This document shows positions 1 to 64,000 of a stretch of 64,000 bases of DNA, piece after piece. Each line of letters begins with the position of its first letter. The first letter of the stretch is position 1. Made by a program: the position numbers and the translations under genes. The stretch is from Bacillus sp. FJAT-18017 (GTDB lineage Bacteria; Bacillota; Bacilli; Bacillales; Cytobacillaceae), in contig NZ_CP012602.1 of assembly GCF_001278805.1 (NCBI RefSeq), forward strand, positions 3,941,501 through 4,005,500, written 5' to 3'. A model generated the notes under the pieces. That model ran no database searches, had not been told where the DNA came from, and saw only the letters and a list, made by a program, of their open reading frames with translations.

Positions 1-25
1 AATTTTCCATTGAAGTATTTCCCAT
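1..25 (-). CDS. N-terminal start of an unidentified gene, cut by the window edge
   Basis: An ATG on the minus strand at 23-25 is preceded by a strong GAGGAGGA ribosome binding site at about 28-36. Only eight codons are visible (M-G-N-T-S-M-E-N), so the product cannot be named. The A+T-rich stretch behind it, up to about 180, would carry its promoter. Confidence 0.5.
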
Positions 26-230
26 GATCCTCCTCCTCGTATATCAATTTTCAATTGATTTTCAATAGTTTTTCTTTGAGGTGATTATACCACAATTTAC
101 CTAAGGTGAAGGGGTTCTATCTACAATTCTCCAATTATACCAATACCATCTAGGGTGTGTTTTATGGTGTCCCGGAAATTAAGCAAAAGGCGCCCGGTTC
201 ATGGACGCCTCTTGCATTGTACAATATAAA

Positions 231-265
231 AAGACCAGTGCTATCTTTTCCCTAGCACAGGTCTC
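231..265 (-). terminator. Rho-independent terminator of the 264-911 gene
   Basis: An 11-bp stem with one mismatch (232-242 pairs with 254-264) is followed on the minus strand by a T-run. It begins inside the stop codon of the upstream gene. Confidence 0.8.
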
Positions 266-911
266 ATCCTTTATTTCCCCGAATTCCAGCAGGAATTGCA
301 GAATCATCTATCTGTATTTTTGACTGTATTCCCTGGGCATTCAGCAGTTTGATAACCGTCTCGAGCTCCTTCTTCTCGGTAATCACCACATAATCTGCGG
401 GGCTAAGCCCGCCATTAAAGTGGAAGCTGAGTTTAAATCCATTGTTAACACGGGAGTCGAGCCCATATAAAGCGTGCCAGCGGACAATCCTCTCAACAGA
501 GTATTCCTTTATATCCGAAGAAGCGATAAATTTGCTGTCCAGAATGATTCCATTGGGCACAACGAAAAAATTACCAGGGTGCTTGATTGCGTTTAGAATC
601 AAATAGAACAAATAGGCAGAACTGAAGAGATACGTAGACAACCAATCTGTATACATAACAATAACCAGTAAGGCTGCCAAAACAATGAGAGCCGCACTTG
701 TTCCCCATTTAACGATTTGATAAGATTTTGTCCGTTTCGACAGCCTCGATGCAGTCTTCCATTCCCCAGCCATAAGGACACTTGAAAAATGCTCCTCTGT
801 CACAGGGAACAACGCATTTCCAGACAGGTTAATTGCCTTCTTAAGATTTATAAAATCCCGTATCAGACAATAAATACCGATTATAAAAATTAAAGCAAAA
901 AGTATAGACAT
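264..911 (-). CDS. Unknown membrane protein
   Basis: The protein has 215 residues. A hydrophobic N-terminal segment (about 1-20) and two central ones (about 72-90 and 94-110) suggest three membrane spans, followed by a soluble C-terminal half of about 100 residues with a mixed alpha/beta look. I do not recognise a family; the layout (membrane hairpin plus cytosolic domain around residues 115-200) resembles YcxB-like or PH-like membrane proteins, but this is a guess. The start is an ATG with a GGAGGTG site a few bases upstream. It is transcribed away from the permease gene at 1121 and ends in its own terminator. Confidence 0.75.
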   Translation of the reverse strand: MSILFALIFIIGIYCLIRDFINLKKAINLSGNALFPVTEEHFSSVLMAGEWKTASRLSKRTKSYQIVKWGTSAALIVLAALLVIVMYTDWLSTYLFSSAYLFYLILNAIKHPGNFFVVPNGIILDSKFIASSDIKEYSVERIVRWHALYGLDSRVNNGFKLSFHFNGGLSPADYVVITEKKELETVIKLLNAQGIQSKIQIDDSAIPAGIRGNKG

Positions 912-1120
912 AAGACACCTCCATTTGTCATCTTAGAGCTCTTGAATTTCATCTTAACTGTACGGCTAAAAATTGCAGTAAATTACCTCTGATTCAATTA
1001 TACCATGGGTTAAGGATAATTTCTCCAGCTTCGGTATTAGTTAGAATATTGACCACTAGGCATTCACCCATCTCCTCTTTACAACATAAAATAGGTAAAA
1101 ACCTATAGGAGGGAATTTTC

Positions 1121-2215
1121 ATGGGGAATGGACAACAGCCTGAACCGCAAAGCCAAAATTCCAGATTGAAATGGCATTTTTTCGAGCTGATTGGAATCAT
1201 TTTAGTGGTAGCGTCATTATTGATTCTGTTATTTAAGCCTAATTCACTTTCAAGTCTTTTTGACACCATTATAAAAGAGGTAAAACCCATCGTTGTAGAT
1301 GTTTTCCTCACAAGTGAAATTGGCGTTGCAATTGTTATTAGTGTGATTGTTGGCCGGATTTTAGAACGGCTGGGATTCACGGATGGCTTAATCCGAATTT
1401 TTGTGCCAATCATGAAATGGTTTAGAATCAATCCATCTGTCATTATTCCAAGTGTGTACAACATCCTCGGTGATATCAACGCTGCCGGAAAAATTGCCGG
1501 TCCAATCCTCGTTAAAGCTGGTGCTACCAAGGCCGAGCAAAAGATTGCAGTTGCAACAATGATTCAATCGCCTCAGTCTTTTGCAACATTCGTTTTAGGG
1601 CTTATCGCTTTGTCTGCCTTCGGAATCAATGCTTTTCCACTAGTAATCATCTCAATTATTCTGCCAATAATTATTGTCCCACTCCTTTTATCGAAGACTA
1701 TTTACCGCGATACAAGAAAAGTTGAATTGACTGAGCTGCCACGGTTTACACCGCAAACCAAGTTTCTACAGACGATTTTCGGTTCGGCAAAAGAAGGTGT
1801 GGAGCTTCTATTTCTTATCATTATCCCAGCAGTTGCGGCTGTTTTCTTCTTAATTGGTGCACTAAAATTCCTCGGTGTTTGGAGTTTCATTGAGTCCAGT
1901 CTTTCTTCCATCTTAACTGTTATGAGCATTGAGCCTTCCACCGGAATTGTTTCTATACTAGCAGCACCTACCCTCGCTGTTGCTCAATTGGCTGAACTAA
2001 GTGCCAACATAGATCCTCGCCTGATTGTCGGATCCTTTGTACTGGCCAATTCAGGCTTGCCTCTGTCCGTCATTTTTGGCCAGATTCCTGTCACATGGGC
2101 AGAATCCTCTGGCTTGAATGAACGGGAAGCATTACTGGCGGCCATCATTGGAATGGTTCTCCGATTTGCGACTGCGCTGGTACTCGGAATCTTTCTGACT
2201 CCATTCCTGGTGTGA
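1121..2215 (+). CDS. Nucleoside-recognition (Gate) domain permease-like membrane protein
   Basis: This 364-residue polytopic protein has about nine hydrophobic segments. The conserved central part (PSVYNILGDINAAGKIAGP, around 110-130) and the segment beginning VATMIQSPQSFATF match the Gate/nucleoside-recognition family of presumed transporters. The substrate is unknown. The start has a strong TAGGAGGG site. The stop lies 6 bases before the start of the amidohydrolase gene, so the two are almost certainly one operon. Such a pair suggests import or export of the compound the amidohydrolase works on (inference). Family assignment rests on motif recognition only. Confidence 0.75.
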   Translation: MGNGQQPEPQSQNSRLKWHFFELIGIILVVASLLILLFKPNSLSSLFDTIIKEVKPIVVDVFLTSEIGVAIVISVIVGRILERLGFTDGLIRIFVPIMKWFRINPSVIIPSVYNILGDINAAGKIAGPILVKAGATKAEQKIAVATMIQSPQSFATFVLGLIALSAFGINAFPLVIISIILPIIIVPLLLSKTIYRDTRKVELTELPRFTPQTKFLQTIFGSAKEGVELLFLIIIPAVAAVFFLIGALKFLGVWSFIESSLSSILTVMSIEPSTGIVSILAAPTLAVAQLAELSANIDPRLIVGSFVLANSGLPLSVIFGQIPVTWAESSGLNEREALLAAIIGMVLRFATALVLGIFLTPFLV

Positions 2216-2221
2216 TGCGTT

Positions 2222-3442
2222 ATGGATCAACCCTATTTAGTACGCGCAAAAAAAATTGTCACTGTCAGCCATGCGGGGACCATCCATGATGGAGCGATGG
2301 CCATCATGGATGGAAAAATTCTGGAGGTCGGCAAATGGAATGAAATCAGAAAACGTTACCCTGAATTGCCCGTCCAGGATTATTCTGATTTAGTGATAAC
2401 CCCTTCTCTTGTGGATTGCCATACGCATTTATTGGAATTTGCCCCAAGCTCGCTGTATCCGGTAACTCAGGTAACTCATTTCCTAGCGGGAAAAGCAATC
2501 CTGTTTAAAGCCTTATCATCAGGCATAACAGCATTAGGTGAACAGGTTTGTGGACATCCGCTATGTAACTTTTCCATGGCTGATTACAAGAATGCCGTTC
2601 AAGGGCTTCCCCTTGATGTCACATTCGCGGCAACTAGCATCTCAATTGGCTTTGAACAAATGGCCCATTTTACATCCGTCACACAGTCCCGGCCAGTTAA
2701 TCAACGGACTTTATCAAGTCCTGACCTTGTAAAAAAGATTGCAGCAGAAAGTGAGTATCCAGGGGAGAATATCTTCATTAATGCAACTCCCGCCAATTTC
2801 ACTGCTGATCAAGTCCCGCGGGCAGGAGAAGTCATTTATACAATTGAAGAATTAAAGTCAATTACAGATATCTATCATCAGGCAGGAAAAAGGATTGGAG
2901 CGCACGTAGCTGGGGAAGAAGGAATCAGGTTGGCTTTGGATGCGGGGATTGATGTTCTTCACCATGCACACGGCATCACAGATGAACTAATTGAAAAAGC
3001 GGCAACACAGAACGTTTCTGTTGTTACCACACCAATGGGCGGCACTCATTTGGAACCTAATTCCCCGGAAAATATATTGTCACTTGTTAAAAGCAATATT
3101 CCGGTTTCCATTTCAACAGACTCTTACCTGCCCCCTTATCCAGGAACCACATGGCTCCCTTTTCATGACAGTAAAATGCAGGGCCCTGACAACTTGATGT
3201 TAATCGCCCATCCAGCTATGAAACTCCTAGAAGAAAATAATTATGAGGAAAATGAAATTCTTGCACTATTGACAACCAATCCAGCCAAAATACTGGGGAA
3301 AGAAAGCAAATACGGAAGTCTTGAAACAGGAAAAGACGCCAACTTCCTCGTAGCAGAAGGCATTCCCGGACTCCAGATAACAGATGTGGAAGAGATTAAA
3401 AAGGTGTTTTATAAAGGTGTTATGGTCATTGAGAGAAAATAG
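2222..3442 (+). CDS. Amidohydrolase-family metal-dependent hydrolase (imidazolonepropionase/deaminase-like)
   Basis: The 406-residue protein has the amidohydrolase layout: a small beta domain at both ends (N-terminal residues 1-60 and about 350-406 near GKDANFLV) around a TIM barrel. Metal ligands are visible: H67 and H69 in VDCHTHL, H228 in GAHVAGEEG, H247-H250 in LHHAHG and D300 in ISTDSYLP. These are the residues that hold the catalytic zinc or iron in the family, so the enzyme should be active. The substrate is probably a cyclic amide or amine but cannot be told from sequence. It is cotranscribed with the membrane protein just upstream; the ribosome binding site is weak, consistent with coupling. 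Confidence 0.85.
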   Translation: MDQPYLVRAKKIVTVSHAGTIHDGAMAIMDGKILEVGKWNEIRKRYPELPVQDYSDLVITPSLVDCHTHLLEFAPSSLYPVTQVTHFLAGKAILFKALSSGITALGEQVCGHPLCNFSMADYKNAVQGLPLDVTFAATSISIGFEQMAHFTSVTQSRPVNQRTLSSPDLVKKIAAESEYPGENIFINATPANFTADQVPRAGEVIYTIEELKSITDIYHQAGKRIGAHVAGEEGIRLALDAGIDVLHHAHGITDELIEKAATQNVSVVTTPMGGTHLEPNSPENILSLVKSNIPVSISTDSYLPPYPGTTWLPFHDSKMQGPDNLMLIAHPAMKLLEENNYEENEILALLTTNPAKILGKESKYGSLETGKDANFLVAEGIPGLQITDVEEIKKVFYKGVMVIERK

Positions 3443-3547
3443 CGCTGATAGAAACCTAATAGTGCAAACGAATTGTGAAAGTAAAGAGTTCCGTTTTGAG
3501 TTGCTTTTCTAAAAATATGCACCAAAGTGACAGTCCTTTTGACATCT

Positions 3548-3672
3548 CAATTGGCATATAAAAAAGCAAAACTCACCTCCAAAAAAACTGTACTCTGCTG
3601 CAAGGCCGCCATGTCTCCTATCAATCCCATCATCAAGCCGGCGGGAATCATGGAAAACAGCGGCCTTTCCTA
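3548..3672 (-). pseudogene. Possible C-terminal scrap of a membrane protein gene
   Basis: On the minus strand an open stretch reads like a membrane segment (for example PLFSMIPAGLMMGLIGD) and ends in a stop near 3548, but no start or ribosome binding site is present. It lies between a convergent gene pair. It may be a decayed permease end or chance. The rest of 3443-3677 shows nothing recognisable. Confidence 0.3.
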
Positions 3673-3677
3673 ATGCC

Positions 3678-4523
3678 TTATTTCATCCGCACTAGCTGAT
3701 CTAACACTTCCGCAATATCACCGTCGATACCAATGGATTTTGAAGCAATTACATCTGGAATAAAAAGCTCGCTGCCTCTATTAAAAGTAATATAGGTTGC
3801 ATTTTCCTCTAAGCTAGTTAAATTCATAAATGGGGCTTTAATCAATTGGTTTCTTGCACCTACACCTAATTCCAGCAGGGCTAACTTTCTACCATGAGCA
3901 TTATCGATAAAATCCTGATAAGCCTGATAGCTTGTTTGCCAAGACTGGCCTCTTAGAAAATTCCGATCGACTTCGACATGGACTTGCATTGGGCCGCCAC
4001 ACTCTGGACACTTAGGAATAAGATCCAGAGGGACTTTTCCATTCTCTTGGTGTTGGGCCATTTTACTCAATATTTTGTCACCTTGATAAATTCGATTATG
4101 GCAACCATTAGAACATTGCAAATACCGGCTATTACCCTCTATTTCGAAAAGGCGTTCCTTTTGAAATCCTGCAAGTGTAAAATGAGAATCTGTATTAGAG
4201 GTAACCACAAAATAATTTTTATCCTTCACCAGTTCATAAAGGTTCTTCATAACAGGACTAGCTTCCTTGTTGTTTAAAAAGTAGGCGTACATACGGCTGA
4301 AAAATGCCCACTTTTCTTCCTCGGAAGGATATGGATAAAATGAACCCTGTAGGATACTACGAAAACCATACTTTTTACGAAAGTCACCGAAATGTTCCAG
4401 AAAGGACGAATCCTCTGCAAAAATATTATAACCTTCCGAAATGGCGAGGCCGTTACTTGCGCCTATTACAATGCTGTCAGCCTTCTTGATTTTGCTTAAA
4501 ACCTCTTGATACTTCTCTTCCAT
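3678..4523 (-). CDS. Sir2-family protein, SirTM-like, lacking the catalytic histidine (copy 1)
   Basis: The product is a 281-residue Sir2-fold protein. The NAD-binding loop is GASNGLAISEG near the N-terminus, followed by the TSNTDSHF segment (equivalent of the sirtuin TQNID). Four zinc cysteines lie in QCSNGCH and CPECGG. Classical deacetylases have HGN; here the same place reads IEGN, so the general base is missing. Loss of this His is typical of class M sirtuins (SirTM), which ADP-ribosylate proteins. The ATG at 4521-4523 follows a TGGAGG site and is preferred to in-frame ATGs upstream. The paralogue lies 72 bases upstream in the same direction. Confidence 0.8.
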   Translation of the reverse strand: MEEKYQEVLSKIKKADSIVIGASNGLAISEGYNIFAEDSSFLEHFGDFRKKYGFRSILQGSFYPYPSEEEKWAFFSRMYAYFLNNKEASPVMKNLYELVKDKNYFVVTSNTDSHFTLAGFQKERLFEIEGNSRYLQCSNGCHNRIYQGDKILSKMAQHQENGKVPLDLIPKCPECGGPMQVHVEVDRNFLRGQSWQTSYQAYQDFIDNAHGRKLALLELGVGARNQLIKAPFMNLTSLEENATYITFNRGSELFIPDVIASKSIGIDGDIAEVLDQLVRMK

Positions 4524-4595
4524 ATAAACCTCCATTTTTTTCGAAATTGTGTAATGCGAAGCCGTATTGCTCATTACTTATCCAATATCTACATC

Positions 4596-5453
4596 TCATT
4601 TTTCTCTTTTGTTCAAAGCATCTTGTAATACCACGGCAATATCTTTATGAATTGCGAGTCCCTTATCCTTCAGTTCCCTTGGCAACAATGCATCCTTTGG
4701 ATTGATGGTAATGTAGTATGCATCGGGCCAACTGTAAGTCATGTTCCAGAAGGGTTCTTTGATGAACATCGGTGTCATTGTGCCAACACCTAATTCCAGA
4801 AAGAGAACCTTTTTATCTTTGTTTTTTATAAGAAACTCATTGTATTTTATTAATTCATTTCTGTAAGAGCTACCTTCCAGAAATACATAAGAGCGCACCC
4901 ATGGTTCCATTTCCTGCCCGCACTTTGGACAGAATGGAATTAACTCTGTTGGAATTCTGGTTCCATCTATGTTTGCATACATGGTCTCGACTTGCTCTTT
5001 ATTAAAATAAACCTGATCATGGCAACGGGAGCCGCATTGAAAATAACGCAAATCCCCTTGAATTGGGGAAACTTTCTCTTCAGGAAAAGTTTTGGAAAAC
5101 TGTGCGTCTTGATTCGTTGTAACAATGAAATAGTTTTTGCCTTGAAGTAGTTGCGATAAATCAAGGTAAGGGTGACCGGCTTCCGCATCATATATAAATT
5201 TGATTTCAGTTGCAAGATAAGCCCACCGTTCTTCTCTTGTAGAAAAACGGTAATAAAAGCCCTCAAAAAGGTTTTTAATACCATATTTATCTGCAAATTT
5301 TCCAAAATGCTTCAGAAAATTTTCATCAGTATGATAAAAACTGTGTCCGATAGCCTCAGACATCCCAGCAGCGCCACCAACCACAATCGCGTCAGCTGAT
5401 TCGATTTTTTCAAGTAATGTGTCTATGTTGTCTTGATATTGTTGTGTTAACAT
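4596..5453 (-). CDS. Sir2-family protein, SirTM-like, with Gln in place of the catalytic His (copy 2)
   Basis: This 285-residue paralogue of the next gene has the NAD loop GGAAGMSEAIG, the TTNQDAQF segment, and zinc cysteines in QCGSRCH and CPKCG. The catalytic His position reads SPIQGDLRYFQC, i.e. Gln, as I recall for SirTM ADP-ribosyltransferases. SirTMs are usually encoded with a macrodomain hydrolase and lipoate/GcvH-like genes; none is seen here. An AGGAGGAC site precedes the ATG. The gene is divergent from the HxlR regulator at 5664, which probably controls both copies. Function (mono-ADP-ribosylation versus inert NAD sensor) is inference. Confidence 0.8.
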   Translation of the reverse strand: MLTQQYQDNIDTLLEKIESADAIVVGGAAGMSEAIGHSFYHTDENFLKHFGKFADKYGIKNLFEGFYYRFSTREERWAYLATEIKFIYDAEAGHPYLDLSQLLQGKNYFIVTTNQDAQFSKTFPEEKVSPIQGDLRYFQCGSRCHDQVYFNKEQVETMYANIDGTRIPTELIPFCPKCGQEMEPWVRSYVFLEGSSYRNELIKYNEFLIKNKDKKVLFLELGVGTMTPMFIKEPFWNMTYSWPDAYYITINPKDALLPRELKDKGLAIHKDIAVVLQDALNKREK

Positions 5454-5589
5454 ACGTTATTTGTCCTCCTAACGATTCTTCTATATAGTTGAAAATCCAA
5501 ACCATACTTCCCTGAAAATCAAAGATATGAATCCGGTTGTGGATCGTTTTTCTTCACGTTTAAATCCTTCTTTACTTGGATTTTAATGT

Positions 5590-5646
5590 ATTATATAGTG
5601 GGTATAGACTAGTAAACAAGTATGCACTTTTATGACATATACTATC
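5590..5646. promoter_or_regulatory. Putative HxlR operator/divergent promoter region
   Basis: The sirtuin/HxlR intergenic region holds a near-palindromic A+T-rich block with GTAAACAAGTATGC and CATATACTA repeats just before the HxlR ribosome binding site. This resembles sites of MarR/HxlR-type dimers. No experimental site is known; this is pattern recognition. Confidence 0.35.
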
Positions 5647-5663
5647 TAGGAGGATAGTGTAAA

Positions 5664-6020
5664 ATGAAAAGATCCCAAGTTGATGGTTCTGATAACAAAG
5701 AAAACATTTCTGATAGCCAAGAACCTTATTTTGGCTACACACTCTCTATTATCAGTGGTAAATGGAAACTGTTAATTATTTACTATTTAATAAAATACGG
5801 TACAGTCCGCTATAATGAGCTTCAGCGCTTGCTGGGAAAAATCACCTATAAAACGTTAAGTTCTACATTAAAGGAGATGCAAAATGACGGCTTAGTTCAT
5901 CGTGAGGAATATCCACAAATTCCCCCTAAGGTCGAATATAGCCTTACCGAAAAAGGGCAATCGCTCTGGCCGATTATCCAGGAAATGTGCCAATGGGGAG
6001 AGAATAATAAAGAAAAGTAA
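5664..6020 (+). CDS. HxlR-family winged-helix transcriptional regulator
   Basis: The 118-residue protein has the HxlR core: YTLSIISGKWKLLIIYYL, then ELQRLLGKITYKTLSSTLKEM (recognition helix) and the wing HREEYPQIPPKVEYSLTEKG. The redox Cys often found just before the GKWK motif in HxlR sensors is absent (the stretch reads EPYFGYTLS), so thiol sensing by that residue is unlikely. An AGGAGGATAGTGTAAA site precedes the ATG. The gene is divergent from the sirtuin pair, which it probably regulates (inference). Confidence 0.9.
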   Translation: MKRSQVDGSDNKENISDSQEPYFGYTLSIISGKWKLLIIYYLIKYGTVRYNELQRLLGKITYKTLSSTLKEMQNDGLVHREEYPQIPPKVEYSLTEKGQSLWPIIQEMCQWGENNKEK

Positions 6021-6133
6021 GAGAGAGAAAATGCTGATTAGCAGCATGAATGAATGGATCAAGAAAAGCGCGGGAATTTTTTGCGAGGAAAAAAAGATGC
6101 AAAAACAGGGGCACTGAAACTATTGCCCCAAGT

Positions 6134-6177
6134 AAAAAGGTATAATTCTCTCACAATTGAGAGTATTATACCTTTTT
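6134..6177. terminator. Bidirectional rho-independent terminator
   Basis: A near-perfect palindrome with flanking A and T runs lies between the convergent HxlR gene (plus strand) and the Lrp-type gene (minus strand). It can serve both. Confidence 0.85.
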
Positions 6178-6230
6178 GCCGTTTTTATTATTCTGTTGGT
6201 TGTTTTTCCTTAACAAGTAAAAGCAAACGT

Positions 6231-6677
6231 TTATTGTAATGTGCCAATCAAAGGATTTTGCTGTTTTATTTCTTGTATGGATAGATATAAACTATAGTTC
6301 CCATGATCGAGAAGGCTATTTAGGAAAAGATTCAATTGATCTTGTGTTCTGACTTTTATTTTTAAATGGTAACAGCCTTCCCCTGATACTCGGTGAGCTT
6401 CAACAACCTCTTTTCGATCCTTAATAAAACGGATAAAAGTATCATGATCAGGTGTTTTCATATAGATAATGACAAACGCTGTAAAAATGAGTCCCAATTT
6501 CATTTCATCTACTAGTAGAGAGTACGCCTTAATGACACCACTCTCCTCAAGTTTCTTAATCCGATTCCCTACTGCCTGTCCCGTCATATGAATTTGTTCT
6601 CCTAAGTCCTTCCATTGAATACGAGAATTTTCGGATAATAACTTGAGGATTTGAAAATCAATTTGATCAATATGCAT
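6231..6677 (-). CDS. Lrp/AsnC-family transcriptional regulator
   Basis: At 148 residues the protein has the usual length. The N-terminal winged helix reads QIDFQILKLLSENSRIQW ... TGQAVGNRIKKLEESGVIKAY, and the C-terminal RAM ligand-binding domain covers about 65-140. An AAAGGAG site precedes the ATG. The gene is divergent from the cysteine hydrolase at 6797 and most likely controls it in response to a small metabolite or amino acid (inference from the shared 119-bp intergenic region). Confidence 0.92.
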   Translation of the reverse strand: MHIDQIDFQILKLLSENSRIQWKDLGEQIHMTGQAVGNRIKKLEESGVIKAYSLLVDEMKLGLIFTAFVIIYMKTPDHDTFIRFIKDRKEVVEAHRVSGEGCYHLKIKVRTQDQLNLFLNSLLDHGNYSLYLSIQEIKQQNPLIGTLQ

Positions 6678-6796
6678 AATAAACTCCTTTCACCGTGAAA
6701 TGATTTGATATAAAAGTCTTTCATCAAAGTATCGATACAAATCAAGATATTATTTATCATTGTACTATACTAAATATTTTAATGAGGTGAAAGAAA

Positions 6797-7351
6797 ATGA
6801 GCACAGCTTTAATTATCGTTGATATACAAAATGACTATTTTCCAAATGGAAAGATGGAGTTAAGCAACCCCGAAAAAGCAGCCACAAACGCTGCTAAAGT
6901 TCTTGATTGGTTTAGACATAATAACAAAGAAAATATTTTCCATGTTCAGCATATCGCAAGTAGTCCAGAGTTAGGCTTCTTTCTTCCAAATACAGAGGGG
7001 GCTGAAATACATGAAGTTGTTCTGCCATTAGAGCACGAGAACATCATTGTAAAAAATTTCGCTAACAGCTTTCTGAAAACAGAATTAGAAAGTAAATTAA
7101 GAGAAAAAGGTGTAACCAAGGTGGTGGTTGTTGGTATGATGACTCATATGTGTATTGATGCAACCGTTAGAGCGGCAGTGGATCTAGGCTTTGAAACGAC
7201 ACTAATTGAAGATGCGTGTGCGACAAGAGAGTTATCTTATCAAGATAAAAAAGTCCCAGCTGACCAGGTTCATTATGCGTTTATCAGCGCACTTAACGGT
7301 ATGTATGCCAATGTCACTTCGACCGAGGATTTCCTTCAACAAAAAAACTAA
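6797..7351 (+). CDS. Isochorismatase-family cysteine hydrolase
   Basis: The 184-residue alpha/beta hydrolase carries the family's catalytic triad: D9 in LIIVDIQNDYF, K86 in IIVKNFANSF and C119 in GMMTHMCIDAT, with the usual cis-peptide region before the Cys. Family members hydrolyse isochorismate, nicotinamide, carbamoyl groups or other amides; the substrate here is unknown. A GAGGTG site lies 7 bases before the ATG. It stands alone with its own terminator and is divergent from the Lrp-type regulator. Confidence 0.9.
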   Translation: MSTALIIVDIQNDYFPNGKMELSNPEKAATNAAKVLDWFRHNNKENIFHVQHIASSPELGFFLPNTEGAEIHEVVLPLEHENIIVKNFANSFLKTELESKLREKGVTKVVVVGMMTHMCIDATVRAAVDLGFETTLIEDACATRELSYQDKKVPADQVHYAFISALNGMYANVTSTEDFLQQKN

Positions 7352-7357
7352 TTAAAT

Positions 7358-7395
7358 AAAAAAGGGAGATTGTATTAAAAACAATCTCCTTTTTT
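7358..7395 (+). terminator. Rho-independent terminator of the cysteine hydrolase gene
   Basis: A stem of about 12 bp (GGAGATTGT with its complement ACAATCTCC) is flanked by A and T runs directly after the stop codon. Confidence 0.9.
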
Positions 7396-7541
7396 GCAGT
7401 TGTGTATTAAGTCAATTTCAAGTGGGGGGTTATTTATACCCAACTTTCTTATAGATGAAGATTGAGTTTTTCTTATTATGTTTGAGAATTCTCAACTACT
7501 TTACCTAATCTGCCATATAGAGAAATGGCGCTATACTTTTT

Positions 7542-7577
7542 AAGATAAGCACCCGTCACTTAAAGTGCATTCTTTAA
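7542..7577. repeat. Diverged copy of a dispersed CACCCGTTA-type intergenic repeat
   Basis: The stretch AAGCACCCGTCACTTAAAGTG resembles better copies at 51996 and 62881 (core CACCCGTTA, then TTAAGT). It lies between genes and has no coding potential. Confidence 0.45.
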
Positions 7578-7591
7578 CAAACTTGTTAACT

Positions 7592-7978
7592 TTAGTGTTG
7601 CTGCTTTGTTTTTTCAATCGCAATACGTAAGTTCGAGATTACACCAAGGAACAATATTAACGAACAAACCAATTTTTCAAAAGGTGTTCCAAATAATTGT
7701 TGTATAAACCCAAAAGACCAAAGTAAAACAAAAAACCAGAATATAACGCTTATACCTCTTTTGTATGTATATGGTATATTTCTTCCAACAATCAGAGTAA
7801 ACACTCCTCCAATAATGGAAACTATGATACTGATAATAGATATTGGTAACTGTGTAGCGAAGGATTCAGAACGTCCGCCATTAACCCATGTGAATGGAAT
7901 TATGCCGCTAATAATTAGAACATGGATTGAGATAGTCAAAGAGTAAAAAATAATTCCCATAAATACAGCAGTTTTCAC
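7592..7978 (-). CDS. Small four-span membrane protein, function unknown
   Basis: The 128-residue protein has four evident hydrophobic segments (about 5-30, 42-65, 75-95 and 100-120) and a basic C-terminus rich in Lys and Gln. No family is recognised. The start is a GTG with only a weak purine-rich stretch upstream. It stands alone. Coding is likely because of the regular hydrophobic pattern and codon use, but function is unknown. Confidence 0.6.
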   Translation of the reverse strand: MKTAVFMGIIFYSLTISIHVLIISGIIPFTWVNGGRSESFATQLPISIISIIVSIIGGVFTLIVGRNIPYTYKRGISVIFWFFVLLWSFGFIQQLFGTPFEKLVCSLILFLGVISNLRIAIEKTKQQH

Positions 7979-8171
7979 ATTAATTTTTCTAATTTTCTCT
8001 AATATAAACTCACCCCATTTCTTCCTATTATCATTTTATTTAATCTTGTAAGGTACTATTCCTATATAAATTTCCATATGATATTTTTTTGGGCTCCCCC
8101 CTCCCCCACTGAATTCGCTTTGTTTTGATTAATAACGAAAACAACCTTTACGACCATTGCGGATCCCTGAC

Positions 8172-8286
8172 CTACTTCCTTTTTTTCGCTTCTATCCTCT
8201 TGTTCAACTCTTCTAAAAATACATCGTCATCAAAGGGCAATTCGAATTCCTTACCCAACCAATCTCTTCGTTTTCCTATCTAACAT
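8172..8286 (-). pseudogene. Broken small ORF (frameshifted or C-terminal remnant)
   Basis: On the minus strand a clean hydrophilic reading frame (WLGKEFELPFDDDVFLEELN, ending in a Lys-rich tail) runs to a stop at 8172. An AAGGAGG site and ATG at 8284-8286 lie just upstream but in another frame. This looks like a small gene with one frameshift. Function unknown. Confidence 0.4.
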
Positions 8287-8335
8287 TTCCTCCTTCTGAA
8301 CCATAGCAAGGTTCCGTCATAATTTTAAAAATAGT

Positions 8336-8364
8336 TTGACGTTTTTGTGAGATAATGATATAAA
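8336..8364 (+). promoter_or_regulatory. Sigma-A-type promoter of the aldolase gene
   Basis: TTGACG at 8336-8341, 17 bases, then TATAAA at 8359-8364. It lies about 30 bases before the ribosome binding site of the gene at 8411. Confidence 0.7.
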
Positions 8365-8410
8365 AGCTAATAACAAAGATGGCTACAACTAAGAGGTGGA
8401 GGTTATGGAG

Positions 8411-9370
8411 ATGGGAAATAAATGTAAAATTTTAGATTGTACAATTCGAGATGGAGGGTTAGTCAACAATTGGGACTTCAGCGTCGAATTTGTTCAAGAC
8501 TTGTATAATGGCCTAAGTGACGCAGGCGTTGAATATATGGAGATTGGATACAAAAATTCTCCTAAACTCTTAAACGCGACTGAGCCCAACCCATGGAGAT
8601 TTCTTGACGATAACTTCCTGAAAGAAATTATCCCTGAGAAAAAATTTACGAAACTATCGGCATTGGTGGATATTGGGAGAGTCGACCCAAACGACATCCT
8701 GCCGCGCGAAGAAAGCATATTGGATATGATTCGGGTTGCCTGCTATATTCGTGAAGTGGACAAGGGCCTCGAGCTTGTGCAAATGTTCCATGATTTGGGC
8801 TATGAGACTTCACTCAACATCATGGCTTTATCAAGCGTCCCTGAGAGTCAGCTTATTAAAGCATTCGAATTGGTGAAAGCAAGCCCTGTCGATGTGGTCT
8901 ATATCGTCGACTCATTCGGCAGCCTTGATCCTGCAGACATTGAGCATCAGGTGAACAAGTTCAAAGCCATGCTTCCAAACAAACAGCTAGGAATTCATAC
9001 TCACAACAACATGCAACTCGCATTCGCCAATACGCTGTCTGCCTTACGCAATGGGGTAACCTTTCTCGATTCATCCGTTTACGGCATGGGCCGAGCCGCC
9101 GGTAACTGTCATACAGAACTACTCGTCAGCTATATACAAAAAACAAGCTATGAGCTTAAGCCTGTCCTTGGCGTGATTGAAAAGCATATGCTCGACATGC
9201 GCCAAAGGTGGGAATGGGGCTACATCATCCCCTACATGATTTCCGGTGTCCTGAACGAACATCCCCGCGTCGCCATGTCCTACCGTGACAGTGCCAACCG
9301 GGATAAATTTGTCGACTTCTATGACAAAGTAACAACGCCTGAAGCCTCAATAGCAACAGTGTCCAACTGA
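8411..9370 (+). CDS. DRE-TIM aldolase (HMG-CoA lyase / 4-hydroxy-2-oxovalerate aldolase-like)
   Basis: This protein of about 319 residues has the DRE-TIM metallolyase signature near the N-terminus (LDCTIRDGG, where D-R binds substrate and metal) and the metal-binding HTHNN motif around residue 200 (GIHTHNNMQLAFAN), followed by SVYGMGRAAGNCHTE. It should be a divalent-metal aldolase or lyase acting on an acid or keto-acid; the substrate is unknown. Of three in-frame starts (GTG 8396, ATG 8405, ATG 8411) the last has the best spacing from AGGTGGAGG. It stands alone, with a promoter upstream and a terminator downstream. Relatives are often simply called aldolase catalytic-domain proteins. Confidence 0.85.
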   Translation: MGNKCKILDCTIRDGGLVNNWDFSVEFVQDLYNGLSDAGVEYMEIGYKNSPKLLNATEPNPWRFLDDNFLKEIIPEKKFTKLSALVDIGRVDPNDILPREESILDMIRVACYIREVDKGLELVQMFHDLGYETSLNIMALSSVPESQLIKAFELVKASPVDVVYIVDSFGSLDPADIEHQVNKFKAMLPNKQLGIHTHNNMQLAFANTLSALRNGVTFLDSSVYGMGRAAGNCHTELLVSYIQKTSYELKPVLGVIEKHMLDMRQRWEWGYIIPYMISGVLNEHPRVAMSYRDSANRDKFVDFYDKVTTPEASIATVSN

Positions 9371-9458
9371 TACACCCACAGATGAACCCGCGTGGGGCTG
9401 AATCCATAGCAGCCGTATCTTTTTACTCTCGGCATTTAGTAACAAGATACATAAGCGA

Positions 9459-9490
9459 AGCCATAGGGACTGTCCCCTATGGCTTTTTTA
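9459..9490 (+). terminator. Rho-independent terminator of the aldolase gene
   Basis: AGCCATAGGGA pairs with TCCCCTATGGCT, followed by a T-run. Its core resembles palindromes found elsewhere in the window. Confidence 0.85.
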
Positions 9491-9639
9491 TAAAAGTAGA
9501 AAAGCTGCTGTCACTCGCAAATACCAGGAAAATGTAGTGATGATATTAAAATACTAAAGCAAACAAGGTCAAAGTCTGTCGCTCTTCCCAAGAAGTATTG
9601 GCGACATTGAGTTCTTCCGGTTCAATGCTGGAAACATCT

Positions 9640-10080
9640 TCACCACAAATTCGGTTTCACGACCATGAACCAGAGCATCGACATCAATAAAATGATGTAG
9701 GTCCAGATGGTGCGCTTCAATTTTGCGGTGAGTGCTATTTTATTTGCGCCTTCTTTGGCAAATTCCCGAAGTGTCGGAGAGAATGCCCGTGCCAGGAAAA
9801 AGAGGGAGGCGAACAGCAGTGCCAGGGTTCCGACAATCCACGGCGTTTTCCATGTCCATGGTCCGAGGATGACGAGCAGCACTCCTGTTCCAATCAGCAC
9901 ATGGCCGGCGTGTTTTGACAGCCGCACGACTGACTTCAGCAAAGCCAAATGGGCATCCAACTCTTTCCCCACAGCATTAGGCAGATTTTTTACAATGGGC
10001 ATCAAAATGAAGAAGGGCCCAATTGACGCAATCACGCTTGCGACGTGAAGATAAATAATGATTCGGTACAATAAATCCAT
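9640..10080 (-). CDS. DUF2269/CopD-like four-span membrane protein
   Basis: The 146-residue protein has four hydrophobic spans (about 6-28, 56-74, 80-98 and 122-142). An HVASVIASIG start and a conserved His in the first span, plus a second His near KHAGHVL, recall DUF2269/CopD-type membrane proteins that can bind haem or copper; this is inferred. It starts 3 bases after the ASCH gene and should be translated from the same mRNA. Its own ribosome binding site is weak. Confidence 0.7.
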   Translation of the reverse strand: MDLLYRIIIYLHVASVIASIGPFFILMPIVKNLPNAVGKELDAHLALLKSVVRLSKHAGHVLIGTGVLLVILGPWTWKTPWIVGTLALLFASLFFLARAFSPTLREFAKEGANKIALTAKLKRTIWTYIILLMSMLWFMVVKPNLW

Positions 10081-10083
10081 TTC

Positions 10084-10428
10084 TTATTCTTCAACAGGAC
10101 TAAATTCATGCACCCAGACGCGCATTTTCGGAAGCCATGGCATTCCCGGGTGATACGATAGGATCGACTGCTTGTAGGCTTCAACATTTTCAAAGCCCTC
10201 GCGCTGAGCATCTGCATCAGTCAATTCTCCAAGTGATTGGGAATAGACACTGTCCACGACGAATTTCTTTCCTTTTAACTCCATGATTTCGCCTACATCG
10301 GCATAACGGCCGTTACGGCGCGTAGCAGTTTTTTTGCCTGCCAACACTTTATTGACGTCCTCTTCCATTGTGACAAGACGCTCAACCTCACATGTTTTTG
10401 GCGGAAAAGCATTGTTCTGTTCTGTCAT
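10084..10428 (-). CDS. ASCH-domain (PUA-like) protein
   Basis: The 114-residue single-domain protein has ASCH features: an N-terminal helix with GKKTATRRNGRY, then VGEIMELKGKKFVV (beta barrel) and a Trp-containing end. ASCH domains have a PUA-like barrel thought to bind RNA or nucleotides, and some are RNases or amidohydrolases. No direct role can be assigned. It is the middle gene of a three-gene unit: its ATG overlaps the TGA of the small membrane ORF upstream (ATGA), and the membrane protein gene follows after 3 bases. Confidence 0.85.
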   Translation of the reverse strand: MTEQNNAFPPKTCEVERLVTMEEDVNKVLAGKKTATRRNGRYADVGEIMELKGKKFVVDSVYSQSLGELTDADAQREGFENVEAYKQSILSYHPGMPWLPKMRVWVHEFSPVEE

Positions 10429-10586
10429 TGAAAAAATCTCCCTTCCTTTTGCTCATCTATAATATCGCATATAGAAAAAAAGAACGCCAATACATACAAT
10501 GGTACCCATGTCAGAGACACACTAAAAAGGAGATAAAGCAGATATACCAAGTAGCCAATTTCCGGCCTGCGGGAGACTTTTCTCAA
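10425..10586 (-). CDS. Small membrane protein (about 53 residues) coupled to the ASCH gene
   Basis: A short frame on the minus strand encodes a basic N-terminus (RKVSRRPEIG), two hydrophobic stretches with a short break (GYLVYLLYLLFSVSLTW, then VPLYVLAFFFSICDII) and an acidic/basic tail. Its TGA overlaps the ATG of the ASCH gene as ATGA, a classic coupling arrangement. The TTG at 10586 is the nearest start, but its ribosome binding site is poor, so the start is uncertain. Function unknown. Confidence 0.55.
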   Translation of the reverse strand: MRKVSRRPEIGYLVYLLYLLFSVSLTWVPLYVLAFFFSICDIIDEQKEGRFFQ

Positions 10587-10736
10587 TTTGCTGTGGTGCG
10601 CGTATAGCTGGCCCCCACAGCCGGCTCCTTTTTTAAAAAATAACTGTCCACTTCTATATAATAGTTGGTTACTGATTGAGGATTTCTACAAAAGTAGAAT
10701 TCAACAGATCTCTATGGTTCCCCCAGTAAATAATAG

Positions 10737-10775
10737 AAAAGGCCTGTCCCAAGCAGCATGGGCAGGCCGTCTTAT
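10737..10775 (-). terminator. Rho-independent terminator of the DUF4230 gene
   Basis: A GGCCTGTCCCA / TGGGCAGGCC stem is followed on the minus strand by TTTTCTATT. It lies directly after the stop codon. Confidence 0.75.
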
Positions 10776-11530
10776 TACTTAAACGTGACATTTACCGTAT
10801 AACCAATACCCTTAAAAAATTCCTTTAACACTTTTTCTGCATTTTTCTCAGCAGTATCTAGTAAACCAATAGATATAGCTTCTTGACGAATTTTCTCTTG
10901 TGCCTCAGCGGCCTTCTCAAACCCCTCATCCATTTTAATATCAGCACGGAAAAGCCCATTACTGTCAACGGCTTGTATTTTATCCATTTGTAATGCTGGG
11001 TCTTGAATGAACTCTGCTTGAGGAAGGGTAATATCTATTTCGTTTGTTTCCTCATTAATAACCATGTCCTCAGAAGTAACCTTTTTCAAATCAACACCTG
11101 CTAAAACCGTCGCAGGTACAACCAATAAAAGCTCTCGCTTTGTTCCTGGTAGATTAATATTCAAGAAATTCTTATTATCCTCTTCGTGTATAACCGTCTT
11201 CATATGAGCTTCAGCTGTTGCCAATGTAGCTAGCTCTTGAACGTGTTCAACAAACGTGACAGACTCTTGTTTGAAGATACTGCCCGCAAATTGCCAAATT
11301 ACTACCGAAATGATGATTAAAGGAACAAGGATGGCCAAAATAATTTTCAATACACCAGCTTTGAAAAAGGGCTGAACAATTCCTTTCGGTTGAGATACAT
11401 ATCTTGTGTTTTGACCTACCGCAATCGTTGCAGCACTTTGCTGTTGTGCTTCCTTTAATTCTAGTAATAGTCTTTCTAGTTGTTCAATTTTTTCGTCTTT
11501 TTCTTCTATAATTTCTCTATTTGTGCCCAT
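10775..11530 (-). CDS. DUF4230 family membrane-anchored protein
   Basis: The 251-residue protein has an N-terminal coiled coil (REIIEEKDEKIEQLERLLLEL, about 5-30), one membrane span (about 62-85) and an extracytoplasmic domain of the DUF4230 type (LATAEAHMKTVI ... LLLVVPATVLAGVDL ... ITLPQAEFI, about 105-245). The C-terminal helix is rich in Ala, Glu and Lys. The biochemical role of the family is not known. A GGAAGGAG site precedes the ATG, and the gene is monocistronic with its own terminator. Confidence 0.85.
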   Translation of the reverse strand: MGTNREIIEEKDEKIEQLERLLLELKEAQQQSAATIAVGQNTRYVSQPKGIVQPFFKAGVLKIILAILVPLIIISVVIWQFAGSIFKQESVTFVEHVQELATLATAEAHMKTVIHEEDNKNFLNINLPGTKRELLLVVPATVLAGVDLKKVTSEDMVINEETNEIDITLPQAEFIQDPALQMDKIQAVDSNGLFRADIKMDEGFEKAAEAQEKIRQEAISIGLLDTAEKNAEKVLKEFFKGIGYTVNVTFK

Positions 11531-11599
11531 TTTTTTCTCCTTCCATTCTTACCATTACAATGCTTATCCTTAAATCTTGTCCTTTAGATGCTCATTTAG

Positions 11600-11924
11600 T
11601 TATTTAAAAATAGTTTCAGCTTCACCGATATATTCCAAAGCGTTTTCATCTATTCCGAAAGCAAGTAAACACCTGTTCTTTTCAGGTCCTGCCTATTGAT
11701 ACACTTTTTTATCTAAATTCTTGGTATATTCTATTTCCTATCCATTTTGATAGTTCACAGGTAAGCTTAGCATTCGGATTTCCATCAAGTAAAAAAACTT
11801 GATAGCCTTCCAAAAGTGCATTTCCCCCTCCAATTCCTATAAAACTTCTATTTTCATTACCATAATATGATAAATATATCATAATCCATTCCAATGAATG
11901 TAGAATAATCAGGACTTTTATCAA
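11600..11924 (-). pseudogene. Disrupted gene of unknown family
   Basis: Two adjacent minus-strand frames look coding but are split by stops. The first (11709-11924) contains SFIGIGGGNALLEGYQVFLL. The second, in another frame, reads NRCLLAFGIDENALEYIGEA and ends at 11600. Neither has a good ribosome binding site. Together they look like a frameshifted gene; a SUKH-like immunity protein is one weak possibility. The rest of 11531-12151 shows only the hairpin at 12087. Confidence 0.35.
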
Positions 11925-12086
11925 ATAATGTAAAATTTACCAAAAAAGTAAAAGGTAATATTAAACTCTCAAAATAGGGATGACATGAAATGCGCGGTCC
12001 GGTTCCAACAACGACTAGGTCGTATTTCCTGAACTACCCTCTTCCGATAAGGATGCTTCAAGCAAACGAAAAACCTATATAACAAA

Positions 12087-12142
12087 CCTGGCACTACCCA
12101 AGGTCGAATAAAACTCATTCGACAAACACGGGCAGTGCCAGG
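12087..12142 (-). terminator. Terminator-like palindrome after the thioesterase gene
   Basis: CCTGGCACTACCC pairs with GGGCAGTGCCAGG, with an inner hairpin TCGAATAAAACTCATTCGA. It is placed just after the thioesterase stop on the minus strand, but the T-run is weak. It may be one of the dispersed CTGGCAC palindromes of the genome rather than a simple terminator. Confidence 0.6.
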
Positions 12143-12151
12143 CATCATATT

Positions 12152-12631
12152 TTATTTTGTAAAAGTAGCGGGCATTACAACCGCAACGACCTCGCCACGG
12201 GCACAAGGAACATCATCTGCAAATACTTCTATATGTACTTTCCATCTTTTAGGATGAATTTCTTCTACAGTTCCAATTGCTTTTAATGGAACATCCTGCG
12301 GAGTTGGTTTAAGGTATTCCACATTGAGGCTGGCGGTTACAAATCTGGGAGGTTCTGTGCCATCTCCTATTTCGTTTCCATTCTTGCGGTGCAGTGCAAG
12401 TGAGGCAGACCCAGTTCCGTGGCAATCAATCAACGAAGCGATCATCCCGCCATATACAAACCCGGGAATTCCCATGTACTTGGATTTAGGCGTATAGATT
12501 GTAACCGTCTGGTCACCTTGCCAGCCAGTGCGAAAATGATGCCCATCTTGATTTAATCGGCCACACCCATAACACCAGGCGAAATCATCAGGATAGATAT
12601 CCTGTATTGCGTTTTCAATTGTTTCTCCCAT
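12152..12631 (-). CDS. PaaI-family hotdog-fold thioesterase
   Basis: The 159-residue protein has a Cys-rich N-terminal stretch (WCYGCGRLNQDG), then the hotdog core with GFVYGGMIASLIDCHGTGSA, the conserved region of PaaI-type acyl-CoA thioesterases, and SLNVEYLKPTP further on. It probably hydrolyses an acyl-CoA in the cytosol; the acyl group is unknown. An AGGGGGAATGAACG site precedes the ATG. It is monocistronic. Confidence 0.85.
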   Translation of the reverse strand: MGETIENAIQDIYPDDFAWCYGCGRLNQDGHHFRTGWQGDQTVTIYTPKSKYMGIPGFVYGGMIASLIDCHGTGSASLALHRKNGNEIGDGTEPPRFVTASLNVEYLKPTPQDVPLKAIGTVEEIHPKRWKVHIEVFADDVPCARGEVVAVVMPATFTK

Positions 12632-12994
12632 CGTTCATTCCCCCTTATATACGTATTCTAATCTATTACATTTTTAACCTTCAACCAAGTTGTACTATAA
12701 ACGTATAATCTGGCGTATCCGGTTTATTGTCTGATATTTTCAGATTGAATTGATATTTTATAAAATTAGTCAATATCCCTCTTCTTGCCAAACTTCTTAC
12801 ATCCTCCTTGGATACTAACTTAAAAGATATCATTGTCGCAGTTAATCAGAAAAATTGATGGGTAAAGAATGAGAGGTAGTAAATATAGAGAGACCATGCG
12901 CATACAGTCCGACTGCAGATAAATAACCGAAGGGAATCAAAGGTTATATGCAGCAAAACATCAAAGAATTTTTTAGTTAGGTGGTTTGATATGT
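12632..12994. other. Intergenic region without recognisable gene
   Basis: Both strands were read. It separates two divergent genes and must hold their promoters, but no convincing -35/-10 pair, RNA or pseudogene was found. Confidence 0.5.
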
Positions 12995-13399
12995 ATGGAA
13001 ATTGAAAATCAGAGAAAAAAACGAGAAGAAAATCAACTGGAATTTGCTCAGCAGCATTTGGCCAATGAACGCACGTACTTAGCTTGGGTACGGACCGCGA
13101 TAAGCGTCACAGGAATTGCTTTTGTAATAGTTTCTTTCCATTTAACCATTGGACAAAGCCATCGGGTAATTGACTTTCTTGCTGTGCTGCTTACTATCCT
13201 ATCCAGCTTGGCTGGTTTTGGTGTTATTATAAATTCAGCTATCCAATATTACAGAAAACGAAAACAAATTCAGTCGCAACGCTTTCATTCTTCCCATGTG
13301 TCCATCATAGCGTCAACACTGGCTTTACTTATCGTGGTTCTCGTTGCTATTGTCTATATTTTAATCCAATTTATGCATGTTGAGGAGAGCATATCATAA
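12995..13399 (+). CDS. DUF202 (YidH-like) membrane protein
   Basis: About 134 residues. The N-terminus carries the DUF202 motif FAQQHLANERTYLAWVRTA, followed by three membrane spans (about 42-62, 70-92 and 108-130). DUF202 proteins are small inner-membrane proteins of unknown function. The ATG at 12995 is 10 bases after TTAGGTGG; a TTG at 12986 is possible but too close to it. No operon partner is apparent. Confidence 0.85.
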   Translation: MEIENQRKKREENQLEFAQQHLANERTYLAWVRTAISVTGIAFVIVSFHLTIGQSHRVIDFLAVLLTILSSLAGFGVIINSAIQYYRKRKQIQSQRFHSSHVSIIASTLALLIVVLVAIVYILIQFMHVEESIS

Positions 13400-13435
13400 G
13401 GAATTGAATGAAAGGGCAGCCTTATTGGGATAAGA

Positions 13436-13480
13436 CCTGTATGGAAACGTTGAACCAGGAAGGTTCTCACGTTATACAGG
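13436..13480. repeat. Long imperfect stem-loop
   Basis: CCTGTAT...AACGT...GAACC pairs with GGTTC...ACGT...ATACAGG across a 5-base loop. No T-run follows. It could be a structured RNA, a protein site or a repeat element. Confidence 0.4.
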
Positions 13481-14156
13481 GAAAGAAACCATGTTATGAA
13501 AAAATCTATTCTATTTCAAGATAATGTTTCTGTTGGAGAAGACGGAGGTGTTCGTCTAAATTGAAGAGGGTCTCTTCCATCGGTGCCTTCTTCTTGATTA
13601 CCGGCCTTTCATGTTTTTGGTCTTCCTCTATCCGAAAAGCAATTTAACAAAGCACTCCTAAAAGAGCGTAAGAACCTATTCAATCTGAAATTGATAAATT
13701 GATCTCTAGTCTAGAGCGGTTTTGAAAGGGAGGGAAGAAGTGCCTTGATTGGCATCTTCGCCCCCTTTTTGGCTGTAACAGTGTTTTTCTAAGTACGGGT
13801 ACTGTGGTTTAAAAATGAGGTATAACTGCGTATAAAAAGGGTGGGTTTTTCGTTAACTTGTCTACCAACGGGGGCTCAGTTTTCATTTCTATGCCAAAAC
13901 AGAAAAAACCCGCCATTCATCCCCCCCTAAAATCTTTCGGATTTTTGAGGAAGGGGACTTCTGGCTAAAATTCGTTAAAAATGACATCACCGATTTCTTG
14001 GTCGATTCATAGTATTCGACAGTTTTAGTCTCCTAATAAATCATTAGCAGTTCTAATATGTATCCTTGCTACATAGTCGAATCGAGGATTGTTTAAAAGA
14101 AGAAAGACCTTGGGTAGAGCATTTACTATACTAGAAAAAGAAAGAGGTTGATAGAA
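13481..14156. other. Intergenic region with hairpins only
   Basis: No gene was recognised on either strand. It holds the terminator-like hairpin at 13730 and a CCCC...GGGG stem near 13921-13958; the last 60 bases must carry the promoter of the MBL gene. Confidence 0.5.
13730..13773 (+). terminator. Terminator-like hairpin
   Basis: GAAGTGCC pairs with GGCATCTTC, followed by CGCCCCCTTTTT. It is about 330 bases downstream of the DUF202 gene, and no closer gene is visible. Confidence 0.5.
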
Positions 14157-15026
14157 ATGTTAAAAAAAAAGGATTCTATATTTGAAACAGTCCCGGAAGG
14201 CTTTCGCGTCGTGACAGTTGGATCAGGCAATCCCAAAACTGAAGTCGGCCGCAATGCACCAAGCACGCTTGTGCAGTTTAAGGACAAGTATTTCTTGGTA
14301 GACTGCGGCGCCAGTTCAACCAATACCCTGACGAACATCGGTCTTCCTGTAGAAAACATTACCAATATGTTATTTACCCATCAACATGTTGACCACAACG
14401 GAGATTTCTGGACATTCTTCATCGATGGTTGGCAAGGATCCTATGGTAGAAGATCCCTTAATCTAGCCGGCCCACGAGTCCAGGAACTGTATGATACTAC
14501 CGTTGACTTTTTCAAAGATGACCTGGCGTACCGTGCCCGTTTAGGCACAGCGAAAGACGGAGCGCTGACAAATGTAAACATCACGGATTTTACGGAAGAT
14601 CAGCATAGCCTGGAGCTTGATGGCGTCCAAATTACGGCAATCCCTGTTCCACATACCGCTCCAACTTATGCATACCGTTTTGAGGCAGACGGCCAGAGTG
14701 TCGTCGTCTCAGGGGATTTGGACTATACCGAAGACTTTGCGCCGTTTGCAAAAGGCGTTGACATCCTGGTGATTGACGGAATGATGACCACTGATTTTTC
14801 AGCTCTTTCCGAACAAGGCGCTGAAAATTTGAAAGACGGCTTACTAGGATCCCATGCGACTCCCGAAGCACTTGCCAAGATGGCGGCCGATGCGGGAGCC
14901 AAGAAAGTGGTTTTGACTCATCTAGGCCTGGGGAAACTAGATTCGAACACAAAAAAAGCATTTTCCGACGTTAATTTCCAAGGAGAGATTATCGTAGCTG
15001 AAGATGGTCTAGTGATTGAGCCATAG
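14157..15026 (+). CDS. MBL-fold (RNase Z/arylsulfatase-like) metallo-hydrolase
   Basis: The product is a 289-residue metallo-beta-lactamase-fold enzyme. The zinc motif TFTHQHVDH-like (LFTHQHVDHNGD, about 73-84) gives H75, H77, D79 and H80. Further ligands are H in PVPHTAPTYAYRF, D in VVSGDLDYT and H in VVLTHLGLG. The spacing resembles the RNase Z/arylsulfatase branch more than lactamases. The substrate is unknown and no signal peptide is present. The ATG at 14157 is well spaced from AAAGAGG; the upstream TTG is not needed. It ends in its own terminator. Confidence 0.88.
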   Translation: MLKKKDSIFETVPEGFRVVTVGSGNPKTEVGRNAPSTLVQFKDKYFLVDCGASSTNTLTNIGLPVENITNMLFTHQHVDHNGDFWTFFIDGWQGSYGRRSLNLAGPRVQELYDTTVDFFKDDLAYRARLGTAKDGALTNVNITDFTEDQHSLELDGVQITAIPVPHTAPTYAYRFEADGQSVVVSGDLDYTEDFAPFAKGVDILVIDGMMTTDFSALSEQGAENLKDGLLGSHATPEALAKMAADAGAKKVVLTHLGLGKLDSNTKKAFSDVNFQGEIIVAEDGLVIEP

Positions 15027-15049
15027 GGACGGTTCCTTTGGCTTTTATA
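15019..15049 (+). terminator. Rho-independent terminator of the MBL gene
   Basis: AGCCATAGGGAC pairs imperfectly with TTCCTTTGGCT, followed by TTTATAAAA. The stem overlaps the stop codon and resembles the terminator at 9459. Confidence 0.65.
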
Positions 15050-15199
15050 AAAATGGAGAAGATTTGCCCCTCACAAACCCAGTGATACTATAAACTCTAA
15101 TGCAAACAACGGCATAGCCCGCCGCTTGAGTCTACCGTTGGTTTGAGCTTTAGAATGAATTAACGACGCTTTTTTCGCGGGAATAGGCAGTTGAACAAC

Positions 15200-15436
15200 C
15201 TATTAGTATTGAACTACTCCACCTTAATTTCTGAGGAAATTTGAAGGTGGAGATTCCTGCGAATACCAACTGCACCAAACCGGTTATTTAGCAGGCTATC
15301 CCTGTCGCACCGACGGTTAGCAGTATATTGTACATTTGAATTCACTGCACGTACTACTTTGCTTGGTTTTCGCTCTTCGATACGTGCAGGGCGAAAGATG
15401 CTTAGATATTTTACGTGACAAAGCCTTTCTTGTCAC
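15200..15436 (-). ncRNA. Orphan IS200/IS605-type right end with omega-RNA-like structure
   Basis: Read on the minus strand, the region is densely structured: GTGACA/TGTCAC hairpin (15415-15436), CTGCACGT/ACGTGCAG 8-bp stem (15345-15389), then GCGACAGGGATAGCCTGC, and finally GCAGGAATCTCCACCTT with its complement AAGGTGGAG (15217-15252) and AGTAGTTCAA. This order matches, as I recall it, the TnpB-associated omega RNA and right end of IS200/IS605 elements. No tnpB is present in the 160 bases before the neighbouring gene, so it is a remnant or a non-autonomous derivative. Confidence 0.5.
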
Positions 15437-15544
15437 AACCCCAAATATCTAGTTTCCAAAGAACGATTGTATACATACCGATAAAAAATCTTCTAAGAGC
15501 CATTCTTGTGTTTTATAGATACATCCGTTTTCATTGATGTAAGA

Positions 15545-15573
15545 ATGACCGATTGTCAATCAGGCGCCCATTC
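15545..15573 (-). terminator. Possible terminator of the beta-propeller gene
   Basis: AAGAATG and CATTCTT arms enclose a second partly paired stretch. No strong T-run follows, so this is uncertain. Confidence 0.35.
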
Positions 15574-15596
15574 TTTTGCTTTTCAGGATAGCCTCA

Positions 15597-17780
15597 TTAT
15601 CTTAGACCGAGTGTCCCGATATGCCTGTAGGATTTCAGATCATGGCTTGTTATCTTGCCCGGGGACAGTGCATACAGCGTATTGCTGATATACAGAAGAC
15701 GCTTGATTGCTGGATCATATTCTTCATATATGGATGGCTGTCCGTTGGTGTTATGGTTGATTTTCGACTGGAGTTCAAACCCCTTATCGGAATCGATGCT
15801 GTATACATATGCCCCCTGGAACTCAAAGATTTGATCATATTCATTTTCCTGGCTGTTTTGATAAACGGAGATCGGGAAGGCAAATACATTCTTATCTTTG
15901 TTGAACAATAGTGCTTTATGGTCATCATTCAACGGTGAATACGTCCCTCTGCCGCCGATGATCTCTGTGAACTTCTCTTTCGGATTGTGCATGTCACTGA
16001 CATCGAACAATGAAATTTTCACTCCATCGGTGAGGATGCGCGGCTGTGCTCCCGCTCCTTTTTCCACAACAATTTTTGTGTCATGCCCGAATCCAATCAA
16101 ATGGTTCTCATCATAAGGATGCAAGTAATTGCTGAATCCCGGAATCTTTAATTCACCCAGCACCTTTGGTTTTGCCGGATTGCTGGCTTCAATGACGAAC
16201 AGAGGATCCGTTTCCTTGAAGGTGACCATATAGATGCGATCGCCCATGAATCTCGCTGAATAGATTCGCTCTCCCCTCGCTAGTGATTCAAGCTTTCCGG
16301 TCGGCTTCAGATTTTCATCCAATATATAGAGCGCATTGGAGGATGGCCTGCTTTCATCCCAGGCATATCCCTTTGTCGTCACGACCCGGAAATGGCCATC
16401 ATGTTCATCCATGGAAAACTGATTCAGCACGGTACCCTGCACTAACGCAGACCCCTGGAATTCCACATCCATCCCTTTAATCGAAAACTTATGGATCGTT
16501 GTATCCGGTGCTGGCATCTCTGTCCAATTCCCGCGCGGGTACTCAGCCCAATTCGCAACCGCGAGATAGAGGTTTTCCTTCGACATGTACATTTGCTCCC
16601 CGCTGCCCAGATAGGTGGTGACAGCGGCTTTTTTCCCTGGCTGATTGAGGTCGAACGCCGCAATCATTGTATAATTGGACTCCTTTGATTCGGGGAAATA
16701 ATTGATTTCATCATAACTGACGATTTTTTCGCCAGTACCGGATGCTGTATCCGAATATTTTGGCCTGATATCGAGTCCCTCGTTTTCCCGGAGCAGCCAA
16801 TAATCCGGGTGATGCATGGTGACAAGATAGACCATGCTTTCGACTTTCCGTGCTGACATATAGCTTCCCTCCAGCTCAACCTCCCGGATCAGCACAGGTT
16901 TAGCTGGATTTTTCACATCATATATAACAGCCTTCGTTGACATCATCATAGGTAAAATCTTCGAATCCTTCTCCATTTCTTCATACGGATTTGAAGTATA
17001 GTGATACTGATTGCCGATGACAGCCAATTTCCCTTCATGTAAAAAAAGCTGGTTGGGTGTAAACTCTCCGGGATAAGAAATCTTGGACAAAAGTTTCATA
17101 TCATCCTCCGGCGCAGCCTTAATAATCCTGATTTCGTTCTCTTCCGCCTGGAAAATATGCTTCCCGTCCGTTTTGACGATGTCCGCCTCATCTACCCCCT
17201 GAACCTGATTATTTGTTTGGGAGTATTCAGTATTGGCAGCTTTATCTGCGGATGACTTTTCCTCGCTCATGCCTGACTCACTGGTATCACTCGAAAACCA
17301 GCCGCCTGATGAAGTTCTTTCTTCTTCTTTTAATAGATTTTTATAATAATCATTCAATTCATCCTTCGAGCCTATGACAGGAAGGTCTTCTTTTACAACA
17401 AACTTCCAGGATGTATCCCTTCCCAAGTTTCTCCCTGCGGAAGATTCAAGGTCTTTTTTAAAATGGAGGGTGTAAAATTTTGCATTAAGTTGATACCCTT
17501 CTTTTGGAGGGTCAATATATACGGTTTTTTGATCGTCACTAAGGGAAAGCGCAGTTTTAATTTTCTTTCCTTGATCATCCAAAACAAAGATTGAATCAGA
17601 ACGAAGACTTTCTGTCGAGATTTTTTCAGTAAATTGAATACTCCACACTTTATTGGCCATGACAATGGCTTCTTCGTTCTCTTCCCAGGCGTTGACCAGC
17701 TTGAACTGCGTTAAGAAGTAATAAGAAAGGCCAGCTATAAACAATAACGAAACCCCGCCTAAAATTATCCACTTTTTCAT
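15597..17780 (-). CDS. Membrane-anchored/secreted beta-propeller protein with N-terminal Ig-like domain
   Basis: The 727-residue protein starts with a signal anchor (KKWIILGGVSLLFIAGLSYY). Next is a SbsA/Big_5-type Ig-like domain (about 40-125: IQFTEKISTESLRSDSIFV ... DTSWKFVV), a Ser/Glu-rich linker (about 130-185) and then a beta-propeller domain opening with QVQGVDEADIVKTDG, the hallmark of the family of secreted C-terminal propeller proteins (COG4880). It probably faces the cell wall; ligand and role are unknown. A TCAGGAGGG site precedes the ATG. Monocistronic. Confidence 0.88.
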   Translation of the reverse strand: MKKWIILGGVSLLFIAGLSYYFLTQFKLVNAWEENEEAIVMANKVWSIQFTEKISTESLRSDSIFVLDDQGKKIKTALSLSDDQKTVYIDPPKEGYQLNAKFYTLHFKKDLESSAGRNLGRDTSWKFVVKEDLPVIGSKDELNDYYKNLLKEEERTSSGGWFSSDTSESGMSEEKSSADKAANTEYSQTNNQVQGVDEADIVKTDGKHIFQAEENEIRIIKAAPEDDMKLLSKISYPGEFTPNQLFLHEGKLAVIGNQYHYTSNPYEEMEKDSKILPMMMSTKAVIYDVKNPAKPVLIREVELEGSYMSARKVESMVYLVTMHHPDYWLLRENEGLDIRPKYSDTASGTGEKIVSYDEINYFPESKESNYTMIAAFDLNQPGKKAAVTTYLGSGEQMYMSKENLYLAVANWAEYPRGNWTEMPAPDTTIHKFSIKGMDVEFQGSALVQGTVLNQFSMDEHDGHFRVVTTKGYAWDESRPSSNALYILDENLKPTGKLESLARGERIYSARFMGDRIYMVTFKETDPLFVIEASNPAKPKVLGELKIPGFSNYLHPYDENHLIGFGHDTKIVVEKGAGAQPRILTDGVKISLFDVSDMHNPKEKFTEIIGGRGTYSPLNDDHKALLFNKDKNVFAFPISVYQNSQENEYDQIFEFQGAYVYSIDSDKGFELQSKINHNTNGQPSIYEEYDPAIKRLLYISNTLYALSPGKITSHDLKSYRHIGTLGLR

Positions 17781-18205
17781 CTTTATCCCTCCTGAAAGAT
17801 TAGACGGGAATATTACCGGCCGTGTGTCAGGATAGGAACTACCTGTTAAAAAAATTTAAATTTCCGCCAATTAAAAATGACCCTGCCTTTTATTCTTAGG
17901 CGAGGTCATTTATATGTTCTAGTAAGTACTCGCAAATGCCCTTTTAACGTTTTGTATACTTTCGAGGCCATATCAACAATGAATCCTTTCAGCTCAATTG
18001 CTGATAGTTTTTTCATTATAATCCAAAGAAAAGAGCCACCGTAAACGTACTGGTAGTCTCTCTAGAAAGGCAAGTCATTTAGTTTAAATAGGGGTTGATA
18101 CTTTGTTTTTCCCAGTCATTTCTTATGATTGCGAAACAAAAAGCTTCTCTGAGATTCGGAATGCATACATGATTAAGTCGGAAACCGAAAAAATACAAAG
18201 ATAAA
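17781..18205. other. Intergenic region, two hairpins, no gene recognised
   Basis: It contains the hairpin at 17875-17912 (AATGACC ... GGTCATT). A few short frames at 18060-18200 look weakly coding, but no family or start could be supported. Confidence 0.45.
17875..17912. terminator. Terminator-like palindrome
   Basis: AAATGACC-GCCT pairs with AGGC-GGTCATTT. It is isolated upstream of the beta-propeller gene, and no gene ends close to it. Confidence 0.5.
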
Positions 18206-18234
18206 AATCCGAGCGAGAAAGCGCCTCGGATTCT
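18202..18234 (-). terminator. Rho-independent terminator of the 87-residue gene
   Basis: AATCCGAG...CTCGGATT stem, followed on the minus strand by TTTTTAT, directly after the stop. Confidence 0.85.
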
Positions 18235-18239
18235 TAAAT

Positions 18240-18503
18240 TTACCATTCACTGGTGTAGTCTATTGGTGTTAGGTTTTTTGATGATTGATAATGTTCTATA
18301 GTTTTTAAATATGTCTTCCAATCCCTGTACTTTTGATGCACTTTTTGTTCAAGAATTTCATCAACATGCTTTTCTTCATTATATATTCCTTCTCTACACA
18401 TATTTCCCAGTCTATTAATATACTTTTTAACATATATCTCCTTCAGTTTCCTTTCTCCCTTTATTAGAATATGTTTTTGTTCTAAATACTCCTTAAACTC
18501 CAT
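18240..18503 (-). CDS. Small charged protein of unknown function
   Basis: This 87-residue Lys/Glu-rich protein is predicted to be all helical (VKKYINRLGNMC, VDEILEQKVHQKYRDWKTYL). The N-terminal half looks like the first SAM-like helices of a phage integrase, but there is no catalytic domain, so this is speculative. A GGGGAAG site precedes the ATG, and a good terminator follows, supporting a real gene. It lies directly downstream of jetC on the same strand, separated by about 125 bases. Confidence 0.6.
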   Translation of the reverse strand: MEFKEYLEQKHILIKGERKLKEIYVKKYINRLGNMCREGIYNEEKHVDEILEQKVHQKYRDWKTYLKTIEHYQSSKNLTPIDYTSEW

Positions 18504-18629
18504 TTTAATCTTCCCCTGCCCGAAATATTATTATAAATATCTTTTGTTTAAATGATATGTTGAGCAACTTTACTGGATGACTACCTCCCATTAAAACGAA
18601 ATTACCACAGTACCTCGTCTAGACTGAAA

Positions 18630-21600
18630 TTAGGAAAACAACTCCATCTGCTCCATTTCTCCCAGCCTCTCCAATGCCTGGGGTTCGTGGTCCTGAAAAT
18701 AGGCTTGGTGAAGCTGTTTGACTTTGGTCATGATTTGTTTGTTTGAGTCAGCTGCTTTCCGAAGGCGGCAGCTGTAGATGACCGGGAAGTAGTCGCGCAG
18801 GAATTTTCCTTCTGCGTGCGCTGTGAGTGCAATAATCTGAAATCCGAGCTGCTCGGCAATAAAGAAGACCGGATTCAGAACATGGTCGCTTGATGCTTTT
18901 CCGAATGGATTATCCATGATGACCACCCGGTGGCGCTTTGCTTTGGTTACTGAGTGTTGGCGCTTTTCAGATACATAGTTGAGAATGCCGAGGAACAGTG
19001 TCATATTCTTACTCCACTTCTCTCCGCCTGACCATGCATTAGTCTGTTCCCAGGAGTAGGACCGGGTAGTGACCTGGTTATCATTCGTTACTTTCCGGCA
19101 CGTCACTTTCATGCTTTCATTGTTCATGACAATCCGCAACAATTGCTTAGAATGGGTCCATGTTTCAATTTCCTTACGCACCTTGCCATAATCTTCAGCT
19201 CCATCCGTATTCAAATATCTATCTGAATCAAGCTGCTCCAAAATCCATTCAACGTGCTTGCGAATTCTGCTTTTTCCCTCTTCTCGTGTCCATTCCGGAA
19301 TGGAGAAATGGAAGACTTCCTTCCACTTGTCATCCACTTTGACTTTCGTCTTTTTAGGAATGATAGAAAGTTCTTCTGCAATAGTAAGTAAATGGCTGTT
19401 GATATGAGTGACAAATTGCTCAAGCTGTCTATCGTGGTCGATGATAGTAGCTTCATTGTATTTTATGGCTGTTTGAATCCGTTTTTGCATATGCCCCTGG
19501 AATTCAAGCACTTCCTGATAGGTCTTCTTGCTGTCAATTCCTTGCCTAGCCATTTCTCGCAATTTGACGTTGCTGATTTTGTTCTTACAAAACGTCATGA
19601 ATGCATCTTTCGCCTTACCAACTCTTTCCCACTCGATTCCTACAAGATTCTTCACCTTGACGAGCTGATCAGTCGCTTCTTTTATAAACGCAGGACGTTC
19701 GTACGCAAATGCTTGAAGCTCATTTTCACTCAATACTGCAGCTTGGACAGAAGGACCTTTGAAATGATGCGCCTCTTCAAATCGATCCAATTGGTGGAAA
19801 GCATTCTCAAGAGAAGTCAGTTCGCCCTGAACACGCACTTCTTCCTGTTTTAAGAAAGCCCTCCGTTCCTTCAATTGCCTGTTCTCTTCCTTCAGTTTTG
19901 ACTCCGTTTCCTTCACGTTTCCTTCAAAACTCAGGGGCACCCCCAGCGGAAAGGCCTGTTCGAATTTATTTAAAGCACTCTCAACAGCTGTCTCCTGCTT
20001 TATTTTCCGAGTATTTTGGGCGTCATAATTCTCTTTTTCCTGTTTAACAGACAGTTCAAGCTCCTTGATCCGGTTGCGTAATGCAACAATTCGTTCATTC
20101 CCATTCGGTGGAAAAACGAGTTCTTCATCCAGACTGCCATTCTCAAGCCTTATATCATCCATTCCTTTTAAACATCGTGTAATATCCTTTTCTACCTGGA
20201 TGACTTTAAGCTCAATCTCATTCCGTGAGCTAGATATCTGGCGCAGTTGAAGCTTCAGTTCATCCCGTTCTTCTTGTAAAATCCTCTTTGACTTACCAGT
20301 ATACAAAGCTTGTGCAGTTTTCACTTCTTGGAATATTAAATCGTCTATCAAGCGGGTATGATACCCGGCAGCTTCTTTTGCTTCATCTCGTTTAATCTCT
20401 AGCTCTTCTATTAATCCTTCTCTTTGCTCTTTGTACCGATTAAGCAAGCGTTCATATCCTATCTTTTCCTCTGAAAGTCGCTCCTGCTGGCTAGCGAGTT
20501 TATCCCGTTCTTGCTCAGTATGAAGGTAATCCCTGGCTTGACTCAACTTCCCTTCCAGCCCATTCAATTCATCAGTGTATACCTTAATCTTCTCTTCCTG
20601 GGTTTTCAGACGGTTCTCATTTTCGGAAATAAATGCACGGGTTTCCCTTAGTTGAACCTCCAGGTGCTGTATCATTTGGGATAATTCGTTCAATTGGTTC
20701 TTTTGACCTTGCAGATGTTCATAGGAATACTCATGGAGAAATGCCAATAGCTTGTCCTCAGCATTCTTCCATTTCTGAATATGCCGTTCTATTTCAAGCC
20801 GAGCTTGTCTTGCATTCTCGGCATGGCTCCTTATTGCTCGTTTCCACTCTTGAAAAACATCAATCTGCCCATTATGCCTCCAATGGTCAGGTTCCACTAC
20901 ATTCATATCCGGTATTTCCCCACGAATGAAGCCTCCTGCCTGCTCAATTGACAGCACATGGATTGGGACCTGAAGCTGCTGTTCGATTGACTGAATTTTG
21001 GAAACCACTTTGTCCAGATCCGCTGCTCTTGTCACCAAGGCTGCCGGCCAGAAAGGATATCTCCCTGCTACTTCTCTGTCAGGCTGTTCAAGTGATTGGA
21101 TAAATTGTACCCCAGTCATCAAAAAACCAAATTGGCCAGTCCACTTCCTCAGCTGCTTCTCAAGGAAAGGGTCTGCAAAAAACACATTCTGTTCACCGTA
21201 GTCATCGATTCTCCTAAAGGCAATCCGCTCTCTGAAAAGGCTTGTTTCCCGCTCCCTCTCCAACCGAACAAGCTCATCTTCTACTTGGCGAAGAATTGAT
21301 TCTTGCTTCAAGTAAAGGGAATCCATTAGTGTCCATTGTGGATAAAGCCCTGCCAGTACACCCTTCATTTTCTCTTGGGCTAAGTCAGCCCTCTCTACTT
21401 CTTGTTTTAGTAAGTTATGAGTTTCCCCAAGATTATTTTTCTCCGACTCTAGCCTTTCCTGCTTGTTTCTTTGCTCTATCAGCAACCCTGCAATCCTCTT
21501 ATTCTCATTTTTCAGCTGAACAATCTCTTTATCCAAATACACGAGACGCTGTTCCCATTTCGGCAAGTTCTCTCTAACAGATTCCTCGTTTGGCTTAGAA

Positions 21601-23042
21601 AGTATCTGTTGCTTTATCTTGTTCATCTGGGATTCCATGATTTCCATGGCTCCGGCATTTTTATCAAGAGTTGTATTCGTTCTCCCCAGCATCTCCTGCT
21701 GAACCAGCATGTCCTTATCAATCTGCCCAATTGCATCCTCTATCGGCTTCATTTCCAGTTTTAAGTCTCGTATTTGCTTAAGCACTTCTTCAACTTCTTG
21801 CTCAAAATACCCCTTTAGTTCCCTACTATTTTCATCCAGTCGATCATTAATGTCCTGAATATCTTCATTCTGGTCGAGCAGTGTCAATTTCCCTTTATGG
21901 AAATCCAGAGCTTCCCCAGCTTCTTTCCATTCCTTTTTCAATTGTGCAAGCTTAAGAGAGTGAAATTGTTTCTTAGCGGCGTCCAATGATCCCTCGCCAA
22001 GTGAAAGTCGATATTTAGCCTCTTTCCACTCTGCCTCAATCTCCTTCAAAAAAAGCCTATCTTTATACAATTCAAGGGATAGATGCTTTTTCTTACTCTC
22101 TGTTTCTTCCTCTTCCCATATCTTCATTTTATGGATTAAGTTTTGAAGTTCCTGCTTTGAATTTTCATCCTGTAATTTAATTTTCTCAAGGATTGCTTTA
22201 GCCCGGCCCTTTACTTGTTCGTATTCCTGCTGTCTTGAAAATAGGCCTTCATATGTCGAGGCATAGCGATTTAACTGTTCTCCAATTGCTTTATTTTCCT
22301 CGATTTGCTCCTTCAATTCTTTATACAGTTTGAAGCTGGCCCGGTGCTTTTCAAAAGTATCAGCGAAGGTTGTCGAATTGTGCCCTGCAATTGCTTCTTC
22401 AACTGTCGGAATCAATAGGCGGTCAAACAGTTGATTCGTTTGCTTGCATTCATCAAAAAACGCTTCGACTCCTCCTTCGGTACTGTTGATTTTTACAATG
22501 CTTTCCCACTCAACTGGAATAATGTGGTACTGTTTCTCAATATGCTGCTGAAAACCTTTAATCGTTGGAAAGGTGTGAGCATTCATATACTGTTGGGCCA
22601 TGCTAAAATAATAGTCGGAAATCTCCCCTCGATCTGAAGGCCGGTTGGACTCTTTCCTAACAAACGGGATATTGTCTATACCATGTTTGTCTCCAGCCAT
22701 GTACTCATACACATAACGGTAAGAATCAAGCCCATCTTTCGTTAGATAAAGGCTCACACACGTTACAAGGTACTGTCGGGGCGATTCCGAGAGTATCCAT
22801 TCAATTGCAATATGCGCCGGGTAATTATCGAGCTGCAGTGTCTGCTTTATTTTCCGGTCAGCTAGGCTTGTGTGCGGGATAACCGCCTGCAGCGCTGTTT
22901 GGATGAAGACTGTCTTTCCGCCTCCATTTTCCAGTAGAATGGCTCCGTTGTATCCATCAAACTTAAAGGTTTCATCATTATAGCGCTTCATTCCATCTTC
23001 ATAGATAACATTCGTGAATCGGATTTTACTGATGGTCGGCAT
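18630..23042 (-). CDS. jetC: Wadjet system SMC-like ATPase JetC
   Basis: The 1470-residue SMC/MukB-like ATPase has Walker A ENGGGKT at 38-44, long coiled coils (about 230-560 and 680-1010) around a hinge region near 560-680, the ABC signature WSGGEKWS at 1337-1344 and Walker B VVIMDNPF with D1377. In Wadjet, JetC with JetA and JetB extrudes DNA loops to find small circular DNA. Its start overlaps the end of jetB by 17 bases, so translation is coupled. It is the last gene of the jetD-A-B-C operon. Confidence 0.95.
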   Translation of the reverse strand: MPTISKIRFTNVIYEDGMKRYNDETFKFDGYNGAILLENGGGKTVFIQTALQAVIPHTSLADRKIKQTLQLDNYPAHIAIEWILSESPRQYLVTCVSLYLTKDGLDSYRYVYEYMAGDKHGIDNIPFVRKESNRPSDRGEISDYYFSMAQQYMNAHTFPTIKGFQQHIEKQYHIIPVEWESIVKINSTEGGVEAFFDECKQTNQLFDRLLIPTVEEAIAGHNSTTFADTFEKHRASFKLYKELKEQIEENKAIGEQLNRYASTYEGLFSRQQEYEQVKGRAKAILEKIKLQDENSKQELQNLIHKMKIWEEEETESKKKHLSLELYKDRLFLKEIEAEWKEAKYRLSLGEGSLDAAKKQFHSLKLAQLKKEWKEAGEALDFHKGKLTLLDQNEDIQDINDRLDENSRELKGYFEQEVEEVLKQIRDLKLEMKPIEDAIGQIDKDMLVQQEMLGRTNTTLDKNAGAMEIMESQMNKIKQQILSKPNEESVRENLPKWEQRLVYLDKEIVQLKNENKRIAGLLIEQRNKQERLESEKNNLGETHNLLKQEVERADLAQEKMKGVLAGLYPQWTLMDSLYLKQESILRQVEDELVRLERERETSLFRERIAFRRIDDYGEQNVFFADPFLEKQLRKWTGQFGFLMTGVQFIQSLEQPDREVAGRYPFWPAALVTRAADLDKVVSKIQSIEQQLQVPIHVLSIEQAGGFIRGEIPDMNVVEPDHWRHNGQIDVFQEWKRAIRSHAENARQARLEIERHIQKWKNAEDKLLAFLHEYSYEHLQGQKNQLNELSQMIQHLEVQLRETRAFISENENRLKTQEEKIKVYTDELNGLEGKLSQARDYLHTEQERDKLASQQERLSEEKIGYERLLNRYKEQREGLIEELEIKRDEAKEAAGYHTRLIDDLIFQEVKTAQALYTGKSKRILQEERDELKLQLRQISSSRNEIELKVIQVEKDITRCLKGMDDIRLENGSLDEELVFPPNGNERIVALRNRIKELELSVKQEKENYDAQNTRKIKQETAVESALNKFEQAFPLGVPLSFEGNVKETESKLKEENRQLKERRAFLKQEEVRVQGELTSLENAFHQLDRFEEAHHFKGPSVQAAVLSENELQAFAYERPAFIKEATDQLVKVKNLVGIEWERVGKAKDAFMTFCKNKISNVKLREMARQGIDSKKTYQEVLEFQGHMQKRIQTAIKYNEATIIDHDRQLEQFVTHINSHLLTIAEELSIIPKKTKVKVDDKWKEVFHFSIPEWTREEGKSRIRKHVEWILEQLDSDRYLNTDGAEDYGKVRKEIETWTHSKQLLRIVMNNESMKVTCRKVTNDNQVTTRSYSWEQTNAWSGGEKWSKNMTLFLGILNYVSEKRQHSVTKAKRHRVVIMDNPFGKASSDHVLNPVFFIAEQLGFQIIALTAHAEGKFLRDYFPVIYSCRLRKAADSNKQIMTKVKQLHQAYFQDHEPQALERLGEMEQMELFS

Positions 23043-23769
23043 ATTCCGTCTCCTCCTCCCACTGATAAATAAATTCTAGAATTCCTTTGTTGAATTCTAC
23101 TTCCATAAAGAAACGCTGCACAATTGCTTTTGCTTTTTCTGTCAAAACCATCTCATTGTTACCGATTTCTTCAATCAGCTCCTGGGCATGCAGGAAACGT
23201 TTTGCATTATCCATGAAACTTAGGCGGCTGATTGTGTTTCCTCTCTGCTTCTTGGCACTTTCCTTGATATCATTCATATCTTCCCATTTGTCTACAATCT
23301 GTCCCCAATTATAGGAAAACTCTTGTTCATGTTGTTTCAACTTTTCCATGTCCAGTTCCTTCAGCATTTCAATCCGCTCATGAACCAGCCTTGCCCATTC
23401 ATCAAGCTGAAGAAAATCCCTGGTCGGCTCCAGAGTCTGATAACTGTCATAAAAAGCACCAAACAAGACAATTGAAGCAAAATATAGAAGATAAAGATCT
23501 GCATTTGTCGCACCGGATCTTAAGTAAGTCCTCTTTATATAGTCATTGTTCACATGGAATGGAGACAGCTTCGTCTTCGGAATCATGTACATTTTTTCTC
23601 CGGCAGGGACAACTACACAATCCACTTTATGTGCGAAGCCATCCACAAGCGCCCTAATATCATCATCTGCTATGTATAAAGAAAGGAATTCGAAGCCCCC
23701 GTGTCCGTCACGCGCTAGAACCATATATAGTTCAAAAGTCTGCATCACTTTGCTTTCACTATAATTCAT
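23026..23769 (-). CDS. jetB: Wadjet system JetB (MukE/KITE-like subunit)
   Basis: A 247-residue soluble protein placed between jetA and jetC. Size, position and the C-terminal winged-helix-like stretch (NEMVLTEKAKAIVQRFF) fit the MukE-like JetB subunit, which bridges the kleisin and the SMC heads. Sequence alone would not identify it; the assignment comes mainly from the operon. The ATG overlaps the end of jetA by 11 bases, with the ribosome binding site GGAGG inside jetA. Confidence 0.85.
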   Translation of the reverse strand: MNYSESKVMQTFELYMVLARDGHGGFEFLSLYIADDDIRALVDGFAHKVDCVVVPAGEKMYMIPKTKLSPFHVNNDYIKRTYLRSGATNADLYLLYFASIVLFGAFYDSYQTLEPTRDFLQLDEWARLVHERIEMLKELDMEKLKQHEQEFSYNWGQIVDKWEDMNDIKESAKKQRGNTISRLSFMDNAKRFLHAQELIEEIGNNEMVLTEKAKAIVQRFFMEVEFNKGILEFIYQWEEETEYADHQ

Positions 23770-25270
23770 CCTCCAACCCCTCCATCATTGCAAATTCCAT
23801 TTCCTGTATTGAAAAACGTTCTGTCACATGCAGTGTTTCATCCCGCTCTAATACAACCAATGTCCGGCTGCCCAAAACCGCCATGGCATCATCCAGACTA
23901 TTATTTGAACCTTCTTCTTCACTCTCAACTTTCCCTTTTGTGATTGGTGAGCGTTGATGGAGTATTAGCCAGAAGTCGTAGAAAAACCGCTTATTCAATA
24001 AGTTCTGTTCCTTTTTACGAATGTAGCCAAGGATGCCGGAAAGTTCAGTAATTCCTTCATCCAGCGCTTCGAGTGTAAGCTTCATGATTGTGCCATAATT
24101 TTTTCGGAGTTTCTCTTGATAATCGTTTTCTGTTTGGTCACCCAGTTCCATAAATCCCATTTCAACAGACTCTTCGCGATCTTCCCGGATGTTCTGCTCG
24201 GCAAAAAGGGTAAGAGGGGACCATGACTTCTCCTGATGAACTCGCAAGAATGGATGGAGGAGCCCCTTCATAACCTCCAAGGGGAGCGGGGTGGATATCA
24301 GTCTCGCGTTGATGTCCTGATCAAAGTTAAATGCATCAATACCCGTATAATACAGGGATTCCTGAGCAGCCTTTAACGTATGATTCTTAAGCTCAATACT
24401 TTGCTCTAGCAGCCTTGAATGTTCATAGTGGACCTCTTCTAGCTGATTCGTGATTTCCAGGACGAAAGCATATGTTCTCGCTTCTTTTTTGTGATAGTCT
24501 TTCTCGTAAAGGCGGTCTTTTGTTTCTTTGACAAATTGGCGCAATTCGGTAAATTCCTCGTTTTCCCGCTCCAAGCGGGCATGGATATCTTCCAGGAGCT
24601 GCTTATAACGTTCATATGTATCCTCGGATACAATACTCCGCTGAATCTCATAGCGGAGTTTCACCATTCGTTCATTCAGCGACTCCACGTCAATCCGCAT
24701 CTCATTAATCTGGCGCAATGCTCCCCGGAATTCACCCTTCTCCAATTGCTTCCTAAGCATAAGCTGGTTAATTGAAAGCTGGAACTCGCTATAGAATTCT
24801 TTTGTGGCAAAAATGAGTTCAAGGCCATCCTCATCTAGCGTGTAATATTGAGTGTTTGTTTTAGAATCAAAGTTATTTGCCTTGAGTAGGGAGTACTCGA
24901 GATCCTCTTCCCGTGAAAGTTCCCAGTCAAAGAAGGAGTAGGAGCGCTTTTTTCCTGAGGTCGGTCTGAATGTCAAAATAATTGATGAGGCGATTTCTTC
25001 ACATGCCTGAAAGTCTAGAGTGTATTGCCGTGCTGTCAACTGTTGCAGGAAGAGAGCCAAATCCTTCGTACCCGCTTTCGTACTCCTTATGATTTTTTGT
25101 TCAAAGAAAAACAGCAGTGAAAGGAGTCCAAGCCCCTTCATATCGATAGGTTCATCGAGCTGGTCCTTAACTTTTTTCCGCTCTAGTTCATATAAAGGGT
25201 CAAAGAGCGCAAGACGACGCATTCGCTCTTTGAATCCCGATGTAATGTCTGCAATTTCATTAACTTCCAT
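23759..25270 (-). CDS. jetA: Wadjet system JetA (kleisin, DUF5716-type)
   Basis: The 503-residue helical protein contains a long coiled coil (about 190-300: INEMRIDVESLNERMVKLRY ... FVKETKDRLYEKDYHKKE). Its size and place before jetB match the MukF-like kleisin JetA of the type II-like Wadjet (DUF5716) rather than the DUF3375 form of type I. It should join the two SMC heads of JetC. The ATG overlaps jetD by 11 bases, with GGAGG upstream. Subtype is inference. Confidence 0.85.
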   Translation of the reverse strand: MEVNEIADITSGFKERMRRLALFDPLYELERKKVKDQLDEPIDMKGLGLLSLLFFFEQKIIRSTKAGTKDLALFLQQLTARQYTLDFQACEEIASSIILTFRPTSGKKRSYSFFDWELSREEDLEYSLLKANNFDSKTNTQYYTLDEDGLELIFATKEFYSEFQLSINQLMLRKQLEKGEFRGALRQINEMRIDVESLNERMVKLRYEIQRSIVSEDTYERYKQLLEDIHARLERENEEFTELRQFVKETKDRLYEKDYHKKEARTYAFVLEITNQLEEVHYEHSRLLEQSIELKNHTLKAAQESLYYTGIDAFNFDQDINARLISTPLPLEVMKGLLHPFLRVHQEKSWSPLTLFAEQNIREDREESVEMGFMELGDQTENDYQEKLRKNYGTIMKLTLEALDEGITELSGILGYIRKKEQNLLNKRFFYDFWLILHQRSPITKGKVESEEEGSNNSLDDAMAVLGSRTLVVLERDETLHVTERFSIQEMEFAMMEGLEDEL

Positions 25271-26279
25271 GGTGCTGCCTCCAAATCTCCTGCAACTCGT
25301 TGGTCCTTAAAACTTCCTGTGGGAAATACTGGCCGTTATCCAGGATGGCTTGGAGGCGGATTTCCTCTTCTTTTGAAAAGAAAGATAAGAATTGCTCAAT
25401 TGCTTCCTTGTCAGAACGTTGATTTGTTTTTCCGAGCAAAGATCCTTTTGTCATACAAGCTGTGTAAAATGGCATATAAAGCTGGACTGGGACTTTTTGG
25501 TTAAGGATGTACCAAATAAATATCCCAGAACGGTCAATGTCGCCAAAATAATAAAAAATATGCTCGGCATCAGGCAATGGCAGCTGCCGATCAAATTGCT
25601 CAATGCTTTTGATTATCTTGTTTCCGCTTCCATAAATCAGGGTTGTAAACATTGTCATTGGCAGTGCGTCCAACAGGCCCTGGAAAGTGGTCTTATTTTC
25701 AACAATTAAGTGCAGTTGTTTTTCCCGGCAAAGGGCTTTGGGATTTATGGCATACATTAATGGGTCTGCTACTGGAATCACTTTCATATGTGTCCAGAGC
25801 CCGATACGCTTCAACAATTCTTCCCCGTGCTTGTCGGTTATCCACTTCTCATCCCCGACAAGATCAACACTGCGCTCCGGTGCGGGCGCTTCGTATTCGG
25901 GAAACCCATTTTCTTCTATATATCTATGAATCTTCATTATGTACGGAAGGTCATCCTCCCAAACTGAGGGCTCTCCTGAGAAATATGTATCCAGTTGAAT
26001 CGAAGAGTGCAAGAGCAACCGGTATTTTATTAGTTCGTTATGCAGGTCCTGTTTCAAGCGGTGGGCGTGAATTCGGTATGTATAGGCAAGAGAAGGATTT
26101 CTTGTATTTCTTCCTTTAGCCCTCACCATTTCTATTACGCCATCTACTTCAAGAGAGAGAATCAAACTGGCGAATTGATCATACGGCAAATTTATATTGT
26201 CTAGCATTGCTTCCAACTCGGACAATTCAATCGTCTTCCTCCGATAGCCTGTTAGCTTATTCCTTATTGCATTCTTCAC
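25260..26279 (-). CDS. jetD: Wadjet system JetD (Toprim-like nuclease, DUF2220)
   Basis: 339 residues. The N-terminal half is winged-helix-like and contains a DNA-binding-like stretch (about 20-75). The C-terminal Toprim-like nuclease domain shows E194 in LIVENKTTF and the D247/D249 pair in YYFGDIDRSG. In Wadjet this subunit cuts the plasmid after the motor stalls. It is the first gene of the operon here, unlike type I where it is last. The start is a GTG with a GGGGGAG site 6 bases before it. The conserved catalytic residues suggest that the system is functional. Confidence 0.92.
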   Translation of the reverse strand: MKNAIRNKLTGYRRKTIELSELEAMLDNINLPYDQFASLILSLEVDGVIEMVRAKGRNTRNPSLAYTYRIHAHRLKQDLHNELIKYRLLLHSSIQLDTYFSGEPSVWEDDLPYIMKIHRYIEENGFPEYEAPAPERSVDLVGDEKWITDKHGEELLKRIGLWTHMKVIPVADPLMYAINPKALCREKQLHLIVENKTTFQGLLDALPMTMFTTLIYGSGNKIIKSIEQFDRQLPLPDAEHIFYYFGDIDRSGIFIWYILNQKVPVQLYMPFYTACMTKGSLLGKTNQRSDKEAIEQFLSFFSKEEEIRLQAILDNGQYFPQEVLRTNELQEIWRQHHGS

Positions 26280-26756
26280 AAAAACACTCCCCCAACATTT
26301 TACAATTCCTCACATTAATTCTACTAAATACGCTTAGATTCGTCAGTAGGTTTCTTATTGTCGGTTTCATTCAAATCATATATAGTAGTCACTCTATGAA
26401 ATTAGTTCTCTTATTAGTGAATTACGTTGGTATCTTGGTATCGTACAGAAGAAAATTTTTAACAATAAAAACTAGTACCATTTCCTTCTAATAAATCCTA
26501 TAAAATACTGTCATCTTAAACGCAAGTTAAAACGGCCTGAACATTGTCCAGACCGTCTCCCTAAACTCACAGCTTTCTCCAAAGTTTGTTCTTTCTTTAA
26601 GAAACTATTTTCGAACTCTCTTCCAAGTACTTGAATTATTTTAAAAAGTCATAACACAGTCCATTTAGGATAAAACATGGTTTGAAAAGTAACCCTAGAA
26701 AGTTCTATATGTTGTTTTTTATAGATTATAATTTTCAAAAGCGTTTTTTTAATTGT
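26280..26756. other. Intergenic region upstream of the Wadjet operon
   Basis: It carries the jetD promoter (not clearly recognised) and a hairpin at about 26530-26560 (ACGG-CTG ... CAG-CCGT) that could end the thymidylate synthase-like operon. No gene was recognised; the rest is A+T-rich. Confidence 0.45.
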
Positions 26757-27686
26757 TTATTGTTTTTCAGAGTACCATAAATATCCGCAATAACCTAAAT
26801 CATTTTCTTCTAAAAATTCAATAGCAGTTTCAAAATTTTTATGCTCTTTGTATTCTTTGTAAGAATTAAAGAAGTTAACAAATTTGTTATCTTCTAATAG
26901 ATTGTATTTTTTTTCTATAACATGTATGTGATTAATATTAACATAATCCATTATTTCTACTGGTTCAATGGAATTAAGTAACTGTTTAAGAGTTACTTTA
27001 TCATTAGCTGTAATTATATTTTCAACCTTATTTAAATCTTTTTTATACAAATGGAGAGAATCAGTAAAATGCCTCTGAAAACCTACTTTACAACCTATTT
27101 TTTCTGCAAGGTAACATTGAAACAAGAAAAACAAAATAACATTATAAGGGATGCCTAAAAAAAGGTCGTTAGAGCGATTAATTACTGTCATATCTAATTT
27201 TCCTTCTCGGATCTTTAGCATAACAGAAGTATTGCATGGAATGTCTCTTGAATCACTTCCCAAATCTTCAACACTCCACATTGATAATACCACTCTACGT
27301 GTCTCTCGGTTCTCTCTTAGTATTTGAATAGCTTGTTCAATTTGGTCCTGATTAAATTTTTTTCTCAACCTAAACCCGTAGGCTCCGTTTAATGTTAACC
27401 CATCATCCGAGTATTTATCATAATTACTTATATGTTCCTGTAAAATACTCAGATTATTATATCCCAGTATAAACCACGAAAATTCAACCAAAGCAAAAAA
27501 AGGATTAAAACTCCTTTTTTTCAATAATGGCATCCTAAACCGATCTTCATGTATTTCTATAAATGCTGGACCTAAGTCTTTTACTAACCCAATTCTTGAC
27601 TCGCAAAATTTTTCATCACTACCTAATGCTTCAGAAAGTAGCTCAAAATATATTAAGGTAAAATTTGTACCACTTTTTGAAATCAA
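26757..27686 (-). CDS. Thymidylate synthase homologue with intact active site (last gene of novel operon)
   Basis: The 309-residue protein has a thymidylate synthase fold. Seen directly: the nucleophile in DIPCNTSVML, the phosphate/pyrimidine site NRSNDLFLGIPYNV (counterparts of E. coli ThyA Arg166, Asp169 and Asn177) and the HLY triad (His207/Tyr209 counterparts). T4 dCMP hydroxymethylase has Asp where ThyA has Asn177; here it is Asn, so a uracil-type substrate such as dUMP is likelier. The N- and C-terminal parts diverge from ThyA. Methylation versus hydroxymethylation cannot be told. TTG start after GATGGGGTG; 12 bases after the PPTase gene. Confidence 0.85.
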   Translation of the reverse strand: MISKSGTNFTLIYFELLSEALGSDEKFCESRIGLVKDLGPAFIEIHEDRFRMPLLKKRSFNPFFALVEFSWFILGYNNLSILQEHISNYDKYSDDGLTLNGAYGFRLRKKFNQDQIEQAIQILRENRETRRVVLSMWSVEDLGSDSRDIPCNTSVMLKIREGKLDMTVINRSNDLFLGIPYNVILFFLFQCYLAEKIGCKVGFQRHFTDSLHLYKKDLNKVENIITANDKVTLKQLLNSIEPVEIMDYVNINHIHVIEKKYNLLEDNKFVNFFNSYKEYKEHKNFETAIEFLEENDLGYCGYLWYSEKQ

Positions 27687-27698
27687 AATGTCACCCCA

Positions 27699-28427
27699 TC
27701 ATTTTTGATTAGAGTTTAATATGGAAACAGATATGACGTACTCATTAATAATTATCCATTTACCTTTTCCTTTATGGTTTTCATATGAAAATATAAAATC
27801 ATATAGATTTTTATCATTTTTTGTAGAAGGATTTAATGTTATATGAAACATATTAATGAATTTCTTTGAAGTGTCTTTGGATATAATAGCTTTTATAATG
27901 GATTCTTTTGCAGACCACAACATAGTTTCAATAGTTTTTCTTTCCACGAAACCGTAATGTATTTTTATATTGTTATTAAACCACAGCACACTCTCATCGG
28001 ATGTTAAGAAATAGTTGGAAAATGCAGAATGTCTGTCTTTTATTTTCTCAATATCACAACCGTGAACTATATAGTTACATGAAACAGTGGCCACACCAAT
28101 ATTATCTGTATGAGACATACTTAGATTTGGAGTTGATATTTGGAGTGGCCATTTTACATAAGGAATGCCATATTTAGTATTAAAAATAGTAATTAATTCG
28201 GGTCGTAATGGCAATTCATAATATTTTTCTAGCCAGTTAACGGCTGCTGCTTTAGCTGCAACTCTAGATGACAACCATTCCATTCGCTTTCTACGGTGTT
28301 TCATTGATTGCCATGAAACAGACTCTTCCGTTGTTAACCATTTAATTTTTTCTTCTGTAGCTTTGCAGGCATAACATATGATACCTAGATCTTTAAATTG
28401 TAATTGACTAATGTCGTTCAATTGCAT
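27699..28427 (-). CDS. 4'-phosphopantetheinyl transferase (Sfp-type)
   Basis: 242 residues with Sfp-superfamily motifs in order: LSMSHTD at about 102-108, GCDIEK at 123-128 (Mg-binding D125 and E127) and WSAKESIIKA at 171-180 (K174/E175). These transfer phosphopantetheine from CoA to a carrier-protein Ser. The only carrier nearby is the ACP-like gene at 31218 in the same operon, so it is the probable partner (inference). The sequence is A+T-rich like its neighbours. No polyketide or peptide synthetase is seen in the window. The ribosome binding site (TTGGAAG) is modest; 32 bases separate it from the upstream gene. Confidence 0.9.
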   Translation of the reverse strand: MQLNDISQLQFKDLGIICYACKATEEKIKWLTTEESVSWQSMKHRRKRMEWLSSRVAAKAAAVNWLEKYYELPLRPELITIFNTKYGIPYVKWPLQISTPNLSMSHTDNIGVATVSCNYIVHGCDIEKIKDRHSAFSNYFLTSDESVLWFNNNIKIHYGFVERKTIETMLWSAKESIIKAIISKDTSKKFINMFHITLNPSTKNDKNLYDFIFSYENHKGKGKWIIINEYVISVSILNSNQK

Positions 28428-28459
28428 TCTTCCAATCAGACAGATGTAAGAATCTAATA

Positions 28460-29179
28460 TTAACTATGAGATTCGACTAATGTTCTCATTGCCTTTTTGC
28501 TACTATCTAATTCAGCATGAGTTGCTATACAAGTGACTTTGCCAACATTGAAACCCGTATTTTCAGAAATAAAAGTTAATAAACGCCCTAATCCTAGATA
28601 ATTGCCGTATGCTTTGGTTACAAAATGCTGATTTCTATAAATGGATGTTAAATCAATTTTATCTTCTCTTATTTTAATGCTTATAAAGCTCATACAAGGG
28701 AATCCCATAGTTGTTATTTGATCTTTTTTAGGATCATATATAGACATTTCATACATTACACGAATTGTTCTACGGCTTTCCTTTGCTCTAATCAATTTTC
28801 TTATTGTTTTTTCGAGCTGATTAAAAAGGTCTCCACTTTCATAATTCCAAGCTACTAATCTACCAAAATAAGTTCCAGATTGGTTACTACTAACTTGTCT
28901 AATTCTTGGATAGAGATCATAAAAACGTTCATACAGTTTTTCTCTATTTCCCTCGCGGTATAAACCGATTGGAAATATTGTATTAGCAACAGTTTCTACC
29001 CTTTGTTGTGAATTATATACAAGAATAGTATCTAAATCATATTTTAATTGTTGTACTTCAGTTGTAGGATCCTCAATCTCCACTATTAGATTATATGACT
29101 CATTATTATTATTTAATAAAAATGAAATTGCCTTTAGCCAAGCGTCAGAAATATTATCACCTTTTATTAAATCATTCAC
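28460..29179 (-). CDS. Divergent thymidylate synthase-like protein
   Basis: 239 residues. The second half follows thymidylate synthase: MGFPCMSFISIKIREDKIDL (nucleophile Cys kept), IYRNQHFVTKAYGNYLGL (Arg kept, ThyA Asp169 position changed to His, Asn177 position kept) and VTCIATHAELD (His kept, Tyr209 position lost). The first half has ESRRTIRVMYEMS, like the ThyA phosphate-binding Arg pair. The altered residues suggest another reaction or a regulatory partner for the homologue at 26757. GTG start. It lies 13 bases after the protease gene in the same operon. Confidence 0.8.
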   Translation of the reverse strand: MNDLIKGDNISDAWLKAISFLLNNNNESYNLIVEIEDPTTEVQQLKYDLDTILVYNSQQRVETVANTIFPIGLYREGNREKLYERFYDLYPRIRQVSSNQSGTYFGRLVAWNYESGDLFNQLEKTIRKLIRAKESRRTIRVMYEMSIYDPKKDQITTMGFPCMSFISIKIREDKIDLTSIYRNQHFVTKAYGNYLGLGRLLTFISENTGFNVGKVTCIATHAELDSSKKAMRTLVESHS

Positions 29180-29192
29180 CCTTTACACCCCT

Positions 29193-29864
29193 TTAGGCAA
29201 TAACCCAGGCACCTGCTTGATATTTATTAAAATATTCATAAGATAAATAGCCATATCCTTGGTCGCCCCATTTTTGCCCCCAGCTATTTCTAATTAAGAA
29301 ATAAGGTTTTTTATAATTATCAACACCGAAACCAACAATTGTTATAGCATGATAATTATTCTTGTATGTATCAAAGTTTGGAGGGTCTATGAAATTATGA
29401 GTATTGTTAGCATAATAAAATGTTTGCTGAGTATCGATAACAGTAATCACTACATTTTCACTATTTAATTCATTTTCAATTGCATTTTCATGACAACTTA
29501 CACTTCTCCAGTTTGGAATTCTATTATTTCTTGCATTTCTAAAGAATTCTTTAGCTATCGGAGTGCATAATGGCAAAAGAATGGGGTCTTGGTAAGGCAT
29601 TAATGCCTCATCCAACTGCCCTAGTTTTTCTAGGTTTATGAGAGCAAGATGTACAAAGGTGCCACTCGATTCATCATAATCTTTATCACGAATTTTACAC
29701 ATCCGAAACAGAAACTCTTCTGAATAGTCATGTGTGTTAGTTTTCTTGAACCCTTCATGGGCTGAAGTAACGGCGAAAGCCACACAAGTTGGTCTTTGAC
29801 CTTGGCTTCGTACCGTAGACATCATAGGTCTAAAATCAATAGTAGGAACAAAAGTGCGACTCAT
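29193..29864 (-). CDS. Papain-type (C1) cysteine protease without propeptide
   Basis: 223 residues. The papain-clan catalytic set is complete: Q21 (oxyanion) and C27 in VRSQGQRPTCVAF with the correct six-residue spacing, H172 in NYHAITIVGFG and N193 in RNSWGQKWGDQGYGYL. There is no signal peptide, membrane segment or propeptide, so it should be active in the cytosol as made. C1 proteases of this kind are uncommon in Bacillaceae. The gene just upstream encodes a chagasin-like domain, a known inhibitor type for this very protease family. ATG with TAGGAG site; 10 bases after the upstream gene. Confidence 0.92.
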   Translation of the reverse strand: MSRTFVPTIDFRPMMSTVRSQGQRPTCVAFAVTSAHEGFKKTNTHDYSEEFLFRMCKIRDKDYDESSGTFVHLALINLEKLGQLDEALMPYQDPILLPLCTPIAKEFFRNARNNRIPNWRSVSCHENAIENELNSENVVITVIDTQQTFYYANNTHNFIDPPNFDTYKNNYHAITIVGFGVDNYKKPYFLIRNSWGQKWGDQGYGYLSYEYFNKYQAGAWVIA

Positions 29865-29874
29865 AATCTAACTC

Positions 29875-30843
29875 CTAACCTATCAGTAACGATTCGGATA
29901 CACCGTGTCGTTTTGATTGTACTTGTAAATTTAAAGTAAAGGTATCTATGACCTCATCTGGAATCCAAGGTTGTAACAATTTAATGTCTATTTTAGTATT
30001 AATTTCTTCTAGCAATCTTACTGTGAAAATTTTTTTCCCAGCGGAACCCACTAATTTATGATTTGAGTTATAAAAATTAGAAAGATATTCAACTCCCTCA
30101 GCGGGAGAACTTTCCCATATAAACCCTGTCGTTGGGTTTTCATCTAATTTTATTTTTAAAGTATCCCCAGTTTTAGGCGCTAACACGTTGCCCTTATCTT
30201 TTTTACTTATTTGCCAAACATCGTTCCACGAAGATTCTAATCCTTCATCGCCTAACTGCTTTTTAATCCTTATTGGTGGAATGGCCTGATTTCTTTTATA
30301 GTTTTCTCCCGAAATAAACTTTAAGGCCAAAAGCTGATTTAAAGTAGCAGAATAACTCGTACCCAGTCTCAGGCCAAGAGTATACACTTCTTCAGCAGTT
30401 ATATCGTTTCGAGATAACTCTAATTTCTTCATTTGTTTAATTATTAATGGCCTTGGCAATAAAAAATGACTAGCAAAAACTTCTGCAATTTTCTCGTTAT
30501 CATTCCTTTTATAATCAGATATCCTAAATAGTTCCTCTTCAGTATCTAGACTTATAGGATCTTTTCTTAAAAAATGACAATATTCATGTGCTGCCGAATA
30601 ACGTTGTTTACTGATAGGCAAGTTTTCATTAATTAAAATTCCAGCAGGGATTCCCTCTTCCTTTTGTGCAGGTAAATATGCTCCAGCTAAAGAACCTAAT
30701 GGTTGAAACATTAATACAATATTTTTGGACTCTATAATAGAAAAAATATCTATTGGATTATTTAGGTCCGTCTGTAACCTTTTATGCTCTCTACCAGCCT
30801 CAATAATAGCTGTCTCAAAGATTCGTTTCCAAGGATTTATCAA
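29875..30843 (-). CDS. ImmA/IrrE metallopeptidase fused to a chagasin-like (I42) cysteine-protease inhibitor domain
   Basis: 322 residues. Residues 1-185 form an ImmA/IrrE zinc peptidase: SAAHEYCHFL gives HEYCH at 86-90, with the third ligand in EKIAEVFASHFLLP near 121. Residues about 222-310 form a chagasin-like domain with all three inhibitory loops: NPTTGFIW (236-243), GSAGKK (267-271) and QPW (291-293). Chagasin-type inhibitors block papain-family proteases. ImmA relatives cleave their cognate XRE repressor, and such a gene lies directly upstream. TTG start after GGGAGGG; 2 bases separate it from the XRE stop. The fusion is unusual. Confidence 0.88.
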   Translation of the reverse strand: MINPWKRIFETAIIEAGREHKRLQTDLNNPIDIFSIIESKNIVLMFQPLGSLAGAYLPAQKEEGIPAGILINENLPISKQRYSAAHEYCHFLRKDPISLDTEEELFRISDYKRNDNEKIAEVFASHFLLPRPLIIKQMKKLELSRNDITAEEVYTLGLRLGTSYSATLNQLLALKFISGENYKRNQAIPPIRIKKQLGDEGLESSWNDVWQISKKDKGNVLAPKTGDTLKIKLDENPTTGFIWESSPAEGVEYLSNFYNSNHKLVGSAGKKIFTVRLLEEINTKIDIKLLQPWIPDEVIDTFTLNLQVQSKRHGVSESLLIG

Positions 30844-30845
30844 TA

Positions 30846-31202
30846 TTAACCCTCCCGGGTAGGGAAATTTCCGTTACCCACATTTTTTAAGAACTGAGCA
30901 AATTTAAGAACCTGCTGTCTATCAATTTCAGTTAAATCTTTTGCTGTCCTTGCAAGTATTTTAACTGTCTGCTCATCATTTTCTTCCTGTCCATAAAAAT
31001 AACTTAACGGATATTTAAAAAGTCTTGCAAACTTCTCTAATTCCAAAACATCAACTTTTCTTTTTCCACTTTCTATAGCAGATATAGATGCTCTTGGCAT
31101 TCCGACATAATTTGCCACTGTTTGTTGTGATAAACCTAGATATTCTCTAGTATCCCTTAAACGCATTGCTAATTGTAAAACCTTTTCCTTTTCCCGTTCC
31201 AT
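30846..31202 (-). CDS. XRE-family transcriptional regulator
   Basis: About 118 residues. The N-terminal HTH reads LRDTREYLGLSQQTVANYVG and MPRASISAIESGKRKVDVLE, followed by a helical tail (LTEIDRQQVLKFAQFLKN). XRE plus ImmA/IrrE pairs are repressor and anti-repressor modules (as ImmR/ImmA of ICEBs1). Here it probably represses this operon and is removed by the metallopeptidase (inference). An ATG at 31202 with GGAG upstream is preferred to a TTG at 31217 that abuts the ACP stop. Confidence 0.88.
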   Translation of the reverse strand: MEREKEKVLQLAMRLRDTREYLGLSQQTVANYVGMPRASISAIESGKRKVDVLELEKFARLFKYPLSYFYGQEENDEQTVKILARTAKDLTEIDRQQVLKFAQFLKNVGNGNFPTREG

Positions 31203-31217
31203 TTCCTTCAACTCCAA

Positions 31218-31466
31218 TCAAGTAATAAGATCTTGAATCAATAAACAAAAGGCGTTAAAAGAACGTTTTGCGATATCATGTATCATTTGCGGTTTTATCG
31301 TTATGCTGTATTCTTCTTCAAGTATGGGTATCATTTCAACAAAGTAGATTGAGTCAATTTCTATATCGTCGTATTCCTCTAACTCCATTAAAAGAGCATC
31401 AATATCTTCACCAAAGTATTCATCAAGTAAGCTCAAAACTTTTTGTGTGATAATTTCATTAACCAC
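31218..31466 (-). CDS. Acyl carrier protein-like protein
   Basis: 82 residues, acidic, with the four-helix carrier pattern. IEIDSIYFVEM places Ser39 in a DSI motif, the counterpart of the DSL phosphopantetheine site, and the following helix (VEMIPILEEEYSITI) fits ACPs. It lacks neighbours for fatty-acid, polyketide or peptide synthesis, but a phosphopantetheinyl transferase lies in the same operon. It may carry an acyl or aminoacyl group to an unknown acceptor. GTG start after GGAGGATGC; 30 bases after the kinase gene. Confidence 0.82.
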   Translation of the reverse strand: MVNEIITQKVLSLLDEYFGEDIDALLMELEEYDDIEIDSIYFVEMIPILEEEYSITIKPQMIHDIAKRSFNAFCLLIQDLIT

Positions 31467-31496
31467 TGTGTTGCATCCTCCAAAAAACTATAAATT

Positions 31497-32123
31497 TTAC
31501 AAAACGAATTTTTTAATTAGATCAATGACCTTTTTAGAAATTTCTTGCTGAGTAAGTGTGGCATCAATTACATGAACTCGTTTTTTATCTCTTTGTGCCG
31601 TGTATAAAAAACCTTCTCTTACTTTTTTTTGAAATTGTATTGTTTCTAGGTCAAATTGATCTATTTCTGTGTCCATTCTCTTACTTATTCTTCTTTGAGC
31701 TATCATAGGGTCAATATCTAAAAGAATCGTCAAATTAGGTTTTGTACCTTCTGTTGCTTCATGTGTCATTAAATCAATCAATTCAATGTTGATTCCCCTA
31801 GCGAAACCTTGATAAGCGCAAGTTCCATCTATACCTCTGTCACTTATTATTATCTTTCCTTCATTAAGACTAGGTTGAATAACATTTTTTACTGTTTCAT
31901 GTCTATCAGCTTCAAACAACATAAATTCGGTAAACGGATTCAATTTGGGTTGACGTGGAGTCTTTACCATATTTCTTACATCTTGCCCAAAATTTGTTCC
32001 TCCGGGTTCCATAGTTTTTACCACAGGAATTTTTCTGTCGTTTAGCCAATTGTATAATATGTTTATCTGAGTAGTCTTTCCACTGCCACCTATACCTTCA
32101 AAAGTTACCCATTTTCCACTCAA
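31497..32123 (-). CDS. Thymidylate kinase-like (dTMP kinase) protein, first gene of novel operon
   Basis: 208 residues. Nucleoside monophosphate kinase features: P-loop GIGGSGKT (10-17), EPGGT (39-43), ISDRGIDGTCAYQG with D95-R96, and a C-terminal lid-like Arg-rich part (AQRRISKRMD). This is a Tmk-family enzyme that would phosphorylate dTMP or a modified dUMP/dTMP analogue made by the thymidylate synthase homologues. A housekeeping tmk normally lies near holB, so this is a second copy (inference). The start is TTG, with AAGGAG about ten bases before it. Confidence 0.9.
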   Translation of the reverse strand: MSGKWVTFEGIGGSGKTTQINILYNWLNDRKIPVVKTMEPGGTNFGQDVRNMVKTPRQPKLNPFTEFMLFEADRHETVKNVIQPSLNEGKIIISDRGIDGTCAYQGFARGINIELIDLMTHEATEGTKPNLTILLDIDPMIAQRRISKRMDTEIDQFDLETIQFQKKVREGFLYTAQRDKKRVHVIDATLTQQEISKKVIDLIKKFVL

Positions 32124-32224
32124 ATAAATTCATCTCCTTAAAAAACGAACATATTTTCTACTTTCATTTATGATACAGCATTTTGTGGAAATTTTAAACA
32201 AAAAAGTTAAAATTGTTTAAAAAT

Positions 32225-32253
32225 CTTACAAAATTTAAAAAGACCTTTGTCAA
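32225..32253 (-). promoter_or_regulatory. Candidate promoter of the eight-gene operon
   Basis: TTGACA at 32248-32253 and TGTAAG at 32225-32230 are separated by 17 bases, about 100 bases before the tmk start. The -10 is weak, fitting a repressed promoter. The left end of an IS3-like remnant begins only 15 bases upstream. Confidence 0.5.
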
Positions 32254-32267
32254 CGGTTAAAATGAAT

Positions 32268-33424
32268 TGTCCTCTTTAAGTAGACACTCAAGAAAGCTCC
32301 AGATACTTTGGAGGAAAGAATGTACTAGGAGGGCATTTTTCTATAGCAAAAAAGGGGCAAACATTGAAGAACTACTCAGAAGAATTTAAACTCAATGCCA
32401 GGAATAATGCGAATGGTTAGAAAAGTTATAAAGTATTAGCGGAGGAGTTTACAATACGGAGTGTACCCAACTAAAGGTTTGGTTTAGGAAATGGAAAAAC
32501 AGAAAATCTTTAATGAGTTAAAAGATGTTTCCATCATCTAAAAGGACGCCCAGGAACAAAATTAAAATCAAATGAAAAGGAAATAGATTATTTGAAGGCA
32601 AGGGGAATTATTTAAAAAATCTTTATCCAAATCTGATATAGGAGGAGAAGACATCCCTAGATGGCAGAAGCATGAACTGAATCGTGGGATAAGAAGTAAG
32701 TATCCCGTTTGCAACATTAGGAAATTTATTACATAAAACCTACAAGCTATTAAAAGTGGACGGAAATAAGTGAAAAGAAAGCGAAGTAGGAACAACTTAT
32801 TCAGGAACACTTTATGGCAATCCATTTTATGAATCCCGAATTAGGCCGTCCAAATATCGGATAAATTAAAGGAAATGGGTTTTTTGATTAACCACAAAAG
32901 AGTCCCCAGTTGATGAAGGAATAGAGATACAATCAGTAATACAGAGGAAAGGAAAGGTCACGGACAAACCCCTTCTGTTATATGAAGAGTAAATTATCCA
33001 GGAATCTTTTCAATAATGAAATTGCAAGTTGTGGCCATTCAGTAGAATGACCTTGAACTAGTACTTAATTCTATATAAAAATGGACAAAGAAAAAAGACG
33101 TAGCTAGAACCATTCTCCATCGGATCAGGGATTCCAATATACGTCCAAGCTAAAATTAGAGGCAAAAGGGGCATTAGGTAGCTACTTTAGCAAAGGAAAC
33201 TGCCTGGACAATGCCTGCAGTAGAATCATTCTTCTCACACCTCAAAACAGAGAAGTTGTGTATGAATCAGTGTAATTCAAAAGGGTACTAAGACAATCGA
33301 TCGAGGAGTATATCAATCACTACAACTAAAAACGAAGACAAAGAAAATTAAAGAACGCGCCCCGATGGAATATCGACACGCGCTCGCTACATAGCTTTTT
33401 TCAGTTGTTTACTTGACAGGGGCA
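32268..33424 (+). mobile_element. Decayed IS3-family (IS150-like) insertion sequence
   Basis: Scattered frames match IS3 transposase: KNYSEEFKLNA and SYKVLAEEFTIRS (OrfA), then GYRRIKLKEMG-like, SDQGFQYTS and VESFFSHLKTEKL (DDE part of OrfB) and the C-terminal KERAPMEYRHALAT. Many stops and frameshifts make it inactive. Terminal repeats are recognisable: TGTCCTCTTTAAGTAGACA at 32268 and, inverted, TGCCCCTGTCAAGTAAACA ending at 33424. At about 1157 bp it is shorter than a full element. No clear target duplication. Confidence 0.82.
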
Positions 33425-33960
33425 AGACCAGACATAGGTTTATCAATTATTTTACTTGAATTGAAAATTTTTAGCTTTTCGTCACTTTTAACATACAAAG
33501 GATGCTTTGGATGCCCTTCTTTGGTAAGAGAAAGGCAAAATAACTCAACTCTTTTTAAATATCCCAAAACTTGTTCATTTCTATTATTTATTGTACCTTT
33601 AGTCCCCCATGCAGCTACTGCCAAATCTGCTTTTTTTAATGCATCAAGTATGTAGAAATCGTTATTTTTTCCAACTGGGTCTTCACAAGACAATAACTCT
33701 TTAGGATCAGTTGCTCTATAGGCAAATAAATTTACAACCTCAAAAGAACCAAATCCCCAACGTTTAGCAAAACTTATGCACCGCCTTATTGTAGGATCAT
33801 CTTCAAAATGATCAGCAGTACTTGGATTAAGCATTATAAAAACCATTCTTGGTAATTGACGATTCCAACCACGAAATAACGAATATCGATATCGCCCTGT
33901 CTCATCTAAAATAGCATCCATCTGAATTTCATCCAAATAATATTCCATTGACAATTGCAT
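33409..33960 (-). CDS. DUF1643 family protein
   Basis: 183 residues. DUF1643 hallmarks are clear: FIMLNPSTAD, DDPTIRRCISFAKRWGFG and VVNLFAYRATDP, then a Trp/Gly stretch AAWGTKG. The family is common in phages and defence-rich regions and may be nucleotide-related, but its function is not known. The ATG at 33960 is preceded by GTAGGTGAT. The last codons (APVK and stop) come from the right inverted repeat of the IS3 remnant, so the original C-terminus was replaced. Confidence 0.88.
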   Translation of the reverse strand: MQLSMEYYLDEIQMDAILDETGRYRYSLFRGWNRQLPRMVFIMLNPSTADHFEDDPTIRRCISFAKRWGFGSFEVVNLFAYRATDPKELLSCEDPVGKNNDFYILDALKKADLAVAAWGTKGTINNRNEQVLGYLKRVELFCLSLTKEGHPKHPLYVKSDEKLKIFNSSKIIDKPMSGLAPVK

Positions 33961-34410
33961 ATTATCACCTACCACTTATTTATTATTTTATATAATAATT
34001 ATGTGACAACAAAAGTTTATAATATCATTTACCCTTTTAACAAAATTTACTACAAACAAAGGGACTAATAATTTTTACAAAATCTTATATTATTACATGT
34101 ATAAATTCTCTATATTAAAAATAGAGTTCTTGAAAAATTTAACTACTCGACGTAAATGAAAGTTACCAAATCTTCGCCATTAACTAAGGAGGATTAATAA
34201 ATTTAATCTTCCTCTTGATAATAATAGTATTGAATTTTCAATATTAATATATCATTTAATCAGGAATGGAACAAAAAAATTATTTTCCAAACAAAGACAA
34301 TAAGAAACAGTAATATACGATAGGGATGACTTTATATTATTTTCCAAATTTTAGATTTGTTGACTGCTTATCACCCTCTTTACCCATAAATACCAAAAAT
34401 GATAGTATAA
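33961..34410. other. A+T-rich intergenic region, nothing recognised
   Basis: Very A+T-rich on both strands, with no frames of note and no hairpins with T-runs. It must contain the DUF1643 promoter near 33980-34030. Confidence 0.5.
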
Positions 34411-34716
34411 TTAAAATACTTGTAATTTGTATTGTTCATCTGCTAGAAAATAATTGATCAACTTAGTTTTGATATTGTATGTTGCGGATCTATTAAACTT
34501 TTCATAAAGGATCAGGGAAAATTTCTTCAATGATTTTCTTTCAATATTATTTAAGTGGTCCCTCATACGATTTCTTACTGCCACAGTTTCCCCGATATAG
34601 ACTGTTGTATCTTTATTCAGGAAATAAACTACAGGATAATCGGTATAATTAATATCCGTTAATCCTGTCTATTGATGACTGTCAAAAGGCATTGTTTTTA
34701 TATCTACTTTACTCAT
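34411..34716 (-). pseudogene. Broken GIY-YIG nuclease gene (N-terminal domain of a GIY-YIG/DUF2075-type protein)
   Basis: A 102-codon frame from ATG 34716 to TAA 34411 is interrupted only by TAG at codon 16. After the stop it reads YPVVYFLNKD, TTVYIGETVAVRNRMRDHL, the GIY-YIG core (VYF ... YIGET) with the conserved Arg and His. The frame then ends early, without the helicase part. The neighbour at 34835 is a DUF2075 helicase, a common fusion partner of such domains, so this is probably a scrap of a second, related gene. Confidence 0.75.
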
Positions 34717-34834
34717 ATTTTATTCTATCTACTTAATGGATTAATGGTTTTAAAGTTAAAAAAGTAAAAGGAAAAGTAACTACAATTAGAATAGCTATAA
34801 CAGCTAAAAATCGTGTTATTCTAGACTTACTATA

Positions 34835-36784
34835 TCAATTATAGTCCTGGCTTGTCTCTGCAACTTTACCAACCTGTTTAAAGAATTCATTTTCCCTAAG
34901 CTCATACTGTATCTGCCCAACTCTTTTTCTAAAGTAATTCTCAAGCTCTTTATCAGTACAAAAGATAAAACAGCCCTTCTGCCCTCTCGTCATTAAAGTG
35001 CGATAAGTATTTCTGATTATCTCATCCGCTAACTTTAATGCTTCTTCAGGTTTTTCCTTCAACATTTTCTTTAGGCCTTTTAAAGATTGGTCGGTTTTTG
35101 CGCGATTTTCATGGTTAGTCGAAACTTCACCATTCCGATATATAAGGTCATCCCCGATTATTACACCAACATAGTCAAATTCAAGTCCCTGGCTGGTATG
35201 GATGCAACCTATTTCATTTACAGAACTCTCGTCAATTGCCCATGTAGCCGAGTTATCAAGGTTCCAACTCATCCCGAAGTTGAACTCAGGAATAACTATG
35301 TCATGGATATTTGAGTTTGACTTCCCTTCCTTAATCCAGTTCCAACAATAGCCTGCCACTAGGCGAGCTTTATTGGTACCTCTATTAAGCCTCTCAATTT
35401 CCCAACGGAGTTCATTAGGGTCAGAATAAATTCTAAAGTCATAACTTGTTCCAATATAATTGGAATTGGCAGTTTCTCTTATCTGTAATACATCATCAAT
35501 CCAGCTAAGGTAGCCATCCGAGCCATTACATCTAAACTGAGATTCAAGTTTCATCACTGTTACTTTTGCATTCAACTCTTCAGCAAAATTCTTAATGGTT
35601 TCTACACTGCCAATATCTTTTAAAGTAACCCGTTGTCTCTCATCAATAAAATAAACTGCTACTTTTGATGCGTTCATTATTTCTTTTACCTGGTTCTCAC
35701 CAAGATTACTGAAAAGACCAGACTTTTCATTAAGTCGATGTGCCTCATCAACTATTAACATATCGAATTCGTTTTCTGGTGCATTAATGTAATTTCCAGA
35801 ACCAGTAAATAAATTATCAATATGCCCCTTACGAAAATTCTGTTTTAACTTTGTTGCGTAAATATTCCTGGGAGCAGAGTTCTTGGTAACATACTGAGCT
35901 ACCAAACTGCGATTGGTTGCTTCTACTAAAAGGTTAATCGCCAAAACTGATTTTCCAGTTCCCGGCCCGCCTTCGACAATAAGAACCTGTTTTGTATTAG
36001 TTCGCAACGAGTCGTTTGTAAGCTGTAAAGCGGTTTCGTAAACTACCTTTTGATCATCAATCATTATAAATTCCTGATTCCCCTGCAGCATACTGTTAAG
36101 AGAATCTTGTAGGGACTTTGAAGGACGGATTCTGCCGTTTTCGATTTTATAAAGGTTTTCTTTATTATCGCCATATTTAATATATTTCTTAATAAAATCC
36201 CTTAACTTACCTGAATCGCCTTTTCGAAATACAGGTGCCTGTTCAACGTAATAATCATAGACAGAATCAGTTAGCGGATCGGTACTTCCCAAATTTATGT
36301 AATTATGCAAATAGGCACACGGGTAAAAGTGCATATCCTCATTTTGGGCATTTTCGTTGTAATCTTTTATTAACGCTGCATATGACCAAGCCTGATATGA
36401 AGGGTGAGTAGTCTCCCTTATCCCTCTATTAATCAACGTCTTAACAATGGCTTCCTTCCCAGTTACCTTTTCAACTGAATCCCACTGCTTCAACTCAACT
36501 ATAACAATTGACTGTTTATCATCTTGATCTGAACCGCTTATAAGAAAATCAACACGTTTGGATGTATGAGGAATTCTAAACTCAATCGCCACACCTGCAT
36601 CACTTGGGATTTCATTATCGCTTAGAACCCTGAACATGTATTGCATAGAGTTGTCCCAAGCGCGAACTTCCGCTTTATTAACCCGACCCATTTTAGATTC
36701 AAAATTATTGCATATATTTTCAACCAAGTGATCTTCAAATACATCTTTTAGAAACTCACTTTTTGTCGCTTCATAGACTATCAT
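34835..36784 (-). CDS. Nuclease-helicase: N-terminal PD-(D/E)XK-like domain plus DUF2075 helicase
   Basis: 649 residues. N-terminal part: VDFLISG ... IVIVELKQW supplies D79, E97 and K99, a PD-(D/E)XK-like nuclease set. C-terminal part: superfamily 1-like ATPase DUF2075 with Walker A GGPGTGKS (272-279), Walker B LIVDEAHR (DEAH at 346-349), FIDERQRV, LESQFRCNG and C-terminal motifs IHTSQGLEFDYVG and YRTLMTRGQKG. Such proteins occur in anti-phage islands and may process nucleic acids. AGGAGAGGTGATACA site before the ATG. It stands alone. Confidence 0.88.
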   Translation of the reverse strand: MIVYEATKSEFLKDVFEDHLVENICNNFESKMGRVNKAEVRAWDNSMQYMFRVLSDNEIPSDAGVAIEFRIPHTSKRVDFLISGSDQDDKQSIVIVELKQWDSVEKVTGKEAIVKTLINRGIRETTHPSYQAWSYAALIKDYNENAQNEDMHFYPCAYLHNYINLGSTDPLTDSVYDYYVEQAPVFRKGDSGKLRDFIKKYIKYGDNKENLYKIENGRIRPSKSLQDSLNSMLQGNQEFIMIDDQKVVYETALQLTNDSLRTNTKQVLIVEGGPGTGKSVLAINLLVEATNRSLVAQYVTKNSAPRNIYATKLKQNFRKGHIDNLFTGSGNYINAPENEFDMLIVDEAHRLNEKSGLFSNLGENQVKEIMNASKVAVYFIDERQRVTLKDIGSVETIKNFAEELNAKVTVMKLESQFRCNGSDGYLSWIDDVLQIRETANSNYIGTSYDFRIYSDPNELRWEIERLNRGTNKARLVAGYCWNWIKEGKSNSNIHDIVIPEFNFGMSWNLDNSATWAIDESSVNEIGCIHTSQGLEFDYVGVIIGDDLIYRNGEVSTNHENRAKTDQSLKGLKKMLKEKPEEALKLADEIIRNTYRTLMTRGQKGCFIFCTDKELENYFRKRVGQIQYELRENEFFKQVGKVAETSQDYN

Positions 36785-36888
36785 TGTATCACCTCTCCTG
36801 ATTTCATTATAACTATAAATATCTATTATCTTCCATAATGAAACGAGATTATTAATTATTGTTATCCTTATATAAAAAACATATGGGG

Positions 36889-37220
36889 CTAACGTTCATC
36901 TTCAACACAGTTTGCCAGTATCTTGATGATGATAAACAAACTGACAGTGACCAATAGAGGGCCGAAAAAAATCCAGGGCGCTCTAATGAATTCATCAATG
37001 CCTGAACCAATCAAGCCTGCCCATTCACCAGATTTTGATAAATACTTCGGCATCGCCTCTTCTGGATGGGCAAGGTTCCTGGTTTTCTCCCGTCAATATA
37101 GTATTGAAAAACGCCAAGCTGGATGAGAAGCAGCATATTGATAGACAGTTGCTTCAGGAATACCACAATCAGCCTGTTTTTTAAAACAAAAAGAATTTGT
37201 TTCGTGCCAACTGCTTGCAA
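36889..37220 (-). pseudogene. Frameshifted membrane-protein gene remnant
   Basis: Two minus-strand frames are coding-like. Around 37100-37220 is a hydrophobic stretch (VFLKQLSINMLLLIQLGVFQ); 36889-37060 in another frame ends with EFIRAPWIFFGPLLVTVSLF, IIIKILANC and a stop. They look like one gene broken by a frameshift; the family is unknown. Confidence 0.4.
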
Positions 37221-37483
37221 CCAGGTGCTGGGAAGCTATGATAAATTCATTACTTAAAATATACCTAGATTCTTTTACCCCTCATACGATTAAGCCTATT
37301 GGATTCATGCAAAACTCATTATAAAGTTCTTTCAGGATGCAGAAATTACCACATGAACTACGGATGTTTGAAGGCAGGAGCATAGCTAACCAGGCAACCT
37401 GGTTGTAGATGCCAATATCCCAGGATCTTTAAAAGTAGCTGATGCCATGGTGGCACAGGGAGAAATTTTTAAAAAAACATAAA
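37221..37483 (+). other. Region with a short coding-like end before a terminator
   Basis: A plus-strand frame ends in VDANIPGSLKVADAMVAQGE and a stop near 37481, just before the terminator. No start is present, so it may be the 3' scrap of a lost gene. Nothing else is visible. Confidence 0.3.
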
Positions 37484-37518
37484 GGGTGATTGCTTACAGA
37501 AAAGCATCACCCCTTTTT
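37484..37518 (+). terminator. Rho-independent terminator
   Basis: GGGTGAT-GCTT pairs with AGC-TCACCC, followed by TTTTT. It follows the gene scrap on the plus strand. Confidence 0.75.
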
Positions 37519-37602
37519 ACATTTAAACTTTTGGTCGGTTCGCCCTACCTCAGAAAGGTGTGATTTTACAGTTCCCTGCAAATAGCATAACGGGCGCAAA
37601 AA

Positions 37603-38988
37603 TTACTTTATTGTGGATTCTATGGTGATATTTATATTTTCATTTTCATCCTTCTTTTTTCGATATGAATATAAAGCATATAACAGTATAAACCAAGCAG
37701 GTGTCAGCAATAATGCCGGCCTTGTTTCATCAGCAATCAGCATAATAATCAGGACTACAGCAAACAACGCTAGTACCGCGTAATTAATAAATGGCGTCAG
37801 TGGTGCTTTAAATTTTGATTTTGCATGTAATTCAGGACGTGTCTTCTTATATTTTAAATGAGAAAGCAGAATGACACTCCAGACCCAAATGAAACAAATT
37901 GCACTAATGGATGTCACAAGTCCAAAAGCCTGTTCCGGTAGGAGTTTACTCAAAAGAGCCCCTATTGATACGACAAGTGTAGATACCCATAACCCGTTGG
38001 CTGGTACATGATTTTTATTAAGTTTTGAAAAACTGGATGAGGCCTGGTTATTCTTGCTTAAGTTATATAGCATCCGGCTTGTTGAAAACATCCCGCTGTT
38101 GCCAGCAGAAGCGGCTGATGTTAATACGACAAAGTTAATAATACCTGCGGCAATTGGAATTCCGACTAAACTGAACGTTTTAACAAAAGGGCTTTCCGAT
38201 GCATTAAGTTCCGTCCAAGGGTTAACGGAAAGAAGGATGATAAGTGCCCCAACGTAGAAAAAAAGAATTCTTAAAGGAATTTTATTAATGGCCGATGGTA
38301 TGTTTTTTTCTGGGTTGGATGTTTCCGCTGCAGATACACCGACCAATTCCATTCCAACAAAGGCGAATACAACCAATTGGAATGAAAGCACGAAACCTGA
38401 AATACCGTTTGGAAATAATCCCCCATGTTCCCAAAGATTTTTAACTGTAACCGTCCCTGCATTTGTATCGAATCCCATCACCAGCAAGATAACTCCCATG
38501 CCAATTAAACCGAGAATTGTAATGACCTTTATTAAAGCAAACCAAAACTCCAATTCTCCAAATAGTTTCACAGTTAATAAATTCAGTCCTAATAAAATGA
38601 TTAAACAGATGATTGCAGGCACCCATTGCGGGATATCAAACCAATAGCGCACATAGACACCGACGGCAATAATATCAGCCATGGCGGTCACAATCCAGCA
38701 AAACCAATATGTCCATCCGGTTACGAAGGCTGCCCTTGGTCCAAGATAATCCTGGGCAATGTCTGTAAACGATTGATAACCTGCTTTGGACAACAGCAGT
38801 TCCCCCAATGCCCTCATAACAAAAAACAGGGCAGTTCCTACGAGTAAATAGGCAAGGATGATGGAGGGGCCAGCCAGTTGGATCGCTTCACCTGAACCCA
38901 AGAATAATCCAGTACCAATGGTGCCGCCAATTGCAATGAGTTGAACATGCCGATTTGCTAGGTCTCTCTTTAATTCTTGTTGTGCCAA
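37603..38988 (-). CDS. Amino acid permease (APC family, D-Ala/D-Ser/Gly type), under a glycine riboswitch
   Basis: The 461-residue APC transporter has 12 spans. The first-span signature IAIGGTIGTGLFLGSG and later FVGMELVGVSAAETSNPEK are typical of the CycA/amino-acid-permease subfamily. Glycine, alanine or D-serine are likely substrates. A glycine riboswitch with a terminator lies in its leader, supporting a glycine or alanine role. The start is TTG after TAGGAGGAG. It is transcribed alone. Confidence 0.9.
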   Translation of the reverse strand: MAQQELKRDLANRHVQLIAIGGTIGTGLFLGSGEAIQLAGPSIILAYLLVGTALFFVMRALGELLLSKAGYQSFTDIAQDYLGPRAAFVTGWTYWFCWIVTAMADIIAVGVYVRYWFDIPQWVPAIICLIILLGLNLLTVKLFGELEFWFALIKVITILGLIGMGVILLVMGFDTNAGTVTVKNLWEHGGLFPNGISGFVLSFQLVVFAFVGMELVGVSAAETSNPEKNIPSAINKIPLRILFFYVGALIILLSVNPWTELNASESPFVKTFSLVGIPIAAGIINFVVLTSAASAGNSGMFSTSRMLYNLSKNNQASSSFSKLNKNHVPANGLWVSTLVVSIGALLSKLLPEQAFGLVTSISAICFIWVWSVILLSHLKYKKTRPELHAKSKFKAPLTPFINYAVLALFAVVLIIMLIADETRPALLLTPAWFILLYALYSYRKKKDENENINITIESTIK

Positions 38989-39030
38989 TCCTAACTCCTC
39001 CTAGTACAATATGAAATTTAAAAAACCAAT

Positions 39031-39062
39031 AAAAAAAGAGATTGGATGTCCTCCAATCTCTT
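39031..39062 (-). terminator. Leader terminator of the glycine riboswitch
   Basis: AAGAGATTGGAG pairs with ATCCAATCTCTT, followed by seven T residues on the minus strand. It sits between aptamer and gene, so glycine binding can decide whether the transcript continues. Confidence 0.85.
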
Positions 39063-39125
39063 AGTTAAAAGAATAAGAATAATTTTGTTATGACAATAAA
39101 AATTATCAATATAATAAATATTCTG

Positions 39126-39215
39126 TACTCTTCTGTCCTTTTGCCTGAGATTGTGAACCCTTCGGCGCCGCGAATTCCCGCGGTCTCTCCAGAAGCTGCT
39201 CCTGCCATAGTTTGA
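39126..39215 (-). promoter_or_regulatory. Glycine riboswitch (single gcvT-type aptamer)
   Basis: On the minus strand the conserved glycine aptamer words follow in order: GGAGAGACC, GGCGCCGAAGGG and CTCAGGCAAAAGGACAG. Only one aptamer is visible; the tandem second copy common in gcv operons is missing. With a transporter downstream, single aptamers usually act as off-switches, but direction here is inference. Confidence 0.88.
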
Positions 39216-39285
39216 TTCCATGACATTCATAGCTGCTTTTTATAAAATTTTTCAAATCTTCAATGTTATCTTTAAATAATTGTTA

Positions 39286-39314
39286 ATTTTAGTAGGAGTC
39301 AAATGTTTTGTCAA
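39286..39314 (-). promoter_or_regulatory. Sigma-A promoter of the riboswitch-permease transcript
   Basis: TTGACA at 39309-39314 and TAAAAT at 39286-39291, with 17 bases between. It starts the transcript about 65 bases before the aptamer. Confidence 0.75.
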
Positions 39315-39435
39315 CTATTTAAAACAATTAAGTTGCTGTGGAAAAAGAATAAACATCAAAAGTCCGCGGACTAGTCTTGCCCCTGTCAAGGCAAACTAAA
39401 AAATTCGTGACAGGGATCCCCCTGCCCTATCCATC

Positions 39436-40323
39436 CTACAAGAAAATCTCCTCACCTACATTCATTTCCTTCGCCTTGTCGAAAACGCCCTTCGCCACCG
39501 CCAGGTCAAAATGGGCTGCCCCTACAGATTTGTAGATCGTGATATCCTTATAATTTCGTTCAACCTTATTCACGTGAAGTTCAGCTAATGTCCCAGAAAG
39601 CTGCTCAAATGACCATTTCCCTCTTTGGGCTGCATCTATGAATTCTCCAGCCTCCGCTTTCATCCCCTCATGATCATCAGCGTAAATCAACGCTGCTTGT
39701 TCAATTGCCCCTAATGGTATTTCACGCATTTCCGGTAAATAACTACCCACGCCGATAATATGTGTCCCGGCTTTTAAATAATGTGCATCAAACACTTCTT
39801 CAGTTGAACGGTTTGCACAACAAATGACATCAGACTGGGAGACGGCTTCGTTCCGGTCGACATCGGTATGAATCGCAGCGGTCACACCGGCCTCTTTGAG
39901 CTTTTCGCTGAATGTATATGTCTTATCGGTGGAGCGATTTATTAAATAGATGTCTTGAATCGGCAGCACGTTCACTATTCCCAGTACTTGCTCAAACGCC
40001 ATTCCACCTGTACCAATGACGGTCAACACGTGACTGTCAGGCCTGGTGAGATGGCGTGCTGAAATTGCACTTAGTGCGCCAGTTCTCAATCGTGTCAGAT
40101 AAGAAGCGGCCACTAAGCTTATATGTCTTCCTGTTTCGAGCTCTGTTAGTAAAATGGCTCCTTGTGTGGTCGGAAGCTCAGCTGAGCCGTTATCAGGAAG
40201 GATGGATACAATTTTGGCAGCTGCCATTTCCGCCCCATCCGAACTTGGCATATAGAGTACAGAACCGTTGCGTTCAGGGACATTCAGTACCGTCCGAGGA
40301 GCATATTCAGTTGCAAGCAGCAA
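39436..40323 (-). pseudogene. Chimeric ornithine cyclodeaminase-like gene remnant with an MFS gene piece at its front
   Basis: From TVLNVPERNGSVLYMPSSDG to the end this frame is nearly identical to the intact OCD-like gene at 42265. Its first ten residues, LLATEYAP, and the frame before them (IGGEWGGAL, to about 40352) are those of the MHS transporter at 43294. A duplicated transporter-OCD pair must have lost the DNA between them. The N-terminal ~50 residues of OCD are missing, so activity is doubtful. No ribosome binding site is seen at the apparent start. Confidence 0.75.
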
Positions 40324-40355
40324 CGCTCCTCCCCATTCGCCGCCGATTGCAAACT

Positions 40356-40400
40356 AAAAAGGATAGACACGCATCATACATATGCTCTGTCTATCCTTTT
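40356..40400. repeat. Palindromic repeat, terminator-like (copy 1)
   Basis: AAAAGGATAGAC pairs with GTCTATCCTTTT. The same stem with a different loop occurs at 48768. It separates the chimeric OCD remnant and the peptidase gene, and the end of the peptidase frame runs into it. Confidence 0.75.
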
Positions 40401-41210
40401 ACATTTAAAAAATTCGTAACTGGCACTACCTAATATATGTCGTAAAAATTCATTTAACAAGAAACGGAAAGTGACTGGCACCCTGTTTTTATGCAAACGT
40501 ACTACTAAACATTCATCTTCCAGCTCGACACAGCAAGCCCGCTCGTGCTGTTCATATTCAGGCACAATTTTTCCGACAAGCCGCCAAAATGAACGGTCAT
40601 GATTCATATGCACCATATGGCACATTTCATGGACGACCACATAATCAATCACCTCGATTGGTGCCATGGACAGCTTCCAATTGAATGTCAAATTCCTCAT
40701 AGAATCACACGTTCCCCAGTTCGTCTTACTGTCCGTGATTCGAATCGAACGGGGCTTTGTTTTGAATTCGCTTTGATTAAATTTAACCCGTTTCTCGATC
40801 AAAACCTTGCACTGCTGATAGTAAAATCGCTTTAAAGCCTGTTTAATGTTCTTATCATTTTGTTCTTTCACGTATACGTGCAGCTTATCTCCCTCAAACA
40901 CTGCATTGTCTATTTCAATATCCGTATCCTGGGAAATCAAAATCGGATAGGATTTGCCTAAATACAGAAATTGCCCACCCTGACCGTACTCTTTTTCCAT
41001 GCTGCCTGCGGCCCGCTCTTTCATTTCCTTCGCCCTTTGCAGGATGAGGTCCCATCTGTCTTCTATTATTAGAAGCAGACTTGCATCAGAAGTCCCCTTT
41101 GGAGCCTGTACTTCAATATTTCCATACAGATCGATATAAATGCCAATCGTGGATCGTTTCTTATAAATCACATCAAACCGAATTGTTTCCCCCGAAAAAG
41201 TATGAAGCAT
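40374..41210 (-). CDS. YgjP-like (DUF45) zinc metallopeptidase domain protein with unusual tail
   Basis: 278 residues. The YgjP/SprT-like core is clear: TDSKTNWGTCDSMRNLTFNW, the zinc motif HEMCH at 194-198 with H204 (VVVHEMCHMVHMNHDRSFW). The family is usually about 230 residues. Here, after EYEQHERA, the expected end is replaced by about 45 residues that read through a GTGCCAGTCAC-type repeat and into the palindrome at 40356. This suggests a lost original stop. AGGTGATGAC site before ATG. RraB-like gene lies upstream (15 bases), so probably one operon. Confidence 0.85.
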   Translation of the reverse strand: MLHTFSGETIRFDVIYKKRSTIGIYIDLYGNIEVQAPKGTSDASLLLIIEDRWDLILQRAKEMKERAAGSMEKEYGQGGQFLYLGKSYPILISQDTDIEIDNAVFEGDKLHVYVKEQNDKNIKQALKRFYYQQCKVLIEKRVKFNQSEFKTKPRSIRITDSKTNWGTCDSMRNLTFNWKLSMAPIEVIDYVVVHEMCHMVHMNHDRSFWRLVGKIVPEYEQHERACCVELEDECLVVRLHKNRVPVTFRFLLNEFLRHILGSASYEFFKCKRIDRAYV

Positions 41211-41225
41211 GTCATCACCTGCATT

Positions 41226-41561
41226 TTAATCTATAAATACGCCCCAGCCATCAGCATGGCCGCCGTATGGCTTGCTTATTTTAACCAGCTTTTCCTGCAC
41301 CTTTTTTAATTCGCTATGGTTAAGGAGCATTCTTTTCGAGCAGCTGCAAGCCCACTCATCTGTTTCATCATCCTGCTCCAGTAAGCCATGGAAGCCTGCT
41401 TCCTTTAACACGGGCAGAAGCTTTTCGCCGGTCTTCTGATCAGGTACCGCGATAAAAAACTCGACTGCCTGCGGCTTTTTAAAACTCACACCTTCATTGA
41501 ACAAACTGCGCAATGCTTCACCATCCGCGTCGTTTGGAAATTTCATCATCCATTCCTCCAT
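41226..41561 (-). CDS. RraB-like protein (ribonuclease E inhibitor family)
   Basis: About 111 residues: EEWMMKFPNDADGEALRSLF, then KPQAVEFFIAVPDQKTGEKL, AGFHGLLEQDDETDEWACSC and YGGHADGWGVFID. Order and ending match the RraB/DUF695-like fold (regulator of ribonuclease activity B). Bacilli lack RNase E in the E. coli form, so its target here is unknown. The ATG at 41561 with GAAGG seven bases before it is chosen over an upstream GTG. It is followed by the YgjP-like gene. Confidence 0.82.
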   Translation of the reverse strand: MEEWMMKFPNDADGEALRSLFNEGVSFKKPQAVEFFIAVPDQKTGEKLLPVLKEAGFHGLLEQDDETDEWACSCSKRMLLNHSELKKVQEKLVKISKPYGGHADGWGVFID

Positions 41562-41634
41562 TTGTGTGCCTTCTATGTTGTCATTATCATGCACTTGCTA
41601 AATTTTGGCTAATCATTTAATTATGAATTTGTTG

Positions 41635-41643
41635 TGTTATAAT
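41635..41643 (+). promoter_or_regulatory. Extended -10 promoter of a candidate small RNA
   Basis: TGTTATAAT (TG at 41635, TATAAT at 41638-41643) is a consensus extended -10 element pointing towards the terminator at 41691. No good -35 is seen, as is usual for extended -10 promoters. Confidence 0.5.
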
Positions 41644-41649
41644 GTAAAT

Positions 41650-41720
41650 AACCTTTTAGCTTTAAACTTTTTTCTTTACCGGTTCCATGACCCTGCTCGT
41701 TCGTTGAGCAGGGTTTTTTA
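41650..41720 (+). ncRNA. Candidate small regulatory RNA next to the cold shock gene
   Basis: An extended -10 promoter is followed about 50 bases later by a perfect intrinsic terminator. No ORF lies between, and no plus-strand gene ends here. The predicted transcript is about 70 nt with a pyrimidine-rich single-stranded stretch (CTTTTTTCTTTACC) that could pair with purine-rich translation start sites. It lies between the rraB-like and csp genes, antisense to neither. Confidence 0.5.
41691..41719 (+). terminator. Rho-independent terminator of the candidate small RNA
   Basis: CCCTGCTC and GAGCAGGG form a perfect 8-bp stem, followed by six T. Confidence 0.85.
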
Positions 41721-41740
41721 TTGCACTTTTTTTGAAAATT

Positions 41741-41770
41741 AAAAAAACAGACTCTTTTGGAGTCTGTTTC
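41741..41770 (-). terminator. Rho-independent terminator of the cold shock gene
   Basis: AAACAGACTC and GAGTCTGTTT form a 10-bp stem; T-run on the minus strand. Confidence 0.88.
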
Positions 41771-41787
41771 GGTATGTTAGTCCAAAA

Positions 41788-41988
41788 TTAAGCTTTTTGA
41801 ACGTTTGCAGCTTGAGGTCCGCGTGCGCCTTGCTCAACGTCAAAAGTTACTTTTTGACCTTCGTCTAAAGATTTGAAGCCTTCAGATTGGATTGCGGAGA
41901 AATGTACGAATACGTCTTCTCCACCTTCGCGCTCGATGAATCCGAAGCCTTTTTCTGCGTTAAACCATTTCACTGTACCTTGTTCCAT
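41788..41988 (-). CDS. Cold shock protein (CspA family, CspB/CspD-like)
   Basis: 66 residues, the usual size. RNP1 KGFGFIE and RNP2 VFVHFSAI are intact, followed by [20 protein letters not shown]. It is a single-stranded RNA/DNA chaperone of the cytoplasm. It resembles B. subtilis CspD ([10 protein letters not shown]). A strong GAGGAGG site precedes the ATG; the long leader up to about 42170 is typical of csp genes and may be a thermosensor. It has its own terminator. Confidence 0.97.
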
Positions 41989-42264
41989 GTGTGTTGCCTC
42001 CTCGTGCTAATGCACATTGTTTGTTACTATCCCTGCCCAAAGTGATCATTAGAACGAAAAGTCGATCTTTACACCGGTCAAAAATAATTCTTCCTTATCA
42101 TAACTTGGAACAGGAGAAATTGCAAGGGACCTTAGTAGGGCGACTTCCTCCTTAATCATGTATAAGTTTGAGTTGAACGGAGAACGTTGTAGATCAAGAG
42201 AAAATCAGGGCTTAATTTTTGTATACCTGCCTAAACATAGGATTTGCCCCATATCCTATCCATC

Positions 42265-43239
42265 CTACAAAAAAATCTCCTCCCCCATCTCCATTTCCTC
42301 CGCCTTCTCAAAAACCCCCTTCGCAACAGCCAAATCAAAATGAGCAGCCCCAACTGATTTAAAAATAGTAATATCATCATGTCCACGTTCGACCGGATTC
42401 ACGTGAAGTTCAGCCAATGTACCAGAAAGCTGCTCAAAAGACCATTTCCCTCTTTGGGCTGCATCTATGAATTCTCCAGCCTCCGCTTTCATCCCCTCTT
42501 TATCATCAGCGTAAATCAACGCTGCTTGTTCGATAGCCCCTAACGGGATTTCACGCATTTCAGGTAAGTAACTTCCTACGCCGATGATATGTGTCCCTGC
42601 TTTTAAATAATGTGGATCAAACACTTCTTCAGTTGACCGAGTTGCACAACAAATAACATCAGACTGAGCGACGGCTTGGTTCCGGTCCACACCGATATGA
42701 ATCGTAGCGGTCACACCAGCCTCTTTGAGCTTTTCGCTGAATGTATATGTCTTATCTTTGGAGCGATTTATTAAATAGATGTCTTGAATCGGCAGCACGT
42801 TCACTATTCCTAGTACTTGCTCAAAAGCCATTCCACCTGTACCAATGACGGTCAACACTTGACTGTCAGGCCTGGCGAGATGGCGTGCTGAAATTGCACT
42901 TAGTGCGCCAGTTCTCAATCGTGTCAGATAAGAAGCGGCCACTAAGCTTATATGTCTTCCTGTTTCGAGCTCTGTAAGTAAAATGGCTCCTTGTGTGGTT
43001 GGAACATCAGCTAAGCTGTTCTCAGGAAAAATCGATACAATTTTGGCAGCTGCCATTGTCGCGCCGTCCGAACTTGGCATATAGAGCACAGAGCCGTTGC
43101 GTTCAGGGACATTCAGTACCGTCCGATGAGGGTTTTCAACTCGTCCTTCATGAATAGCCACTAACATGGCTTCGACATCCCGAATGGCATCTTCCATCTT
43201 ATAAATGGATTGAATCAGTTGTTCGTTTAGTATAAGCAC
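42265..43239 (-). CDS. Ornithine cyclodeaminase/alanine dehydrogenase-family protein (OCD/mu-crystallin)
   Basis: About 325 residues. The NAD(P)-binding Rossmann motif is VIGTGGMAFEQV, preceded by the ARHLARPDS helix. Substrate-side residues include the Lys/Arg-containing SLVAASYLTRLRTGA. Family members act on ornithine, alanine, cyclic imino acids or ketimines; here the exact substrate is unknown. The start is a GTG at 43239, well spaced from AAAGGAGAG; upstream in-frame codons are not needed. It lies 54 bases after the MHS transporter gene, so probably one operon that imports and processes one compound. Confidence 0.88.
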   Translation of the reverse strand: MLILNEQLIQSIYKMEDAIRDVEAMLVAIHEGRVENPHRTVLNVPERNGSVLYMPSSDGATMAAAKIVSIFPENSLADVPTTQGAILLTELETGRHISLVAASYLTRLRTGALSAISARHLARPDSQVLTVIGTGGMAFEQVLGIVNVLPIQDIYLINRSKDKTYTFSEKLKEAGVTATIHIGVDRNQAVAQSDVICCATRSTEEVFDPHYLKAGTHIIGVGSYLPEMREIPLGAIEQAALIYADDKEGMKAEAGEFIDAAQRGKWSFEQLSGTLAELHVNPVERGHDDITIFKSVGAAHFDLAVAKGVFEKAEEMEMGEEIFL

Positions 43240-43293
43240 AAAATCTCTCCTTTTTATGTAAAAACTCGGCCAAAACATCTGGCCGAGTGATTG

Positions 43294-44589
43294 TTAACCT
43301 GTAATCGCAGTTTGTTTTTGTTCAACACGGCTTTTCACTGCCCAAATGGCAATCAGTGAGACAACAGACGTAAATATAATGTAGAGTGCAACTGGTACGT
43401 AGGAATTGTCAAATGATGCGAGCAGCGCTGTGGCAACGAGAGGCGCTGTACCCCCAGCGACTGCTGCCCCAATTTGATAGCCTAGTGAGACACCAGTATA
43501 CCGAACCTTGGCATCAAAGATTTCGGAGAACATCGTTCCAAGTACAGCCGTAATCGGAGCCCAAATAATCCCCAAGCCGATAATTGTCGCCAAAACCAAC
43601 ATGACTACACTGCCTTGATGAATCATCCAGAAATATGGGAAAGCGAACGCCATCATCGCAAATGTACCGACGATATACATTTTTTTACGGCCAACACGGT
43701 CAGATAAACTTCCCATGAAAGGAATAAGGATGGTCGTAATAACCGTTGAAACCATTACGGCGCCTAACACAGCGGAACGGCTAAATCCTAGATTGCTTGT
43801 CCCATACGAAACAATGAACGTACTGAAAATATAGAATGGAGCTGTCTCAACCACTTTCGCACCAATCGTAATCAGCACTTCTTTCCAGTAATAGCGAAGT
43901 GTCTCGACGATTGGCAGCTTTGGAATCTCACCTTTTTGCTGGACTTCCTTGAATTCCGGTGTCTCATCGATTCCTTTTCGGATCCATAAACCAAAGACTA
44001 CGAGTAATGCACTGAAGATGAATGGTACGCGCCATCCCCACGTCATGAATTGTTGTTCGGGTAATAAGCTCATGATCCAAAGAGCGAGTGTACCCATCAC
44101 CATTCCGATCGTTACACCCATTTGTGGAATGGAGCCGAAGAATCCTCTGCGTTCTGCTGGAGCATATTCAGTTGCAAGCAACAACGCTCCTCCCCATTCC
44201 CCGCCGATTCCAAGACCCTGGATTAGACGAAGTGTAATCAAAATGACCGGTGCAGCTACACCAATTGCTTGATATGTAGGCAGAATCCCCATAGCAAATG
44301 TTGCAGCACCCATTAAGCTTAATGTTAAAACGAGTGTTTTTTTCCGGCCGATTCGATCCCCGATATGACTAAAAATAATTCCTCCAAATGGTCGGATAAA
44401 AAACGAAAGTGCAAACGATGCATACGCAAGTAGCAATCCTACTGTTGGATCCTCGTTGACAAAGAATAACTGGTTAAATACAAGTGCGGCCATTGTTCCA
44501 TATAAGAAATAGTCAAACCATTCAATGGAACTGCCAACAAGGCTGGCAATCAAAACACGCCAAGTCGTTTTTTTATCCAATTGTTGCAT
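43294..44589 (-). CDS. MFS transporter, metabolite:H+ symporter (MHS) family
   Basis: 431 residues, 12 spans. MHS signatures: SSIEWFDYFLYG near the N-terminus, IGDRIGRKKTL between spans 2 and 3, and RLIQGLGIGGEWGGA in span 4. The family takes up organic acids, betaines or related amines with protons. GGGGGAG before the ATG. It is cotranscribed with the OCD-like gene and divergent from the XRE-cupin regulator, which should control it. A piece of a second copy survives in the chimeric remnant near 40350. Confidence 0.93.
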   Translation of the reverse strand: MQQLDKKTTWRVLIASLVGSSIEWFDYFLYGTMAALVFNQLFFVNEDPTVGLLLAYASFALSFFIRPFGGIIFSHIGDRIGRKKTLVLTLSLMGAATFAMGILPTYQAIGVAAPVILITLRLIQGLGIGGEWGGALLLATEYAPAERRGFFGSIPQMGVTIGMVMGTLALWIMSLLPEQQFMTWGWRVPFIFSALLVVFGLWIRKGIDETPEFKEVQQKGEIPKLPIVETLRYYWKEVLITIGAKVVETAPFYIFSTFIVSYGTSNLGFSRSAVLGAVMVSTVITTILIPFMGSLSDRVGRKKMYIVGTFAMMAFAFPYFWMIHQGSVVMLVLATIIGLGIIWAPITAVLGTMFSEIFDAKVRYTGVSLGYQIGAAVAGGTAPLVATALLASFDNSYVPVALYIIFTSVVSLIAIWAVKSRVEQKQTAITG

Positions 44590-44719
44590 TTGCTCTTCTC
44601 CCCCTTTTAAAATTGAAGTGGCACTTCAATTAGATTTTAGACAATCGCTAATATTCTGTCAAATCTGATTACTTTGATACAATACAAGGAGAAATATGGT
44701 AATAGAAAGGTGGGATACT

Positions 44720-45208
44720 ATGATTGGTGTGCGGCTTAAAGAAATTCGAAAAGAGAAAAAAATGACGTTGAAAGAACTTGCAGAAGGGGCCGGTGTTTCC
44801 ATTAGTTTTTTATCACAAGTCGAACGTGGAAAGTCCAGTGTCACATTAGAGTCACTCCGAAAAATCTCTGAAGTCCTAGGCGTCAATCCCAGTATTTTTT
44901 TCTCAAGTAACAACGAGCGCATGAGTGAACCTTCATTTCATTATCAAGACCTGACACAACAAGTCCCGAATCCAGACTTTCATCCAATACTCGTCACACT
45001 CCCAGCAAAGCAAAGTGACGGACAACCCTTTTCACACAGCGGGCATGAATTCATATATGTACTAGAAGGAACCCTAACACTCCAAATAGAAACAAAGATG
45101 ATAGAACTGCAACAAGGAGACTCCTGGTTTTTTTCAGCCAGCGAAACACATTACTGGTACAACCATACAGATCAAACAATCCGATTTTTAGTCGTATCTT
45201 CTAGATAA
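44720..45208 (+). CDS. XRE-cupin transcriptional regulator
   Basis: About 162 residues. An HTH of the XRE type (VRLKEIRKEKKMTLKELAEG, SISFLSQVERGKSSVTLESL) is followed by a C-terminal cupin domain (HSGHEFIYVLEGTLTLQIE ... QQGDSWFFSASETHYW). Cupin sensor domains of this type bind a small metabolite. It is divergent from the MHS transporter/OCD pair and most likely its regulator. ATG 44720 with AAAGGTGG upstream is preferred to ATG 44696, whose site is too close. Confidence 0.9.
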   Translation: MIGVRLKEIRKEKKMTLKELAEGAGVSISFLSQVERGKSSVTLESLRKISEVLGVNPSIFFSSNNERMSEPSFHYQDLTQQVPNPDFHPILVTLPAKQSDGQPFSHSGHEFIYVLEGTLTLQIETKMIELQQGDSWFFSASETHYWYNHTDQTIRFLVVSSR

Positions 45209-45417
45209 GATGGTTTAGTGGACACTATTTAACTGGCATCACCCAAACTTTCTCGAATGGTTTGATTTATTTATCCATCCAATGCTCATGAATGGCATAT
45301 AAATCACCTCAATTAGTAAATCCATTTTTCTATTTTTTTCAATTATTTCAGAAAACTTGTCTTTGTACAATAAGGTAAAGCCTATTGCTTTTGTAAAGCA
45401 ATATTGGAAAACAAAAA

Positions 45418-45446
45418 AATGAAGGACTGCTTAGCAGCCCTTCAAC
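45418..45446. terminator. Terminator-like hairpin
   Basis: TGAAGG-CTGC pairs with GCAG-CCTTCA; a T-rich stretch follows after about 10 bases. It is about 210 bases downstream of the XRE-cupin gene. Confidence 0.6.
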
Positions 45447-45588
45447 ATGTAAATTTTTTTACCTTTTTTTTTACGACTTTAAAATATCCCTGCAATATAA
45501 ACCTTATGGGTTGATTATATATCCGGTTACTTTCATTTGTGTTTATAATGTGTTGAAGTTGTATGGTACTGAACTTTAATAGTCATGC

Positions 45589-45622
45589 AAAACCCTCCAA
45601 AGTGAAGATTTGGAGGGTTTTG
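45589..45622. terminator. Bidirectional rho-independent terminator
   Basis: AAAACCCTCCAA and TTGGAGGGTTTT form a perfect stem, usable from both strands. It separates the plus-strand regulator and the minus-strand gene at 45743. Confidence 0.85.
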
Positions 45623-45742
45623 GCTTGTACCTACAATACATTTAAATGATGGACTTATTAATCCTTCATACTGAAAGAAGGTTTTTTGCACAACTTCCAA
45701 CCTCATTAAGTGAGTGGCTGGCTCCTCTTTTTCAGTATCTTA

Positions 45743-46168
45743 TCAGACCTTTATCAGATATTTATCCAATTCACGTACTTGATCATATGCCTTTACTAGA
45801 TTTTCAGGTACAAGTGTTCTTCCAAACTTCCAGGAATCCTCTTCGATTTCTGCTAAAAGCTCTACCTTTTCATCTTCTCCACCATAAATGAGAATTCTTA
45901 AAACTTGTGGATTTTTCCTAAACGCCAAATAATAACCGAGCTCACGATATAGAATAATTTTCACAAAGTTTTCATCTGTCTCTTTAATTTTAAAATTTAT
46001 TTTAGCGTTATATCCGTTAATTTGTATGTAGTTAAACTTAATCGTATTGGACGATGCGTTATAACTTATTGGTGCGGTGAGTTTATTACTGAATTCAACA
46101 TTTATATTTAGTCTGTGTTCTTGTAATGTTTCATAAATTATCTTCTCGATATCCCATATATAAAGCAT
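45743..46168 (-). CDS. Degenerate IrrE/ImmA-like domain protein, function unknown
   Basis: 141 residues. The middle part, IILYRELGYYLAFRKNPQVL, looks like the HExxH helix of an ImmA/IrrE-type peptidase (HELGHYL) in which the zinc His residues have become Arg and Tyr. The following ELLAEIEEDSWKFGRTLVP resembles the third-ligand helix with its A-x-x-F-G-x-x-L-L-P end. It may be a catalytically dead member or a SprT-like fold. AGGAAGGG precedes the ATG. It stands alone. Confidence 0.6.
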   Translation of the reverse strand: MLYIWDIEKIIYETLQEHRLNINVEFSNKLTAPISYNASSNTIKFNYIQINGYNAKINFKIKETDENFVKIILYRELGYYLAFRKNPQVLRILIYGGEDEKVELLAEIEEDSWKFGRTLVPENLVKAYDQVRELDKYLIKV

Positions 46169-46338
46169 TTTTCTTTTCCCTTCCTAAACGTTAATTTGGC
46201 TCAATAAAATAGCTGAGTCTAATTTGTATTAACTTTATAATATACCCACAGTAGTAACAAGAGCCATATATCATATTTGTTATTTAACTAATTCAGTTGC
46301 TAAATTTTTGAGAAAACCATGAATCACAGCAAAATAAA

Positions 46339-46367
46339 AGGACTAACGGGCGCACCCATTTAGTCCT
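46339..46367 (-). terminator. Rho-independent terminator of the etf operon
   Basis: AGGACTAA-GGG pairs with CCC-TTAGTCCT, followed on the minus strand by TTTTATTTT. Confidence 0.85.
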
Positions 46368-46428
46368 CTAAAAATATTATTCTGTTTTTAATCGATTGAC
46401 TTATGCGGGTTACCCTTTCGGTACTATC

Positions 46429-47463
46429 TCAACTTCCGCTGGCATTGCCCACTTCTTCTTTAGATAAAGCTTGTTTAAACTGTTCAATCAGGATTGGAAC
46501 GATCTCAAATGCATCACCGACGATGCCATAATGGCAGTTCTGGAAAATGGGTGCTTCTTTGTCCTTATTAATAGCAATGATTAGACCGGAATTTTTCATT
46601 CCGACAACATGTTGAATTGCCCCAGAAATACCAATCGCAAAATAAATTTTCGGTGTGACCGTTACCCCAGTCTGACCCACTTGATGGGGGTGGCCGATCC
46701 AGCCAGCTTCAACCACGTCCCTGCTCGCACCAACTGCTCCTCCAAGGGTTTCAGCCAAGTGGTGAATCAACTGGAATCCCTCGAAGCTGCCCATTCCTTT
46801 TCCGCCGGCAACAATGATGTCTGCCTCGTCTATTCTGACTTTCTTTACGGTTTCCTTTACTATTTCCAAGACTTTCGTTCGGACATCTTCTTCCCTCAGG
46901 GAAATTGTTTCCTCAACTACCTTTCCTGTTCTCCCAGGCTCCGGCTCGAGGGCCTTCATGACTTTGGCTCGTACTGTCGCCATTTGCGGCCTGTATTTTT
47001 TACACAGGATGGTGGCCATGATATTTCCGCCAAAAGCGGGCCTGCTCGCCAATAGTAGTCCTGTCTCTTCTTCAACATCAAGTTCGGTCGTATCGGCCGT
47101 CAGCCCTGTCGGCAAATCAGTCGCAACCGCGCTGGCCAGGTCTTTCCCGGTTGAAGTTGCCCCAAACAGGATAATTTCCGGTTTGTGTTTAGCGGCGCAG
47201 TCGAGCAGCGCCTTCATGTAGGTTTCCGTCCGGTAATGCTTAAATATCGGCTGGTCATATACATACACGATATCGGCCCCATATTCAAACGTGTCCTGCG
47301 CTAAATGCTTCACATTTTCCCCAACCAAAAAACCGGCCAATTCCACTCCCCGTTTGTCCGCCAGCTTCCTTCCGGCACCAAGAAGTTCAAGGGAAACTTG
47401 TGCAACCTGTCCGTCATTTTCTTCAATGAACACCCATACGCCTTTATAGTCCTGAAAATCCAA
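46429..47463 (-). CDS. etfA: Electron transfer flavoprotein alpha subunit
   Basis: 344 residues. The C-terminal FAD domain is clear: VGASRDVVEAGWIGHPHQVG, QTGVTVTPKIYFAIGISGA and IQHVVGMKNSGLIIAINKD, with the AIFQNCHYGIVGD-like end. With EtfB it forms the soluble flavoprotein that passes electrons from dehydrogenases to the quinone pool. TTG start after AAGGAGGAAG, directly after the etfB stop, so coupled. It ends in its own terminator. No acyl-CoA dehydrogenase or ETF:quinone oxidoreductase is nearby. Relatives of this form may be bifurcating or FixAB-like, which cannot be settled here. Confidence 0.95.
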   Translation of the reverse strand: MDFQDYKGVWVFIEENDGQVAQVSLELLGAGRKLADKRGVELAGFLVGENVKHLAQDTFEYGADIVYVYDQPIFKHYRTETYMKALLDCAAKHKPEIILFGATSTGKDLASAVATDLPTGLTADTTELDVEEETGLLLASRPAFGGNIMATILCKKYRPQMATVRAKVMKALEPEPGRTGKVVEETISLREEDVRTKVLEIVKETVKKVRIDEADIIVAGGKGMGSFEGFQLIHHLAETLGGAVGASRDVVEAGWIGHPHQVGQTGVTVTPKIYFAIGISGAIQHVVGMKNSGLIIAINKDKEAPIFQNCHYGIVGDAFEIVPILIEQFKQALSKEEVGNASGS

Positions 47464-48288
47464 TTAGACTTCCTCCTTTGCCGCGAACAGTTCCTTTTTT
47501 TCAAGCAGGAGAGAGAGTATTTGCTCTGCTTGTGACACTGGGCTTCCCTCAAGGAATGTTCCACCGGCCGGTTTCGGCGGCGCCCACACTTTTGATACGA
47601 TTGTTGGTGATCCTTTCAATCCAAGCTGTTTAATATCCACCCCTTCCAGGTCATCAACAGACCAGACATGGGGTTTGTATCTGGCAGCTTTTATCACGTT
47701 GGGAAGCGGGGAATACGGTACTTCATTGATCGTTTTTTCAACTGAAAACAAACACGGCAAAGCGGACCGGACGACTTCATATCCGTCCTCCAGTTTGCGA
47801 TGGACAATGGCATATCCCTCTTCCTGATTAATCTCCACGACTTTGTTCACAGAGGTCAGAGGCGGGATATCAAGCCTTCTTGCGATGCCCGGTCCGACTT
47901 GTCCGGTATCTCCATCGATAGACATTTTCCCGCAAATGACCAAGTCGACTGGTTTATCTTTAGCGATTTTTTCAAGCGCCTTTGCCAACGCATAGCTTGT
48001 TGCCAATGTATCTGCGCCTGCAAATCGCCGGTCTGTGATTAAATACCCCTCATCAGCGCCTATTTCAATGCACTTTTTAATCGCATTGACCGCTGGAGGA
48101 GGCCCCATCGTTAAAACGGACACAGTCCCTCCATACCTCTTTTTCAGCCGAACCGCCTCTTCCACTGCATGTTCATCATACGGATTCAATATTGCAGGCG
48201 CCGTCCTGCGGTCCATCGTATTTGTTTTCGGATTCATCTTGATGATTTTGGTGTCAGGCACTTGCTTAATGCAAGCTACAATATGCAT
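47464..48288 (-). CDS. etfB: Electron transfer flavoprotein beta subunit
   Basis: 274 residues. Typical EtfB opening MHIVACIKQVPDTK, then ILNPYDEHAVEEAVRLK, VSVLTMGPPPAVNAIKKC, and ADTLATSYALAKAL, and the AMP/nucleotide-binding GKMSIDGDTGQVGPGIA. It pairs with EtfA directly downstream. GGGAGGGG site precedes the ATG. It heads a two-gene operon without a visible partner dehydrogenase, which is less common than etfBA next to fatty-acid genes. Confidence 0.95.
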   Translation of the reverse strand: MHIVACIKQVPDTKIIKMNPKTNTMDRRTAPAILNPYDEHAVEEAVRLKKRYGGTVSVLTMGPPPAVNAIKKCIEIGADEGYLITDRRFAGADTLATSYALAKALEKIAKDKPVDLVICGKMSIDGDTGQVGPGIARRLDIPPLTSVNKVVEINQEEGYAIVHRKLEDGYEVVRSALPCLFSVEKTINEVPYSPLPNVIKAARYKPHVWSVDDLEGVDIKQLGLKGSPTIVSKVWAPPKPAGGTFLEGSPVSQAEQILSLLLEKKELFAAKEEV

Positions 48289-48563
48289 AAAACCCCTCCC
48301 TCTTTTTCAATAAAAGCATATCCATCCGTTTACTTTTACTATATTAAGAGACAGGCTCATACATTCTATTTCTCCTACAAACACGTTGGTAAGTGTTCAA
48401 AATGAGGTATATAAAAAAACCCCCTTATCGATGAATTAACGGGGCTAGGTTTGGCTTATATATTTGCTTGAGAAAATCGGGATGGGGCACAAAGGCTATG
48501 TGACGCTGCCGGGAGATACCGAAGAGTTAAAGTTGTATGCCATTAAACTTAGCGGGATAACAA

Positions 48564-48597
48564 AACACTCCAAGACACCGAAACTTGGGGTGTTTAT
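48564..48597 (+). terminator. Terminator-like hairpin
   Basis: AACACTCCAAG pairs with CTTGGGGTGTT, followed by TATTAATT. It lies at the end of a short gene scrap. Confidence 0.55.
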
Positions 48598-48767
48598 TAA
48601 TTGAGCCGTTCAATTTCAGGTCGTCGCAGAAGGCGCGATGACTCCTCGGTAATACCCGCATTTCCTTCGTGCGTGGGCAAATTCAATGATGCCTTCATTG
48701 TCCTGCATGCCTCGCGGAAAGCGAAGCGCATAAAGCGAAAATCAACATACTTGGTACAGGCTAAAAT

Positions 48768-48815
48768 AAAAAGGATAGACAAGCAGCATCCTGGATGCTC
48801 TGTCTATCCTTTTTT
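48768..48815 (-). repeat. Palindromic repeat, terminator-like (copy 2)
   Basis: AAAAAGGATAGACA pairs with TGTCTATCCTTTTT, with an inner AGCATCC/GGATGCT stem. The outer stem matches copy 1 at 40356. It directly follows the stop of the small gene at 48817 and acts as its terminator. Confidence 0.8.
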
Positions 48816-48816
48816 A

Positions 48817-48975
48817 TTATCGTCTTGTTTCATCCCAGCCGATGGTATATGGACGTTCTTCACCAACGGTGACTTTGATAAGCGACCAGCCCTCTTCGAG
48901 ATAGTGGTTTAATTCATCCTTATGAATGTGTTTTCGTTTGGTAATGTTATGGCAGTTGTTCTGCTCATCCAGCAT
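48817..48975 (-). CDS. Small protein of 52 residues, function unknown
   Basis: A short frame with an ideal AAGGAG site eight bases before the ATG, and a strong terminator directly after the stop. It begins MLDEQNNCHNITKRKHIH and ends in RPYTIGWDETRR, soluble and basic at first. No family is recognised. Regular start and terminator make it credible. Confidence 0.65.
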   Translation of the reverse strand: MLDEQNNCHNITKRKHIHKDELNHYLEEGWSLIKVTVGEERPYTIGWDETRR

Positions 48976-49089
48976 CGTTCATACTCCTTCATGTTGGTGA
49001 TTGATACTAGTTTGGCCTGATGAACAACAATCATTCAAATAAAAAAAGGGCACTCAAACGAGTGACCCATGTAAATAATTTTTTTACTA

Positions 49090-50316
49090 TCAAGCCTTCC
49101 TCTCCGCTACCAAAACCGGCTCCTGGACTTTTGTTCTCCTTACCATGATGGAATAACATAGGAAAGCCAAAACGCTAGCGCCAAAAATGACCGCGGCCAT
49201 CGGAACTCCTGTGTAGGCTCCGCCAATCCCTACAAGCGGGGCTGACAGGGAGCCCATGACGAAAGGCAGTACCCCCAATAAGGCTGAAGCGCTGCCCGCC
49301 ATATGTCCCTGTGATTGAATGGCCAAGGTGAAGGACGTCGTTCCAATCATACTGATGGAAGTTAAGAAAAAGAAAACTGGGATCGCGACCCCGATAAGAG
49401 GGGCATTTAATAAAAGTGCAATCAATAACCAAAGACCTGAAACATTCGCAAGGCTCAGACCTATTTGCAGGAAAGTCCGTTCTGAAATGGTGTCTGTCAT
49501 CCGGCCAACCAACTGGCTTCCAATGATTAAAGCCAACCCATTGACGCCAAATAGAAGACTAAATTGTTGTGGGCTCACTCCGTAAACATTCTGATAGACA
49601 AACGGAATACCAGAAACATAGGCAAAAATACCAGCAGTGATAAATCCTGAAGTTAAGGAGTAACCCATGAACTCTTTATTTTTAAACAATGTCCTGAAAT
49701 TCCCCAATACATAAGGCAAATTGCTTGGGACCCGCTTTTCAGTTGGCAATGTCTCTTTTAGCTTAAAAGAAACAGTAAAAATTAAAATGGCCCCAATACA
49801 TGCTAGTGCAACAAAAACCCAATGCCAATCATTAAAAGCAAGGATTGCTCCTCCTGCAATTGGGGCAATGATTGGTCCGAGGTTCCCTACTAACACCATT
49901 AAAGTGAAGAACTTAGTCAGTTCCTTACCACTATAAAGGTCCCTTACGATTGCCCTTGATATGACAATTCCGCCTGATGCTGCGAATCCCTGCATAAATC
50001 GGGCGGCAATAAGGAAATAAATATTTGGTGAAAATGAGCAGGCCAGGGAAGCCAGGATGTATAAACCAAGGAAAAACAATAAAGGCTTCCTGCGCCCCTT
50101 TACATCGCTTAATGGGCCAATGACCAATTGCCCTAAGCCAAGACCTAGTAGGCAGGATGTCAAACTGATCTGAACGAGTGAAGCTGTCGTATCAAAATCC
50201 TTTACAATGGTCGGAAAGGACGGTAAATACGTATCGATTGTAAATGGCCCTAAAATCCCAAGTGATCCTAAAAGGATAGCAAGTTGCAGCCGTTTCTTTC
50301 CAACGGAAGTATTCAG
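49090..50316 (-). CDS. Bcr/CflA-family MFS multidrug exporter, apparent CTG start
   Basis: About 408 residues, 12 spans. Family features: FTIDTYLPSFPTIVKDF in the first loop, GPLSDVKGRRKPLLF between spans 2 and 3, and RFMQGFAASGGIVISRAIVRD. The conserved first span lies upstream of the first ATG. The frame extends to CTG at 50316 behind GGGGAGAG, and from there the length fits the family, so the true start is probably this CTG (or a mutated ATG). Substrates are likely drugs or small molecules. It stands alone. Confidence 0.88.
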   Translation of the reverse strand: MNTSVGKKRLQLAILLGSLGILGPFTIDTYLPSFPTIVKDFDTTASLVQISLTSCLLGLGLGQLVIGPLSDVKGRRKPLLFFLGLYILASLACSFSPNIYFLIAARFMQGFAASGGIVISRAIVRDLYSGKELTKFFTLMVLVGNLGPIIAPIAGGAILAFNDWHWVFVALACIGAILIFTVSFKLKETLPTEKRVPSNLPYVLGNFRTLFKNKEFMGYSLTSGFITAGIFAYVSGIPFVYQNVYGVSPQQFSLLFGVNGLALIIGSQLVGRMTDTISERTFLQIGLSLANVSGLWLLIALLLNAPLIGVAIPVFFFLTSISMIGTTSFTLAIQSQGHMAGSASALLGVLPFVMGSLSAPLVGIGGAYTGVPMAAVIFGASVLAFLCYSIMVRRTKVQEPVLVAERKA

Positions 50317-50525
50317 TTTGCTCTCCCCTTTCTATAAGAAGAAATCTATTCTTTTAAGGCACTAAATTTTCGAGTATCGAAATAGAATATCGTTCATTAT
50401 ACCTTGAACCAAACCTATTGGTAAACAATTAAATACGTGTCGTTGGAACGACTACGATTGAAAAGAGAAAAACTGGATACAGAATACTTCATGGAGCCAT
50501 ATTGGAAATTTTGGAAACAAAAAAA

Positions 50526-50552
50526 AACGCCAACACACTAAGTTGGCGAGTT
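50526..50552. terminator. Rho-independent terminator
   Basis: ACGCCAA pairs with TTGGCG, with A- and T-runs at both sides. It follows the amine-oxidase remnant on the minus strand. Confidence 0.7.
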
Positions 50553-50559
50553 TTCTTTT

Positions 50560-50760
50560 TCATAAATTCTGGCTCCTCTTATAAAACGGATACATTAAGT
50601 AAGCGAAATTAATGTATCTTTTCTTTTTTCTTCCCTCATAGCTCATATTTAGATTATTGATTTTAATAACAGCATGTTCAGCTGACTGAAGTGCACCTTC
50701 AAGATGTCCGCTATTTTGTGGTTCTGTCTCTGCACCAGCAAAAATAAGTTTTTTTTCCAT
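50560..50760 (-). pseudogene. C-terminal fragment of a flavin amine oxidase gene
   Basis: KKLIFAGAETEPQNSGHLEG and ALQSAEHAV match the FAD-binding C-terminal end of flavin-dependent monoamine oxidases (FAGxET ... G-x-LEGA). Everything before it is missing, and the upstream 100 bases have no matching frame. It is a remnant. Confidence 0.7.
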
Positions 50761-50944
50761 ACACCTTCTAATGGTGGTTGGCCATAGCTCTGGTAATCCT
50801 TACAGGACTGGTGTCTTCCTTAACAGCCGTTTCAGAATCACTGGCCCAATCTTTATAAAAAATAGCCATCACCAATCTACATTTAAACCAGTTCTAGAGA
50901 GGTTCAATAAAGAAAGTCTTCTCTTGATGAATTCAAATACAAAA

Positions 50945-50987
50945 AAGGCAGCCTAGAATATTAACGGGTTCCGTTACCTATCGCAAA
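50945..50987. repeat. Left inverted repeat flanking a 2-kb segment
   Basis: AAGGCAGCC ... AACGGGTTCCGTTACCTATC-GCAAA. Its inverted counterpart ends at 53013; the core of about 26 bases differs by one base. Confidence 0.65.
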
Positions 50988-51030
50988 ACGTGAATTTACA
51001 GCTAATTATGTAAAGTAAAATGTAGTTAAA

Positions 51031-51055
51031 TTTGCACCGTTTTTGCGGTGCTTTT
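51031..51055 (+). terminator. Rho-independent terminator
   Basis: GCACCG/CGGTGC stem followed by TTTTTG. No plus-strand gene directly upstream is recognised. Confidence 0.6.
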
Positions 51056-51067
51056 TGTTTTAGGGAA

Positions 51068-51106
51068 AAAAAATAGCCTTGCTCCGTACGGGACCAGGCT
51101 ATTCTT
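51068..51106. terminator. Terminator-like palindrome
   Basis: AATAGCCT pairs with AGGCTATT, A-run before and TT after. Suitable for the minus-strand gene at 51365, although about 260 bases away. Confidence 0.55.
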
Positions 51107-51364
51107 GAATTAATTTTAACGTTGTTTAACTATCACCCGTTAGTGGAATAAATTCAAAAACCATTTATATTTTAAATTGTTTACTTATACCTAACCTATT
51201 CTTCAAACCAAAATAGAACTTCAATATTTACTTTTAAAACCTCCGCAATATCATAAGTAAGTTTGAATGAAAGGTTATATTTTCCATAGAAAAGTGGTTA
51301 CTTCAACTATTATTTAACGTCAAAAAACCTTCTGTTCCTATGGATTTAATGTCATTTTTCATCT

Positions 51365-51844
51365 CTATTTTATTTTTATTTTTTCAATGCTTAATATTGA
51401 TTTTTCTTGTAATGGAAAAATCACTTCTTGTTCTGCTCTGATTGCCGGTGAGTTTAATTCGAAATTAGCAATATCAAGTTTCATAGCTTCTATAAATCCT
51501 TTAACACTAATTCCTGGATTATCTTTTGTTGCTTCTGCTGTAATTATTGTATGAGAACACGATGAATCGAACCAATATAAATCTTCTAAATTTTCAGCTG
51601 ATGTCCATGAAACATAATGATTATTTAAATTTACTTCATCATGGTCTAAATGAATTCTTCTTATTTTCCCTGTATACAGTAGATATTTTGCAAACTCATT
51701 GTCATCTTCATCTTCACTGTTCTCCCACTTACGAATATTTTGTAACACCTGTTTCCAACATTCATCTGTTTTATCTAAATTGCTTCTCCCACTTCCTCTT
51801 TTTGGATGATTTACCCACATTTTAAATAATTCAAATAGATTCAT
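51365..51844 (-). CDS. Unknown soluble protein of about 159 residues
   Basis: Acidic soluble protein without recognised domain. Visible features: MNLFELFKMWVNHPKRGSGR, an acidic stretch NSEDEDDNEF and a Trp-rich core (HYVSWTSAENLEDLYWFDSS). Such single-domain proteins often are immunity or phage-related proteins, but there is no direct support. ATG 51844 follows AAGGAG seven bases upstream and is preferred to the ATG at 51874. It lies within the inverted-repeat-bounded segment. Confidence 0.65.
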   Translation of the reverse strand: MNLFELFKMWVNHPKRGSGRSNLDKTDECWKQVLQNIRKWENSEDEDDNEFAKYLLYTGKIRRIHLDHDEVNLNNHYVSWTSAENLEDLYWFDSSCSHTIITAEATKDNPGISVKGFIEAMKLDIANFELNSPAIRAEQEVIFPLQEKSILSIEKIKIK

Positions 51845-51945
51845 TTTTAACTCCTTATTTTTAATACATACCATTATACTCTCTTAATGGGTAAAGTCAG
51901 GATAGTGCGGGTTTACAACGCTAAGGAATTTTCAACCCATTAATA

Positions 51946-51980
51946 AAAGTCGATTTCCTAGTTAAAGAATCGACTTTTCT
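51946..51980 (-). terminator. Rho-independent terminator of the 52084 gene
   Basis: AAAAGTCGATT pairs with AATCGACTTTT, perfect stem with flanking A/T runs. Confidence 0.85.
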
Positions 51981-51995
51981 TATTTATTCTTGTTC

Positions 51996-52035
51996 AACTA
52001 AAGCACCCGTTACTTTAAGTACTACATTTCACAAT
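51996..52035. repeat. Dispersed intergenic repeat (CACCCGTTA family)
   Basis: AACTAAAGCACCCGTTA-CTTTAAGT followed by TTCACAAT. A close copy lies at 62881; looser ones at 52671 and 7542. Confidence 0.65.
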
Positions 52036-52083
52036 CTTACACATTGATGTTAATCACATTTTTTTAGATAGGGGAATTATAGA

Positions 52084-52530
52084 TTAATATTTCGAATCTT
52101 GAACTTCTTTCATCAATTTTTCAGGTTTACGTCTTAATTTCCATAGCTCATTATTGTGTCTTATCTTTATTGATGCGTTATTTGATTTCATAAATTGGTT
52201 AATCTTTATGTCAGAAAAGCCCTGCATCTTCAAATACCGCTTTAACTCTCTGATTGCAGCTTGACTTTTTTCATATACAAGGCGTTTTTCAGCCTCATCT
52301 CGATTGATACCCCAATACTTATTTAAAACACGAATAATTTCATCATCATCAACATCAGTATCATACAGTGCTGCAATAGTATTTGTGATTCCTATTTCAA
52401 TTGCATCTGAAAAAGCTGCCTCTCCTGCTTGATTTATACTATCTCCGTATAACCTTAAAGCTAAACCTGCAACAATTTTTCCACCTGACGCTATATATTC
52501 CTTAACATCATCACTGCTGATAACTGACAT
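52084..52530 (-). CDS. Unknown helical protein of 148 residues
   Basis: Soluble, with a glycine-rich start (YIASGGKIVAGLALRLYG), a middle acidic turn (DTDVDDDEIIRVLNKYWGI) and a basic C-terminus with many Lys. No family is recognised. A GGAGGAGCGGAG site precedes the ATG. It has its own terminator. With the gene at 51365 it forms the content of the inverted-repeat-bounded segment. Confidence 0.7.
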   Translation of the reverse strand: MSVISSDDVKEYIASGGKIVAGLALRLYGDSINQAGEAAFSDAIEIGITNTIAALYDTDVDDDEIIRVLNKYWGINRDEAEKRLVYEKSQAAIRELKRYLKMQGFSDIKINQFMKSNNASIKIRHNNELWKLRRKPEKLMKEVQDSKY

Positions 52531-52670
52531 ATCTCCGCTCCTCCAATTACATAAATTCTAATTTATCGACTTGTTTCTAAGTCCAATTATAGCATGGTAC
52601 AGTTAATATTTCGGTAATTACTTAGCTCATCCTTTATATAAGTAGTTAAGCATTACTTCCCTACTTATTA

Positions 52671-52710
52671 AACTAAACTACCCCGTTAGCTTAAGTAGAA
52701 CTGTTCACAG
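52671..52710. repeat. Diverged copy of the CACCCGTTA-family repeat
   Basis: AACTAAACTACCCCGTTAG-CTTAAGT then GTTCACAG. It matches the copies at 51996 and 62881 with several changes. Confidence 0.45.
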
Positions 52711-52907
52711 TCTTTATTAGATATTAACATAAATACCCATCTTATTTGCCCCAGTTCCCAGTTTACTTATATTTTTGAATGGCAATTTGTATATCAAATT
52801 GTATGTTATTTTGCAGGGGTACAACAACTAGTGTACCGTTACAAAATGGGGTGTATTTCCGCATACAAATTTCATTGTATTTTCCGCTTAAATCGCTTTA
52901 TATCAAT

Positions 52908-52951
52908 AAAAAACGAGTGACAAATTAGCATACAATTTGCCACTCGTTTTC
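52908..52951. terminator. Terminator-like palindrome
   Basis: AAAACGAGTG-CAAATT pairs with AATTTG-CACTCGTTTT. No gene ends close on the plus strand; it could end transcripts from the racemase side. Confidence 0.6.
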
Positions 52952-52968
52952 CTATACATTTTCGTATG

Positions 52969-53013
52969 TTTGCGATAGGGAACGGAACCCGTTACTAGAA
53001 TATAGGCCGCCTT
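52969..53013. repeat. Right inverted repeat flanking a 2-kb segment
   Basis: Reverse complement of the repeat at 50945 (TTTGCGATAGGGAACGG then AACCCGTTA ... GGCCGCCTT), about 80 percent identical over the whole and one mismatch in the core. Confidence 0.65.
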
Positions 53014-53082
53014 AAAACGTTCCGATGTTTGCATGAACGCATACCCCAGTATCTCTTAAACTTTTAATAGATTAAGTGCACT

Positions 53083-53838
53083 TTATGATACGTTACCACT
53101 AATGCTTTTCGGACTGGGATACTTATTTGTTAATATAATCCCTTTTGCCTGTTCCACAGCCATTATAGCGAGTAATTGTGTGGGGTTTATTTTGGCAATA
53201 TCAGTCTTTAAATAAGGAAATAAAAGTGGGATTTCTGTACAGCCTCCAATACAAGCTACTATCCCTTCCTCCATTTCATATCGATTTAAAATTGTACTGA
53301 GTTGCTGAATAAAATCATTGGTTTCAGCGTAGCCTTCCTTTACTTTTTTAATTGCTAGTTCAATTATTTCTTGATCTTGCTCTCTTGGCAAACACAAATT
53401 AAGGCCTAAGGAATAAAAATCCTTTTGATATAAATTTGTTTGTATCGTAGCGCTGGAGGCCAGAAGTAGCATTTTACCAGAAAAATAGGAATAATGTCTT
53501 TGGATGTATGTTGCTGTATATTTGATCATACTGTGGATTGGGACTTTTACAGTCTTTTGGATTTTGTCTAACCAAAAATGAGCTGTGTTACAAGCAATAA
53601 TAATAAAATCAGCTCCTGCCGCTTCCAATCGCTGCGCGGATTCAACTAACATTGGTAATGGGCTTTCAGTGCCTTGCAAGATAGCTGGAACCCTAGGTGG
53701 TATTTGCGGATAATTATCTACAATAATATGAATATGTTCTTGGTCAGTTTTAGCAGGGGTATTTCTCACAATTTCAGCAAATAGATCGGCTGTTGCCATT
53801 GGACCCATGCCACCTAGAATGCCAATTTTTTTACTCAT
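53083..53838 (-). CDS. Aspartate/glutamate racemase-family protein
   Basis: 251 residues. N-terminal GILGGMGPMATADLF and the two catalytic-cysteine regions, IACNTAH (C83) and CIGGCTEIPLL (C197/C201). Members interconvert L- and D-aspartate or related acids by a two-base, cofactor-free mechanism in the cytosol. GGAGAGC site before ATG. It is the last gene of a run on the minus strand with the DAACS symporter and the desulfhydrase-like enzyme, so probably part of amino-acid use. Confidence 0.92.
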   Translation of the reverse strand: MSKKIGILGGMGPMATADLFAEIVRNTPAKTDQEHIHIIVDNYPQIPPRVPAILQGTESPLPMLVESAQRLEAAGADFIIIACNTAHFWLDKIQKTVKVPIHSMIKYTATYIQRHYSYFSGKMLLLASSATIQTNLYQKDFYSLGLNLCLPREQDQEIIELAIKKVKEGYAETNDFIQQLSTILNRYEMEEGIVACIGGCTEIPLLFPYLKTDIAKINPTQLLAIMAVEQAKGIILTNKYPSPKSISGNVS

Positions 53839-53891
53839 TTAAACGCTCTCCTTATTTAAATCGTAAGGGCACGTACTGTAACCAAACCTCC

Positions 53892-55142
53892 CTACACACT
53901 AACAGCAGTTGGTTCATCCACTGTATCGACAAGGTTCTTGCCACCCACTTTATAGAGTAATACAGCAGCAATCGTATTCCCGAAAACATTGACAGCCGTC
54001 CGGCCCATATCCATAAATCGGTCAACTCCTGTTATTAAAGCAATGGCTTCTAATGGAAGATTAAGTGATGTTAGAATAACTGACAAAACTACCAATGAAG
54101 CTGCCGGTACATTTGCTGTTCCTTTGTTGGCAATTAAGGTTGTTACAAGAATCGTTAAAATAGTAGGCAGACTCAAATGCATACCATATGCTTCCGCTAT
54201 AAAACAAACGGCGAGAGACTGATAAAGAGCAGCCCCATCAAGGTTGAAACTGTAACCTAGTGGGAGGACGAAAGAAACAACTTTGTTTGGTATCCCCGCC
54301 TTCTCGAGAATTTTCATGTGTACAGGTAAAGTTACTTCAGAGGAGGTTGTAGTAAAGCCTAAAAGCAATGGTTCCATAACCTTTTTAGTATACGAGAAAG
54401 GATTGATCTTAAGTGAGGCGAGGATAATCCAGAATAATACCATAATAACGAGCAAGCCAATATACATGACACCAATCAATTTTGCCAATCCAAAAATAAC
54501 ACTGCCGCCTTGAGTCGCAAACACCCATGCCATGATAGCTGCTACAGCTATTGGAGCCGTTGCTACAACTCCTTGAGTCAGTTTGAACATAGCCTCAAGA
54601 ATACCTTCTAGAAAGTTAATGACTGCCTTGGCTTTATCACCAATAGAAGATAATGCTAGACCGAAACAGATGGCAAAAAAGAGCGTTGGAATAATTTTTT
54701 GCTCGGCCATTGCATTCACAACATTGTCGGGAATAAGATCCGTTATAAATTTAACCCAATCAATTGATGTTGCAAGATTTTCTGGAATCGCGCCTGTTGC
54801 CTGTAAGGTCACTCCCGCTGCCGGATGAAAAATGGCGTTTAGTGTGATACCTAAAATAATACAAAACCCAGTAGCTATATAAAACCAGACAAAAGCAAGT
54901 CCCCCAAGACGCCCTAACTCTTTCCGATTAGAACCCATCTTGTAGATTCCTAAAGTAACAGCTGAAAACACAAGAGGTATAACAATCATTTTAATGGCTT
55001 TGATAAAAAGAGTACCAATCGGCTGGAGGTTTTCCCCAACATTAGGCCATAATAACCCAATAATCGTACCTAAGATTAATCCAATAATAATCAGAGCCCA
55101 TAGAGGTAACCGTTTAAATAATGATTTTTTCTTTTCTGCCAT
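53892..55142 (-). CDS. Dicarboxylate/amino acid:cation symporter (DAACS family)
   Basis: 416 residues. DAACS features: TTTSSEVTLP (hairpin HP1 counterpart), SFNLDGAALYQSLA (NMDGT counterpart) and LTGVDRFMDMGRTAVNVFGN near the C-terminus with R and D residues that bind amino-acid substrate. Eight spans and two re-entrant loops are expected. Substrates could be glutamate, aspartate or cystine. AGGAGGC site before ATG. Position between racemase and desulfhydrase genes suggests uptake of the amino acid these enzymes degrade (inference). Confidence 0.93.
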   Translation of the reverse strand: MAEKKKSLFKRLPLWALIIIGLILGTIIGLLWPNVGENLQPIGTLFIKAIKMIVIPLVFSAVTLGIYKMGSNRKELGRLGGLAFVWFYIATGFCIILGITLNAIFHPAAGVTLQATGAIPENLATSIDWVKFITDLIPDNVVNAMAEQKIIPTLFFAICFGLALSSIGDKAKAVINFLEGILEAMFKLTQGVVATAPIAVAAIMAWVFATQGGSVIFGLAKLIGVMYIGLLVIMVLFWIILASLKINPFSYTKKVMEPLLLGFTTTSSEVTLPVHMKILEKAGIPNKVVSFVLPLGYSFNLDGAALYQSLAVCFIAEAYGMHLSLPTILTILVTTLIANKGTANVPAASLVVLSVILTSLNLPLEAIALITGVDRFMDMGRTAVNVFGNTIAAVLLYKVGGKNLVDTVDEPTAVSV

Positions 55143-55204
55143 TAAGTGAGCCTCCTATAAATTTTTTTCAATCACCGTTCTATTCATGTATAAAAAAAGT
55201 TCTA

Positions 55205-56230
55205 TTAAATAGATAAAATTGCTTCTGATGACTTAGCGAAAAAAATAGAATCATATGCAAATAACGCTGGTGAACCGCCAGTATGAATAAAAAGAACCCG
55301 ATCTTCCTTTTTAAAAAATCCCTTTCGAATCAGATCGATCAATCCACTGGCCACTTTACCTGTATAGACGGGATCAAGCAAAATGCCTTCATGCTCAGCA
55401 AATAACCTTACTGCTTCGATCATCCCAGGTGTTGGAAGCGAATAGCCCTGGCCAACATATTGATCAAAACAATTAACGAGTTCTTTAGGGACATCACTCT
55501 TAATGCCAACATACTTAGCAGTTTTTTGGACTAAGCGATAAACAAGTTCTTCCTGCTCGTCCTTTTTCCGGCTTACATTAATACCCAAAATTGGCGTAGG
55601 CGTATTTGTGCCGTAAAACCCTGTCACAAGGCCGGCGTGTGTTCCTGCACTGCCGCTGGCGGTAACAATATAATCTAAATTAAGCCCCATATCTAATGTC
55701 TGTGATAATAACTCCTGTGCACAAGCGACATAGCCTGTTGCACCAACCTCATTTGATCCACCTCCCGGGATTATATAGGCTTTTCTTCCTTCCTCAGCTA
55801 ACTTACTTTTAACCTCCTCCATCGCTTGCATCATATTGGTTCCACCCGGAACTACGCTAATCCCATCAGCCCCTAACAATTTAAATAAAAAATTATTGCC
55901 ATTCGCTTCTGGTGAATAGCTATTAGGGACTCGTTCTTCGAGAACAAGGTGACACTTGAGCTTCTCTTTAACAGCCGCACCAAGAGTAAGTCTGCAATGA
56001 TTTGATTGTACAGCGCCACATGTAATTAACGTGTCCGCTCCCTGCTTAATGGCATCGGCAACAAGGAACTCCAATTTCCTTGTTTTATTACCCCCAGCGG
56101 CTAATCCAAGTAAATCATCTCTTTTTACATAAATAGTTGGACCATTCAAGGCATTTGAAAGATTAGACAACTTTTCAATCGGAGTAACGTATTCGGTATA
56201 CCGTCTTCGTGGAAAGCGAGTTAAATCCAA
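55205..56230 (-). CDS. D-cysteine desulfhydrase-like PLP enzyme (ACC deaminase family)
   Basis: About 341 residues. Fold-type II PLP enzyme: RFPRRRYTEYVTPIEKLSNL, GNKTRKLEF with PLP Lys K49, CGAVQSNHCRL, and HTGGSPALFAY near the end. This matches D-cysteine desulfhydrase (DcyD) and ACC deaminase; D-cysteine is the likelier substrate. The start is TTG at 56230 behind AAAAGGGGG, which gives the family's usual N-terminus; the ATG at 56278 would add 16 unrelated residues. Divergent from the LysR gene that probably regulates it. Confidence 0.9.
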   Translation of the reverse strand: MDLTRFPRRRYTEYVTPIEKLSNLSNALNGPTIYVKRDDLLGLAAGGNKTRKLEFLVADAIKQGADTLITCGAVQSNHCRLTLGAAVKEKLKCHLVLEERVPNSYSPEANGNNFLFKLLGADGISVVPGGTNMMQAMEEVKSKLAEEGRKAYIIPGGGSNEVGATGYVACAQELLSQTLDMGLNLDYIVTASGSAGTHAGLVTGFYGTNTPTPILGINVSRKKDEQEELVYRLVQKTAKYVGIKSDVPKELVNCFDQYVGQGYSLPTPGMIEAVRLFAEHEGILLDPVYTGKVASGLIDLIRKGFFKKEDRVLFIHTGGSPALFAYDSIFFAKSSEAILSI

Positions 56231-56362
56231 TTTAGAAAACCCCCTTTTAACATTTGTAAGAATATTACTAATATTCATAATAATATGCTAAACTTAGTTA
56301 GTAAATCGATTATTTTTAATAGCGATTATAAGTTTCTCTAATGGTAAGGGGGTGAGTTGACG

Positions 56363-57250
56363 GTGGACCATCGGCTGAACATCTTTTTAACCGTTGCTGA
56401 ACAACATAGTTTTTCTAAAACTGCCGATAAACTATACATCACGCAATCAGCTGTTAGCCAGGCGATAAAATCCTTAGAAAAAGAGTATGGAATGGAGCTA
56501 TTGGAGCGAAGCAACAAATATATTGGGTTAACGAAAGCGGGAAAAATTTTATATTATCACGGCAAAGAAATTATGGAGCAATATGCACTTGTGGACAAAT
56601 TCATTGAAGATATACATACGACAGCAAGTGGTGCCTTATGGATTGGGGCAAGTTACACGTTCGGTGAATACTCACTTCCAAAAATGATGAGTGAGTTTAA
56701 AACCAATTATCCAAATATCAAACCAAAAATAACGATTAAAAACACACACCGTATTATTGAACAACTACTTCGGCGCGAATTAGACATCGGGATCATTAAT
56801 GGCCGCATTCAACATCCTAACTTACTAATCAAACCTTTTGCCCTTGACGAAATGGTAGTGATTGTCCCAATTAATCATCCTTTGGGATGTGAGAAAGTAG
56901 TCACTACCGAAGAACTGGAATCTGAAACATGGGTAATTCGCGAATCTGGCTCTGGTACAAGGGAATTAACGGATCATATGTTTCAGCAGACAGGTATTCA
57001 TCCTAAAGAAATAATGGAATTTGGAAGCCCCCAAATTATTAAGGAGTCCGTCGAAGTTGGTTTGGGGATTTCCTATATTTCTAAAGGTGCGATTAGAAAG
57101 GAATTAGCACTAGGAACGCTTTGCGCTTTAAACATTAAAGGATTTGATTCAACTCAACTGTTCTTTTACGCGACTAGGGATACACAAATTCAAACTAAAG
57201 CTGCTGAATTATTTATTACATTCCTAGAAAAAACACATGCAGAGGTTTAA
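56363..57250 (+). CDS. LysR-family transcriptional regulator
   Basis: About 295 residues. The HTH reads NIFLTVAEQHSFSKTADKLY and ITQSAVSQAIKSLEKEYGM, then the effector domain about 90-295. It is divergent from the desulfhydrase/symporter/racemase genes and also upstream of RidA and the lyases, so it probably activates one or both sides with an amino acid or its product as effector. GTG at 56363 and TTG at 56357 both fit AAGGGGGTGA; GTG was chosen for spacing. Confidence 0.92.
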   Translation: MDHRLNIFLTVAEQHSFSKTADKLYITQSAVSQAIKSLEKEYGMELLERSNKYIGLTKAGKILYYHGKEIMEQYALVDKFIEDIHTTASGALWIGASYTFGEYSLPKMMSEFKTNYPNIKPKITIKNTHRIIEQLLRRELDIGIINGRIQHPNLLIKPFALDEMVVIVPINHPLGCEKVVTTEELESETWVIRESGSGTRELTDHMFQQTGIHPKEIMEFGSPQIIKESVEVGLGISYISKGAIRKELALGTLCALNIKGFDSTQLFFYATRDTQIQTKAAELFITFLEKTHAEV

Positions 57251-57323
57251 GCATTTTTCAATTTACCAGAGAGGGCTGCTTATGGAATAGAAAATTAAAT
57301 CAATAAATTTAGGGGTGTTCTGA

Positions 57324-57698
57324 ATGAGGAGCATTTTTCAGGTAGGGAATTTGAAGTCTAACGGTCATTATGCATTAGCAACAATTCATAACGATATAGT
57401 TTATGTATCCGGCCAATTTGCCATTGACCCCGAAACACAACAAAAGAAGTTTGGCACAATTGAAGAGGAAACGCTACAAGCACTGAAAAATATTGAATAT
57501 ATTTTAAATGAAGCAGGCAGCCAAAAGAATCAAATTTTGCGAATGACACTTTATATTCCAGATATACAATTATGGGATCGTGTTGACCGTGTCTATAAAG
57601 AATTCTTCGAAAACCATAAACCAGCACGATCAGTTGTACCAACGAATGAGCTGCATTTTGGTTTTAAAATAGAAATTGAAGCCATTGCATTTATTTAA
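57324..57698 (+). CDS. RidA-family reactive imine deaminase
   Basis: 124 residues, the family size. ARSVVPTNEL supplies the carboxylate-binding Arg (R102) and IEIEAIA the catalytic-side Glu (E118). RidA hydrolyses enamine/imine intermediates released by PLP lyases such as the desulfhydrase- and threonine-synthase-like enzymes next to it. This protects other PLP enzymes. AGGGGTG site before ATG. It lies 73 bases after the LysR gene. Confidence 0.93.
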   Translation: MRSIFQVGNLKSNGHYALATIHNDIVYVSGQFAIDPETQQKKFGTIEEETLQALKNIEYILNEAGSQKNQILRMTLYIPDIQLWDRVDRVYKEFFENHKPARSVVPTNELHFGFKIEIEAIAFI

Positions 57699-58062
57699 AA
57701 TTATATTGTGAAGAATCTATATAGAGTAAACTTAAGTTTTTCTGCAATTTCCACTCCACAAAGGGAAGCTTCTTAGAATATTCATCGCAGGGACATGCGT
57801 TCTTTGCCTGTCACGAGGCACTTCGCTTTCCGTGGGCGGCCGTGGAGCCTCCTCGGCGCCTAGGGCACCTGCGGGGTCTCCCCTGTACCGCTTTTCCCCC
57901 AGGACGTTGAATAATCGTCTCTGAAAAAGCACCGCAGGAGAAAATGCGTTTTTTGCATTTTCGAACGAGTCTTCGTGCCTTCCGTTCTAATTTATAGAGT
58001 CTTGACTTCAGAAATTCTTTAGTTTTATTAAAATAATAATCTCAATATTTAAAAATATACTA
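57699..58062. other. Intergenic region mostly made of a G+C-rich repeat
   Basis: Apart from the repeat at 57765-57990 the sequence is A+T-rich and holds the promoter of the gene at 58063. No other gene. Confidence 0.55.
57765..57990. repeat. G+C-rich Bacillus-type dispersed repeat
   Basis: A block far richer in G+C than its surroundings, with the words CTTTCCGTGGGCGG, GGAGCCTCCTCGG and CTGCGGGGTCTC. As I recall it, this type of intergenic repeat occurs many times in Bacillaceae genomes. It has no coding function. Confidence 0.6.
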
Positions 58063-59190
58063 ATGCCAAGAAAAGGAGTGAGAATAATAAAGGAACAATA
58101 TGTATGTTATTCATGTGCAACTACATATGATGTGACAGAAAAGATTTGGAAGTGCACATGTGGAGGTTTGTTGGATTTAGTAAAAGATGAGACAACCTTT
58201 GATATTTCGAGGCTGCAAGAAGGACCTCCAACAATGTGGCGGTACATAGATGCTTTGCCATTTAAACGAAATTCAACCAGTTGGCAAGCAATTACATTGG
58301 GGGAAGGATACACTCCGTTAATAAAATTAGACCATTCGGAGCCGAATACCTTTGTCAAAGTAGATTATATGATGCCTACATTATCTTTTAAAGATCGCGG
58401 TGCAGCAGTATTAATTGCCAAAGCAAAAGAAATAGGTGTTACGAAAGTCATTGCAGATAGTAGCGGGAACGCAGGAACATCGATTGCGGCATATGCTGCA
58501 CGTGCTGGTATAGCTTGTGATGTTTTCCTCAGAGAAGGAACGTCACCGAAAAAAATCGCACAGGTTAAAGCTCATGGTGCTAACGTTCGGGCAATTAAAG
58601 GCACACGGGAAGATGTAGCTAGAGCTGCGCAAACAGCTGTAAATGAAGAGAATATATTTTATGCAAGTCATGTTTATAACCCGTTTTTTTATGAGGGAAC
58701 AAAAACATATGCTTATGAAATTTGGGAACAGCTGAAATGTGCACCAGATGCCCTTATTATTCCTGTTGGAAACGGTACATTATTGTTAGGCGCCTATTAT
58801 GGATTTATGGAATTACTAGAGAGTGGACTTATAAAGAAAATGCCGAAGTTAATTGCGATTCAAGCTGAAAATTGTGCCCCTTTAGCGAAAGGCTTTATGA
58901 GCCATGGTCCGTTTGAACCTGTCGAAAATAAAGGCACAATCGCGGAAGGAATCGCTATAGCGGCACCAGCACGAGCTGTGCAAATTTTAGAAAAAATCCG
59001 TGATACGGATGGAGAAATTATAACAACTACCGAAGAAGAAATTATACAAGCGCGTATCACGCTAGCTGGGAAAGGTTTTTATGTAGAACCGACAACCGCT
59101 GCGAACTACGCTGGATACTTAAAATACAAACACTCCCCTTCTGAAAGGATTATTATTCCTTTATGTGGGGCGGGAATTAAGTCGAATTAA
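58063..59190 (+). CDS. Threonine synthase-like PLP-dependent lyase
   Basis: About 375 residues. The N-terminus carries a zinc-ribbon-like CYSC ... CTCG, then fold-type II PLP enzyme motifs: SFKDRGAAVLIAKA with the PLP Lys, SSGNAGTSIAAYAARAG and PVGNGTLLLGAY. It is closest to threonine synthase-like proteins, but in this cluster it could act as a lyase or dehydratase on a hydroxy-amino acid. Start uncertain: ATG 58063 has no good site, while an AAAAGGAGTGA stretch lies inside the frame a few codons on; a non-ATG start near 58085 is possible. Confidence 0.85.
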   Translation: MPRKGVRIIKEQYVCYSCATTYDVTEKIWKCTCGGLLDLVKDETTFDISRLQEGPPTMWRYIDALPFKRNSTSWQAITLGEGYTPLIKLDHSEPNTFVKVDYMMPTLSFKDRGAAVLIAKAKEIGVTKVIADSSGNAGTSIAAYAARAGIACDVFLREGTSPKKIAQVKAHGANVRAIKGTREDVARAAQTAVNEENIFYASHVYNPFFYEGTKTYAYEIWEQLKCAPDALIIPVGNGTLLLGAYYGFMELLESGLIKKMPKLIAIQAENCAPLAKGFMSHGPFEPVENKGTIAEGIAIAAPARAVQILEKIRDTDGEIITTTEEEIIQARITLAGKGFYVEPTTAANYAGYLKYKHSPSERIIIPLCGAGIKSN

Positions 59191-59269
59191 CGGAACATTC
59201 GGTTAAATACGAGTCTCTAGCTTTGCTACTATAATCCAATAAAGCTAACACTATAAAGGAGAGGAACAA

Positions 59270-60376
59270 ATGAACTATTCCGAGTTGGAAACACCGGCAC
59301 TTTTGATTGATAGAAACATAATGATGGATAATCTTTATTCAATGCAACATTATGCTGACAAATACAAAGTGAATTTACGGCCACATACCAAAACTCATAA
59401 AATGCCGAAGCTAGCCAAATTGCAAGAGGAATTAGGTGCCGTCGGTATTACCGTAGCAAAAGTAGGAGAAGCCGAGGTGATGGCTGAAAATGGTTTAAAA
59501 GACATTTTTATTGCCAATGAGATTGTCGGTAAATCGAAAATTGAACGAATTAGAAAACTATCTGAGCGCATTGATATCTCTTTTGGCATTGATAGTATCT
59601 ATCAAGTAACTGAAATTGAAGAAGTTTTCGAAGGAGCAAAGAAAAAAGCTCAGGTGCTAGTAGAAATTGAGGTTGGAGAGGAACGCTCTGGAATTATTGA
59701 AGAAAATGATTTCCGCTCTTTATTGAAAGCAGTAAAGTCATGTAAAAACGTTGAATTTAAAGGTGTTTTTTCCCATGATGGACATACTTATAAGGCAGAA
59801 AGTATAGATGAATGCAGAGAGCTATATGTTGAAAGTGTAAAAAGAACATTGCATTTTGCTGAAATAGCAGAAGAAATGGATCTCAAACCAAAGGTCGTAA
59901 GTATCGGTTCTACCCCCCCTTTCATGTTAAAATTTGAAATTCCAGATGGCGTAACAGAAATCAGACCTGGGACATATATTTTTATGGATTGCTCCCAGGC
60001 AAATGTTATCGGTACATACGATCGATGTGCAGCATCAGTTCTTACGACCATCATTAGTAAACCTACTAAGGAGCGAGTTATTACAGACGTAGGGGCGAAA
60101 GGAATTACAGCTCAAACTAGAACTAAAGGTCTCACAAAAACAAAAGGACTTGGTCGCATTAAAGAATTTGACGATGTCTATATATTTGGTGTTTTCGACG
60201 AACATGCGATCATTTACAATGAAGAATTCAGCAATCAAGTGAATATAGGAGATAAAGTGCAAATCATCCCTAATCATATTTGCCCTGTTAGTAATTTACA
60301 TGAGAAAGCCTTTTTAATCTCGGAAGGTGAAATTGTGGAAGAAGTATTAATAGAATGCAGAGGGAAATTGCAATGA
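59270..60376 (+). CDS. D-threonine aldolase/D-serine dehydratase-like enzyme
   Basis: 368 residues. Alanine-racemase-fold PLP N-terminal domain with the PLP Lys in LRPHTKTHK (K41), and C-terminal DSD1-type zinc site around NHICPVSNL. This is the D-TA family: metal- and PLP-dependent cleavage of D-3-hydroxy-amino acids. AAAGGAGAGGAACAA before ATG. It follows the threonine-synthase-like gene by about 79 bases and ends in a strong terminator, closing the cluster. The set fits a D-amino-acid degradation pathway. Confidence 0.9.
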   Translation: MNYSELETPALLIDRNIMMDNLYSMQHYADKYKVNLRPHTKTHKMPKLAKLQEELGAVGITVAKVGEAEVMAENGLKDIFIANEIVGKSKIERIRKLSERIDISFGIDSIYQVTEIEEVFEGAKKKAQVLVEIEVGEERSGIIEENDFRSLLKAVKSCKNVEFKGVFSHDGHTYKAESIDECRELYVESVKRTLHFAEIAEEMDLKPKVVSIGSTPPFMLKFEIPDGVTEIRPGTYIFMDCSQANVIGTYDRCAASVLTTIISKPTKERVITDVGAKGITAQTRTKGLTKTKGLGRIKEFDDVYIFGVFDEHAIIYNEEFSNQVNIGDKVQIIPNHICPVSNLHEKAFLISEGEIVEEVLIECRGKLQ

Positions 60377-60406
60377 CTCACTCATTTTCATAAGTTATAA
60401 GGAAAT

Positions 60407-60450
60407 AAAAGACACAACCAGCGCGATTTAACCGCTAGTTGTGTCTTTTT
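60407..60450 (+). terminator. Rho-independent terminator of the D-amino-acid cluster
   Basis: AAAAGACACAAC-AGCG pairs with CGCT-GTTGTGTCTTTT, followed by T's. Strong stem. Confidence 0.9.
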
Positions 60451-60603
60451 ACTTGTAAAACCTCCGATAGTCCCCTTGTCCCCTGCTACCTATAAACTTA
60501 ATCAGTTATGAAAATATCTAATAAATCACTTTATACATTCGAAATAATGTTGATAAGAATTTGTGTTAACGTAGAGTCAAATGAGTTGAGTGGAGTGAAG
60601 CTG

Positions 60604-61656
60604 ATGGGCGCTGAAAGAATTCAGGAAGTAGAGTGGATTGAACCGAAAAAAAGGCGGGACTATAAAGGATATGGATTTGGAATTCTTTTAACATTGATCT
60701 TTGCATTGGTAGCTGGACAGATTGCCAGGCTGCCATTTTTTTCGATTATGGGGATTATGATCATTTCGATTTTACTTGGGGCAATATGGAGAAATTCGGT
60801 TTCTATGCCCACTACAGTAAATGTAAGTTTAGGTACAAATTTCAGCAGTAAATTCCTCCTGCGTGCGGGGATTATCCTTCTAGGTTTCAGATTAAGTTTT
60901 GCTGATATACGTAATGCTGGGCCCTCCATTTTCATCATTGATGCACTCGTTATCCTTTTCACGATGATTTTTATCCTATATCTAGGAAAAGTTTTTCGCA
61001 TTAATAAAAAATTAACGATTCTGCTCGCTGCTGGCACAGCCATTTGTGGTGCGGCTGCCATTGTTGCTGTTGCTCCCATCATTAACAATAAGAAGGAACA
61101 TACAGCGATTGCGGTCTCATGCATAGCCGTTTTTGGAACGATAGGAGCCCTTTTTTATATCTTCCTTTTTCCTTATTTACCATTAAACGAAAGTGAGTTT
61201 GGGTTAATAGTTGGCGCAACTCTTCATGAACTGGCTCATGTCGTCGCGGCATCGGTTCCTGGCGGAGAAGCAGCCAGTGATATGGCGATACTTGTAAAGC
61301 TTGGAAGAGTCCTATTGCTCATTCCCGTTGCTTTAATCATCAGCTTTTTTATGAATAAAGGGTCTCAAAAAGATCAAAAAAATGATAAGTCCTTACCTGT
61401 TCCATGGTTCATCTTTGGCTTTCTTCTCATGAGCATCATCAACACATTCCAATTGCTTCCCGAGAAAATCATCAGTTATCTGCTCGTTCTCAGTACGTAC
61501 TTTCTGGCAATGGGAATGGTTGGGCTTGGGATGAATATTAAATGGGCTGATTTTGTAAAAGTAGGCATAAAACCAATTGCAGTTGCAGGAATTGGGTTTC
61601 TTGGCCTGCTCGCGTTAACTCCTATTCTCTTATTCATCTATCACCTCTTTTCCTAA
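60604..61656 (+). CDS. YeiH-family putative sulfate/sulfite exporter
   Basis: About 350 residues, ten or so spans. YeiH/UPF0324 features: SSKFLLRAGIILLGFRLS, GTAICGAAAIVAVAPIIN, GATLHELAHVVAA and GMVGLGMNIKWADF. The family is thought to export sulfate/sulfite-like anions; direct evidence is limited. ATG 60604 follows GTGGAGTG and is preferred to the ATG at 60508. A LysR gene follows 57 bases after the stop, as in the yeiE-yeiH pair of enterobacteria. Confidence 0.88.
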   Translation: MGAERIQEVEWIEPKKRRDYKGYGFGILLTLIFALVAGQIARLPFFSIMGIMIISILLGAIWRNSVSMPTTVNVSLGTNFSSKFLLRAGIILLGFRLSFADIRNAGPSIFIIDALVILFTMIFILYLGKVFRINKKLTILLAAGTAICGAAAIVAVAPIINNKKEHTAIAVSCIAVFGTIGALFYIFLFPYLPLNESEFGLIVGATLHELAHVVAASVPGGEAASDMAILVKLGRVLLLIPVALIISFFMNKGSQKDQKNDKSLPVPWFIFGFLLMSIINTFQLLPEKIISYLLVLSTYFLAMGMVGLGMNIKWADFVKVGIKPIAVAGIGFLGLLALTPILLFIYHLFS

Positions 61657-61713
61657 GGAAATTCATCCCCCCTTTTGGTACAATGGCAGAAGACAGGTAC
61701 TAGGAGGAAGGCA

Positions 61714-62628
61714 ATGAATCTTGATTATTTAAAGGTATTTTATGTAGCAGCGAATAATAAAAGTTTCTCTCAAACAGCAAAGGACCTCCACCTCTCTCAA
61801 TCTTCTGTCAGTCTGCAAATTAAGTATCTTGAGGAAAAATGGGACTGCAAATTATTTGAACGAACCACAAAAAAAGTCTCCCTGACTCCTGCCGGGGAGA
61901 TTCTATATATTCAAGTTAAAAAAATACTTACACTAATGAACGAAACGACCAATGCATTGGAAGAGCTAAAAGGAGTTGTCCACGGAGACTTAAAGGTTGG
62001 CGCCAGTTTAACGATTGGAGAGCACATCCTTCCCTTTATTTTAGCGCATTTTAATAAACTGTACCCGTTGGTAAACATCCAATTTAATATTTTCAATTCA
62101 GACCAAATAGTGGATAAGTTAAATAATCAGGAAATTAATTTAGGATTCATCGAATCTATGCTCTCTTATCCGGTTGTAAAACAAAAGCCATTTGCTAAAG
62201 ATGAGCTGATTGTTGTTGCCTCCCCTGACTACTACTTGGTTGATACAGAAACAATCACTATTGACCAGCTGCTTACCTTTCCTTTTATTATTAGGGAAAA
62301 AGGCTCAGGAACTAGACAAGTTATGGAGGATACTCTGCGAAAAAATCATATTGATCCATCAAAACTTAAGGTTGTTATCGAGCTAAATCACACCGAAGCC
62401 ATCAAATCTGCCGTAGAAGCAGGCTTGGGAATCTCAATCTTATCCAAATCAGCTGTAAAAAAAGAGCTGGAATTAAACACATTAAAACAAATCGAAATAA
62501 AGGACATTCGCATGCTCCGGAGTTTCTATATGGTATATGATCAAGAACTGTTGCAACTGCCGAGCAAAAAGTTGATTGAACTCATTGAGGAGAAATACAA
62601 TTCTTTATTAGCAGGCGGACTCCGGTAA
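61714..62628 (+). CDS. LysR-family transcriptional regulator (YeiE/CysB-like position)
   Basis: About 304 residues. HTH: FYVAANNKSFSQTAKDLHLS, QSSVSLQIKYLEEKWD; the effector domain follows. TAGGAGGAAGGC precedes ATG 61714, which is preferred to an upstream in-frame GTG or TTG. It lies directly after the YeiH-like gene on the same strand, an arrangement that suggests it senses sulfite or a related anion and controls the exporter (inference). The binding signature of YeiE was not tested. Confidence 0.9.
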   Translation: MNLDYLKVFYVAANNKSFSQTAKDLHLSQSSVSLQIKYLEEKWDCKLFERTTKKVSLTPAGEILYIQVKKILTLMNETTNALEELKGVVHGDLKVGASLTIGEHILPFILAHFNKLYPLVNIQFNIFNSDQIVDKLNNQEINLGFIESMLSYPVVKQKPFAKDELIVVASPDYYLVDTETITIDQLLTFPFIIREKGSGTRQVMEDTLRKNHIDPSKLKVVIELNHTEAIKSAVEAGLGISILSKSAVKKELELNTLKQIEIKDIRMLRSFYMVYDQELLQLPSKKLIELIEEKYNSLLAGGLR

Positions 62629-62669
62629 CGGGTTATGTTATCTGTCACAAAATTAAATTAGGTAAGGCG

Positions 62670-62708
62670 AATAGACCATCAAATTGTATTTGTAAATGAT
62701 GGTCTATT
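62670..62708 (+). terminator. Terminator-like hairpin after the LysR gene
   Basis: AATAGACCATCA pairs with TGATGGTCTATT around a 15-base loop, followed by TATACT; weak T-run. Confidence 0.6.
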
Positions 62709-62880
62709 TATACTGATATACAGGCATTTATACTAATAAATTCTAATTTTTTTGTTATAAAATTTGTATATAAATTTGCAGACTAACAGAAGCTTCTGCA
62801 AGCCCGAAAATTTCAGTACATTTAACCGGCAATTTTGCTACCAGAAATAATACGGGGAATAAAAAATTGAGTTCTTCTTT

Positions 62881-62920
62881 AACTAAAGCACCCGTTAATT
62901 TAAGTACAATACTTCACAAT
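62881..62920. repeat. Dispersed intergenic repeat (CACCCGTTA family)
   Basis: AACTAAAGCACCCGTTAA-TTTAAGT then CTTCACAAT, nearly the same as at 51996. Confidence 0.65.
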
Positions 62921-62956
62921 ATCGGCCCAATTAATAAAAAATATCATTTTATTATT

Positions 62957-63316
62957 TCACTCAGGTTTCTCCCCGAATTTTTTGCCGAAATTCTCCATCA
63001 TATCAAGAATTGGGATAAATTCACTCCCTTTAGTTGTTAATGAATATTCAACACGTGGAGGTACCTCAGGAAAAACCTCTCGTTTAATTAATCCATCTGA
63101 TTCTAATTCTCTCAACTGTTTTGTAAGCGAACCTTGTGAAATGTCCCATAAAAAAGCTTTAATTTCGCTATAACGACGTTCTTTCGTTTTTAAAAACCAA
63201 AGAATAAGAGACTTCCAGCGTCCGGAAAGCATATTTTGGGTATACGCAATACCATAAACGTCACTTTGCTCCTTCATAAACTTTTTTTCAAATCCATCCT
63301 TGCATAATCTAGCCAT
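62957..63316 (-). CDS. HxlR-family transcriptional regulator
   Basis: 119 residues. HxlR core: QNMLSGRWKSLILWFLKTKE, RRYSEIKAFLWDISQGSL, QLRELESDGLIKREVFPEVP and PRVEYSLTTKG. A Cys lies near the N-terminus (ARLCKDG). It is divergent from the reductase gene at 63548, with palindromic AGTACA/TGTACT between them, so it most likely represses that gene and itself. The start has a weak AGAGATG site. Confidence 0.92.
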   Translation of the reverse strand: MARLCKDGFEKKFMKEQSDVYGIAYTQNMLSGRWKSLILWFLKTKERRYSEIKAFLWDISQGSLTKQLRELESDGLIKREVFPEVPPRVEYSLTTKGSEFIPILDMMENFGKKFGEKPE

Positions 63317-63340
63317 ACTAACATCTCTTTTCTTCTGTAA

Positions 63341-63390
63341 AGTACAAAAAAGTGTACTATGTCATTTTTTATTGCCTACTTCAAAAGTAA
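63341..63390. promoter_or_regulatory. Putative HxlR operators
   Basis: AGTACA-6-TGTACT at 63341-63358 is a perfect inverted repeat, and TACTT-CAA-AAGTA at 63376-63388 is a second. Both lie in the divergent promoter region and look like HxlR/MarR dimer sites. Confidence 0.5.
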
Positions 63391-63547
63391 GAGTAATGTG
63401 TTTATTATAGTATTTATAACCAAAACACTCAATTACCTTAATGCTTGCCAAAAAGGAATGTAGACAATTTCACGTTGAGGCAATTGGATAATTCCATAGC
63501 TGATATCGAATCATAATTGAACAAAATGAGATTTAGGAGGAACAATA

Positions 63548-64000
63548 ATGAGATTTGGAATTATAGGTGCAGGACCAATAGGGACAACTATTTCTAAAAA
63601 GTTGGTCAAGAATGGACATGAAGTTAAAATTGCAGACGCTCGAGAAATTGGACGTTTAGAAGGAAAGGAAATTGCTGGAACACCTGTGAGTGTGGAAGAT
63701 GTAATAACAAATATTGATGTTCTTATAATATCTATCCCTCTTCATGTAATGCCAAGCATTCGCAACATTGTAGATAAAGCTAAAGAGGAAGTAATCATTG
63801 TAGATACTTCAAATTATTATCCTTTTAGAGACAATAAAATTGAAGAAATTGAGAACGGGATGGTTGAAAGTGTTTGGGTTTCAAATCAATTAGGTAAACC
63901 TATCATTAAAGCCTTCAACAATCAATTAGCTTATACTTTAGAAAACAAAGGAGCCCACGAAGGTACTAGTGGACGCATTGCCATGGCGATTGCTGGTAAT
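63548..64000 (+). CDS. NADPH-dependent F420 reductase-like oxidoreductase (partial, cut by window end)
   Basis: The first 151 residues are visible. An N-terminal Rossmann motif (GIIGAGPIGTTISKKLVKNG) is followed by VEDVITNIDVLIISIPLHVM, a pattern of the F420-dependent NADP reductase-like family of NAD(P)-binding proteins. In Bacilli these usually act on unknown substrates, not F420. AGGAGG site nine bases before ATG. Divergent from the HxlR gene. Confidence 0.85.
   Translation, partial: MRFGIIGAGPIGTTISKKLVKNGHEVKIADAREIGRLEGKEIAGTPVSVEDVITNIDVLIISIPLHVMPSIRNIVDKAKEEVIIVDTSNYYPFRDNKIEEIENGMVESVWVSNQLGKPIIKAFNNQLAYTLENKGAHEGTSGRIAMAIAGN

Follow-up and report, generated by a model that had tools for sequence, protein, structure and literature searches.

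Regulation by an XRE-type repressor together with an ImmA-type peptidase has its precedents in ImmR/ImmA and CapH/CapP, and the pairing of a carrier protein with a phosphopantetheinyl transferase (PPTase) is typical of small-molecule pathways. Nucleotide enzymes have also been tied to phage defence: in PMC13092281, operons whose domains include thymidylate synthase, dNMP kinase, 5-hmdU kinase or NMAD are validated as protecting E. coli from phage, thymidylate synthase and 5-hydroxymethyluracil kinase are among the domains whose anti-phage activity in E. coli is newly established, MazG and MazG-C are predicted to be defensive, and Burroughs et al. 2015 is cited for predicted nucleotide-centric conflict systems. 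The locus described here, within a window of 64,000 nucleotides (the whole stretch of DNA that was analysed), brings such elements together. At roughly even odds, we read it as an immune cassette, mobile and inducible, in which a phosphopantetheine carrier helps to make or read a pyrimidine nucleotide modified at C5 and a protease paired with its inhibitor acts as the gate.

An eight-gene operon and its five-gene core

As the original prediction held, eight closely spaced genes lie on one strand (minus), and an ORF check bore out their coordinates. The gaps, predicted to be 2-32 bases, range from 0 to 32 bases when remeasured (30, 0, 2, 10, 13, 32 and 12 in the order tmk, ACP, XRE, ImmA-chagasin, C1, TS2, PPTase, TS1), and their sizes suggest a single transcript. 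The eight genes are a real operon, and they are given below with a tentative further member and a candidate operator.

31497-32123, minus strand: tmk, dTMP-kinase-like, extra copy (Pfam Thymidylate_kin 2.1e-46)
31218-31466, minus strand: ACP, acyl/peptidyl carrier protein, core gene 1 (weak NCBIfam ACP match plus conservation)
30846-31217, minus strand: XRE-type repressor, core gene 2 (HTH_3 5.6e-12)
29875-30843, minus strand: ImmA/IrrE metallopeptidase-chagasin fusion, core gene 3 (Peptidase_M78 8.7e-11 and Inhibitor_I42 2.4e-15)
29193-29864, minus strand: C1 papain-like cysteine protease, core gene 4 (Peptidase_C1 1.5e-19)
28460-29179, minus strand: TS2, divergent thymidylate-synthase-like enzyme, core gene 5 (Thymidylat_synt 1.1e-5)
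27699-28427, minus strand: Sfp-type PPTase (ACPS PF01648 1.3e-7)
26757-27686, minus strand: TS1, second thymidylate-synthase-like enzyme (Thymidylat_synt 1.9e-33)
33409-33975, minus strand: DUF1643 protein, tentative member (found beside 6 of 99 loci)
32180-32234, minus strand: imperfect inverted repeat directly upstream of tmk, candidate operator only (22-nt arms, 82%)

A TTGACA-type box with two mismatches (32225-32253) overlaps the inverted repeat, such boxes occurring across the whole window at about the chance rate, and scans for promoters and terminators showed no clear surplus over shuffled sequence. Because a canonical thyA and another tmk (36% identity to the operon tmk) are present elsewhere in the same genome, the operon copies of these enzymes are extra.

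Although the predicted operon stands, its eight genes are not the conserved unit, which is a five-gene core, ACP-XRE-ImmA-(C1 protease)-TS2, with tmk, TS1 and PPTase as one of several outfits. The core recurs in the 99 loci examined, which are the best matches to TS2 and not a random sample, and which come from several bacterial phyla and one archaeon, 16 of the 99 being plasmid-borne. The order XRE-ImmA-(C1)-TS2 is kept at 90 of the 99, or at 91 when a common strand and gaps below 300 nt are required, 89 of these having ACP upstream. The core proteins co-diverge (Mantel r 0.90-0.95 between core families, equalled in 0 of 300 permutations). The same eight genes are found in the same order in Halobacillus, PPTase and tmk adjoin the core copy on a haloarchaeal plasmid, and TS2 is present in 24 plasmid records, 15 of them typed conjugative. 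Since the arrangement recurs in other phyla it lies far above chance, and a strain-specific or chance gene cluster is ruled out by recurrence, gene order and co-divergence. The claim that these genes constitute a system was to fail if they occurred elsewhere only apart or in an order unique to this strain, and it withstood that test. TS2 was not found in the 7 other genomes of the window strain's genus; the operon is therefore no constant feature of that genus.

For the nine loci with broken order in the first count, reasons were assigned locus by locus, including contig ends (L032 and L065), the presence of MazG_C-TS2 only (L079), TS2 in first place with ACP not found (L026 and L094), a fusion of TS2 to holo-ACP synthase (L091), and an XRE call lost to overlapping ORFs as the sole cause (L029, L033 and L045). 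XRE was matched at 96 of the 99 loci, the exceptions being L032, L065 and L079, and ACP at 91; the latter was initially unseen in 21 loci, mostly where longer overlapping ORFs masked it, and 8 of the 99 are still without a match. We also considered whether these are genes known from phages and rejected this on the TS2 searches: the window TS2 had zero matches among 50,697 phage records, and scanning viral contigs with a TS2 alignment gave only 2 that were confirmed, a single-protein scan giving zero.

The ImmA-chagasin fusion and the C1 protease

The ImmA protein carries an M78 domain (residues 38-170) and an I42 domain (residues 224-305) in one polypeptide, the latter assigned to the chagasin inhibitors by its I42 match, and its residues H86, E87 and H90 are invariant across 96 sequences. 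C1 was matched at 57 of the 99 loci; it is a papain family C1 protease, and its Gln, Cys, His and Asn columns, which we take to be the papain catalytic residues, are preserved in 57 of 57. Apart from C1, no obvious killing effector is seen, which counts against an immune role, as does the lack of a C1 match at 40 of the 96 loci with ImmA. Whether ImmA carries a chagasin domain goes hand in hand with the presence of C1: of the 96 ImmA loci, 56 have both, none has C1 only, 2 have chagasin only (one weak) and 38 have neither. Pfam I42 is found in 54 of the 96 ImmA proteins, and in 2 of the 41 loci first scored as being without C1, a set that included L043, which does carry C1. Inhibition of C1 by the chagasin domain is predicted from this co-occurrence, and the idea of a protease switch is strengthened by it.

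The tracking of C1 by chagasin, and the plasmid copies with their conjugative majority, are also what would be expected of an addiction or plasmid-maintenance module with C1 as toxin, ImmA's chagasin domain as antitoxin and the nucleotide enzymes carried along as cargo. We consider such a module very unlikely, given that 40 of the 96 ImmA-bearing loci have no C1 match and mostly keep the rest of the core, and that the core enzymes co-diverge with the switch.

Nucleotide enzymes and the carrier protein

Both TS proteins belong to the thymidylate synthase superfamily and neither is a canonical ThyA. The assignment of TS2 reflects its catalytic Cys and Asn (Cys162 and N193, unchanged across 42 sequences) and its profile match to ThyA (hhalign probability 90%), whereas H-x-Y and the Arg pair are unconserved when the TS2 profile is set against ThyA, the window TS2 itself having RR close to the Arg-pair position. 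TS2 is without some ThyA substrate contacts, and dUMP as its substrate is therefore a guess. In TS1 the catalytic Cys (in PCN rather than PCH), R-S-x-D, the uracil Asn and H-x-Y are present in 7 of 7 rows, two of which (L005 and L006) are relatives outside the cassette, and the phosphate Arg pair in 6 of 7 (L025 has RQ), these residues presumably having the roles they have in ThyA. TS1 is nevertheless not the canonical methylating enzyme, as both active-site Trp are substituted in all seven rows. According to PMC6400193, Trp83 of EcTS governs solvent access and corresponds to Val85 in T4 dCMP hydroxymethylase, which retains Trp82. The operon tmk matches TIGR00041 (176 bits above cut-off) and the PADLOC candidate PDC-M51B (4.7e-12); it is equally compatible with DNA-precursor synthesis and with signalling.

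The window ACP is weak when scored alone (Pfam PP-binding 0.0017 and NCBIfam 4.7e-6, both below cut-off), so its identity rests on its conserved place and on the Ser in its relatives, which is present in 91 of the 91 rows having a residue at that column (97 aligned rows in total). The phosphopantetheine Ser and the PPTase in the operon together mark a carrier protein. PPTase occupies the matching place at L024 and L025, and TS2 is fused to a holo-ACP synthase (AcpS) in L091 and adjoins AcpS in L026 and L094.

Beside the core, MazG/MazG_C is found at 86 of the 99 loci, HMUDK at 52, UDG at 41 and dCTP deaminase at 10 (Pfam names taken from representatives), which favours the pyrimidine-nucleotide chemistry foreseen in the original prediction. 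HMUDK-family and UDG proteins never occur together (both at 0 and neither at 6 of the 99). Going by record titles, the 41 UDG loci are all proteobacterial, and the proteobacterial loci of Henriciella and Rhizobium ruizarguesonis, as well as Sinorhizobium NXT3 (outside the 99), have HMUDK instead; the exclusion is partly confounded by ancestry. HMUDK, the '5-hmdU DNA kinase helical domain' family, thus stands in for UDG at these loci, and it may be an enzyme of the glycosylase type and not a kinase. A glycosylase-type fold is suggested only, by a model that lies closest to glycosylases with a fold match within chance reach of helical models; compared with the PDB by sequence, HMUDK gave chance-level matches only and UDG weak matches to uracil-DNA glycosylases (best E 0.048). 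At the window locus HMUDK, UDG and MazG_C were not called, and HMUDK_hel (PF18723) was found in 0 of 151 genomes, the window's own included, the same search picking it up in 3 of 5 locus-bearing genomes, namely the three with HMUDK at the locus. A glycosylase-type step is thus missing at the window unless DUF1643 substitutes; profile comparison of DUF1643 as a third glycosylase was negative, and its model is weak (pLDDT 78, built from 4 sequences).

Relatives of HMUDK are present in 460 phage records; the one in phage LuckyBarnes adjoins a TS and two annotated glycosyltransferases. These phage associations raise the prospect of self-marking by DNA hypermodification, in which the TS pair would make a C5-substituted deoxypyrimidine, tmk would take it towards the triphosphate, ACP would add a side chain, and plasmid or island DNA would bear the modified base as in hypermodified phages. 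TS1, which retains most ThyA dUMP residues and has lost both Trp, and the presence of TS2 in 24 plasmid records are consistent with such a mark. We nonetheless think it unlikely, because a MazG-type pyrophosphatase and UDG would clear modified nucleotides, a protease/inhibitor and XRE/ImmA switch is ill-suited to a constant mark, and TS2 is matchless in the phage records.

Defence context, proposed mechanism and known systems

The predicted neighbours, Wadjet JetABCD and a Schlafen-type helicase (PF09848), are real. At the same site the nearest congener has a type IV restriction enzyme and helicase-nucleases instead, and there is gene turnover at the insertion site; on other plasmids HMUDK sits with TIR, Nmad2 and a CBASS-type phospholipase. 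PADLOC gave no match for the window ACP, C1, TS1 and TS2 or for the single UDG, MazG_C and HMUDK proteins submitted, and found no CD-NTase among the eight operon proteins, which are thus not classed as CBASS. The core is probably an immune system of a previously undescribed kind, defence being favoured by the hotspot, by the TIR and phospholipase neighbours of HMUDK, and by the related-domain operons validated in PMC13092281.

A small-molecule pathway, such as one to a nucleoside antimetabolite comparable to mildiomycin or bacimethrin, would use the same enzymes differently, with a TS-like enzyme modifying a nucleotide, an N-glycosidase releasing the base and the carrier adding an acyl or aminoacyl group. 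Carrier protein and PPTase, common in such pathways, would fit, as would UDG, from a base-releasing family, and the glycosylase-like HMUDK model. MilA (TS family) and MilB (N-glycosidase) form such a pair (PMC5175136). We regard this pathway as rather improbable in view of the restriction genes swapped in at the same site, the fixed linkage with XRE/ImmA and the protease inhibitor, and the finding that no gene family beyond the named ones occurs at more than 14 of the 99 loci (unassigned ORFs of at least 70 aa, clusters judged by eye).

For an inducible immune cassette, we infer trigger, chemistry, target and defence role as follows. XRE would repress the operon until, on a trigger, the ImmA peptidase cuts it; by analogy with ImmR/ImmA and CapH/CapP the trigger would most likely be DNA damage or ssDNA during infection. 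The ImmA-fused chagasin domain would block the co-encoded C1 protease for as long as ImmA is neither engaged nor consumed. TS1 and TS2 would add a one-carbon group at C5 of dUMP, or read a pyrimidine already modified there, with the phosphopantetheine thiol of holo-ACP, charged by the PPTase, as partner of the pair, and the tmk-like kinase would phosphorylate the product to its diphosphate. The same nucleotide may, in relatives, be supplied or acted on by MazG/MazG_C, dCTP deaminase and the HMUDK- or UDG-family enzyme. Phage nucleotides would thereby be poisoned or recognised, or a nucleotide-derived signal would result.

A more specific version, which we regard as a long shot, is that a TS-like enzyme moves a C5-methylene pyrimidine nucleotide, from host dUMP or the phage's own hydroxymethyl nucleotide, onto the phosphopantetheine thiol of ACP; charging of the carrier would be the immune signal or weapon, and UDG or HMUDK would then free or trim the base. 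It is hinted at by the TS2-AcpS fusion, by the loss from TS1 of the methylene-shielding Trp pair, and by TS Trp mutants, which reportedly let thiols trap the methylene.

The immune cassette shares features with several known systems. CapH/CapP and ImmR/ImmA likewise have an adjacent XRE protein and ImmA-type peptidase, and PADLOC matched capH (2.6e-12, to the XRE protein) and capP (4.5e-14); unlike CapH/CapP, the operon genes have no CD-NTase match and the peptidase bears a protease-inhibitor domain. Phage thymidine hypermodification clusters likewise have the HMUDK family and TS, but the core TS2 is absent from the phage records searched and confirmed in 2 viral contigs. We know of no carrier protein or protease switch in the MilA/MilB system, nor, to our knowledge, is MilB of the HMUDK family; the likeness lies in a TS-family enzyme and an N-glycosidase acting on a modified nucleotide (PMC5175136 and PMC4081090). 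The DefensePredictor-validated E. coli operons likewise use thymidylate synthase, a nucleotide kinase and the 5hmdU-kinase family in defence, although the likeness is by domain names, and ImmA, IrrE, chagasin, papain and carrier protein are all absent from the available text of PMC13092281. The systems of Burroughs et al. 2015, as cited there, are a predicted class of nucleotide-modifying immune operons, as here. Our literature search, which took in a minority of subscription papers, found no description of this core. We know of no system that unites thymidylate-synthase chemistry and a phosphopantetheine carrier protein with both a chagasin-papain pair and an XRE/ImmA switch; here all four make up a compact unit present on a haloarchaeal plasmid as well as across several phyla of bacteria. 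An immune function would make it a new anti-phage route through modified nucleotides and, as far as we know, would give ACPs their first part in a system of this sort.

Conservation of the cassette

The operon and an adjoining repeat occupy the following positions in the window.
26757-32123, minus strand: eight genes in the order tmk, acyl carrier protein (ACP), XRE, ImmA-chagasin, C1 (papain-like protease), TS2 (thymidylate-synthase-like), phosphopantetheinyl transferase (PPTase) and TS1 (thymidylate-synthase-like), with successive gaps of 30, 0, 2, 10, 13, 32 and 12 bases
32180-32234: imperfect inverted repeat upstream of tmk, a candidate XRE operator

The families that the original prediction had named for the eight genes were matched by Pfam and NCBIfam, though the ACP alone scores poorly, below cut-off in both Pfam (0.0017) and NCBIfam (4.7e-6).

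TS2 matched 24 plasmid records by tblastn, several with a C1 peptidase annotated adjacent, and no phage record. Sixteen of the 24 were examined, and we note that H14-H17, four of the other eight plasmid records, have scores identical to that of record H13. A TS2 alignment search of 84,980 species genomes found a relative encoded in 251 of 278 pattern matches, and the best 80 of these 251, two viral contigs, the 16 plasmid loci and the window make up 99 loci, selected by TS2 similarity and not a random sample. TS2 is present at all 99 by construction, and without an overlap filter ImmA and XRE were each found at 96, ACP at 91 and C1 at 57. XRE, ImmA, C1 where present, and TS2 are successive among called genes at 90 of the 99 loci; by unfiltered matches they lie on one strand with gaps below 300 nt at 91, in 89 of which ACP is upstream. 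Accessory genes, also unfiltered, include MazG_C (86 loci), the 5-hmdU DNA kinase family HMUDK (52), uracil-DNA glycosylase (UDG, 41), AcpS (15) and dCTP deaminase (10). The gene-family profiles were built from plasmid and window genes with one iteration; tmk, TS1 and Sfp-type PPTase were found, with the overlap filter, at eight, seven and four loci respectively, counts that are likely too low because these three profiles had two seeds and no iteration.

Record titles place loci in Bacillota, Proteobacteria, Actinomycetes, Cyanobacteria, Chloroflexi, Acidobacteria, Planctomycetes and Polyangia and one on a Haloarcula plasmid, with phyla assigned by genus. Halobacillus salinus has all eight genes in this order, and Paenibacillus koleovorans has all eight interrupted by an additional TS2 and by an HMUDK. 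The correlation of protein distances is r 0.90-0.95 within the core and 0.80-0.91 when core proteins are compared with accessory enzymes; for each tested pair, none of 300 permutations reached the observed value. This argues that the set travels as a unit, with shared host ancestry also contributing to the correlation. That the cassette is a real system is near certain.

Genomic setting and a probable role in immunity

The 5.27 Mb genome also encodes a canonical thyA and a further tmk (36% identity) outside the operon, so the operon TS and tmk genes are extra copies. Among 101 genomes searched with TS2 (this one and 100 relatives), three matched including its own, and the two non-self matches (L005 and L006, 28-29% identity) are TS1-type genes; none of the seven other genomes of the genus matched. 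The chagasin family was found in one of 151 genomes searched, again its own. From this distribution, the absence of TS2 from the seven congeners and the confinement of chagasin to its own genome, we infer that the operon was acquired.

A Wadjet set lies 477 bases from the operon end. In the congener nearest by flanking gene (G007, 95%), the flanks common to both have 93-95% DNA identity, and window segment 17841-34929 has no DNA match longer than 100 bases at the corresponding site. There G007 encodes a type IV restriction enzyme (PADLOC E 8.5e-302) and has PDC-S37/Hhe-like helicase-nuclease, HSDR_N-like and HNH genes, and this replacement marks the site as a hotspot of defence-gene turnover. 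Two near-alike genes (39436-40323 and 42265-43278; ornithine-cyclodeaminase-like by eye) flank other genes in the window as a local duplication, and the pair gives double matches in the congener as well.

Five HMUDK plasmid regions, selected from 21 records, were also examined. A Gloeothece plasmid has HMUDK and an annotated NTP pyrophosphohydrolase flanked on one side by a CBASS-type phospholipase and on the other by a ThsB-like TIR with Nmad2. TIR, Nmad2 and HMUDK adjoin one another in Parabacteroides; these two neighbourhoods show the nucleotide module shared with other immune effectors. Sinorhizobium NXT3 has TS, dCTP deaminase, a small gene at the ACP position, XRE, ImmA, a second TS and HMUDK; AcpS and an NTP pyrophosphohydrolase are also present, and an ABC-three-component system follows. 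The Mycobacterium and Acinetobacter regions have HMUDK without the core. On balance we favor an immune function for the system.

The peptidase and protease components

ImmA residues H86, E87 and H90 are present in all 96 sequences, and the Gln, Cys, His and Asn of C1 in 57 of 57. All 56 ImmA proteins with C1 in the locus bear the chagasin domain, versus two of 40 without (L053, weak at E 1e-4, and L091, clear), although the profile was seeded from ten of the scored proteins and its match to those ten is partly by construction. Pfam I42, which is independent of those seeds, matches 54 of 96 ImmA at E 0.01, and at E 0.1 two of 41 in a presumed C1-less set that included one locus with C1 (L043). 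Median ImmA length is 298 residues without C1 versus 337 with it. Because the domain tracks C1 and C1-less ImmA is shorter, we conclude from the sequences that the chagasin domain on ImmA is presumably there for C1.

In ImmR/ImmA and CapH/CapP, an ImmA-type peptidase reportedly cleaves an XRE-type repressor, and by analogy ImmA would cleave XRE here. Regulation of the system by a peptidase switch is likely.

Nucleotide enzymes and the carrier protein

Accessory representatives were assigned by Pfam to HMUDK_hel (PF18723), MazG with MazG_C (PF18722), the UDG superfamily and DCD, and in the MazG_C proteins the MazG portion matches MazG-type proteins including dCTP pyrophosphatase 1. We consider nucleotide editing the likely activity of the system. 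A DUF1643 gene (33409-33975) stands beside the cassette at six of 99 loci including the window (Halobacillus, cyanobacteria and a viral contig). We also note a small family with the motif HD..NH.DI....DRLKHY..H..K..G at six loci, four in one cluster (L014, L016, L020 and L101), L091 by eye and L131 solely by position beside dCTP deaminase; four members scanned (L014, L016, L020 and L131) have no Pfam match above cut-off. It may replace MazG, as dCTP deaminase occurs at five of the six loci and no MazG_C is called at four.

TS1 was compared with ThyA in seven rows, five from cassettes and two from TS1 relatives outside the cassette (L005 and L006). Cys, R-S-x-D, Asn and H-x-Y are kept in all seven and the Arg pair in six, and both active-site Trp are replaced in all seven. 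In TS mutants lacking such Trp, the methylene intermediate is reportedly trapped by thiols. According to PMC6400193, Trp83 of E. coli TS governs solvent access and has Val85 as its counterpart in T4 dCMP hydroxymethylase. By analogy, since both Trp are replaced and Trp83 controls solvent access, TS1 may expose the methylene intermediate to water or thiol. L005 and L006 are from genomes of the same order and family as the source organism (G096 and G034); their TS1 is 50-54% identical to that of the window with about 140 additional C-terminal residues, and their related operon has a small kinase-like or MazG-like gene (by eye) and a TS-like protein of 303-313 aa in which the catalytic Cys is absent by eye (Pfam 0.016 for the L005 copy).

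In TS2, Cys162 and N193 are kept in 42 sequences; relative to ThyA, H-x-Y is not kept, nor is the Arg pair across the family. An Acidimicrobiia MAG (L091:8857-10281) encodes TS2 fused to AcpS (holo-ACP synthase) in a single ORF of 475 residues, in which the TS2 profile covers 44-304 and is followed by Pfam ACPS (1.3e-13), and TS2 adjoins AcpS at L026 and L094, which ties TS2 to carrier loading. PPTase and tmk adjoin the Haloarcula cassette, and because haloarchaea are, to our knowledge, without ACP-based fatty acid synthesis, its ACP is presumably not a lipid ACP. The boldest reading that the evidence allows is a nucleotide-charged ACP.

We claim the gene combination as new, judged by searches of open-access papers and by PADLOC 2023 rather than against the complete literature. 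Domains newly validated in E. coli anti-phage systems include thymidylate synthase and 5-hydroxymethyluracil kinase, and a legend names dNMP kinase and NMAD (PMC13092281). ImmA, IrrE, chagasin, papain and carrier protein go unmentioned in the text of that paper.
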